This document shows, one piece after another, positions 1 to 37,982 of a DNA stretch of 37,982 bases. The notes under the pieces were generated by a model, which saw only the letters and a list, made by a program, of their open reading frames with translations, made no database searches and had not been told where the DNA came from. Made by a program: the position numbers and the translations under genes. How positions within the stretch are numbered: the stretch's first letter is position 1; each line of letters starts with the position of its first letter. Source of the DNA: Rhodoferax sp. Lineage in GTDB: Bacteria; Pseudomonadota; Gammaproteobacteria; Burkholderiales; Burkholderiaceae_C. The DNA lies in contig NZ_JAMPXE010000016.1 in assembly GCF_023701345.1 (NCBI RefSeq), forward strand, positions 1 to 37,982. The letters run 5' to 3'.

Positions 1-902
1 GTGGTGAGCAGCAGGCTGTAGCCGTCTGACGCCGGCTCCTTGAACAACTTGCCATTGAAATGCAGCACCGGCGCGGTCAACGCAACGCTGAAACCGCCCT
101 GGTCCATGTCGGCCCACAGACTGCGCAGCATGTGTTGCAAGGTGGTGGCTTGTTCGCGCCAGCTTTGCAGCAGGTTCAGGAAGCTGCCCTTGGGCAAAAG
201 TTCCACGTCTTCGGCAAACATGCTGAACAGGCAGCGCGTCAGGAAGGCGGCCACATGCTCGGCGCGGTGGCCGCTGCTTTCCAGCGATTTGGCGAGTTCG
301 GCCAACTGGTTCGACACTTCGCGGGTAACACGGGCGCTGGCACGGGCGGGGTCGAGGCTGTCGGGCTCAAGCCAGATGCGGCGCAGTATCTCCTGCACCT
401 CGGGCCGGGCCAGGTCGGTCAGTTTGATGCGGTGGCTGCGCGGGTCGGGGAAAGGTGTGTAAGTAGCACCACTGCGGCTGAATTCCGCGTACAGCTCTAT
501 GACGTTGCCCACGTCCAACACGACCACAAAGGGCGGGCGACCGTCGGCTGCAGGCACGGTGCGGGCATAGGACTCAGCCTGGGCACGGGCGATCAACATC
601 GCTCCGTCAAAGCGTTTGGCGGTCGCGCCTGGCTTGAGTTTTTTGGCTTCCAACACAAAGTGTCCACGGCGGTAACAGTCTATGCGCCCGGCACTATTTG
701 AACCATCTCCATGGCTGAAGGTGATGGGGCGCTCGAACATGTAATCCAGTGTGTGCGTGGGCCGCGGCAGGTTCAGCAGGTCGCAGAGCTCGTTGACAAA
801 GCTCTGCGTTATGGAGATTTCAGAGGCAGTGACCTTGCTCCAGGCCGCAATGAAAGCCTGGACGGCGTCCTCGTCCACGGTTTTGATGATTGTGTTTCCC
901 AT
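1..902 (-). CDS. MmeI/type IIL-like restriction-methyltransferase, N-terminal part (runs off window)
   Basis: The reverse strand is open from base 902 to the left edge, giving 300 codons with no stop. The product begins MGNTIIKTVDEDAVQAFIAA. Residues 71-92 read AGRIDCYRRGHFVLEAKKLK, a PD-(D/E)xK nuclease signature with D75 and E85-x-K87. The following part (RLDxAR-like helices, then LFSMFAEDVELLP and FNGKLF) has the layout of the helical spacer in single-polypeptide restriction-modification enzymes of the MmeI/COG1002 class. In that family a gamma-type DNA methyltransferase (NPPF/Y motif) and a target-recognition domain follow; both would lie outside the window, so I cannot confirm them. Family members are usually 900 or more residues, so about two thirds is missing here. 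An in-frame ATG at 935 (11 codons upstream) is an alternative start; neither has a convincing ribosome site. It is divergent from the MFS gene. Family identity is from recognition of sequence pattern, not from a search. Confidence 0.8.
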   Translation of the reverse strand, partial: MGNTIIKTVDEDAVQAFIAAWSKVTASEISITQSFVNELCDLLNLPRPTHTLDYMFERPITFSHGDGSNSAGRIDCYRRGHFVLEAKKLKPGATAKRFDGAMLIARAQAESYARTVPAADGRPPFVVVLDVGNVIELYAEFSRSGATYTPFPDPRSHRIKLTDLARPEVQEILRRIWLEPDSLDPARASARVTREVSNQLAELAKSLESSGHRAEHVAAFLTRCLFSMFAEDVELLPKGSFLNLLQSWREQATTLQHMLRSLWADMDQGGFSVALTAPVLHFNGKLFKEPASDGYSLLLT

Positions 903-943
903 GGGGATGATGATAGCGGTGCGCTTGATCAGCATGAATGACC

Positions 944-977
944 GTTAGCCAAGCGCAAAAATAAGCTGCAAGCTAAC
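944..977. promoter_or_regulatory. Inverted repeat between divergent genes, possible operator
   Basis: GTTAGC (944-949) and GCTAAC (972-977) form a perfect 6-bp inverted repeat with a 22-base spacer. It lies in the short gap between the restriction-modification gene (start 902 or 935) and the MFS gene (start 986). A dyad in such a shared control region could be an operator, but 6-bp arms occur by chance fairly often. Confidence 0.2.
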
Positions 978-985
978 ATTCGGGC

Positions 986-2227
986 ATGACCGCAGCAACC
1001 CAAACTCTTCCTCTTTCCGTTCCACTCAAACAAGACGCCACCATCATCGGCCTGGTGGGCCTGGCGCACGCGTCTTCGCACTTCGGCCATTTGCTGCTGC
1101 CCCCTTTGTTCCCGGTGTTCATGGCTGAATTCGGCCTGAGTTTTTCGCAACTCGGCGCGCTCATGAGCGTGTTTTTTGTGGTGTCGGGGATTGGTCAGGC
1201 ATCGGCTGGTTTTGTGGTGGACAAGGTCGGCGCCCGGCCCATGCTGTTTGCCGCTTTGGCCTTGTTTGCGCTGGCCGCGCTGCTGGCCTCCACGGTGACG
1301 GGCTACAGCGGGCTGCTCATGGTGGCGGCGCTGGCGGGTCTGGCCAATGCCACCTTTCACCCGGTGGACTTCACCATTTTGAACCAGCGTGTCTCGACGC
1401 CGCGCCTGGGCCATGCCTTCAGCGCCCATGGCCTGACCGGCAATCTGGGCTGGGCGGCGGCGCCGGTGTTTTTTGCCACTTTTACCGCCTTGAGCAACTG
1501 GCGCACGGCTTATGTGGTGGCGGCGCTGCTTTATGTGGGCGTGCTGGCGCTGATGTGGCTGCAGCGTGACAAGCTCAAGACACAGGCTGTGGTGCACCAT
1601 GAAGACACGCCGGCCGAGCACAGCATGGCGTTCATGAAGCTGCCGGTGGTGTGGTGGTGTTTTGCCTTCTTTTTGCTCTCGACCATGACGCTGTCGGTGG
1701 TGCAGAATTATTCTGCGTCCATTCTCAAAGCCATGCACGGCATCAGTTTTGAAGCGGCCACCCTGACGCTGACCGCCTACATGCTGTGTGGCGCTTTGGG
1801 CATGTTTGTCGGCGGATTTGTGGCTGCCAGGTCGCGCCACAGTGACCGGGTGGTGGCGCTGTCGATGTCAGTTGCCGCAGTGTTGCTGGCGCTGTGCGGC
1901 ACCGGTTTTTTTGGCGCCACGCTGACCATGGTGGTGCTGGCCGCCACCGGTTTTGCGGTCGGCATCGGCGGGCCGTCGCGCGACATGATGATCAAGAAAG
2001 CCACGCCCAAAGGCGCCACCGGGCGGGTCTATGGCCTGGTTTATTCGGGGCTGGACACCGGCTTTGCCATCTCGCCCTTGATTTTTGGTGCCTTCATGGA
2101 CCGTGGCTGGTACGGCGCCACGCTGCTGGGCGCGGCAGCTGTCTTGCTGTTGAGCGTGGTGGCGGCACTGGGCGTGGGACGGCGCATAGGCACGACAGGC
2201 TTATTAAAACCGGCCGCAGTCGCCTGA
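986..2227 (+). CDS. MFS transporter, fosmidomycin-resistance-like
   Basis: This 413-residue inner-membrane protein shows twelve hydrophobic stretches. A polar central loop at about residues 193-215 separates two six-helix halves, the standard major facilitator layout. The segment after helix 4 (ANATFHPVDFTILNQRV, then LGHAFSAHGLTGNLGWAAAP) resembles the FHP-containing region of Fsr-type fosmidomycin-resistance and related efflux carriers; this is a family resemblance and not a substrate assignment. A conserved MFS-type GxxxDKxGxRP loop is visible between helices 2 and 3 (FVVDKVGARPM). The start at 986 is the first ATG compatible with a short N-terminal tail before helix 1. The gene converges on aidB with only 38 bases between the stop codons, and it is not in an operon with any neighbour. 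The transported compound is unknown. Confidence 0.85.
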   Translation: MTAATQTLPLSVPLKQDATIIGLVGLAHASSHFGHLLLPPLFPVFMAEFGLSFSQLGALMSVFFVVSGIGQASAGFVVDKVGARPMLFAALALFALAALLASTVTGYSGLLMVAALAGLANATFHPVDFTILNQRVSTPRLGHAFSAHGLTGNLGWAAAPVFFATFTALSNWRTAYVVAALLYVGVLALMWLQRDKLKTQAVVHHEDTPAEHSMAFMKLPVVWWCFAFFLLSTMTLSVVQNYSASILKAMHGISFEAATLTLTAYMLCGALGMFVGGFVAARSRHSDRVVALSMSVAAVLLALCGTGFFGATLTMVVLAATGFAVGIGGPSRDMMIKKATPKGATGRVYGLVYSGLDTGFAISPLIFGAFMDRGWYGATLLGAAAVLLLSVVAALGVGRRIGTTGLLKPAAVA

Positions 2228-2271
2228 ATTGTCCAGGCCGACTGGGCGCACCCGCGACGGGCGCTTCAGGC
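2222..2271. terminator. Symmetric hairpin embracing two convergent stop codons
   Basis: GCCTGAA (2222-2228) and TTCAGGC (2265-2271) are perfect inverted repeats, each containing the stop codon of one of the two convergent genes. An inner CCCG/CGGG stem lies at about 2251-2261. No T-run follows on either side, so a bidirectional terminator role is only possible. Both genes end in Ala-stop, which by itself creates part of the symmetry. Confidence 0.25.
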
Positions 2272-3954
2272 CAACGCGCTTCTGGGCGTGGCGCGCGCGA
2301 TGATGGCGCCGACATCGACGCCACGCGGCAGGCTGCCATAGTTGTGCTGGCCGACCTGCCCCAGGCGCGACTGGCAGAAGGCATCGCTCACAAAAGCAGG
2401 GGCGTGGCGCACCAGCAGCGAGGCCTGCAGCGCCAGTGCCATGCGGTCGACCACGTCACGCGCGCGGTACTCAAAATCGCGCAAGTCTTTCAGATCGGCT
2501 GCCAGCGCGGCAATATGCTGGTCCAGCAAGGCTTGCGCACCGCGCGCCTGGGTCACTTCGGCAAAAAAAGCCGCCACCACGGCCGGTGTTTTTGACAGCG
2601 CGCGCAGCACGTCCAGGCACTGCACGTTGCCGCTGCCCTCCCAGATGGCGTTCACGGGTGCTTCGCGGTACAGGCGCGGCATCATGCTGTCTTCCATCAC
2701 ACCGCTGCCGCCAATGCACTCCATCGCTTCATAGGCATGGTTCGGTGTGCGTTTGCAGACCCAGTATTTGCCGACCGCCGTGACCAGGCGCACCAGCAGG
2801 TCTTCGTGCTCAATCGCACGCTGGTCCATGGCGCGCGCCATGCGCAGCGTCAAAGTGGTGGCGGCTTCGCTCTCCAGCGCCAGGTCAGCCAGCACGTTTT
2901 GCATCAGCGGCTGCTGGTTCAGCACCTTGCCAAAGGCCGAGCGCAATGAGCAATGGTGCAGCGCCTGCGAGGCTGCCATGCGCATGCCTGCGCTGGACCC
3001 GATCATGCAGTCAAAGCGCGTCATGCTGACCATTTCGATGATGTTGCGCACGCCGCGACCCTCTTCGCCGACCATCCAGGCCAGCGCGCCGCGCAGTTCG
3101 GTTTCACAGGAGGCGTTGGACGCGTTGCCCATTTTCTTTTTGAGGCGCAGCACCTGCATCGGGTTTTTGCTGCCGTCCGGGCGCCAGCGCGGCAGCAAGA
3201 AGCACGACAGGCCAGCGGGCGCTTGCGCCAGCACCAGGAACGCGTCGCACATCGGGGCCGAGACAAAATACTTGTGCCCCACCAGCTCGTACGCCTGGCC
3301 TGGCCCGCCACGGCCCAGCGGGTAGGCGCGCGTGCTGTTGCTGCGCACATCCGAGCCGCCCTGTTTTTCGGTCATCGCCATGCCGATGGTCACGCCCTGT
3401 TTCTGTTCCACCGGCACGTTGCGCGGGTCATAAATGCGGGCCGTGACCTTGGGCTCCCAGACGCTTGCCAGGTCGCTCTGCAGGCGCAGCGCGGGTACGG
3501 CAGCGAAGGTCATGGTGATCGGGCAGCCATGGCCCGCCTCGACCTGGTCATGCAGAAAGCTCTTGGCAGCGCGCGCCACATGGGCACCGGGGCCGGGTGC
3601 GCTCCACGGCGAGGCATGTAGCCCGTGTTCGATCGAGGTTTTCATCAACTGGTGATAAGCCGGGTGAAATTTCACCAGGTCGATGCGCCTGCCAAAGCGG
3701 TCGTGCGTATCGAGCTCGGGCTGGAACTTGTTGGCCAGGTGGCCCAGCTCCAGGTAGTCGGCCGAGCCTGTCATCCGGCCAAACGCGCTGAGCTCGGCGT
3801 CGGCCCAGGGCGCGCCCTCGCGTTGCACGGCCTCGCGCAGCGCGGCGTCTTGGGTGTACATGTTGTAGTCGCACAGCTCGGTTGACAGATTGGTCAATTC
3901 ATGCGTGTCAGCCAGGTAGAGCGCATTGGGTGCGGGGTTCAAACGGTGATTCAT
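2266..3954 (-). CDS. aidB: AidB-family acyl-CoA dehydrogenase-like flavoprotein
   Basis: The 562-residue product aligns by eye along its whole length with E. coli AidB (541 residues), the flavoprotein of the Ada adaptive response to alkylation. Shared blocks include QREGAPW (res. 44-50), LELGHLAN (68-75), FHPAYHQLM (96-104), CPITMTFAA (144-152), GMAMTEKQGGSDVRSN (191-206), LVGHKYFVSAP (224-234), MTRFDCMIGS (311-320), FGKVLNQQPLMQ (341-352) and NAIWEGSGNVQCLDVLRAL (435-453). AidB proteins bind FAD and double-stranded DNA; a protective role for DNA is proposed, and weak isovaleryl-CoA dehydrogenase activity is reported for E. coli. The ATG at 3954 has a good ribosome site (GGAG about 9 bases upstream). 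The gene stands alone here: no ada or alkB gene is adjacent, so its control by Ada is not shown by context. The C-terminal extension beyond residue 450 corresponds to the AidB DNA-binding domain. Confidence 0.93.
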   Translation of the reverse strand: MNHRLNPAPNALYLADTHELTNLSTELCDYNMYTQDAALREAVQREGAPWADAELSAFGRMTGSADYLELGHLANKFQPELDTHDRFGRRIDLVKFHPAYHQLMKTSIEHGLHASPWSAPGPGAHVARAAKSFLHDQVEAGHGCPITMTFAAVPALRLQSDLASVWEPKVTARIYDPRNVPVEQKQGVTIGMAMTEKQGGSDVRSNSTRAYPLGRGGPGQAYELVGHKYFVSAPMCDAFLVLAQAPAGLSCFLLPRWRPDGSKNPMQVLRLKKKMGNASNASCETELRGALAWMVGEEGRGVRNIIEMVSMTRFDCMIGSSAGMRMAASQALHHCSLRSAFGKVLNQQPLMQNVLADLALESEAATTLTLRMARAMDQRAIEHEDLLVRLVTAVGKYWVCKRTPNHAYEAMECIGGSGVMEDSMMPRLYREAPVNAIWEGSGNVQCLDVLRALSKTPAVVAAFFAEVTQARGAQALLDQHIAALAADLKDLRDFEYRARDVVDRMALALQASLLVRHAPAFVSDAFCQSRLGQVGQHNYGSLPRGVDVGAIIARATPRSALA

Positions 3955-4105
3955 GGAGTGTCTCCAGTTCGCCGGGTGTTTGTTGACAAGAAATGGTGCT
4001 GTGCCCCGGACCTTTGGCGGTCAGCTAATAACAGTCTAAACCGGTTGCTGCATGTGCTGAATTTGACGCGCGTTGGTTGTCCCAGGTTGTCACGCCACGC
4101 GCCAC

Positions 4106-4132
4106 AAAAAAAGCCAGCTTGCGCTGGCTTTT
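4106..4132 (-). terminator. Intrinsic terminator of the dpp operon
   Basis: Read on the reverse strand, a perfect AAGCCAGC/GCTGGCTT stem (4111-4118 with 4123-4130) closes on a GCAA tetraloop and is followed by a run of seven T (4106-4112 on the forward strand are A). It lies 19 bases past the dppA stop codon, exactly where a rho-independent terminator is expected. Confidence 0.9.
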
Positions 4133-4150
4133 GGGGACAAGTTGAGTTGA

Positions 4151-5776
4151 CTACTTGGCCATGTCCACACCGTAGAAGCTGTGACGGCCAAACGGGCTCA
4201 GCTTGAAGCCGATGACTTCCTTGCGCACCGGCTTGATCTGCACCGCGTGGGCAATGGTGAACCAGGGTGCTTGCTGTTTGAAGATCACCTGGGCTTGTTC
4301 ATAGAGCTTGGCACGCTCGGCCGGGTTGGATACCACCTTGGCTTTTTGCACCAGGTCTTCAAACGGCTGGTAGCAGAACTTGGCCACATTGGAGCCGTTG
4401 TTCTTGGCTGCGCTGCAACCCAGCAAGGTGTTGAGGAAGTTGTCCGGGTCGCCGTTGTCACCGGTCCAGCCCAGCATGCCCATCTGGTGCTCACCGGCCT
4501 GCATGCGCTTGCGGTACTCGCCCCATTCAAAGCTCTTGATTTCGGCCTTGATGCCGACCTTGGCCAGGTCGGCCTGCATCAGCTCGGCAATGCGCTTGGC
4601 GTTGGGGTTGTACGGGCGCTGCACCGGCATGGCCCACAGGTCGGTGGCAAAGCCGTCTTTCAGACCCGCTGCAGCCAACAATTTCTTGGCTTCTTCGGGG
4701 TTGAAGGCGTCGTCCTTGATGGCCTTGTTGTAAGACCACTGGGTCGGCGGGATCGGGTTGGTGGCGGGCACGCCAGTGCCCAGATAAACCGCATCGACAA
4801 TGGCCTTCTTGTTGATGGCCATGTTGACCGCCTTGCGCACCCGCACATCGTCGAACGGTTTTTTGGTGGTGTTGTAGGCCAGATAGCCCACATTCAAACC
4901 GGGTTGCTCCAACACCACCACATTGGGGTCTTTGCGGATGGCGGGCAGGTCAGCCGGGTTGGGGTAGGGCATGACATGGCATTCGCCTTTTTGCAGCTTG
5001 GCCCAGCGCACCGACGCATCGGGCGTGATCGAGAAAATCAGGTCGTCGATCTTGGCCTTGCCAGCCCAGTACTGGGGAAACGCCTTGTAGCGGATGATGG
5101 CGTCTTTCTGGTACTGCACCAGCATGAAGGGGCCGGTACCGACGGGCTCCTGGTCCAGCTTTTCAGGTGTGCCCGCCTTGAGCATGGCAATGGCGTATTC
5201 CTTGGACTGGACGCCGGCATATTGCATGGCCAGGTTCGACAGGAACGGGGCTTCAGGGGCGTTTAGCACAATCTTGACGGTGTACTCGTCGACCTTGTCG
5301 ACCGACTTGAGCAGCTTGGGCATACCCATGTCGCCAAAGTAGGCGTGGTTGGAACTGGTGACCTTGAAGTAGGGGTCGTTCTCTTTCCACTGGCGCTCGA
5401 ACATGAACAGGATGTCGTCGGCGTTCATGTCGCGCGAGGGCTTGAAGTTTTTGTTGGATTGCCATTTCACGCCTTTGCGCAGGTGAAAGGTGTACTCCAG
5501 GCCATCTTTGGACACTTCCCACTTTTCCGCCAGGCCCGGCACGACCTTGGTGCCGCCGCGCTCGAAATCGACCAGGTTGTCGTAAATCTGCTCGCTGGCA
5601 TCAAAGGAGGTGCCAGTGGTGTTGACGCTGGGGGCAAAGTTTTCCGGGCTGCCCTCGGAACAGTACACCAGCGTTTTGGCACCGACCTGGCCCACGGCCA
5701 ACAGGGCGGGAAGCGCCAGGGCGCACAGCGCGGTGCGCTTGAGCGCAAATTTGCGGCTTGATTTCAAAACAGTCAT
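4151..5776 (-). CDS. dppA: Periplasmic dipeptide-binding protein of ABC transporter
   Basis: This is an SBP_bac_5 family solute-binding protein of 541 residues, the usual size for DppA (535 in E. coli). An N-terminal Sec signal is evident: basic MTVLKSSRKFALKR, a hydrophobic stretch (LCALALPALLAVG), then cleavage probably before KTLVYCSEGSPENF. Typical family text follows: SFDASEQIYDNLV, TYTFHLRKGVKWQ, VGTGPFMLVQYQKDA, VRKAVNMAINKKAIVDAVY. The ORF is open further upstream to 5932, but the ATG at 5776 begins the signal peptide and has GGAG about 10 bases upstream, so I choose it. It is the last gene of the dpp operon, 55 bases after dppF, and a strong terminator follows. Its role is to bind di/tripeptides in the periplasm and deliver them to DppBC. 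Placing the binding protein last is different from E. coli, where dppA is first. Exact ligand preference (dipeptide, haem, delta-aminolevulinate) is not readable. Confidence 0.92.
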   Translation of the reverse strand: MTVLKSSRKFALKRTALCALALPALLAVGQVGAKTLVYCSEGSPENFAPSVNTTGTSFDASEQIYDNLVDFERGGTKVVPGLAEKWEVSKDGLEYTFHLRKGVKWQSNKNFKPSRDMNADDILFMFERQWKENDPYFKVTSSNHAYFGDMGMPKLLKSVDKVDEYTVKIVLNAPEAPFLSNLAMQYAGVQSKEYAIAMLKAGTPEKLDQEPVGTGPFMLVQYQKDAIIRYKAFPQYWAGKAKIDDLIFSITPDASVRWAKLQKGECHVMPYPNPADLPAIRKDPNVVVLEQPGLNVGYLAYNTTKKPFDDVRVRKAVNMAINKKAIVDAVYLGTGVPATNPIPPTQWSYNKAIKDDAFNPEEAKKLLAAAGLKDGFATDLWAMPVQRPYNPNAKRIAELMQADLAKVGIKAEIKSFEWGEYRKRMQAGEHQMGMLGWTGDNGDPDNFLNTLLGCSAAKNNGSNVAKFCYQPFEDLVQKAKVVSNPAERAKLYEQAQVIFKQQAPWFTIAHAVQIKPVRKEVIGFKLSPFGRHSFYGVDMAK

Positions 5777-5831
5777 CTTGTGGACTCCTACAGGTTGAAG
5801 CTGCGCTGCAGCGGGTTGGTTAAAGAAAAGC

Positions 5832-6845
5832 CTAAGCGGGCTCGATGAATTGTTCGGCCAGATGACAAGCCACCTGCCTGCCCGAGAGTTCGCGCAACAG
5901 GGGCCGTTCGCGGTGGCATTGTGCGACAGCATGCGGACAGCGGGTGGAAAACACGCAGCCAGGGGGCGGGTTCAGCGGGGAGGGCAGTTCACCCGTGAGA
6001 ACGATGCGTTTTTTGGCGGCACCGGTGCCGACGATGCCGGGTGTGGAGGCCAGCAGGGCTTGTGTGTAGGGGTGCAGCGGTTGCGCAAAAATGGTTTTCT
6101 TTTCGCCCTGCTCGACCGCATGGCCGAGGTACATCACCAGCACATCATGGGCAATGTGGCGCACCACGCCGAGGTCGTGCGAAATGAACAAATAAGCCAG
6201 TCCCAGCTCCTGTTGCAGGTCGGCCAGCAAATTGAGCACCTGGGCTTGAATCGACACGTCGAGCGCCGACACCGGTTCGTCGGCAACGATCAGGGCCGGC
6301 TTGAGCATCAGCGCGCGCGCAATCGCGATGCGCTGGCGCTGGCCACCCGAAAACATGTGCGGGTAGCGGTCGTAGTGCTCGGGGCGCAAACCCACCAGCG
6401 CCAGCATGGCACGGGCTTGCTCAGTGCGTGATTTGGCATCCAGCCCGGTGTTGATTTCAAGCGGCGATTCAAGAATGGTGCCTATTTTTTTGCGTGGGTT
6501 GAGCGAGCCAAAAGGGTTTTGAAACACCAGTTGTACCGTGCGGCGCAAGGCATGGCGCTGCTGCGGGCTGGCTTTGACCACATCGACACCGCCCAGCGAC
6601 AGCTCGCCTGACGTTGGCACCTCAATCAGTGACACCATGCGTGCCAGAGTCGATTTGCCGCAGCCGGACTCACCCACCACCGCCAGCGTTTTGCCCGGCT
6701 GCACGGTGAACGAGACACCGCTGACGGCTTGCAGGTGGTCGGCGGGGTGAAGGAAGCCACGGCTGATCTTGTAGATCTGTTTCAGGTCGCGCGCCACCAC
6801 CACGGGCTCGGCGACTGGCATGGCGTTTTGAATGGCCTGGTTCAT
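5832..6845 (-). CDS. dppF: Dipeptide ABC transporter ATPase DppF
   Basis: The 337-residue cytoplasmic ATPase shows, in order, Walker A GESGCGKS (res. 58-65), Q-loop FQNP (108-111), ABC signature FSGGQRQR (165-172), Walker B ALIVADEP (184-191) and the switch histidine in FISHDLGVV. The C-terminal oligopeptide-type tail ([22 protein letters not shown], with spaced cysteines) is the oligo_HPY domain of DppF/OppF proteins. It pairs with DppD to energise DppBC. The start codon overlaps the stop of dppD by 4 bases (ATGA), which indicates translational coupling. Among paralogues in this window it is closest in design to the OppF/DppF-like ATPase at 19.2-20.2 kb. Confidence 0.92.
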
Positions 6846-7849
6846 AGGGCGGTCCCTTGCAGCGGAGCCGACAAAGAGGCATCAGACAGGGGTTCCAAAG
6901 GGTAATGGCAGCGTACCCAGCCGCTTTGCCATTCGCGCAGGGCGGGACGCTCGGCGCGGCAATGGTTGTTGGCATAGAGGCAGCGCGGTGCAAACAGGCA
7001 GCCACTGGGGCGGTCATACAGGCCGGGCACCATGCCGGGGATGGTGGCCAGGCGGCTGGCGCCGTCACTGCGTTCGGGCATGGCCGCCAGCAGGGCCTCG
7101 GTGTAGGGGTGCTGTGGCGACTCGAAAATATCATGCGCGCTGCGCGATTCCATGATCTGTCCGGCGTACATCACCGCCACGCGCTGCGCCATCTCCGACA
7201 CCACGCCCATGTTGTGCGTGATCAGCACCAGCGCCATATTGCGTTCTTTTTGCAGGGTGCGCAGCAGGTCCAGAATCTGCGCCTGGATGGTGACGTCGAG
7301 TGCCGTGGTGGGCTCGTCGGCAATCAGCAGCTTGGGGTTGCACGAGATGGCCATGGCAATCATCACGCGCTGATTCATGCCGCCCGACATCTGGTGCGGG
7401 AACACGTTCAAGCGGCTCTCGGGCGCCGGAATACCCACTTGCTCCAGCAATTCGATGGAGCGCTTGCGTGCCGCCTTGCCGTCCAGACCCAGATGCAGCT
7501 TGAGCGTTTCTGCGAGCTGGAAACCCACGGTGAAGCAGGGGTTCAGGCTGGTGGTCGGATCCTGGAAGATCATGGCCACGTCTTTGCCGGTGAGCTTGGC
7601 GCGTTCACTGCCCGAGAGCTGGAGCAAATCATGGCCGTCAAAGCGCAGCTTGTCGGCGGTGACCACGCCGGGGAAAGACACCAGGCCCATCAGCGCCATC
7701 ATGGTGACGCTTTTGCCCGAGCCGGATTCACCCACGATACCCAGCACATCGCCCGCCTCGAGCGACAGGGAGACGCCATCCACCGCGTGCATCACTGCGG
7801 TCTTGGTCGGAAACTTGACCGAGAGATTCTCAATTTCAAGGAGCGCCAT
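6842..7849 (-). CDS. dppD: Dipeptide ABC transporter ATPase DppD
   Basis: The 335-residue protein contains Walker A GESGSGKS (res. 40-47), Q-loop FQDP (95-98), ABC signature MSGGMNQR (154-161), Walker B LLIADEP (174-180) and a switch histidine (LITHNMGVV). The oligo_HPY tail is present at the C-terminus ([22 protein letters not shown]). This is the DppD/OppD member of the pair of nucleotide-binding subunits. The ribosome site before the ATG is weak, and the 141-base gap to dppC carries a hairpin element (see repeat at 7878-7978), so expression of dppD-dppF-dppA may be partly uncoupled from dppBC. Confidence 0.92.
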
Positions 7850-7877
7850 AAATCGTCTTTGTTACGTGACACAACGC

Positions 7878-7978
7878 CGTCATTGCGAGCGAAGCGTGGC
7901 AATCCACGAACCCCTGGACTGCCGCGTCGCGTCGCTCCTCGCAGTGACGGTGTTTTTTCATATTTCGGTGTGGCTTGG
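7878..7978. repeat. Dispersed palindromic element, copy A (between dppC and dppD)
   Basis: The ~100-bp element begins CGTCATTGCGAGCGAAGCG and is bounded by near-perfect inverted arms CCGTCATTGCGAG (7877-7889) and CTCGCAGTGACGG (7938-7950; 12 of 13 pair). The interior arms pair imperfectly, so the whole folds as one long hairpin, followed on the forward strand by TGTTTTTTCAT and then TGGCTTGG (7971-7978). A second copy with the same order and spacing is at 29650-29751. It contains no gene. It is best described as a MITE/REP-like intergenic repeat of the kind that is dispersed in related betaproteobacteria. Confidence 0.85.
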
Positions 7979-7990
7979 CGACCATGAACA

Positions 7991-8902
7991 TCAGCGTTTG
8001 AGCTTGGGGTCAAACGCGTCGCGCAGGCCGTCACCCAGCAGGTTGAAGGCCAGCACGGTGATCAAAATGGCCAGGCCGGGAAAGGTCACGACCCACCAGG
8101 CGCGCAGCACAAACTCGCGCGCGTCGGCCAGCATGGTGCCCCACTCAGGGGACGGTGGTTGCGCCCCCAGGCCCAGAAAACCCAGCGCGGCTGCGTCCAG
8201 AATGGCCGAGGAAATGCCCAGCGATGCCTGCACGATGAGCGGCGCGGTGCAGTTGGGTAAGACCTCGTTGAACATCAGGCGCAAGTGGCCGGCTCCGTTC
8301 ATGCGCGCCGCCGTCACGTAGTCGCGCGACATCTCGGTGATGACGGCGGCCCGCGTGATGCGCACGTAATGCGGCAACACCACCACGGCCACGGCCAGCA
8401 TGGCGTTCATGAGTCCGGGACCCAAAATAGCCACGATCACGATCGCCAGCAGCAGGCTGGGCAGGGTCAGGATGATGTCCATCAGGCGCATCACCGCCAC
8501 CTCAAAAATGCCACGGAAATAACCGGCGGTGAGGCCCAGCACGGTGCCCAGCACCACCGACAGCGCCACCACCGCCAGGCCAATGGCCAGGGAGAGGCGG
8601 GCACCGTGAATCAGCCGCGACAAAATGTCGCGGCCAATGGCATCGGTACCGAGCCAGTGGGCGCTGGAACCGCCGGTCTGCCAGGCCGGCGGTGTCAGGA
8701 AGACGCTGGGGTCGGTGTCGTTGGGGGCGTAGGGTGCAATCCAGGGCGCAAAGGCCGCCATCAAGAGCACCAGCAGCACAATGATCAGGCCCGCTACTGC
8801 GCCCTTGTTGGTGCTGAAATAATCCCAAAACTCGCGCAGGCGGTGCGGCGGCTCAATCAGGGCAGGGGTGTCGGCTAGCGTGCTCATGGTGGGGGTCTTC
8901 AA
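7991..8902 (-). CDS. dppC: Dipeptide ABC transporter permease DppC
   Basis: The 303-residue inner-membrane protein closely follows E. coli DppC by eye: LREFWDYFSTNKGAVAGL (res. 22-39), the periplasmic WIAPYAP and PPAWQTGGSSAHWLGTD segment, DILSRLIHGARLSL, and the EAA-type cytoplasmic loop DYVTAARMNGAGHLRLMFNE, which contacts the ATPases. It ends with LAFNLLGDGLRDAFDPKLK. Six hydrophobic segments are visible. The annotated ATG at 8902 overlaps the dppB stop by 4 bases; an internal ATG at 8887 (MSTLADT) is possible. The partner is DppB. Confidence 0.94.
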   Translation of the reverse strand: MKTPTMSTLADTPALIEPPHRLREFWDYFSTNKGAVAGLIIVLLVLLMAAFAPWIAPYAPNDTDPSVFLTPPAWQTGGSSAHWLGTDAIGRDILSRLIHGARLSLAIGLAVVALSVVLGTVLGLTAGYFRGIFEVAVMRLMDIILTLPSLLLAIVIVAILGPGLMNAMLAVAVVVLPHYVRITRAAVITEMSRDYVTAARMNGAGHLRLMFNEVLPNCTAPLIVQASLGISSAILDAAALGFLGLGAQPPSPEWGTMLADAREFVLRAWWVVTFPGLAILITVLAFNLLGDGLRDAFDPKLKR

Positions 8903-9903
8903 TGCCGGATGCGTGGGTTGATGATGCCGTAGGTCACATCCACCAGCAGGTTAACGATCATGACCATGCCGCCCAGCAGCAACATGCCGCCCTGCAGCAC
9001 GGGGTAGTCACGCCGGCCGATGGCTTCGATCATCCATTTGCCTACGCCGGGCCAGGAAAAAATGGTCTCGGTCAGGATCGCGCCGGTGAACAGCACGCCG
9101 ACCTGCAAACCGATCACCGTGATCACCGGGATCAGCGCATTGCGCAGCGCATGTAATGAGACCACCCGGAAGTTAGACAGGCCCTTGGCGCGGGCGGTGC
9201 GAATGTAGTCTTCGCCCAGCACCTCGAGCATGGCCGAGCGCGTCATGCGGGCGATCACGGCCAGCGGGTTGGTGCCGAGCACGATGGTGGGCAGGATCAG
9301 GTGCGTGGCTGCCGACCAGAACGCGTCCATGTCACCGGCCAGCCAGGTGTCGATCAGCAGGAAGCCGGTGACCGGTTCGATGTAATACATCACCGAGATG
9401 CGCCCGGACACCGGGGTCAGGTCGAGCTGTACCGAAAACAGCAGGATCAGCAGCAGGCCCCACCAGAAAATCGGCATGGAGTAGCCGGTGAGCGAGACGC
9501 CCATGACGCCGTGGTCCAGAATGGTGTTGCGCTTCACAGCGGCCAGAATGCCCGCCGGGATGCCGATGATCAGGGCGAAAAAAATGGCGCACAGCGCCAG
9601 TTCGATGGTGGCCGGAAACAGCGCCATGAATTCATTGAGCACGGGTTCATGGGTGATGATGGACTTGCCAAGGTCGCCTTGCAGCACACGGCCAATGTAG
9701 ATGCCGTATTGCACCAGCACCGGGCGGTCAAGGCCGTAGGCCTTGAGCAGCTCGGCGTGGCGTTGCGGGTCAATGCCGCGCTCGCCGGCCAGTGTTTCGA
9801 TGGGGTCACCCGGCACCATGCGGATCAGAAAGAACGCGACCAGCGTCATGCCGATGAAGGTGGGGATGATCAGGCTGAATCGGGTCAGGAAAAAACGAAG
9901 CAT
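8899..9903 (-). CDS. dppB: Dipeptide ABC transporter permease DppB
   Basis: The 334-residue permease (E. coli DppB has 339) opens with the characteristic N-terminal helix FFLTRFSLIIPTFIGMTLVAFFLIRMVPGDP and carries the large periplasmic loop. The EAA loop DYIRTARAKGLSNFRVVSLHALRNALIP precedes the last helices, and it ends VDVTYGIINPRIRH. It is the first gene of the dppB-C-D-F-A unit. No clear Shine-Dalgarno sequence precedes the ATG at 9903. The only upstream space before the SWIB gene (86 bases) is partly taken up by that gene's terminator, so the operon promoter must lie within about 40 bases or transcription must come by read-through. Confidence 0.94.
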   Translation of the reverse strand: MLRFFLTRFSLIIPTFIGMTLVAFFLIRMVPGDPIETLAGERGIDPQRHAELLKAYGLDRPVLVQYGIYIGRVLQGDLGKSIITHEPVLNEFMALFPATIELALCAIFFALIIGIPAGILAAVKRNTILDHGVMGVSLTGYSMPIFWWGLLLILLFSVQLDLTPVSGRISVMYYIEPVTGFLLIDTWLAGDMDAFWSAATHLILPTIVLGTNPLAVIARMTRSAMLEVLGEDYIRTARAKGLSNFRVVSLHALRNALIPVITVIGLQVGVLFTGAILTETIFSWPGVGKWMIEAIGRRDYPVLQGGMLLLGGMVMIVNLLVDVTYGIINPRIRH

Positions 9904-9941
9904 CGGTAAACGATTGGTGTTGTTGGGCAGAATGATGCCAC

Positions 9942-9968
9942 AAACAAAAGGCCGACTTGCGTCGGCCT
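9942..9968 (-). terminator. Intrinsic terminator after the SWIB gene
   Basis: On the reverse strand the sequence reads AGGCCGAC-GCAA-GTCGGCCT followed by TTTGTTT. The 8-bp stem (9949-9956 with 9961-9968) and the GCAA tetraloop match the design of the dpp terminator at 4106-4132. It separates the SWIB gene from dppB. Confidence 0.85.
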
Positions 9969-9990
9969 GAGAAACTTTGGTTTGGCAGTT

Positions 9991-10443
9991 TTATTTCAAA
10001 TGTTTGCCAATCAAGCCAGCCATCTCGAACATGGTGACTTGCGCCTTGCCAAAAACTTCCTTGAGCTTGGCATCAGCGTTGATCAGGCGTTTGTTGATTG
10101 CGTCCTGCAGCTTGTTGGCCTTGATGTAGACCCACAGTTGCTTGACCACTTCAGTGCGCGGCAGGGCTTTTGAACCCACGACGGCAGCCAGTGCGGCACT
10201 GGGTGTCATGGCTTTCATGAAAGCGGCATTGACGGTGCGTTTGGCAGCGGGCGCTTTTTTGGCGGCAACCTTTTTGGCGGGGGCGGCTTTCTTGGCTGGA
10301 GCAGCTTTTTTAGCAGGCGCCGCAGCTTTTGCAGCGACTTTTTTAGCGGGTGCCGCAGCTTTTGCTGGGGCTGCTTTTTTAGCAGGAGCGGCTTTGGTGA
10401 CGGGAGCAGCTTTTTTAGCCGGTGCTTTTTTTGCAGTTGCCAT
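9991..10443 (-). CDS. Histone H1-like tail plus SWIB/MDM2 domain protein
   Basis: The 150-residue protein has two parts. Residues 1 to about 68 are almost only A, K, P and V in repeating AAPAKK and KKVAAK units, as in bacterial histone-H1-like proteins. Residues from about 70 to 150 (AFMKAMTPSAALAAVVGSKA, then TEVVKQLWVYIKANKLQDA and NADAKLKEVFGKAQVTMFEM) are a SWIB/BAF60b fold, a domain best known from eukaryotic chromatin remodelling and also found in Chlamydia and many Burkholderiales. The tail is expected to bind DNA without specificity; the function of the bacterial SWIB part is unknown. The ATG at 10443 with AAGGA 8 bases upstream is chosen over an open extension to 10548, whose translation is unlike the rest. 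The gene is monocistronic, with its own terminator, and divergent from rraA. Confidence 0.9.
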   Translation of the reverse strand: MATAKKAPAKKAAPVTKAAPAKKAAPAKAAAPAKKVAAKAAAPAKKAAPAKKAAPAKKVAAKKAPAAKRTVNAAFMKAMTPSAALAAVVGSKALPRTEVVKQLWVYIKANKLQDAINKRLINADAKLKEVFGKAQVTMFEMAGLIGKHLK

Positions 10444-10568
10444 AAGAAAGTCCTTTTCGTAGTTGATCAAACACCAGCAAAAAAAAGATCGGCTGGTTGG
10501 GGCGAATCCTACTGGAGAAAGCAGCGCCTTCATAGGGGGAAGACGCAAATTCTTCGGGGAAAAAGTTA

Positions 10569-10597
10569 TTTATGTTGGGTTTTTTGCAGATTTACAA
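10569..10597 (-). promoter_or_regulatory. Candidate sigma-70 promoter for the SWIB gene
   Basis: On the reverse strand TTGTAA (10592-10597) and CATAAA (10569-10574) are 17 bases apart, matching the -35 and -10 consensus at 4 of 6 positions each. Transcription would begin near 10562 and leave a leader of about 120 bases before the ATG at 10443. This is inference from consensus only. Confidence 0.35.
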
Positions 10598-10598
10598 T
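10570..10598 (+). promoter_or_regulatory. Candidate promoter for rraA, overlapping the SWIB promoter
   Basis: TACAAT (10593-10598) is a 5/6 match to the -10 box; the position 17 bases upstream reads TTATGT, a poor -35. Transcription would start near 10605, about 30 bases before the rraA ATG at 10634. It occupies almost the same bases as the opposite-strand SWIB promoter. Confidence 0.3.
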
Positions 10599-10633
10599 TT
10601 TCAGCGCCAATTAACCAAGCCGGGACGAATTTC

Positions 10634-11155
10634 ATGACCCCAACTTTTGCCACCTGTGATTTGTGCGACGCCCACAAAAATGCGGCCCCGGAGCACTTTC
10701 GGACGCTGCCGCCGGTGTTCAAAGACTTTGGCGCACGCCGGTTTTTTTGCGGTCCGGTGATCACCGTCAAATGCTTCGAGGACAACACGCTGGTCAAGGC
10801 GGCGGTCGAGTCATGCGGTTTTGAAGAGACTGCTGCCGGGCGCATTGGCAAGGTGCTGGTGGTGGATGGTGCCGGCTCGCTGCGCCGCGCCCTGCTGGGC
10901 GGCAATCTGGGTGCGGCGGCCGCCAGAAACGGCTGGGCCGGGCTGGTGATTGATGGCTGCGTGCGCGACGTGGCCGAACTGGCGGTGCTGGACGTGGGCA
11001 TCCGTGCGCTGGCCAGCATGCCCATGCCGACCGACAGAAAGAACCAGGGCCTGAAAGACCTGGCCGTGCAAATTCAGGGCGTCTGGGTTCATCCTGGTGA
11101 CTGGCTCTATGCCGACGCCGACGGCATGGTGGTCAGTGCGGCGCGGCTGTCCTGA
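10634..11155 (+). CDS. rraA: RraA-family protein (RNase E regulator / HMG-type aldolase)
   Basis: The 173-residue product matches the RraA fold throughout: TCDLCDAH at the start, FGARRFFCGPVITVKCFEDN (res. 30-49), VLVVDGAGSLRRALLGGNLG, GWAGLVIDGCVRDVAEL, then GVWVHPGDWLYADADGMVV. E. coli RraA (161 residues) binds and inhibits RNase E. Most proteins of this subgroup in other bacteria are 4-hydroxy-4-methyl-2-oxoglutarate/oxaloacetate aldolases, with a metal-binding G-x-x-R...D motif like the one seen here. Which role applies cannot be decided from sequence. I start at ATG 10634; the upstream open frame to 10463 encodes nothing family-like. Its 3' end overlaps the convergent DMT gene by 23 bases. 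Confidence 0.9.
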   Translation: MTPTFATCDLCDAHKNAAPEHFRTLPPVFKDFGARRFFCGPVITVKCFEDNTLVKAAVESCGFEETAAGRIGKVLVVDGAGSLRRALLGGNLGAAAARNGWAGLVIDGCVRDVAELAVLDVGIRALASMPMPTDRKNQGLKDLAVQIQGVWVHPGDWLYADADGMVVSAARLS

Positions 11156-12080
11156 CCCGTTCGGGCAAGGTGGCCAGCAGCACGCCGCCAAGGCACAGGG
11201 CAAATGCCAACAGCTGCAGGCCCGTGAGCCTTTCACCCAAAAAGAGCACGCCCACCAGCGCCGCAGAAATGGGCAGCATGACGGTGAACACGCCGGCGCG
11301 GGCTGCCGGGATGGTTTTGAGCCCGGTCATCCACAGCCAGACGGTCCAGACGCTGGCGGCCAGCGCATAAAACACCAGCAGCAGCCACATCGCCGACGGT
11401 ACGGACCGGAAGTCGAAACCCCAGGCGGCATACACACCCAACGGGGTCATCATGGCAAAGCCCCACAGGTTGATCAGCGCGGTGATGCGCTTGGGTGACA
11501 GGGTGCCGGTGAGTTTTTTGCCAATCACCGCGTAGGCGGCTTCACACAGCACGGCGGCGAATACCAGCAGGTTGCCCCACAGAGCGTTTTGAGGGTCAGC
11601 GCGGTCCGCTGTCGACAGCGCCGGTTTGGCAATGGTAAACAAGCCGATACCGATCACGGCCAGCGCAATGGCCGCCCACACCCGCCGGCCGATGCGTTCA
11701 CGCAGAATCAGCCAGCTCAACAGCGCCACCGCCGTCGGAATGGTGGCCATGATGATGCCTGCCGACACAGCGGTGGTCAGGCTGACGCCGAACAGCATGC
11801 AAATGGTGAACATGAAATTGCCCAGGAACGACTCCAGAAACAGCAGTCCTTTGGTGTGGCGGCTCATGGCTGGCTCATGGGCCGGCTTGATCAGCCAGTG
11901 CGGCATGGCCAGCGCGCCAATGCCAAAGCGCAGCCAGCCCAGCAAAAAGATGGGCATCACCGCCACCAGCGGCTTGCTCAGGGCCACATAGCTGCCGACC
12001 AGCGACATGCTGGCGGCCAGCAACAGGTAGGCGAGCCAGCGGGGTGCGGCGTGGGACGAATCTTGGATGGGTGGTGTCAC
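11133..12080 (-). CDS. DMT-superfamily (EamA) transporter
   Basis: This integral membrane protein has two tandem EamA halves (about residues 13-140 and 160-300 counted from the GTG at 12080) and about ten hydrophobic helices. Family-type features are visible: LSKPLVAVMPIFLLGWLRFGIGAL in half one and GERLTGLQLLAFALCLGGVLLAT at the end of half two. Such proteins export or import metabolites such as amino acids or nucleotides; the substrate is not inferable. The frame is open up to an ATG at 12185 (350 residues), but the first 35 residues there are polar and not family-like, so I prefer GTG 12080 (VTPPIQDSSHAAPRWL), although no clear ribosome site is visible. It is divergent from the agmatinase gene and convergent with rraA. 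Confidence 0.85.
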   Translation of the reverse strand: MTPPIQDSSHAAPRWLAYLLLAASMSLVGSYVALSKPLVAVMPIFLLGWLRFGIGALAMPHWLIKPAHEPAMSRHTKGLLFLESFLGNFMFTICMLFGVSLTTAVSAGIIMATIPTAVALLSWLILRERIGRRVWAAIALAVIGIGLFTIAKPALSTADRADPQNALWGNLLVFAAVLCEAAYAVIGKKLTGTLSPKRITALINLWGFAMMTPLGVYAAWGFDFRSVPSAMWLLLVFYALAASVWTVWLWMTGLKTIPAARAGVFTVMLPISAALVGVLFLGERLTGLQLLAFALCLGGVLLATLPERVRTAAPH

Positions 12081-12206
12081 GTTTGAAAATGGAACGATGA
12101 AAAAAAGGCATCCATGAGGCCCGATGCTGTGAGGCACAGACGCATTGCGAGTCAGTGGATTGACCGATGGTATGTGAATTGGCACCTTGAACGCGCCTTA
12201 ACTCCT

Positions 12207-12253
12207 GATAATTTACGGTGCCGATGCTTGCCTGCCCAACCAGTCAGCAAGCA
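12207..12253 (+). promoter_or_regulatory. Candidate -10 box and leader hairpin of the agmatinase gene
   Basis: GATAAT (12207-12212) is a 5/6 match to a -10 box; TTGAAC (12187-12192) lies upstream at a short 14-base spacing, so the promoter call is weak. Within the presumed leader TGCTTGC (12225-12231) and GCAAGCA (12247-12253) form a 7-bp stem with a 15-base loop, ending just before the ribosome site AAGGA of the ATG at 12274. It could be an RNA leader structure or an operator dyad. Confidence 0.3.
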
Positions 12254-12273
12254 CTTATTTCAAGGATATTTTC

Positions 12274-13191
12274 ATGTCAATTGGTGAATTTGCCTATGCC
12301 AACCACAGCAACCGGTTTCTGGCGGCCCCCGAACTGGCGCAGCAGCCCTTTGCCGTGCTCGGCATACCTTTTGACGGCGCGGTGACGAACCGGCCCGGTG
12401 CGCGCTTTGGCCCGCAGGCCATTCGCAGCGCCAGCCTGATGCTGTGTGACGGCCTGCACCCGCATTTCGAGGTGACTCCGCTGGGGCACCTGGGCGACGG
12501 CCATGACATGCGCCTGCCCAACGCCTCGCCGCTGGCCGAGGTGCGCGCGCTGATCCAGGCCCAGGCCAGCGCGCTGATGGCGCGTCACCACTGCGTTTTT
12601 TTGGGCGGCGACCATTCCGTTACCTTGCCCCTGTTGCGCGCCGCCCGGCAACAGCATGGGCCGCTGGCGTTGGTCCATTTTGATGCCCATTGCGACACCT
12701 GGAGCGACCATTTTGGCGAGCCCTCGGGCCACGGCACCTGGACTTATGAAGCCATCCAGCAGGGCCTGGTGAGCCCGCAGCACACGGTGCAAATCGGTCT
12801 GCGCTCCAGTGGTGCACGGGCGGCGCGCAACCATGTGCAGGACCGGGGCGGCCTGATCTTTACCGGGCGCCAGTTGCGCGGCCTCGACGGTGCGGGGCTG
12901 CAACCGGTGATTGGGCAAATCCTGGCACGCCTGGGGGACCGCCCGTGTTACCTGACGCTCGACATCGACTGCCTCGACCCCGCCTTTGCGCCCGGCACCG
13001 GCACGCCCGAGCCCGGTGGCCTGAGCAGCTCGCAGGTGTTGACCCTGCTGGAAGAACTCAGCGCGCTCAATATGGTTGGCATGGACTGCGTCGAGGTGGC
13101 GCCCGCCTATGACCATGCCGAACTCACCAGCGCCGCAGCCGCCACCTTGGTCTGGACCTATTTGTGCGGTCAGATCGCCAAACTTGGCTGA
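12274..13191 (+). CDS. speB: Agmatinase (ureohydrolase family)
   Basis: The 305-residue protein is a manganese ureohydrolase with all metal ligands visible: H114 in GGDHS, D137/H139/D141 in DAHCD, and D230/D232 in DIDCLDP. It follows E. coli SpeB closely by eye (GIPFDGAVTNRPGARFGPQAIR at 30-51, HGTWTYEA at 153-160, FAPGTGTPEPGGL, NMVGMDCVEVAPAYDHAE). The expected reaction is agmatine + water to putrescine + urea; a 4-guanidinobutyrate hydrolase of the same family is the main alternative. The ATG has AAGGA 8 bases upstream. The next gene, a gamma-glutamylputrescine-oxidase-like flavoenzyme, begins 12 bases after its stop, which supports a putrescine-linked role. Confidence 0.92.
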   Translation: MSIGEFAYANHSNRFLAAPELAQQPFAVLGIPFDGAVTNRPGARFGPQAIRSASLMLCDGLHPHFEVTPLGHLGDGHDMRLPNASPLAEVRALIQAQASALMARHHCVFLGGDHSVTLPLLRAARQQHGPLALVHFDAHCDTWSDHFGEPSGHGTWTYEAIQQGLVSPQHTVQIGLRSSGARAARNHVQDRGGLIFTGRQLRGLDGAGLQPVIGQILARLGDRPCYLTLDIDCLDPAFAPGTGTPEPGGLSSSQVLTLLEELSALNMVGMDCVEVAPAYDHAELTSAAAATLVWTYLCGQIAKLG

Positions 13192-13203
13192 AAGCCCTGT
13201 TGC

Positions 13204-14502
13204 ATGCTGCTCGACTCCGACACCCAGCTTAACCAGCACAGTTATTACGAGGCCAGCGTGCAGCGGGAGGCTGTCGCGCCACCGTTGCAAGGCCACATCA
13301 ATGCCGACGTGCTGGTGGTCGGTGCCGGTTTTGCCGGTTTGTCGGCAGCCATCGAACTGGCGCAGCGCGGCTACCAGGTGGTGGTGCTGGAAGCTGACCG
13401 GGTGTGTGCCGGGGCGTCGGGGCGCAATGGCGGCCAGGCCCTGGCCGGTTTTGCCAGCGGCCAGGCGCCTTTTGAGCAACAACTCGGTCCCGCGCAGGCC
13501 AGGCAGGCCTGGGACCTGTCGCTGGCCTCGCTCGACCTGATCGACCAGCGTATCGCCGACTTCCAGATCGACTGCGACCGCCAGCACGGCTACCTGCATG
13601 TGGCCGACTCGCCCCGCAAGGCGCGTGCCCTGGCCGCCGAGATGCAGGCCATGGCGCATTACGGCCTGGTGACCGAATTTGCCATGGGCACGCAGGTGCA
13701 GCGTCACATTGCCAGCCCGCTGTACCAGGCATGCGCCTTTGATCGCAAGTCGGGCCACCTGCATCCGCTCAAATACGGCCTGGGGCTGGCACGCGCCGCC
13801 AAAAGCCTGGGTGTGCAGATTTATGAGTATTCGGCGGTCACCGGACTCACGCGTGGCAAGAAATTAACGGCCCGCACCGCGCAGGGATCGGTCACCGCGC
13901 CCTTTGGCGTGCTGGCCGGCAACTGCATGCTGGCCGAATACGGCCCCAAGGTGGCGCCCGACATCGCGCCGCGCATCATGCCGGTGGGCACCTACATGAT
14001 CGGCACCGCGCCACTGGCACCCGGGTTGTGCCAGCGCCTGATCCCCAGCAACGCGGCGGTCTGCGACAACAATTTCATCCTGGATTACTTTCGCTTCAGC
14101 GCCGACCACCGCATGCTGTTTGGTGGCCGCGTTAGCTACACCACCCGTACCCCAGCGAACCTGCAAGCCGTGATGGCAACGCGCATGGCCAGGGTGTTTC
14201 CCGAACTGGGCAACACGCCGGTCGAGTTTTTATGGGGTGGCTTTGTCGACATCAGCATGAACCGCGCGCCCGACTTTGGGCGTTTGGGAAACAAGCTGTA
14301 TTACCTGCAGGGTTTCAGCGGCCATGGTGTGGCGCTCACCGGCCTGGCCGGGCAACTGGTGGCCCAGGCGGTGGCGGGGCAAGCCGAGCGCTTCGATGTG
14401 TTTGCCAATTTGCAGCACCGCCGTTTTCCGGGCGGGCCGCTGCTGCGCATGCCCAGTCTGGTGCTGGGCACGCTGTACCACCGGCTGCGCGACGCGTTGT
14501 GA
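13204..14502 (+). CDS. puuB: FAD-dependent oxidoreductase, PuuB-like (gamma-glutamylputrescine oxidase family)
   Basis: This is a DAO-family flavoenzyme of 432 residues, near the 426 of E. coli PuuB. A dinucleotide-binding motif VVGAGFAGLSAAIELAQRG lies at residues 38-56, followed by the acidic end of beta-2 (VLEADR) and ASGRNGGQALAGF, the FAD-contact region typical of PuuB/OrdL proteins. The C-terminus shows GFSGHGVALTGLAGQLVAQAV, the second FAD contact. PuuB oxidises gamma-glutamylputrescine to the aldehyde with release of ammonia and peroxide. The gene is probably cotranscribed with the agmatinase gene (12-base gap), while the PuuA-like synthetase that would make its substrate lies 20 kb away at 34.8 kb. 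Direct oxidation of another amine is possible because the family is broad. Confidence 0.8.
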   Translation: MLLDSDTQLNQHSYYEASVQREAVAPPLQGHINADVLVVGAGFAGLSAAIELAQRGYQVVVLEADRVCAGASGRNGGQALAGFASGQAPFEQQLGPAQARQAWDLSLASLDLIDQRIADFQIDCDRQHGYLHVADSPRKARALAAEMQAMAHYGLVTEFAMGTQVQRHIASPLYQACAFDRKSGHLHPLKYGLGLARAAKSLGVQIYEYSAVTGLTRGKKLTARTAQGSVTAPFGVLAGNCMLAEYGPKVAPDIAPRIMPVGTYMIGTAPLAPGLCQRLIPSNAAVCDNNFILDYFRFSADHRMLFGGRVSYTTRTPANLQAVMATRMARVFPELGNTPVEFLWGGFVDISMNRAPDFGRLGNKLYYLQGFSGHGVALTGLAGQLVAQAVAGQAERFDVFANLQHRRFPGGPLLRMPSLVLGTLYHRLRDAL

Positions 14503-14858
14503 GCAGGATCACACGATCCAGACCTTGGTAGCAGAGCCAGCGCGCGATTAGAAATTTGTATCGACCGGTTGAATTCAAGAGCGTCATTCATCACACCAGG
14601 CTACTGAGTGCATCCAGCGGGCTAGTGTAGTGTTTGACTCTTGAAGGAACTTCAGTAACCATCCTCCGGCTTTGCCGGAGGATGGTTACTAGGTCAGGCG
14701 ATGTCGCACTGGCGACGGCAGACAAATCGAATTTTGCGGCAAAGCCTGCCAGTTCAATTGCGGCAGTTTCATCATTCATCATAGCCAGCAGAACTAGGCG
14801 GCTAGGCCACACCATTGGCACACCCACCTGAGACTGGCTGCCCTGGAGCTTGATGAAT
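14503..14858. other. Gene-free 356-base gap with remnants
   Basis: No credible gene is present between puuB and the convergent BASS-family gene. A 78-codon open frame on the reverse strand (14591-14827) and a 65-codon one on the forward strand (14634-14831) overlap each other and match no family I know; both read through the perfect hairpin at 14654-14690. The reverse frame could be a decayed fragment of a mobile gene, but nothing diagnostic survives. Confidence 0.5.
14654..14690. repeat. Perfect 17-bp inverted repeat with 3-base loop
   Basis: AGTAACCATCCTCCGGC (14654-14670), loop TTT, then its exact complement GCCGGAGGATGGTTACT (14674-14690). No T-run follows on either strand. It could be a REP-type palindrome, a strong RNA stem protecting the 3' end of puuB mRNA, or a target for a hairpin-recognising transposase. 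Confidence 0.85.
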
Positions 14859-15866
14859 TCACCCTCTCAGTGTCCTGGTATCGCGCGGTTCTCGATCCAT
14901 GTGGGATGCCCGATCTGCCCAGCGTTGCGCCAGCACACCGCAAATGGCCAACTGCAGCGGGTGGTAAATCATGATGGGGATCAGGATCAGGCCGAGCGCC
15001 GGGTTGGCACCAAAAATCAGATGCGCCATGGGTACGCCCGATGCCAGCGTCTTCTTGGAGCCGCACAGCACTGCGGCAATGCGGTCTTCCTCTGGCAGTT
15101 TCATCAGGCGTGCTGCCAGCCCGGTGAGCTTGAGCATGATGAAGAACAACACCATGGTGAAGAACACGGTCTGCAGCACCACCACATAACCGTACTGGCT
15201 CCAGATGCCTTGCTGCACCGAGTCGGCAAACGAGGTGTAGACCAGCATCAGGATGGTGAGCCGGTCCACGATCTGGATGCGCGCCTTGTGCCGTGCCGCC
15301 CAGCGGCTCAGCAGCGGCCGCATGGCCTGGCCTGCCACCAGCGGCAACACCACCCACAGCAGCAGATTGACCACCACCGGCCCGACGTCAAACGCGGCCC
15401 CTTCGCGGCCCATGGCCCAGGCCATCCACAGCGGGGTCAGCACCACACCAATCAGCGACGACAGCGTGGCGTTGAACAAGGCTACCGGCACATTGCCGCG
15501 CGCCGCCACGGTGAGTGCCACCGACGACGACACGGTGGAGGGCAGGGCACACAGGTAAAAGAAGCCGAGCTGCAAGTCGGGCGACATCCAGCTGTTGCTG
15601 AGTCTGAGGAAACCCAGGCCGAGCAGCGGAAACACCAGAAACGTGCTGGTCTGCACCAGCAGGTGCACACGCCAGCGCGTCACGCCCTGGCGCAAGGACG
15701 CCATGGACAGCCCTAGCCCGTTGAGAAAAAACACCAGCGCAATGCCTACCTTGTTGAGCACGTCCGGATGCAAGAAGCCCCCCTGCGCGCCGGGCTCGGG
15801 CCAGACAAAGGCCAGCGCCACCGCCAGCAACATGCCCTTCATAAACCAGTCGAATTTGAACTTCAT
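14859..15866 (-). CDS. Bile acid:sodium symporter (BASS)-family membrane protein
   Basis: The 335-residue membrane protein has about ten hydrophobic segments and the layout of the BASS/YfeH subgroup: NKVGIALVFFLNGLGLSM, CALPSTVSSSVALTVAARGN (res. ~118-137, the conserved crossover with polar residues), and VLCGSKKTLASGVPMAHLIF late in the protein. Some relatives carry bile acids, pantoate or other organic anions with sodium; the substrate of the YfeH subgroup is unknown. I start at ATG 15866 (MKFKFDWFMKG), 5 bases after the gamma-glutamyltransferase stop at 15872. An ATG at 15890 would overlap that gene. It is the last gene of the eight-gene ABC-GntR-GGT unit, suggesting transport of the same or a related compound. 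Confidence 0.85.
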   Translation of the reverse strand: MKFKFDWFMKGMLLAVALAFVWPEPGAQGGFLHPDVLNKVGIALVFFLNGLGLSMASLRQGVTRWRVHLLVQTSTFLVFPLLGLGFLRLSNSWMSPDLQLGFFYLCALPSTVSSSVALTVAARGNVPVALFNATLSSLIGVVLTPLWMAWAMGREGAAFDVGPVVVNLLLWVVLPLVAGQAMRPLLSRWAARHKARIQIVDRLTILMLVYTSFADSVQQGIWSQYGYVVVLQTVFFTMVLFFIMLKLTGLAARLMKLPEEDRIAAVLCGSKKTLASGVPMAHLIFGANPALGLILIPIMIYHPLQLAICGVLAQRWADRASHMDREPRDTRTLRG

Positions 15867-15871
15867 ACGGA

Positions 15872-17461
15872 TTACCAGGCCGCCACGCAACCGTCGCTGC
15901 GCGGGTCTTCGCCGCCCTCGATCCAGCCGCCGGGGTGCAGCACCAGCGCACCGGCGTGGCCCATGCGTTCGTCAAAGTCAGCCACTACTTCCACCGGATG
16001 GCCCAGGTCGCGCAGGGCCTCAATGGTGGCCGCAGAAAAGCGGCTTTCCAGCTTCAGGCTGGTGCTTTGCTCGGCCCAGGTGCGCCCCAGCAACCAGCGC
16101 GGTGCAGCAATCGCGCTGCGCACATGGTGGCCACCCCATACATAGCGCGCAAAGACCGCGGCCTGGGTTTGGGGTTGCCCTTCGCCCCCCATGGTGCCGT
16201 AGACCAGCAGGCGCCCATCGTCCATTTGCGCCATGGCGGGGTTGAGGGTGTGAAACGGTTTGCGGCCCGGCTCCAGACTGCGCAACTGCTTGGGACGCAG
16301 GTCAAACGAGCAGCCCCGGTTTTGCCACCAGAAGCCACTCTGTGGCAGCACCACGCCGCTGCCAAATTCAAAGTAAATGCTCTGGATCATGCTGACCGCG
16401 CGCCCCGCGTCATCCACCACTCCCATCCAGGTGGTGTCGCCGTCGCTGTTTGGTGCCGGCCACGGGCTGGCGCGGTCCAGCGGCACTGCAGCGGCCATGC
16501 CATCGAGGCGGCTGGCGGTGAGCAGTGCTTGTGCCTCGGTGGGCATATGGGCCGGGTCGGTGACAAAGCGGTCGCGGTGGATAAAGGCTTGCTTGGTCGA
16601 CTCCACCAGCGCGTGAATGCCTGCCACGTTGTCCGGGCTCCAGCCCGGTTGGTGGATGCGGTCGTAGGTGCCCAGAATCATCAGCGAGGCCAGGCCCTGC
16701 GTGGGCGGCGCCATGTTGTAGAGCGTGGCGCAGGAGATTTTGAGCTGCAACGGCGCCTTGATAGTCGCCTGGTGCGCGGCCAGATCTTGTGCCGTGACGG
16801 GGCTGCCCACGGCGACCAGGTCCTTGCCGATTTGCTGCGCCAGGTCGCCACGGTAAAAGTCATCGGCACCGGCGCGGGCAATTTGCTCCAGCGTGGCGGC
16901 CAGCTCGGGGAAGGCGTGGCGCTGACCATACAGCGGCACCTGGCCGTCTTTTAAAAACGTCTTGGCAAAGTTTGGCTGGTAAATCAACTCGGCCAGCTTG
17001 TTGCGCGTGTTCGCTTCCTGGCTGTGGGTCACGGCAAAACCATGCTTGGCGTAGTGGATGGCGCTCTCCAGCAGGCGTGCAAACGGCAGCTTGCCACCCC
17101 ACACCTCGCAACTGTGCGCATAAGCCGTACCCCAGCCCGATACCGTGCCGGCCACGGTATTGGCGGCCAGCGGTCCGCGCCAGGGAATGCTGTCCAGCCC
17201 TTTATAGAGCTCGCGGTTCACCGCGGCACCCGCAGCACCGCAGGCATCGATCGACAGCATCGCCGAGCCGGGCTGGTGCAGCAGCCAGAAGCCGTCGCCA
17301 CCAATGCCGGTCATGTGCGGATAAACCACCGCCAGCGTGGAGGCCACGGCAATCGTGGCCTCAATCGCGTTGCCGCCTTCGCGCAGGATGTCCAGGCCGG
17401 CCTGTGCAGCCAGCGAATGCGGCGCCACCACGGCGCCGCGCAGTCCAAGAATCGGGTTCAT
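15872..17461 (-). CDS. Gamma-glutamyltransferase-family Ntn hydrolase, no signal peptide
   Basis: The 529-residue protein belongs to the GGT/YwrD Ntn-hydrolase family. The autoprocessing and catalytic threonine is probably T343 in SDGDTTWMGVVDD, aligned with TTHYSVVD of classical GGTs; cleavage there would give chains of about 342 and 187 residues. Other family marks are APHSLAAQAGLDILREGGNAIEATIA near the N-terminus, GIGGDGFWL (53-61) and YGTMGGEGQPQTQAAV near the C-terminus. The N-terminus MNPILGLRGAVVAPH lacks a signal peptide, so the enzyme should be cytoplasmic, unlike periplasmic E. coli GGT. It is 17 bases downstream of the GntR gene in an operon with a peptide-type ABC importer, which fits intracellular hydrolysis of imported gamma-glutamyl compounds or glutathione. 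Actual substrate is unproven; cephalosporin-acylase-like activity is known in relatives. Confidence 0.88.
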   Translation of the reverse strand: MNPILGLRGAVVAPHSLAAQAGLDILREGGNAIEATIAVASTLAVVYPHMTGIGGDGFWLLHQPGSAMLSIDACGAAGAAVNRELYKGLDSIPWRGPLAANTVAGTVSGWGTAYAHSCEVWGGKLPFARLLESAIHYAKHGFAVTHSQEANTRNKLAELIYQPNFAKTFLKDGQVPLYGQRHAFPELAATLEQIARAGADDFYRGDLAQQIGKDLVAVGSPVTAQDLAAHQATIKAPLQLKISCATLYNMAPPTQGLASLMILGTYDRIHQPGWSPDNVAGIHALVESTKQAFIHRDRFVTDPAHMPTEAQALLTASRLDGMAAAVPLDRASPWPAPNSDGDTTWMGVVDDAGRAVSMIQSIYFEFGSGVVLPQSGFWWQNRGCSFDLRPKQLRSLEPGRKPFHTLNPAMAQMDDGRLLVYGTMGGEGQPQTQAAVFARYVWGGHHVRSAIAAPRWLLGRTWAEQSTSLKLESRFSAATIEALRDLGHPVEVVADFDERMGHAGALVLHPGGWIEGGEDPRSDGCVAAW

Positions 17462-17478
17462 GAGAGATGTCTCCAGTT

Positions 17479-18183
17479 CTATTTTGCTGCTGCCGTCACC
17501 ACCGCACTGGCCCAGGCAGGCGCCACGCGGGCTGTGGCCGTGCGGGCCGACTGCAGGTGTGTGCGCATTTGCCGGTAGGTGGTGACCGCATCAAATGCAA
17601 GTATCGCCTCCACAATCACAGCATGCTCCTCAAAGGACTCACCCATCCGCTCCATATTGCGGAACTGGGTACGCCGAAAAGGTGCCACGCGGTGGCGCAG
17701 GCTGCTGGCCATGTCGATCAGCACCGGGTTGTAGCTGCCACGGATGATGGCAGTGTGCAGCGCCAGGTTGGCGGCGTCGTAGCGTTCAAAGTCGCTGGCC
17801 TGCATGGCGGCGCGGCCCTCTGCGTGTAGTTCGCGCAGTAAGTCGCGGTCGCCTGGCGTCATGCGCAGCGCGGCGTGGCGCGCGCACGCCGCTTCGAGTT
17901 CGCCAATGGCTTCAAACATCTGGTCGAGCTGTTCGGTGCTCATCGCGGACACCACCGAACCTCGGTTGGGCCTGCAGTCCACCAGCCCCATGATGGCCAG
18001 TTGCTTGAGCGCCTCGCGCACCGGCGTGCGCGACACCTGAAAACGCTCGGCCAGCATCACCTCGTCGAGCTTGCTGCCAGGCACAAAGTGGCCAAGTGCA
18101 ATCTCGTCGGCAATGCGCTGGCAGACCGAATCGGCCAGGCTGCCACGCAGCTTGACTGCGGTTTGCAGGGCGGCGCTGTTCAT
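17479..18183 (-). CDS. GntR-family regulator with FCD (FadR-like) domain
   Basis: The 234-residue repressor-type protein has a winged HTH at about residues 15-80 (SLADSVCQRIADEIALGHFV, then LAERFQVSRTPVREALKQLA and a GSVVS wing) and an alpha-helical FCD ligand domain from about 88 to 215 with candidate metal/ligand residues (ALHTAI, EEHAVI). FCD regulators usually sense a small carboxylate or amino-acid-type metabolite. Its start overlaps the stop of the ATPase gene by 4 bases, placing it inside the transport operon it probably controls. A candidate operator is the ATTGCATGCAAT palindrome at 23971-23982 upstream of the first gene. Confidence 0.92.
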   Translation of the reverse strand: MNSAALQTAVKLRGSLADSVCQRIADEIALGHFVPGSKLDEVMLAERFQVSRTPVREALKQLAIMGLVDCRPNRGSVVSAMSTEQLDQMFEAIGELEAACARHAALRMTPGDRDLLRELHAEGRAAMQASDFERYDAANLALHTAIIRGSYNPVLIDMASSLRHRVAPFRRTQFRNMERMGESFEEHAVIVEAILAFDAVTTYRQMRTHLQSARTATARVAPAWASAVVTAAAK

Positions 18184-19154
18184 GTGGTGTCCGTGTGCAG
18201 GGGAAACCAGCAGGCCAGGCTACGTCCCTCAACTAGTTCGACCGGTGGGGCCTCGCTGCGGCAAATGGCACTGGCCCGGCTGCAGCGCGGCGCAAAAGCA
18301 CAGCCTGCGGGTGGATTCGACATATCGGGCGGTGCGCCCGGCACCGCCTGCAGCGGCTGGCCCTTGTTGACCGCGCCCACGGAAGAAGCCAGCAACCCGG
18401 CGGTATAGGGGTGCAGGGGCCGGTGCACGATATCGGCCACCGCGCCTTGCTCGACAATGCGCCCGGCGTACATCACGGCGATGCGGTCGGCCACTTCCAC
18501 CGCGGCACCAATGTCGTGGGTGACGAAGATGACGGACATGTTCATCTCCTTTTGCAGCGCGCGCAGCAGCAGCAGGATCTGGATCTGCACCGTAGCATCC
18601 AACGCAGTGGTGGGCTCATCGGCCAGCAGCAGTTTGGGCTTGCAACTCAGGGCCAGCGCAATCATGGCGCGCTGGCGCATGCCGCCCGAGAGTTCATGCG
18701 GATAGGCATCAAAGCGGCGGCGCGCCTGTGGAATTTGCACGCGCTCCAGCATGTCCAGGGCTTGGTCTGCCGCTTCCTTGCTGCTGACCGGCGCATGGGC
18801 CCGGATGGTCTGCACGATTTGCTGGCCAATGGTGTAGACCGGGTCAAAAGCGACACCGGGTTCCTGAAACACCATGGACACGGTGCCGCCGCGGTATTGC
18901 TCCAGGGCGCGGCCCTGGAGCGACAACACGTCCTGGCCGTCGATATGAATCTGGCCACTCACCTGGGCGCGGCCCGCCGGGTACAGGCGCAGCAGGGCGC
19001 GCAGCGTGGCACTCTTGCCCGATCCCGACTCGCCCAGCAGGCCCAGCACTTCGCCGTGCGCGAGTTCCAGGCTGATCTGGTTGACCGCGCTCACGGTGCG
19101 CTTGCCAGTGAAACGCAGGCCCATGTCTTTAATAGAAACCAAAGGCGTGCTCAT
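18180..19154 (-). CDS. Peptide-type ABC transporter ATPase (DppD/OppD-like)
   Basis: The 324-residue nucleotide-binding subunit has Walker A GESGSGKS (res. 41-48), Q-loop FQEP (96-99), signature LSGGMRQR (155-162) and Walker B LLLADEP (175-181) with a downstream switch histidine (FVTHDIGA). The oligo_HPY tail with spaced cysteines (GCAFAPRCSRA) is present. Overlaps of 4 bases on both sides (19151-19154 and 18180-18183) show translational coupling to the neighbouring ATPase and to the GntR gene. Confidence 0.92.
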   Translation of the reverse strand: MSTPLVSIKDMGLRFTGKRTVSAVNQISLELAHGEVLGLLGESGSGKSATLRALLRLYPAGRAQVSGQIHIDGQDVLSLQGRALEQYRGGTVSMVFQEPGVAFDPVYTIGQQIVQTIRAHAPVSSKEAADQALDMLERVQIPQARRRFDAYPHELSGGMRQRAMIALALSCKPKLLLADEPTTALDATVQIQILLLLRALQKEMNMSVIFVTHDIGAAVEVADRIAVMYAGRIVEQGAVADIVHRPLHPYTAGLLASSVGAVNKGQPLQAVPGAPPDMSNPPAGCAFAPRCSRASAICRSEAPPVELVEGRSLACWFPLHTDTT

Positions 19155-20242
19155 GCGTGTACCACCTGCAAGTGCGTGGGTGCTGTGTGTGCGGCTGCCG
19201 CACCGCTATGGCCCGACTGAGGGTCGTTCAAGTGGCAGGCCACCTGGTGCGCAGGTTCAAAAGCCACCGCCATCAAGCGCGGCGCCCGCGCCTTGCATAC
19301 CGCTTGCGCCTGGGGGCAGCGGTCATGGAAGCGGCAGCCCGCTGGCGGGTCGATCGGGTTGGGCGGGTCGCCGCTGATCGGCGAGGCCACTGTGCGATGC
19401 GCCGGGTCCATGGAAGGCACCGCCGACAGCAGGGCTTGCGTGTAGGGATGCACAGACTGGCCATAGATGCGGTCCACCGGCCCGATTTCCACAATCTGGC
19501 CCAGGTACATCACCATCACCTGGTCGCTCAGGTAATGCACCACATGCAGGTCGTGCGAGATAAACAGGTAGGTCAGTTGCCGCTCGGCTTTGAGTTCCTG
19601 CAGCAGGTTGAGCACCTGGGCCTGCACCGATTTGTCCAGCGCGGCCACCGCCTCATCGAGTATCAGGAGGCGCGGATCAAAGGCCAGGGCGCGCGCAATG
19701 TTGACGCGCTGGCGCTGGCCGCCTGAGAGCTCCTGCGGATAGCGTGCGCCAAACTGGTCGGGCTCCATGCCCACGCGCGCCAGCAAGTCACGCGCCAGGC
19801 GATCGGCATCCTTGGCGCCCATGCCATGCACCTGCGGGCCGAAGGCAATCGTCTGCGCCACCGTGAGGCGTGGATTGAGAGAGGCAAAGGAGTCCTGAAA
19901 CACCATCTGCAAATTGCGCCGGAAGTCTTTGAGCGCAATGCCGCGAAACTCATCGACACCGTCGCCATCAAACACCATGCTGCCGCTGTCTGGCGCCATC
20001 AACTTGGCCACCAGGCGCGCTGTGGTCGACTTGCCGCAGCCCGACTCGCCAACGATACCCAGGGTTTGGCCCTTGGCCACCGCAAAGCTGACGCCGTCCA
20101 CTGCGTGCACGAATTTGGGAGTCGCCACAAAACCGGTGCCGCGCACCGGAAAGTATTTTTTCAGGTCGCGCACTTCGAGCAGGGCCTGTTTGGGGCCGCC
20201 GCGGTCTTGGTGCACTGCGGGTTGCAGGGGTGGGGTGTTCAT
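19151..20242 (-). CDS. Peptide-type ABC transporter ATPase (DppF/OppF-like)
   Basis: Counted from ATG 20242 the protein is 363 residues: Walker A GESGCGKS (65-72), Q-loop FQDS (115-118), signature LSGGQRQR (172-179) and Walker B LLILDEAVAALD (192-203). The usual oligopeptide-family sequence is DEPVSALD; here the proline is alanine, a small deviation that leaves the catalytic glutamate intact. I use ATG 20242 because it overlaps the permease stop at 20239 in an ATGA, as elsewhere in this operon; the open frame to 20386 only mirrors the permease gene. Partner of the DppD-like ATPase. Confidence 0.9.
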   Translation of the reverse strand: MNTPPLQPAVHQDRGGPKQALLEVRDLKKYFPVRGTGFVATPKFVHAVDGVSFAVAKGQTLGIVGESGCGKSTTARLVAKLMAPDSGSMVFDGDGVDEFRGIALKDFRRNLQMVFQDSFASLNPRLTVAQTIAFGPQVHGMGAKDADRLARDLLARVGMEPDQFGARYPQELSGGQRQRVNIARALAFDPRLLILDEAVAALDKSVQAQVLNLLQELKAERQLTYLFISHDLHVVHYLSDQVMVMYLGQIVEIGPVDRIYGQSVHPYTQALLSAVPSMDPAHRTVASPISGDPPNPIDPPAGCRFHDRCPQAQAVCKARAPRLMAVAFEPAHQVACHLNDPQSGHSGAAAAHTAPTHLQVVHA

Positions 20243-21165
20243 GTCCGCAGCTCCATGGCTGAACGCACACCGTCGGCCAGCACATTGAAGGCAATCGAGG
20301 TGATGAAAATCATGGCGCCAGGCAGGGCCGCGATCCACGGGTTGAGGTAAATGGCCGAGCGCAAGGTGTTGAGCATCAGGCCCCACTCGGGCTCGGGCGG
20401 CTTCACACCCAGGCCCAGAAACGACAGGCCGGAGGCCAGAATCATGCTCACGCTCAAGAGGCCCGAGGCATAGACAAAAATCGGGCCCAGCACATTGCCC
20501 AGCACATGCACGCGGATGATGGCAAAGGCGCCGGCGCCACTCATGCGCGCCGCCTCTACATAGTCCAGCGCGCGCACCTGGGTGGTCACACTCTCAGCCA
20601 CGCGCACCACCTGCGGCACAAACACCAAGGTGAGCGCAAGCAGGCTGTTGCTCAGGCCCGGGCCCAGTGCGCCGGCAATGGCGACTGCCAGCAGCACCGA
20701 GGGGAAGGCGTAAAAAATATCCAACGTGCGCATGATCAGCATATTCGTTTTGCCACCCACATAGCCGGCAAACAGGCCGATGCTGGTGCCAATGAAAAAG
20801 GCGGCTGCCACCGGCACCACACCCATCAAGAGCGAGATGCGGCCGCCATACATCAGGCGCGTGACCATATCGCGCCCGAGCTCATCGGTGCCCAGCCAGT
20901 GGCCCGGGCTGCCCATGGGCAGCAGGCGTTTGATCATGCTGGCCTTGTAAGGGTCGGCTGGAGCCAGCCAAGGTGCCAGCACGGCGGCCAGCACGATCAG
21001 CAGGAGCAGCGCGGCGGCGGCCATGGCGACCGGATCGCGCAGCAGTTGTGCCCACACGCTGCCCCAGTAACCGTGGCTGGTTTGGCTGATGGGCGCGGCA
21101 GCCAGCGGAGCTGCGCCGGGCAGCGCAGACGCAGTGGTTGTCGGCATGGGAAGTGCAATTTTCAT
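20239..21165 (-). CDS. Peptide-type ABC transporter permease (DppC-like)
   Basis: The 308-residue inner-membrane protein has the oligopeptide-permease C pattern: one early helix (AAAALLLLIVLAAVLAPWLAP), the GTDELGRDMVTRLMYGGRISL motif, the EAA loop DYVEAARMSGAGAFAIIRVH, and the terminal LSFLGLGVKPPEPEWGLML. An alanine/proline-rich N-terminal tail of about 35 residues precedes the first helix. Nine bases separate it from the upstream permease. With the DppB-like protein it forms the membrane channel. Confidence 0.92.
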   Translation of the reverse strand: MKIALPMPTTTASALPGAAPLAAAPISQTSHGYWGSVWAQLLRDPVAMAAAALLLLIVLAAVLAPWLAPADPYKASMIKRLLPMGSPGHWLGTDELGRDMVTRLMYGGRISLLMGVVPVAAAFFIGTSIGLFAGYVGGKTNMLIMRTLDIFYAFPSVLLAVAIAGALGPGLSNSLLALTLVFVPQVVRVAESVTTQVRALDYVEAARMSGAGAFAIIRVHVLGNVLGPIFVYASGLLSVSMILASGLSFLGLGVKPPEPEWGLMLNTLRSAIYLNPWIAALPGAMIFITSIAFNVLADGVRSAMELRT

Positions 21166-21174
21166 AGGTGTGGT

Positions 21175-22128
21175 TTAGGCGCGCGCCATGCGCGGGTCGA
21201 TCAGCGGTTGCAGGATGTCCACCACCAGATTAAGGGCCACAAAAAACATGCACAGCACCAGAATGGTTCCCTGCAGCAGGGGCAGGTCGCGTTGAAAGAT
21301 GGCGGTGTTGAGCAGGAAGCCGGTGCCGGGCCAGGCAAACACCGTCTCCACCAGAATCGAGCCGCCCATCAGGTAGCCCACCTGCAAGCCGGCCACGGCC
21401 AGCACCGTGGGCGCCACGTTTTTGGCGATGTGGCGAAACACCGCCACTTCACCCAGGCCGCGCGCCCGCAGTGCCACGACAAATTCCTTGTTCAGCATCT
21501 CGGACACCAGCGCCCGCACCGTGCGGGTGATGATGCCCATGGGAATCACCGACAGCGTGGCCGCAGGCAGTACCAGGTATTGCAGGTGCGGCCAGTCCCA
21601 GACCCAGGCGGCCGAACCGTCGGAACCAGCGCCCATGGCCGGCAGCCAACCCAGCGTGATGGAAAACACAATGGTCAGCACCAGGCCCAGCCAGTAGTGC
21701 GGAATGCTCACGCCCACCACCGACAGCACGGTGGCCACCCGGTCCAGCGCCGAGCCGCTTTTGTAGCCGGCCACGGCGCCCAGCACGCAACCCACCAGTA
21801 CACCCACCAGCGAGGCCACACCGGCCAGCATGAGGGTGTTGCCCACAGCGCCCAGCACCTCACCGGCCACGGCACGACCGGATGCAATCGAGGTGCCCAG
21901 GTCGCCTTGCACGGCGCGCCACAGCCACAGGCCGTATTGCACCGGCAAGGGCCGGTCCAGGCCATAGGCACTTTTCAGCGCCTCGATCACATCGGCCGGG
22001 GCATCGGCGGGGGCGATGGCATTGAGCGCATCGCCCGGCGCCAGGTGCACCAGAAAGAACGCCACCAGCGTGACGCCGAGTGCAATCGGCACGGCATACA
22101 GCAGGCGCCGCAGGATGTAGAAGATCAT
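21175..22128 (-). CDS. Peptide-type ABC transporter permease (DppB-like)
   Basis: The 317-residue permease starts with the DppB-type first helix (ILRRLLYAVPIALGVTLVAFFLVHLAPGD), continues with SAYGLDRPLPVQYGLWLWRAVQGDLGTSI, and has the EAA loop EFVVALRARGLGEVAVFRHIAKNVAP. Six hydrophobic segments are visible. It follows the binding-protein gene after 23 bases. Its sequence is clearly different from dppB in this window, so the two transporters are paralogues rather than a recent duplication. Confidence 0.92.
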   Translation of the reverse strand: MIFYILRRLLYAVPIALGVTLVAFFLVHLAPGDALNAIAPADAPADVIEALKSAYGLDRPLPVQYGLWLWRAVQGDLGTSIASGRAVAGEVLGAVGNTLMLAGVASLVGVLVGCVLGAVAGYKSGSALDRVATVLSVVGVSIPHYWLGLVLTIVFSITLGWLPAMGAGSDGSAAWVWDWPHLQYLVLPAATLSVIPMGIITRTVRALVSEMLNKEFVVALRARGLGEVAVFRHIAKNVAPTVLAVAGLQVGYLMGGSILVETVFAWPGTGFLLNTAIFQRDLPLLQGTILVLCMFFVALNLVVDILQPLIDPRMARA

Positions 22129-22151
22129 GGGTCTTTATGCAGTGCGCTGCA

Positions 22152-23759
22152 TCACATGCGGATGGTGGTCAGGTCCTGGAACCAGTGCTGGGCCTGCACA
22201 AACTCTTTCACCTTGGGCGACAGTGCATGCGGGTTGGTGTCGTGCACCACCCACAGCATCAGCGCCTGGTCGACCATGGTCTGGTGCACCTGGGCCAGCA
22301 AGCCGTCCTGCACTCTTACATCAAACGTGGTGCGGATTTTGTCCAGCAGCGCGTCCACGGCGGGATCGTTAAAGCCGCCCCAGTTGACGCCGTTGGGTGC
22401 CACATAACGGCTGTCGGCAAAGCGGGTGATGGCATAGAACGGGTCGGCCGTGACATACCCTAAGTTGATGGCGGTGATGCCCTTGCCGGCATTCATGTCT
22501 GACTTGGCACCACTGCGCCAGTGCAGATACAGGTTCTCCAGCTCCACCACTTCAAACGTGATGGCGATGTTGATTTCGGCCAGGCTTTGCTGCACAAACT
22601 CGTTCATAGGTAGGGACAACATTTGGCCCGTGCCGCCCTGGGCAATGATGACCTTGGCCTTGAGCGGGTTGGCCTTGGTGTAGCCGGCCTGTGCCATCAG
22701 GGCGCGTGCCGCAGTCAGGTCGTAGCCGAGCTTGAAAGTGGGCTTGCCAAACCAGGGGTTGGTAGCGTCCACCTGGCCCTTGGCCGCAGTGGCCAGACCG
22801 CCCATCAGCTTGACCACGGCGTCGCGGTCGATCGCCAGGTTGGCGGCCTTGCGCACGCGGATGTCGGTCCACGGTGAGCCCGGCTGGGTGGAGAAGTGGT
22901 AGGGCCAGACGTGCGGCGTGACGTTTTGCACCAGCTTGAAGCCACCGCTTTTGAGTTGCGGCAGCACATCCGGCGGTGGCGTCTCGATGATGTCGACCTG
23001 GCCGCTCAGCAGCGCGTTCACGCGGGTCATGGCGTCGGGGATTGGGACCAGCACAATGCGGTCGGTCTTGGCTATGCGGGTTTTGTCCCAGTAGGCGGCG
23101 TTCTTGACCAGATCGGCGCGTTCACGGGGAACGAGCTTGTCGAGCTTGAAGGGGCCGGTGCCGGAGGGCTGCAAGGCCACCTTGGCCCAGTCCTTGCCAA
23201 GCTTTTCCCACTGGGTGGGGCTGGAAATCAGGAACCAGGGCAACTGGTAGGGAAACAGCGCGTCCACATTCTTGGTGACGATTTCGACCGTGTAGTCATC
23301 CACCTTGCGGTAGCTGGCAATCGAGGGAATGCGCGGTCGCACCTGGGCGCTTTGCTTGGCATCGAACTGCGCCGACTTGTCGGCCAGCACCTTGTCCAGA
23401 TTCCAGACCACGGCGTCGGCCTTGAAGTCGGAACCATCATGGAATTTGACACCCTTGCGCAGTGTAAAGCGCCACTTTTTCGGGTCTTTTGCATCCGGCT
23501 TCCAGGCTGTTGCCAGGCCGGCTACCAGCTTGCCCGGACGGGTGCCGATGTTGGCCTCCCAGGCCACCAGCGGGTCGTACAGGGTGTGGCCGGTGAATTG
23601 GTAGGCTCCAGCACCGCGGTCCGGCTGACCGGTGGTGAGAGGGATGTCCGCCATGGAGATGCCGTAGCGCGCTACGGTTTCTGCATGCAATCCGCTGTGC
23701 AGACACAGCGCCAAGGGAATCGACAACAGCCAACGGGGAAGTTTGCGGGAAGGCAACAT
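22152..23759 (-). CDS. ABC transporter periplasmic binding protein, family 5 (peptide type)
   Basis: From ATG 23759 the protein is 535 residues, with a clear Sec signal (MLPSRKLPRWLLSIPLALCLHSGLHA, cleavage probably after HA). SBP_bac_5 motifs follow: HTLYDPLVAWE, WRFTLRKGVKFHDGSDFKADAVVW, GTGPFKLDKLVPRER, VRKAANLAIDRDAVVKLMGG. The ATG has GGAG about 9 bases upstream, and the GTG at 23789 that also opens the frame lacks one. It is the first gene of the operon that also contains GntR, GGT and BASS genes, so its ligand is plausibly a gamma-glutamyl peptide or glutathione; this is inference from context, since family-5 proteins bind many peptides, nickel complexes and sugars. Confidence 0.9.
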   Translation of the reverse strand: MLPSRKLPRWLLSIPLALCLHSGLHAETVARYGISMADIPLTTGQPDRGAGAYQFTGHTLYDPLVAWEANIGTRPGKLVAGLATAWKPDAKDPKKWRFTLRKGVKFHDGSDFKADAVVWNLDKVLADKSAQFDAKQSAQVRPRIPSIASYRKVDDYTVEIVTKNVDALFPYQLPWFLISSPTQWEKLGKDWAKVALQPSGTGPFKLDKLVPRERADLVKNAAYWDKTRIAKTDRIVLVPIPDAMTRVNALLSGQVDIIETPPPDVLPQLKSGGFKLVQNVTPHVWPYHFSTQPGSPWTDIRVRKAANLAIDRDAVVKLMGGLATAAKGQVDATNPWFGKPTFKLGYDLTAARALMAQAGYTKANPLKAKVIIAQGGTGQMLSLPMNEFVQQSLAEINIAITFEVVELENLYLHWRSGAKSDMNAGKGITAINLGYVTADPFYAITRFADSRYVAPNGVNWGGFNDPAVDALLDKIRTTFDVRVQDGLLAQVHQTMVDQALMLWVVHDTNPHALSPKVKEFVQAQHWFQDLTTIRM

Positions 23760-23970
23760 AGTAATCTCCAAAAGGTTCACGCTAAGCACGAGCTAACGCG
23801 CATGGAACGTGCCAATTTGCGCCTCCCTTTTGATGTATTTTCTAAGTGCTTGTCAGAAAACAGATTTTTGGCTTCGTGTACCTCAATTGTCGAAACTGGC
23901 AGCTCTAAAAGATCGGCTATGCACCATAGATTGCATGGAGAAACGCGCTATTTCGATGCACACCCCCAGA

Positions 23971-23982
23971 ATTGCATGCAAT
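23971..23982. promoter_or_regulatory. ATTGCATGCAAT palindrome, candidate GntR operator
   Basis: A perfect 12-bp palindrome, with a partial second copy (ATTGCATGG, 23930-23938) 41 bases closer to the binding-protein gene. Short AT-flanked palindromes of this length are typical operators of FCD-type GntR regulators, and one such regulator is encoded in the operon that starts 210 bases away. Confidence 0.35.
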
Positions 23983-24214
23983 ATTGAAGGTCCACATAGG
24001 CCAAGCATGGTGCAGCAATTGGCGGCTAAGTGAATCATCCTTATGACCGCCCACAGAAAATTGCGTGTGTACGGCACTGGGCCACTGGGTATCGGCGCGT
24101 CTTGTCATCTGGCACCTCCAAGCGACTCAAGGCGTGTTGGTCGCCAGAAATTGAGACCTCTGCTCGGATATTTGGCTGTCGGCTTCGGGTCTCGATTTGC
24201 CACACAGGCAATCA

Positions 24215-24226
24215 AGTCATATGACT
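24215..24226. repeat. AGTCATATGACT palindrome
   Basis: A perfect 12-bp palindrome in the gene-free junction, about 90 bases from the end of recD. Its role is unknown; it may belong to remnants of a mobile element. Confidence 0.3.
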
Positions 24227-24258
24227 GCTCTTGGTCTCATAAGACATCGAAAGCCGAG

Positions 24259-24290
24259 AGCCTGTCAGAAATTTTTTGTGTGAGGCATAA
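24259..24290. mobile_element. Possible solitary IS256-type terminal repeat
   Basis: The stretch beginning GAGCCTGTCAGAAATTTTTT and continuing GTGTGAGGCATAA resembles terminal inverted repeats of IS256-family elements as I remember them. No transposase and no matching opposite end are found in the window, so this would be a scar of a lost or truncated element. Confidence 0.3.
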
Positions 24291-24310
24291 CGTCGCTGGC
24301 TTCATGCGGT

Positions 24311-26083
24311 TCACAGGTCAGCCAGTCCACCGCTGCGCAGCACCTTGATGCCCACCGCGTGCAACAGCACGTTCGCCTGCGGCGCCACCAGCGTCAGCCG
24401 CGCCTTGGCCCGCGTCATGCCGGTGTAAAGCAGCTCACGCGTCAGTACCGCCACCGGCCGGTCGGGCAGCACCAGGCCCACATGGTCAAACTCCGAGCCT
24501 TGTGATTTGTGCACGGTCATGGCAAACACGGTCTCCACCGCGTCCAGTCTTGACGGCAATACCCAGTGGATGCCGCCTTGCCCGTCGGGGAAGGCCACAC
24601 GCAAACCGTTGGCGTGATGCAGGCACAGGCCGACGTCGCCATTCATCAGCTTGAGGTTGTAATCGTTGCGGGTCACCAGCACCGGGCGGCCGGCGTACCA
24701 GCCCTCGGTGGGCAGACCCAGGCTGCTGGCAATGCGCTGGTTCAGGCTGTCCACGCCCCAGGGGCCGTCGCGCACCGCGCACAGCACCTGAAACCTTGTA
24801 AATTCATTGAGGGCGGCCAACGCCTGGGCGTCGCTGCAAGCGGCCGTTTTCAGCGGCTGCAGGGTTTGCAACCAGGCTTTCCAGCCGTGCTTGACAAGGG
24901 CCGTCAGGCGCGGGTCCTGGGGCTGGCCGGCTTGCAGGCGGTCGACGCTGAGGGGCGCCCCGGCTTGCCAGTCCGGTGCCCGGCGCCAGAGCTTTTCCAC
25001 GCCGGCCGCATCGCCTGCATTCACGGCCCGGGCCCATTGGCCGATGCCGCTATCTTCAGAGAATCGATGGCTCAGGCGCAGCATCACGGTTTGCTGGGCC
25101 AGCGGCGAGCCCTTGCCGGCCCAGGCGCTCAAGTTGGCGCCGGTGGTTTGCGCCAGCCAGGTCAGGGTGTCGGCGGTGTAATGGCCGAGGTCGGCACCGG
25201 CACACAGTTGGCCCATCACGGCACCGGCTTCCACGGAGGCCAACTGGTCTTTGTCACCCAGCAGGATCAGGCTGGCGGTGAGCGGCACGGCGGCCAGCAG
25301 GCGGGCCATCATGTCGAGGTCGATCATCGAGGCTTCGTCCACCACCACCAGGTCCACGGCCAGCTCGGGCACGGCGTCCTGTGCCAGGTTGCTGCGCACT
25401 TGCAACAGTTTGTGCAGGGTGACGGCCTGGGAAGGGATGTGCTGCTGCATGGCAACGGGCAGCTTTTGCAGCGCCGAGGCAATTGATTCGCCCAGCCGGG
25501 CGGCGGCCTTGCCGGTGGGCGCCGCCAGCGCGATGCGCAAAGGCGTTTGCTCGCGCGCCGGATCAGATTGCAGCAGGGCCAGCAGTCGCACCACGGTGGT
25601 GGTCTTGCCGGTGCCGGGGCCGCCGGTGATGAGTGTGAAGCGTTTGCGGGCGGCCAGGGCGCAGGCCACTTTTTGCCAATCCGGGTCGGCGTTTGTGGAA
25701 GTATCTGCCGTGAAAAGTTGCGCCAGTGACTCGGTGAGATTGGCAGGCGCGGGGCAGGGCTGCGCCAGGCGAGTGGCAATCGAGACGAGGATGTGCTGCT
25801 CGGCCTGCCAGTTGCGGCGCAGGTACAGACGCTGGCCGTCCAGCACCAGCGGGCTGTTGGCGCCCTCTATCCAGGGCAGGCTGGCGGCGCAGTGGCGCAA
25901 CTCGGGTCGGACCGTCGTCAAATCCAGACAGGCATGGCCGAGGCCGAACTGGTGGCTCACCCTGGCGGCCAGTTCACTGTGCAGCGGGTCAGGGCTGGAT
26001 TGCACTTCTTGCAGAAATGCCACCAGCGCCCGGTCCAGCCCGGTCAACTCCTGGACTTCAACTGCGGGAAGTAATGCACTCAT
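24311..26083 (-). CDS. recD: Exodeoxyribonuclease V alpha subunit RecD
   Basis: The 590-residue 5'-3' helicase subunit (E. coli 608) carries Walker A GGPGTGKTTT (res. 154-163), a helicase motif II VVVDEASMIDLDMMARLL, and the late motifs MTVHKSQGSEFDHV and LLYTGMTRAKARLTLV near the C-terminus. An N-terminal RecD-type domain occupies about residues 1-130. Together with RecB and RecC it forms the RecBCD enzyme for double-strand-break repair and degradation of foreign linear DNA. The ATG overlaps the recB stop by 4 bases. The gene ends next to the gene-free junction; no hairpin terminator is obvious. Confidence 0.95.
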   Translation of the reverse strand: MSALLPAVEVQELTGLDRALVAFLQEVQSSPDPLHSELAARVSHQFGLGHACLDLTTVRPELRHCAASLPWIEGANSPLVLDGQRLYLRRNWQAEQHILVSIATRLAQPCPAPANLTESLAQLFTADTSTNADPDWQKVACALAARKRFTLITGGPGTGKTTTVVRLLALLQSDPAREQTPLRIALAAPTGKAAARLGESIASALQKLPVAMQQHIPSQAVTLHKLLQVRSNLAQDAVPELAVDLVVVDEASMIDLDMMARLLAAVPLTASLILLGDKDQLASVEAGAVMGQLCAGADLGHYTADTLTWLAQTTGANLSAWAGKGSPLAQQTVMLRLSHRFSEDSGIGQWARAVNAGDAAGVEKLWRRAPDWQAGAPLSVDRLQAGQPQDPRLTALVKHGWKAWLQTLQPLKTAACSDAQALAALNEFTRFQVLCAVRDGPWGVDSLNQRIASSLGLPTEGWYAGRPVLVTRNDYNLKLMNGDVGLCLHHANGLRVAFPDGQGGIHWVLPSRLDAVETVFAMTVHKSQGSEFDHVGLVLPDRPVAVLTRELLYTGMTRAKARLTLVAPQANVLLHAVGIKVLRSGGLADL

Positions 26084-29000
26084 GAGGCCGTTTCCAAGGG
26101 TTCTGTGGGCGCCTGGCTGGTAGAGAACGCCACGTCGAGTGCCACGATCAGGGCTTTGGGCGGCCGGTCCAGATACAGCCCGGCGCCATGCTGGTCAATA
26201 CCGCGCAGAAACAGATAGAGCGCACCGCCGACATGCAGGTCGTAGTCATAGCCAGGCAAGCGCGCCTTGAGCAGCCGGTGCAACGCCAGCAAATACAAGG
26301 TGTATTGCACGTCGTAGCGGTGCGCCAGAATCGCCTGCTGCAATTGCGCCGGTGCGTAGCCGGGCAGTTTGTTGGACTTGTAGTCGAGCACGTAGTAGCG
26401 GCCCTCAAACCTCAAAACCAGATCCATGAAACCGGTCAGCATGCCCTCCAGTTGCCGCGCCTGCATGCTTTGGCGTGGCTGGCCGGCCAGCACATGTTGC
26501 CCGATCAGGTGGTCAAGCCGGGCGCTGCCCAGCGACCTGACCGGCAAGCTGAAGGCCATTTCTGCCCAAAACTGGTCGGCGTTCAGCTCGCCCAAAACAA
26601 AAGGACTCGTCGCAGCCATTGGCAACGGCGTGCTGACGATGGCTGGCACCCAGGTGCCTAGCAAATCACATTCGGCGTCGTCGAGCTTGAGCCCTTGCGC
26701 CTTGCGTTTGACGATGGCTTGCCATTCTGTAGCTACTGCGCCGCCGGCGTCGGCCAGCGCGGCGGGCCAGCCGTTGTGCGCCTGCCATTCCAGCAGGTCA
26801 TGCAGCAGGGTGCCGTACTGGCTGCCGGCCTTGAAGGCGTTGAATGGCAGGGGCAGCAGCTCGGGCTGGGCAGGGTCGTTGTCGCTGTGCATGGCGCTGT
26901 CGATCTGTGCATCGCCCAGGTGCTCGTCCAGTTCGGACCCGGCGTTCAGGGCCGGGGCCGCAGGCGCCACCTCACGCGTCAAGGCGCTGAAGCTGGCAGT
27001 CCACCAGCGGCTCATTAGTTGACGCTGGGGTGTGAGCGCGGGTTTCCAGTTTTTGTCGGGTGTCTCCGGGGTGTAGGCGGTGGCATCGGGCTCGGGGGCG
27101 TTTTGCACCCGGATGTGCTCCGAAGCCCAGCCTTGCAGGCACCGGGCCAGGTCACCAGGAGCCTGGCGGCCCAGCAGCGCCGACACGGCACTTTTGACTT
27201 TGGGCGACTTGCCATCCACATCGCCCCGGGTTTGGGCAATGCCGACCCAGACGGCCTGCTCGGCCCGGGTCAGCGCCACATAGAGCAGGCGGATGTCTTC
27301 GGCCAGCCGCAGCGCATCGTCCTGGCCGCTGTCGGCCGGCCGGTAGTTCGACACAAAAGGCAGGAACACCAATGGGTATTGCAGGCCCTTGGCCTTGTGC
27401 AGGGTGACGACCTGCACCAGGTCGGCATCGCTTTCAAGGCGCAGCTGCGCCGTGTCGCCATTGGCTTTCGGGTCGCGCAATTGGTCTTCAAGATAGCGCA
27501 GCAAGGCGCCTTCGCCCTGCAAACCCAGACTGGCGGTTTGCAGCAAATCACCCAGGTGCAGCAAGTTGGTCAGCTGGCGTTCGCCCTGCGTGCTGGCGGC
27601 GTCGCCCTGGTTGAGCAGCCGCGCGGGAATGGATTGCTCATGCAGCAGCTGGTGCAGCATCGGCAGGAAGCCCTGGCGCTGCCAGATTTTTTGCCAGTCA
27701 TGAAAACGTTCGCTTAAAGCATCCCAGGCGACTTCATCCTGAAACAGGTTTTCAAGGTCGCTCCAGGGCAGTCCCCAGAGCGCGGTGGCCAGCGCCGCCC
27801 TGACGCATTGGGCGTCACGCGGATTGGCCACGGCCCGCAGAATGCGCCACAGGTCGGTCGCCTGTGGCGTGGCAAAGACACTGTCGCGCTCCGACAGGTA
27901 GACGCTGCGCACGCCACGGCTGGACAAGGCGTTGCGAATAGTGCGCGCCTCCACCCAGTTCTTCACCAGCACCGCCATGGCACCGGGCCGGGTGGCGCCG
28001 GCATTGAGCAAATGCACCATTTGCGTGGCAAAGACCTCGGCCAGCTGACGCAGCAGCACCGGCTTGCGCGGCATTTTGGTGGCTTGCAGGTGCCAGACCG
28101 TCATGGCGGCCTGGGGCTGGCCTGCCACTTGCAACGGCAGCACCTTGTCATTGCAGGCGGTGACCATCTCGTAGGGCACGTCACCAAAGGGTTTGACGGC
28201 GCGGGCAAACACATGGTTCACGGCCGCCACCAGGCCTTCGGTGGAGCGGAAGTTGCCCGCCAGGGTGTGGATCGCCCGGGCCTGCTGGCGCGCTGTCAGG
28301 TAGGTGGCGAGGTCGGCGCCGCGAAAGCTGTAAATGGCCTGTTTGGGGTCGCCGATCATGATCAGGCCGGTGCCTTGTGATGCCTCTTCTGACGTGCCAT
28401 AAATTTTGGCCAGCGCGCCGTATTGCCAGGGGTCGGTGTCCTGAAACTCGTCGACCAGCGCCACCGGAAATTGCTGGCGAATGGCGTCAGCCAGGCGGCC
28501 ATCCGGCGCCTGCAGCGCGTGGTAAAGGTGTTGCAACAGGTCTGAAAAATCGAACTGCGCCAACCGGGCTTTGGCCTGCCGGTAGGCCGCGCCCACCTCA
28601 AAGGCGGCGTGGGTGAGCAGCAGCTCGGCCACCGGGGGTTCCGCGTCAAGGTGCTCACACAAGGCCTCGATGTGGGCAAAAGCGAGGTGCTGGTCGGCCT
28701 CGCTCCAGCCTTTGTCCAGCAAGGCCTGGCGTGAAAACCGTTGCAGCAGCGTGATGGCTGCGCTCTGCGTTTTTTTGTCGAGCTCGCTAAAAGCGCCACC
28801 TTTGGCCCATTCAGCCAGCTTCACTGGCCAATCTGCCCGGTAAGCCTTCAGTTTTTTTGCGGCAATGGTGTCATTGAGCAGGGCAATCACTTGATCGGTG
28901 CAAGCGCCGCGCGCCAGGCTGTCAAGCGCCTGGCATTTGGTTTGCCAGACGGCCCAGTCACGGATCACCTCGGCGGGCGTCTGCCCGGGCGTGGTGGCTG

Positions 29001-29649
29001 AATGCGGCGCCTTGTCTTCGATGGCCCAGAGCGCGCCCAGTTGGTCCAGCAGCGCCTGCGGGGTGCTGCCCAGCGCCTGCAGGGCGCCCAGCTGGTCAGC
29101 AGACAGCGGGTAAAACCACTTGCGCCAGTAGTCTTGCACAGCAGTCAGTTTGAGTTGCTGGCTGTCTTCAACCCGGCTTTGCTGAAACAGGCTGGCGCTG
29201 TCAAAGGCGTGCGTTTTGAGCATCCGGCTGCTCCAGCCGTGGATGGTGAAGATGGCGGCTTCGTCCATCCACTGGGCGGCCATGTCCAGGCGAGCGGCGC
29301 AGGCCGGCCAATGGTTCGGGGGAATCTCGGCGTGCAGCTTGCGCAGGAAATCATCGACCTCAAAGCCTGCCTGCTCGCCGTGATGAAAATAACGCGCCGC
29401 TTGTGCCAGGCGCTCGCGGATGCGCCCGCGCAGTTCGGCGGTGGCGGCATCGGTGAAGGTCATGACCAGGATTTGCGGCGGGTACAAGCCCTGGTCGAGG
29501 TCGGTGCTGCCTGGCGCATGGCCCAGCACCAGGCGCACATAGAGCGCGGCCAGCGTCCAGGTTTTGCCGGTGCCAGCCGAGGCCTCAATCACCTGCAGGC
29601 CGGTGAGCGGCATGGTCAGGGGGTTGAGCTTGTTAATGTGAAATAACAT
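26080..29649 (-). CDS. recB: Exodeoxyribonuclease V beta subunit RecB
   Basis: Counted from ATG 29649 the protein is 1189 residues (E. coli 1180). It starts [25 protein letters not shown], equivalent to the E. coli N-terminus, with Walker A in 22-30. UvrD-type helicase motifs follow ([48 protein letters not shown]). The C-terminal RecB nuclease is intact, with [25 protein letters not shown] containing the catalytic D...D-x-K residues. It is the 3'-5' helicase and nuclease of RecBCD. The frame is open to 29694, but those extra residues are encoded by a dispersed hairpin element, so I start immediately after it; an ATG at 29613 (MPLTGLQ) is another option. No Shine-Dalgarno sequence is visible for any start. 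Confidence 0.95.
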
Positions 29650-29751
29650 CGTCATTGCGAACGAAGTGAAGCAATCCATGACTTCCGACTGCATGGACTG
29701 CCGCGCTTCGCTCGCAGTGACGGTCTTTTTTCATGCTTTGGGTTGGCTTGG
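29650..29751. repeat. Dispersed palindromic element, copy B (between recC and recB)
   Basis: This is the second copy of the element at 7878-7978, same orientation and nearly the same length. Outer arms are CGTCATTGCGA (29650-29660) and TCGCAGTGACG (29712-29722), pairing at 10 of 11 positions. The shared interior includes GCAATCCATGA and TGGACTGCCGCG; TCTTTTTTCAT and TGGCTTGG (29744-29751) follow. It abuts the recB start codon with no spacer and fills most of the recC-recB gap. Confidence 0.85.
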
Positions 29752-29773
29752 ATGCTATGACAGCCAGGCTCAG

Positions 29774-32700
29774 TCATTCTTGAATTCCTTCGTTGGGGCT
29801 CAGTTGAATGTACCGGGCCAGGTCGCCGTACAAGCGCTCGGCCCAGACTGGCAACTCGGCCTCGAGCTCGTCATAGCTCTCAAAAGCACGCGCCAGATAA
29901 GCCGACTCGGCGCGTTCACCGGCGCTGTGCGCGCCTTCAAAGACGGCAAGGGCCGCATCGTGCGGGTCTTTGGCTTCCTTGTCGGGTTGCTCAACGGCGA
30001 GCCGGGCAGCCTGCGCCCGGGCTTGCAGGTAGGCCCAGGCGGTTTTGCAGGCCACCGGCAGCGGGCGCTCCCAGGCCGCCAGATAGGCCGTGACCAGCCC
30101 TTGCAAAACGCGCAGGGCTTCGTCCCGGGGCAGGGGGGCCAAGATCACCTGGCCGTCCAGTCCCAATTGCACGCTGGTCAGCGGCATGGCGCTGGCGCAG
30201 GCCACCAGGTGTTGCAGCCACAAGCCAAGCACCACATGGGCGCGTGCCGTGCGGGTTTCCTTGTTGCCCTCCAGCACGGCGCCGACGCGCTGATGGCGCT
30301 GCAACCAGCCGGCATCTCCGCGGTAAAGCCCCTCCAGCGTGCCAGTGAGGCTGATGCCAGCCACCTGCAGGTCAATCGACTGCGCAGGCAGAGGGTCGGG
30401 GTAGCGCAGCGCCCATTCGCCTTGCCGATCCAGCACCACTTGCGTCTTTTCCTGCAGTTCAGTGGTGAGGCGCTGGCCAAAGGCGGCCATTGGCAAGCTG
30501 CCTGACAGTGTCAACTTTTCCAGGGCCGGCGCCATGTCAGCGGCGTCGAGCAAGGCCTGACCCGCCTGGTACTTCGCCAGGCCATTCAGGGTGAAGGGTT
30601 CCTCGGTTTGTTCAAGCTCCTCCAGCGTGTCAAGCCGGACCCGCAGGCGCGACTTGAAAAACACCTCGACCGGCTGGCGCAGCAGTTGCCGCAGGTCGGC
30701 CAGCGTAAGGCTGGTGGGGGCGGCCATGGCCGCTTGAGGCGAGTCCGGCGCTTGCGATGCCCGGGGTGTTGGCTGTTGATGCACCCGTGCCCAGTCTCTG
30801 GCATAGGTCCGATGCGGCGAATCCTGCAAAAAATAGGCTTGCGAGAACGCTTGCAGGGGCTGCTGCCGGGCTTGAATGGCAGGCTGCCAGCCCATCTGCA
30901 GGTAGTCCAGCAACTGCGCCACCAGCACCGAAGGCGGTTGTTCGCTGTTGTCGGTGGCGCGGTGGCCTTGCCAGCTGATGTAGAGCTTGTGCCGCGCCGA
31001 CAAAATGGCTTCCAGAAACAGGTAGCGGTCGTCCTCGCGGCGCGAGCGGTCGCCCGGTCGCCAGCTCAAGTCCATCAGGTCAAAGTCGCGGGCGGCCTTT
31101 TGCCGCGGGTAGTCGCCGTCGTTCATGCCCAGCAGACAAATCACCTTGAACGGGATCGAGCGCATCGGCATCAGGGTGCCAAACTGCACGCCACCGCCAA
31201 AAAAGCGCTGCTGCAAACTGCTCTCTTCAAGCTGCGACAACCAATGCTCGCGCACGACATCGAGCGGCAGGGGGGTCTCAAGCTGGGCCGCGTCACAAGC
31301 CTGCAGCCACCCGTCCAGGGCGGCCAGGCAGCGCTGGACAAGCCGCTCGTCGGGGTCGTCAGCGGGAGCAAAAAAGCGCTCGATAATGCCGGCCAGAATG
31401 GGCCCCCACTGCGCCGGGGTTTTGCTGTCAGACAGTTCCTGCAGGGTTTGCTTGACCGCCCCGACCCAATCCAGCAAGGCGCTGATCACGGCGGCATCGA
31501 GCCCGTTCAGGGCCGCTTGCGGCAGGGTGGCGCCCCAGGGCGCACCGGCGCCCACGGCATAGCCCAGCAGCAGGCGCCGCAGGCCGAAGGCCCAGGTGTT
31601 CTGGTCCAGGCCAGACACGCCCGCGGGCACACCCCAGGCCATGCGGTGGCTGGCATCCAGGCCCCAGCGCACACCGGCCATGGCCAGCCAGTCGTGCAGT
31701 TGCGCCACGTCGGCCTCATCGATGCCAAAACGCTTGCGCAGCGCCGCCACTTCAAACAGACCCAGCCAGTCGGCCAGCGACAGCCGGGACGCCGGCAATG
31801 TCAAGAGCTGCTCCAGCGCCTGCACCAGCGGCGACTGGCGCGGCGTGGTGTCTGCCACCGAATACGGAATGTGCCGGGCCTGTCCCGCGGCAAAGCGGCC
31901 AAAGACCGCCTGAATGTGGGGCGCAAACGCCGCCATGTCGGGCACCATCACCATCACATCACGCGGCTGCAGGGCCGGGTCGGCGTCAAACCAGGCCAGC
32001 AGCCGGTCGTGCAGCACTTCCACTTCGCGCTGTGCGCCGTGGCAGGTGACGAGGCTGATACTGTCGTCGTCTGGCCGTGCGTCACGTTTGGCGTCCAGCA
32101 TGCCGTGTGCGGGCTGGAGGTTCAAAATGCCCGACTGCAGCTGGTTCAACAGCGTCGGCTGCTCCAGCCCGGCTGCCGGGTCGACAAACACATCCACCCG
32201 GTTCATGCGTTGCCGGTACAGCGCCACATTGTCAAAGTCGTCGAGCAGATGCAGGTAATCGCGGCCTTGTTTGCCCCAGGAGGCCAGCAAGGGATGGCTG
32301 TCGCCGGGCTGCGGCCTGGCGGCTTGCCGGTGGCGCAGCTGGGTGCGCAAGGGGTCATGGCCGGCCACGATATCGCCCCAGTAATGCTGACACGGGTTTT
32401 GCACCAGCATCAGGACCTGGCAGACCTGACCCAGTTGCGCCAAGGCCTCGACCGTTTGCATTGGCAGGGACGAAATGCCGAACACCACCAGGCGCGGCGG
32501 CAAGCCCCCCGGGCGCTGGCCGGTGGCCTGGTTGTGCGCCAGTTGCGACTTGAGTGCGGTCATGAAGCGGGCATGCACACTGGCGCGTGAGGCATCGGCC
32601 AGCATAGGTCCCACATCGGCCCGCAGGTCGCGCCACAGCTGGGCTTGCCAGGCGTGGGCTTCTGCCAGCGTGCCAGGCTGGCCATCGTGGCCGCGCAGCA

Positions 32701-33220
32701 CGTCGTGGCTGGCCGCCCAGTCCGCCAGCCAGTCGGCGCGGTAGCTTTGGTAGGCGTCGAAGACGTCCGCCACCTGCAGCGCCAGCTGGTAAAGCTTGCG
32801 GCCATCGGCATCCAGCGCCAGGTAACGCTGCAGCGGCGCATATACCAGCTGGCTGGTCGCCAGTTCGGGCAACAAGCGCATCAGCCGCCAGACCAGATGG
32901 CTCTTGTCAAACGGCATGTGCGTCGGCACGGCATGCGCGCCCAGCACACTGCGGTAGACCTGCCACAGGTAGCCGCTGGGCAATTCCAGCCGGGTGGCGG
33001 CGCAAATACCCAGGGCGCCATCGTCAGCCAGCGCCATCTCCAGCCAGTGCTTCATGCCGTTGCTTTGCACCAGAATCACTTCAGGCGTCAGTGGCGGCAG
33101 CGGCTGGGCACGCAGGAACTCGGTGAGCAGGTCGCGCAGGTCTTCCAGGCGGTTGCCGTGCAAGACCATGAAACCGGGCGGGTACGGGGTGGCGCTCACC
33201 TCATGCGTGTGGGTGCTCAT
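29774..33220 (-). CDS. recC: Exodeoxyribonuclease V gamma subunit RecC
   Basis: The 1148-residue subunit (E. coli 1122) shows the RecC opening FMVLHGNRLEDLRDLL and EVILVQSNGMKHWLEMALAD, then family blocks such as MVPDMAAFAPHIQAVFGRFA, RHIPYSVADTTPRQSPLVQAL, GVQFGTLMPMRSIPFKVICLLGMNDGDYPR and RRREDDRYLFLEAILSAR-like text. RecC recognises Chi and holds the complex together; its helicase-like motifs are inactive in the family. The ATG at 33220 overlaps the stop of the MocR gene by 4 bases; ATG 33169 (MVLHGNRL) corresponds better to the E. coli start and is a serious alternative. Gene order recC-recB-recD lacks the ptrA gene found between recC and recB in E. coli. Confidence 0.95.
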   Translation of the reverse strand: MSTHTHEVSATPYPPGFMVLHGNRLEDLRDLLTEFLRAQPLPPLTPEVILVQSNGMKHWLEMALADDGALGICAATRLELPSGYLWQVYRSVLGAHAVPTHMPFDKSHLVWRLMRLLPELATSQLVYAPLQRYLALDADGRKLYQLALQVADVFDAYQSYRADWLADWAASHDVLRGHDGQPGTLAEAHAWQAQLWRDLRADVGPMLADASRASVHARFMTALKSQLAHNQATGQRPGGLPPRLVVFGISSLPMQTVEALAQLGQVCQVLMLVQNPCQHYWGDIVAGHDPLRTQLRHRQAARPQPGDSHPLLASWGKQGRDYLHLLDDFDNVALYRQRMNRVDVFVDPAAGLEQPTLLNQLQSGILNLQPAHGMLDAKRDARPDDDSISLVTCHGAQREVEVLHDRLLAWFDADPALQPRDVMVMVPDMAAFAPHIQAVFGRFAAGQARHIPYSVADTTPRQSPLVQALEQLLTLPASRLSLADWLGLFEVAALRKRFGIDEADVAQLHDWLAMAGVRWGLDASHRMAWGVPAGVSGLDQNTWAFGLRRLLLGYAVGAGAPWGATLPQAALNGLDAAVISALLDWVGAVKQTLQELSDSKTPAQWGPILAGIIERFFAPADDPDERLVQRCLAALDGWLQACDAAQLETPLPLDVVREHWLSQLEESSLQQRFFGGGVQFGTLMPMRSIPFKVICLLGMNDGDYPRQKAARDFDLMDLSWRPGDRSRREDDRYLFLEAILSARHKLYISWQGHRATDNSEQPPSVLVAQLLDYLQMGWQPAIQARQQPLQAFSQAYFLQDSPHRTYARDWARVHQQPTPRASQAPDSPQAAMAAPTSLTLADLRQLLRQPVEVFFKSRLRVRLDTLEELEQTEEPFTLNGLAKYQAGQALLDAADMAPALEKLTLSGSLPMAAFGQRLTTELQEKTQVVLDRQGEWALRYPDPLPAQSIDLQVAGISLTGTLEGLYRGDAGWLQRHQRVGAVLEGNKETRTARAHVVLGLWLQHLVACASAMPLTSVQLGLDGQVILAPLPRDEALRVLQGLVTAYLAAWERPLPVACKTAWAYLQARAQAARLAVEQPDKEAKDPHDAALAVFEGAHSAGERAESAYLARAFESYDELEAELPVWAERLYGDLARYIQLSPNEGIQE

Positions 33221-34695
33221 GTTGAAGTGCTGCTGCGTGATAAAGCGTTGGCGATGGTTCGGGCCAGCAGTGGTCCGAAGCGCTCAATTTCATCCAGCGG
33301 GGCGTAGCCGTAGCCAATGATCAGGCCGCGCAGCCGGGTTTGTTGCAGACAGTACGCTGAGAGCGGGCGCACTGTCAGTCCGAGCTTGCCGATGTGTTGC
33401 GCCAGCGCCCTGTCGTCCAGGGTGTCGGGCAGGCGCAGGCACAGATGCAGGCCTTGTTCGGCCCCGGTGATCTGGGCTTGCGGGCCCAGGCAGGGCTGCA
33501 GCGCCGCCAGCAGGCTGGCGCGCCGCTGGGCGTAACTTTGCCGCGCACGGCGCAGGGCGCTGGCGAAGTGCCCCATGTCGATGAATTCGGCCAGCGCGGC
33601 CTGCACCGGCATTTGTCCGGGCCGGTTGAGGTCGTAGTGGGCGCGCTTGAAAGCTGCGGCCAGGCCTTTGGGAACCACCATGTAGCCCAGTTTGAGGCCC
33701 GGATAAAGCACCTTGGAAAACGAGCCCAGGTAGATCACGCGCTGGTCGGTGTCGAGGCCGGCCAACGAGGAAATGGGCGGTCCGCTGAACCTGAATTCAC
33801 TGTCGTAATCGTCTTCCAGGATCCAGGCCTGGTGCTGGCGCGCCAGCGACAAAATCTGGTGGCGCCGGGGCAGCGACATCACCGCACCGGTCGGGTATTG
33901 GTGCGACGGCGTGACATAAATCAGGCGCGGTGGGGCTGCATCATCGCTGGCTTGAGGGGCAATGCCCTGGTCGTCCACCGGCACGCTGTGCAGCGTCAGG
34001 CCGGTGGCAATGAAGGCTTTGACGGCACCCCAGTAGGCCGGGTCTTCGAGCCAGACCGTGTCGGCGTGGCTGGCCAGCAATTGGGCGCACAGCGCCAGCG
34101 ACTCCTGGGTGCCGCTGGTGATGATGACTTGTTCAATGTCCAGCGGCACGCTGCGAAATATCCGCAGGTAATCTGCCACGGCGCGGCGCAGTGGTGCGTA
34201 GCCGCCCGAGCTGCTGTAGTCGAGCATGTCGGGGTAGGTCATGCGCCAGTGCTTGTTTTGCAGGCGTTGCCAGAGCGTCACAGGAAATGCGCTGAAATCG
34301 GCAATGCCCGCCGTAAAAGGCTGGATTTCAAGGTCGGAGGCGCAAAAGCTGCTGCTTAAGCGCAGGCCGCGGGCCGACAGGGTGGCGTGTCGTTCGGGTG
34401 TGCCACGCTGGCGTTGTGCAGCCAGCCGGGGCACGTTGTCGCTGACAAAGGTGCCGCTGCCGATATGGCTGACCAGATAACCTTCCACGGTCAATTGGTT
34501 GATGGCGGCGACCACGGTGTTGCGTGACAGTTGCAGGTCCTGGGTCAGGTCGCGGCTGGAGGGCAGGCGCTCGCCGGCAGCGATTTTGCCGTCCAGAATG
34601 GCACGCCGCAGCGCCTCGTACAGTTGCCGGTGCAGCGGCAACCTGGCGGGCTGGTTCAGGCGGGCGATCTCAGTCAGTAACAGTTCCGAGAGCAT
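33217..34695 (-). CDS. MocR-type regulator (GntR winged helix fused to aminotransferase-like domain)
   Basis: The 492-residue protein has a GntR HTH at residues 18-85 (PLHRQLYEALRRAILDGKI, LPSSRDLTQDLQLSRNTVV, GYLVSHIGSGTFVS) joined to a fold-type I aminotransferase domain from about 120. PLP-site residues are present: K328 in GSFSKVLYPGLKLGYM, D297 in EDDYDSE, Y/PTG in VTPSHQYPTG. In the MocR/GabR/PdxR family the PLP-bound domain senses an amine such as GABA and the dimer binds direct repeats in divergent promoters. It is divergent from the puuA-like gene, so I infer control of polyamine catabolism. Direct repeats with GabR-like spacing lie in the shared gap (34730-34772). Its 3' end overlaps recC. 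Confidence 0.93.
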   Translation of the reverse strand: MLSELLLTEIARLNQPARLPLHRQLYEALRRAILDGKIAAGERLPSSRDLTQDLQLSRNTVVAAINQLTVEGYLVSHIGSGTFVSDNVPRLAAQRQRGTPERHATLSARGLRLSSSFCASDLEIQPFTAGIADFSAFPVTLWQRLQNKHWRMTYPDMLDYSSSGGYAPLRRAVADYLRIFRSVPLDIEQVIITSGTQESLALCAQLLASHADTVWLEDPAYWGAVKAFIATGLTLHSVPVDDQGIAPQASDDAAPPRLIYVTPSHQYPTGAVMSLPRRHQILSLARQHQAWILEDDYDSEFRFSGPPISSLAGLDTDQRVIYLGSFSKVLYPGLKLGYMVVPKGLAAAFKRAHYDLNRPGQMPVQAALAEFIDMGHFASALRRARQSYAQRRASLLAALQPCLGPQAQITGAEQGLHLCLRLPDTLDDRALAQHIGKLGLTVRPLSAYCLQQTRLRGLIIGYGYAPLDEIERFGPLLARTIANALSRSSTST

Positions 34696-34729
34696 AAGGC
34701 GGCAGAAGTGGCACCATGTGGCAGGTTTA

Positions 34730-34772
34730 AATGGTTCTGATTGTGAACCAATTTAGGGCTCACAATGGTTCT
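34730..34772. promoter_or_regulatory. Candidate MocR operator: two 9-bp direct repeats plus inverted half-site
   Basis: AATGGTTCT occurs at 34730-34738 and again at 34764-34772, 34 bases start to start. Between them GAACCA (34745-34750) is an inverted copy of the TGGTTC core. GabR is known to bind paired direct repeats with comparable, three-turn spacing. The right-hand repeat touches the -35 box of the candidate puuA promoter. Confidence 0.6.
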
Positions 34773-34800
34773 TGATGCAACGCGCACAATACGCACAATA
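34772..34800 (+). promoter_or_regulatory. Candidate puuA promoter containing a 9-bp tandem repeat
   Basis: TTGATG (34772-34777) and CACAAT (34794-34799) are 16 bases apart, with 4 of 6 matches for each box. The region also contains CGCACAATA twice in tandem (34783-34791, 34792-34800), so the -10 box is duplicated. The ATG is at 34829. Confidence 0.4.
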
Positions 34801-34828
34801 GCTGGCACGTTTCACCCTGGAGCAAACC

Positions 34829-36196
34829 ATGAATCCCAAGAAGTCCATGAATTTCAATGATTTGGAGCAGTGGCTCAACGAGCGCCGTGTGACCGAGGTG
34901 GAGTGCCTGGTGCCCGACCTGACCGGTGTCGCACGGGGCAAAATCCTGCCCCGTGGCAAGTTCACCGAAGACCGGGGTATGCGCCTGCCGCAGTCCGTGG
35001 TGGCCATGGGTGTGACCGGCGAATTCCCCGAAAGCGGTCCTTATTACGATGTCATCGACCCCACCGACAAGGACATGCAGTTGCGCCCGGACCCGTCTAC
35101 CGTGCGCATTGTGCCGTGGGCCACCGACCCCACGGCGCAGGTGATTCACGATTGTTTTGACCACAAGGGCAACCTGGTGCCGTTTGCGCCGCGCAGCGTG
35201 CTGCGCCGGGTCTGCGACCTGTTTGCCGCCGAGGGCTTGAAGCCGATCGTCGCGCCCGAGCTGGAGTTTTACCTGACCGCCCGCAACACCGACCCCAACA
35301 CGCTGCTGCGCCCGCCGATTGGCCGCAGTGGCCGCAGCGAGACCTCGCGCCAGGCCTACAGCATTGACGCCGTCAACGAGTTCGACCCGCTGTTCGAAGA
35401 AATTTATGATTTCAGCGACAAGATGGAACTCAACGTGGACACGCTGATTCACGAAATCGGTGCCGGGCAAATGGAGATCAATTTTTTCCACGCCGAGCCG
35501 CTGGGCCTGGCCGACGAGGTTTTCTTTTTCAAGCGCACGGTGCGCGAATCCGCGCTGCGCCATGACATGTACGCCACCTTCATGGCCAAGCCGATTGCCG
35601 GCGAGCCCGGCAGCGCCATGCACGTGCACCAGAGCATTCTGGATGTGACCACCGGCAAGAACATCTTCAGCAACGACGACGGCACGCCGTCCGAGGCCTT
35701 CATGCATTACATCGGCGGCCTGCAGCGCTACATACCGGCGGCCATGGTGCTGGTGGCGCCCTATGTCAACAGCTACCGCCGGCTGTCGCGCAATACCGCC
35801 GCGCCGATCAATATCGAATGGGGCTACGACAACCGCACCGTCGGCATTCGATCGCCGATCTCCTCGCCTGAAGCGCGCCGGGTCGAGAACCGCGTGATTG
35901 GCGCCGATGCCAACCCCTACGTCGCCCTGGCCATGACCATGGCCTGCGGTTACCTGGGGCTCAAGAACAAGATCAAGCCCAAGGCCGAGATGAAGGGCGA
36001 CGCCTACCTGTCGCCCTACGCGCTGCCGCGCAGCCTGGGTGAGGCGCTGGACTGGCTGCGCCGCGAATCCGACCTGCACGAGGTGCTGGGCAAGGAATTC
36101 ATCACCGTGTACTCGGAAATCAAGGAGCTTGAGTTCGACGAGTTCATGAAGGTGATTTCGCCCTGGGAGCGCGAGCATCTGTTATTGCACGTGTAA
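34829..36196 (+). CDS. puuA: Glutamine-synthetase-family gamma-glutamylpolyamine synthetase, PuuA-like
   Basis: The 455-residue enzyme is a class I glutamine synthetase relative of the PuuA/GlnA3-type size. Metal and substrate residues are in place: E144/E146 in PELEFYL, E216 in GAGQMEINFFHAEP, H265/H267 in GSAMHVHQS, and NRTVGIRSP with EARRVENR near the ATP/glutamate site. PuuA joins glutamate to putrescine with ATP to give gamma-glutamylputrescine, the first step of the Puu pathway. The ATG has GGAG 10 bases upstream; ATG 34847 (MNFNDLEQW) is a minor alternative. It is followed after 46 bases by an aminotransferase gene and lies divergent from a MocR regulator. Specificity for putrescine versus spermidine or another amine is inferred from context. 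Confidence 0.88.
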   Translation: MNPKKSMNFNDLEQWLNERRVTEVECLVPDLTGVARGKILPRGKFTEDRGMRLPQSVVAMGVTGEFPESGPYYDVIDPTDKDMQLRPDPSTVRIVPWATDPTAQVIHDCFDHKGNLVPFAPRSVLRRVCDLFAAEGLKPIVAPELEFYLTARNTDPNTLLRPPIGRSGRSETSRQAYSIDAVNEFDPLFEEIYDFSDKMELNVDTLIHEIGAGQMEINFFHAEPLGLADEVFFFKRTVRESALRHDMYATFMAKPIAGEPGSAMHVHQSILDVTTGKNIFSNDDGTPSEAFMHYIGGLQRYIPAAMVLVAPYVNSYRRLSRNTAAPINIEWGYDNRTVGIRSPISSPEARRVENRVIGADANPYVALAMTMACGYLGLKNKIKPKAEMKGDAYLSPYALPRSLGEALDWLRRESDLHEVLGKEFITVYSEIKELEFDEFMKVISPWEREHLLLHV

Positions 36197-36242
36197 CGCA
36201 CCATTTCTCTCCCAGCCCATCGTTGAATCAAGGATCGCCACC

Positions 36243-37661
36243 ATGACCGCTTTGACCACTTTGACGCCTTCGCAGCCCCTATCCACGCAAGAAATTCAGG
36301 CGCTGGACAGCGCGCATTTCATCCACCCGTTCACTGATCACGGCGACCTGGCCACGCGTGGCGCGCGCGTCATTGTCAAATCCGAGGGCATTTATGTCTG
36401 GGATTCCGAAGGCGAAAAACTGCTTGATGCCATGAGCGGCCTGTGGTGCGTCAACGCCGGTTACGGCCGCAAGGCACTGGCGCAGGCAGCGTACGACCAG
36501 ATGCTGACACTGCCGTTCTACAACAGCTTTTTCCAGACCACCAACGTGCCCGCCGTCAAGCTGGCCACGCGTCTGGCCGCGCTGGCGCCCAGGGTGGGCG
36601 ACCGCAGTTTCGAGCATGTTTTTTACTCCAGCAGCGGCTCCGAGAGCAATGACTCCAACGTGCGCATGGTGCGCCGCTACTGGGACCTGCTGGGGCAACC
36701 GCAGCGCAAGGTGATCATCAGCCGCCTCAACGCCTACCACGGCAGCACCATGGCCGGGGCTTCGCTGGGCGGCATGAGCGGCATGCACGCGCAGGGCGAT
36801 TTGCCGATTCCCAACATCACGCACATCGAGCAGCCCTACTTCTTCGAGAACGGCTTGCCAGGGGAAACCCAGGATGCGTTTGGTCTGCGTGCAGCCGGTT
36901 GGCTGGAAGAAAAAATTCTGGCGCTGGGTGCCGACAAGGTCGCGGCCTTCATTGCCGAGCCGATCCAGGGGGCGGGCGGTGTCATCATTCCGCCGGCCAG
37001 CTACTGGCCCGAAATCCAGCGCATTGTGGACAAATACGGCATCCTGCTGATCAGCGATGAGGTGATTTGTGCCTTTGGCCGCCTCGGCCACTGGTTTGCC
37101 TATGAGAAATTTGGCTACAAACCCGATCTGGTGACTTTTGCCAAGGCCGTCACCAGCGGCTACATTCCGCTGGGTGGCGTCATGGTGGGCAACCGCGTGG
37201 CCCAGGTCTTGATTGAAAAAGGCGGCGAGTTCAACCACGGTTACACCTACAGCGGCCACCCGGTGGCTTGTGCCGTGGCGCTGGCCAATCTGGACATCAT
37301 GGAACAGGAGCAACTGCCGCAACGCGTCAGGGACGATATCGGCCCGTATCTTGCCCGATGTTTCGAGGGCATCGCCGAGCACCCGTTGGTGGGTGTGACC
37401 GAAACCTGTGGCTTCACTGCGGGCCTGGTGCTGGTCAGGAACAAACGGACCCGGGAGCGGTTTGCCGGTGATCTTTCGGTGGGCATGATCTGCCGGCGCC
37501 ATTGTTTCCAGAACGGCCTGATCATGCGTGCGGTGGGCGACCGCATGATCATTGCACCACCGCTGACCATGACCCATGCGGATATTGATGAAATGATGCG
37601 CCTGATTCGTCTGGCGCTGGACCTGACACAGCAGGAATTGACCCAAAAAGGCTTGATTTGA
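36243..37661 (+). CDS. spuC: Class III aminotransferase, putrescine:pyruvate type (SpuC-like)
   Basis: The 472-residue PLP enzyme has the class III pattern: LLDAMSGLWCVNAGYG (res. 60-75), SSSGSESNDSNVRMVRRYW (129-147), the NAYHGSTMAGASLGG segment, the aspartate that contacts PLP (D272 in LLISDEVICAFGR) and the Schiff-base lysine K301 in TFAKAVTSGYIPLGG. This text is that of the SpuC/polyamine aminotransferase group, which transfers the amino group of putrescine or cadaverine to pyruvate. Beta-alanine:pyruvate and other omega-aminotransferases are the closest alternatives. The ATG has AAGGA about 10 bases upstream. Location between puuA and a putrescine-binding protein gene supports the assignment. 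Confidence 0.88.
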   Translation: MTALTTLTPSQPLSTQEIQALDSAHFIHPFTDHGDLATRGARVIVKSEGIYVWDSEGEKLLDAMSGLWCVNAGYGRKALAQAAYDQMLTLPFYNSFFQTTNVPAVKLATRLAALAPRVGDRSFEHVFYSSSGSESNDSNVRMVRRYWDLLGQPQRKVIISRLNAYHGSTMAGASLGGMSGMHAQGDLPIPNITHIEQPYFFENGLPGETQDAFGLRAAGWLEEKILALGADKVAAFIAEPIQGAGGVIIPPASYWPEIQRIVDKYGILLISDEVICAFGRLGHWFAYEKFGYKPDLVTFAKAVTSGYIPLGGVMVGNRVAQVLIEKGGEFNHGYTYSGHPVACAVALANLDIMEQEQLPQRVRDDIGPYLARCFEGIAEHPLVGVTETCGFTAGLVLVRNKRTRERFAGDLSVGMICRRHCFQNGLIMRAVGDRMIIAPPLTMTHADIDEMMRLIRLALDLTQQELTQKGLI

Positions 37662-37683
37662 CTGATAGATCGAAAAATTTGTC

Positions 37684-37699
37684 TGGTCTGGTTTTTGCT
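37684..37699 (+). promoter_or_regulatory. Candidate sigma-54 (-24/-12) promoter
   Basis: TGGTCTG-GTTT-TTGCT matches the RpoN consensus TGGCACG-N4-TTGCW in the essential parts: GG at 37685-37686 and GC at 37697-37698, exactly 10 bases between. Three less conserved positions differ. Transcription would begin near 37710, 40 bases before the ATG at 37751. It would give the uptake gene nitrogen control. Confidence 0.4.
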
Positions 37700-37750
37700 A
37701 GCCTTAAACTACCGATCCCCTTCACCATTTTCTCTTCCCGGAGTGTTCCC

Positions 37751-37982
37751 ATGATGAAAAAATACCTTTGGTCGTTTGCGCTTTCTGCTATCGTTTTGGC
37801 AGGCTGCGGCAAAAAAGAGGAGCCGCCAGTGGCCGCTCCGGCCCCCGTGGCGAGTGCACCCGCCCCGGTGGCGGTCAACACCGAAGAAAAAGTGCTCAAT
37901 ATCTACAACTGGCCCGACTACGTTCCCGAGGGCATGATCGCCACGTTCGAGAAAGAAACCGGTATCAAGGTGAATTACGACA
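37751..37982 (+). CDS. Putrescine/spermidine-binding lipoprotein of ABC transporter, PotF/SpuD-like (5' part only)
   Basis: The first 77 codons are present and the frame is open at the right edge. The N-terminus MMKKYLWSFALSAIVLAGCG is a lipoprotein signal with lipobox LAGC and lipidated C19. A short alanine/proline linker (about 24-41) follows, then the mature start of the polyamine-binding family, VLNIYNWPDYVPEGMIATFEKETGIKV, in which the NWPDY motif belongs to the polyamine site of PotF, PotD and SpuD. Most PotF proteins are soluble periplasmic; a lipidated form with a linker is less usual in a Gram-negative. GGAG lies about 8 bases before the ATG. The full protein should have about 360-380 residues and be followed by PotGHI-type genes outside the window. 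Confidence 0.88.
   Translation, partial: MMKKYLWSFALSAIVLAGCGKKEEPPVAAPAPVASAPAPVAVNTEEKVLNIYNWPDYVPEGMIATFEKETGIKVNYD

Follow-up and report, generated by a model that had tools for sequence, protein, structure and literature searches.

A predicted three-box operator in the control region shared by a MocR-type regulator gene and a puuA-like gene of Rhodoferax

The 133-nt gap between a MocR-type gene and a divergent glutamine-synthetase-like gene (positions 34696-34828 of the window, the whole stretch of 37,982 nucleotides analysed here) is very probably a shared control region with a three-box operator of the adjoining MocR-type putrescine regulator; binding of the regulator, activation of puuA and autorepression are predictions. 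An operator of this kind was already predicted in 2016. A sequence-only reading of the window had rightly suspected it, but drew the wrong partner box and missed the third; the strongly conserved site extends for the most part further left than proposed there. The features of the region are the following:

33217-34695, minus strand: MocR/GabR-type regulator gene, 492 amino acids, Pfam GntR wHTH and Aminotran_1_2 (class I aminotransferase-like)
34706-34717, plus strand: predicted operator box 1, AAGTGGCACCAT; TGGNNC in 76 of 76 fitting loci; not noticed in the sequence-only reading
34729-34738, plus strand: predicted operator box 2, AAATGGTTCT, consensus AAnTGGCnCY; TGGNNC in 73 of 76 loci
34745-34753, minus strand: predicted operator box 3, inverted, GAACCAATT; CCA in 76 of 76 loci, GAACCA in 19 of 76
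34761-34766, plus strand: -10-like element CACAAT of the predicted puuA promoter; CASAAT at a fixed distance after box 3
34764-34772, plus strand: right copy of AATGGTTCT, overlapping the -10-like element; no conserved half-site
34783-34800, plus strand: tandem duplication, CGCACAATA twice; among the 76 loci, only the window has such a perfect 9-nt tandem downstream of the -10
34829-36196, plus strand: puuA-like gene of the glutamine synthetase family, Pfam Gln-synt_C
36243-37661, plus strand: class III aminotransferase gene, Aminotran_3; NF005682 above cut-off

The final 4 nt of the regulator gene (33217-33220) are also the first 4 nt of a long gene in the same orientation, which we take to be recC; among the 80 related loci, 9, each from a close relative, have a match to this gene directly after the regulator. 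On the other side of the gap, the puuA-like product scored 194.8 in the NCBIfam model of gamma-glutamylputrescine synthetase, i.e. below the cut-off of 650. The class III aminotransferase is presumably gatP/spuC-like.

For the comparison, genome contigs were searched with the regulator and the best 80 of 504 loci encoding a relative were kept, mostly from Rhodoferax, Hydrogenophaga and other Comamonadaceae or Burkholderiales. The window (L001) and these loci (L009-L088) form a set of 81 loci, close relatives included; the paralogues from the window's own genome (L002-L008) and the loci L089-L117, in which some of these species recur, were omitted. The operator was described by a model of four boxes (GTGGCACC for box 1, ATGGCNC for box 2, CCAAT for box 3 and CASAAT for box 4), and this model was sought within 260 nt with allowed distances of 18-27, 15-23 and 9-15 nt and at most three mismatches. 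The consensus was derived by visual inspection of the loci that were later counted, which flatters the match and leaves the spacing unaffected, and the scan of the genus described below overlaps with these loci.

Under these conditions the model fitted 75 of the 81 loci (the window and 80 others), and one more, L068, fitted once 400 nt were searched, which gives 76 of 81. The best score obtained with 405 mononucleotide shuffles was 5 mismatches, reached twice. The conserved order is direct, direct, inverted (-> -> <-), with AAnTGGCACCaT at 34706-34717, AAnTGGCnCY at 34729-34738 and an inverted box ending with CCAATT at 34748-34753. Boxes 1 and 2 are separated by 23 nt in 75 of 75 loci, boxes 2 and 3 by 17 nt in 74 of 75 and by 18 nt in the remaining one, and box 3 and CASAAT by 13 nt in 55 and by 12 nt in 20 of the 75 loci. 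In box 1, ten of the 12 positions carry 1.4-2.2 bits each (75 loci). The invariant core of box 3 is CCAAT (34748-34752), followed by a nearly invariant T at 34753. Per-position conservation peaks at 34706-34717, 34729-34738, 34748-34753 and 34761-34767; it is weaker at 34740-34746 and at some positions in 34722-34728, and each position from 34768 to 34800 stays below 0.5 bits. After thinning at 75% identity, which left 41 of the 75 loci, conservation was also concentrated in the boxes.

All counts out of 76 refer to loci that were chosen for their fit to boxes 1-4, a choice that favours boxes 1 and 2, with the right copy of AATGGTTCT outside the selection and the five non-fitting loci excluded. 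In these five loci (L056, L057, L059, L080 and L082), whose regulators show 66-74% identity, the boxes did not fit and no puuA match was found in the stretch examined. Among the related loci the model fitted 72 of 72 with a puuA match and 3 of 8 without one in the stretch examined. The upstream regions of eight more distant regulators (44-52% identity) were searched for TGGNNC pairs at any spacing from 20 to 35 nt. Such a pair was found at 23 nt in seven of them and at 24 nt in one; L182, one of the seven, has an additional pair at 29 nt. Shuffles of these eight regions contained a 23-nt pair in 11 of 4000 cases.

The sequence-only reading had started from two copies of AATGGTTCT spaced 34 nt start to start, with an inverted GAACCA between them. 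The direct repeats of B. subtilis GabR lie about 34 nt apart. The letters are indeed present as claimed, the two copies at 34730-34738 and 34764-34772 and GAACCA at 34745-34750. Dinucleotide shuffles of the gap contained at least one direct 9-mer pair in 132 of 5000 cases and a pair with an inverted 6-mer between its members in 8 of 5000, and in 133-nt tiles across the window the pair occurred in 39 of 285 and the complete triple in 3 of 285. The 9-mer pair by itself is modest, not strong evidence, and it is conservation that decides. The left copy sits inside box 2. Judged by the related loci, the left copy and the inverted box hold up as genuine elements, unlike the right copy: at the place of the latter, TGGNNC is found in 14 of 76 loci, TGGTTC in three (the window, L009 and L015) and the exact 9-mer in the window alone (1 of 76). 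The 34-nt spacing of the pair is not conserved in the relatives, and the exact pair, which we rejected as an operator, is again restricted to the window (1 of 76 loci). Positions 34768-34772 of the right copy reach just 0.04-0.46 bits. Its AATG (34764-34767) is conserved because it is part of CACAATG, the -10-like box.

The right copy had also been thought to meet the -35 box of the puuA promoter, which we take to be TTGATG; it covers the -10 instead. Three of the 76 loci have TTGATG at this position, and 1 of 76 has a second CACAAT. A spacing of 16 nt between TTGATG and the second CACAAT is created by the 9-nt duplication at 34783-34800, by which the gap of the window measures 133 nt versus 124 nt in L009. 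The promoter TTGATG...CACAAT was rejected as a candidate: it owes the usual -10 distance solely to the duplication, in 1 of 76 loci, the window. A consensus scan of 34600-34900 returned no sigma-70-like promoter.

These data bear directly on the model in which one dimer occupies the two AATGGTTCT copies 34 nt apart in the alternating order -> <- ->, as proposed for B. subtilis GabR, with the right copy meeting the -35 of puuA. The exact 9-mer pair and GAACCA do exist in the window, L009 and L015 also carry TGGTTC at the place of the right copy, and PMC9452892 describes for B. subtilis PgabTD an arrangement of two direct repeats around an inverted repeat. Nevertheless, the rarity of the right copy and of the exact pair, the low information content of 34768-34772 and a promoter-like pair after the -10 that arose by duplication in a single locus make this model highly improbable. 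What stands of the earlier proposal is the likely presence of a MocR-type operator of TGG half-sites in the gap between regulator and puuA; the 34-nt pair and the alternating order do not hold, with TGGNNC in 76 of 76 loci at box 1 and 73 of 76 at box 2 versus 14 of 76 at the right copy.

The position of box 1 next to the regulator gene suggests another reading, namely that the operator is a palindrome-type site of boxes 2 and 3 accompanied by the promoter only, and that box 1 belongs to the ribosome-binding region of the regulator. Box 1 directly adjoins the regulator start in L047, L050 and L051, lies 3 nt away from it in six other loci, and its reverse complement begins with GGTG. However, the distance to box 2 is fixed at 23 nt, whereas box 1 can lie anywhere from 0 to 303 nt from the regulator start. 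Moreover, box 1 resembles box 2 and is retained in the operators that precede puuA in L169 (which includes 47 codons of puuA) and L170; in neither was a regulator start found adjacent. We therefore regard this reading as very unlikely. In L171 the first codons of the regulator were found beside the operator, followed by the end of the contig.

According to the three-box reading, the MocR-type regulator would bind one inverted half-site and two direct half-sites, the latter 23 nt apart, or roughly two helical turns. The -10-like CASAAT(G) spans 34761-34767 at a fixed distance from box 3, and in 31 of 75 loci (counted among those in which a start was found) an open frame begins with a start codon 20-25 nt downstream of CASAAT, which fits CASAAT as the -10 element. 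From this position we infer a transcription start of puuA near 34773; box 2 would then extend from about -44 to -35 and box 3 from about -28 to -20. Since the puuA promoter, like others that depend on an activator, has no recognisable -35, recruitment of the polymerase probably requires the bound regulator. In the presence of PLP and a pathway amine a dimer might occupy the direct pair of boxes 1 and 2 and activate puuA; without them, a dimer might also or instead occupy boxes 2 and 3 and block the promoter. The idea of two states is borrowed from PdxR (PMC5320631: apo-PdxR prefers direct repeats and PLP-bound PdxR inverted ones), and which of the two forms pairs with the ligand is a guess. 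In the window box 1 starts 10 nt from the start codon of the regulator, so that transcription of the regulator gene has to begin within the operator or past it, and autorepression is likely for this reason. ATTGTG (34740-34745), whose reverse complement is CACAAT, may be the regulator's own -10; the stretch is moderately conserved, and of the two loci without an adjacent regulator start L170 retains it, whereas it is altered in L169.

The right copy could be accommodated in this mechanism as a fourth half-site, acquired recently in the lineage of the window and lying downstream of the -10. The regulator would then alternate between the ancestral order -> -> <- and a GabR-like order -> <- -> across the promoter, which would add a repressing state of puuA; we give this extension only a very slim chance.

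In addition, 89 genomes of the genus were scanned at a limit of two mismatches. The site was found in 46 of them, and a reversed control pattern in none. A genome was counted as having the regulator (45 of 89) if the identity was at least 68%, and matches of 37-47% were counted as lacking. Site and regulator occur together in 43 genomes, the regulator only in 2, the site only in 3 and neither in 41 (Fisher p 2.8e-19, a value that ignores the kinship of the genomes). Two of the three site-only genomes, G013 and G077, contain fragments of the regulator at contig ends. In the third, G001, a site with one mismatch stands before puuA (L172, near 4848-4945) beside a 49-codon remnant of the regulator; this frame opens like the regulator and then diverges, which looks like a recent loss. 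In the two genomes with the regulator only, G059 and G070, about 5.5 kb separate the regulator from puuA, and a site at up to two mismatches was not detected; the best matches upstream of puuA have 8 and 7 mismatches, respectively.

A search for puuA covered 11 chosen genomes, G059 and G070 and nine near-complete genomes without an orthologue of the regulator. Among these nine, which also lack the site, puuA was present in four (G087, G012, G056 and G046), and no match at E<=1e-100 was obtained in the other five. The best matches upstream of puuA in the four genomes have 4, 4, 8 and 9 mismatches. In G087 (L189) boxes 1 and 2 are decayed, and CCAATT and CACAAT are intact; their persistence in a genome without the orthologue suggests that box 3 may partly be a promoter element. 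Species without the regulator, in which the operator boxes have decayed to a varying degree, can serve as a natural control.

In the genome of the window itself, which is 90.6% complete, a looser pattern gave 151 matches versus 46 for the control, mostly due to chance, and was replaced by the stricter pattern. At up to three mismatches this pattern matched twice, in the gap (0 mismatches) and at one other place with 3 mismatches; the control pattern also matched once, so that the scan has no power at 3 mismatches. The only site at up to two mismatches is the one before puuA. No puuD was found beside this operator in the window. A cluster in G047 (L175, 2139-3077) contains the operator twice, each time before its own puuD-like gene (Peptidase_C26). 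In G067 the aminotransferase gene is followed by genes for a solute-binding protein, an ABC ATPase, two permeases and an aldehyde dehydrogenase; the window ends before this point.

The regulator belongs to the MocR/GabR subfamily by its domains, with PF00392 and PF00155 above cut-off. Its PLP lysine K328 aligns with K312 of B. subtilis GabR and is a lysine in 80 of 80 related loci, and Tyr281 of GabR is likewise kept in 80 of 80. In B. subtilis GabR the GABA carboxylate is contacted by Arg207 and Arg430, as stated in PMC6917764. Arg207 corresponds to Gly223 in the window and to Gly in all 80 related loci, and Arg430 to Ala447, with A in 70, S in 5, G in 4 and K in 1 of the related loci. In the eight distant relatives Arg207 is found in none and the residue at position 430 varies. 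GABA, if it is sensed, is probably held differently than in B. subtilis GabR. A diamine ligand would fit the comparison of the arginines, which proves none. The model of B. subtilis GabR (NF052285) gave 276.0 bits, below its cut-off of 600.

That the regulator is a PdxR-type regulator of vitamin B6 genes and puuA a mere neighbour, as the 417.8 bits in the NCBIfam PdxR model NF052282 (cut-off 320) might suggest despite the context of putrescine breakdown, is extremely unlikely, because the only site of its own genome at up to two mismatches stands before puuA and not before a vitamin B6 gene, the operator accompanies puuA- and puuD-like genes in the relatives, and the PdxR label is broad, as the regulator scores higher in the rhizopine MocR model, yet below the cut-off of that model.

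Taken together, the boxes, their spacing and their association with the regulator point to the three-box operator, and exact candidate half-sites are now available for the regulator of a regulon predicted in 2016; otherwise the system appears to be one of ordinary catabolic regulation. An experimental study of the regulator was not evident by title in the literature searched, which covered few subscription papers, and a search of the GabR papers PMC6917764 and PMC5734734 for operator terms yielded nothing useful. The prediction is that of Suvorova and Rodionov (PMC5320631), who propose for the GabR of Comamonadaceae a motif of two direct and one inverted repeat and a regulon of puuA, puuD, the aminotransferase gatP and an ABC transporter. 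The regulator studied here is a MocR regulator as well, and its motif is likened to theirs by description and not by letters; of the genes of that regulon, puuA and the aminotransferase are found in the window, the transporter genes in G067 and puuD-like genes in L175. The same source lists GabR2, likewise found in Comamonadaceae and associated with GABA and putrescine genes, and it is there that the alternating geometry of the sequence-only reading would point.

With B. subtilis GabR and gabR-gabTD the system shares the domain architecture, the divergent genes, half-sites of TGG type and the PLP lysine. It differs in the contact residues, Gly223 and Ala447 here versus Arg207 and Arg430 there, and in the order of the boxes, -> -> <- here versus the alternating -> <- -> described in PMC9452892. 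According to that paper, a 41-bp region of B. subtilis PgabTD contains two direct repeats of 6 nt that flank an inverted repeat; when sites of B. subtilis GabR were placed in a synthetic promoter, the GABA response was lost when the first direct repeat was removed, kept without the inverted repeat and partly kept without the second direct repeat. The corrected geometry thus avoids misfiling the operator of the Rhodoferax gap with those of the alternating-box regulators, GabR2 and B. subtilis GabR.
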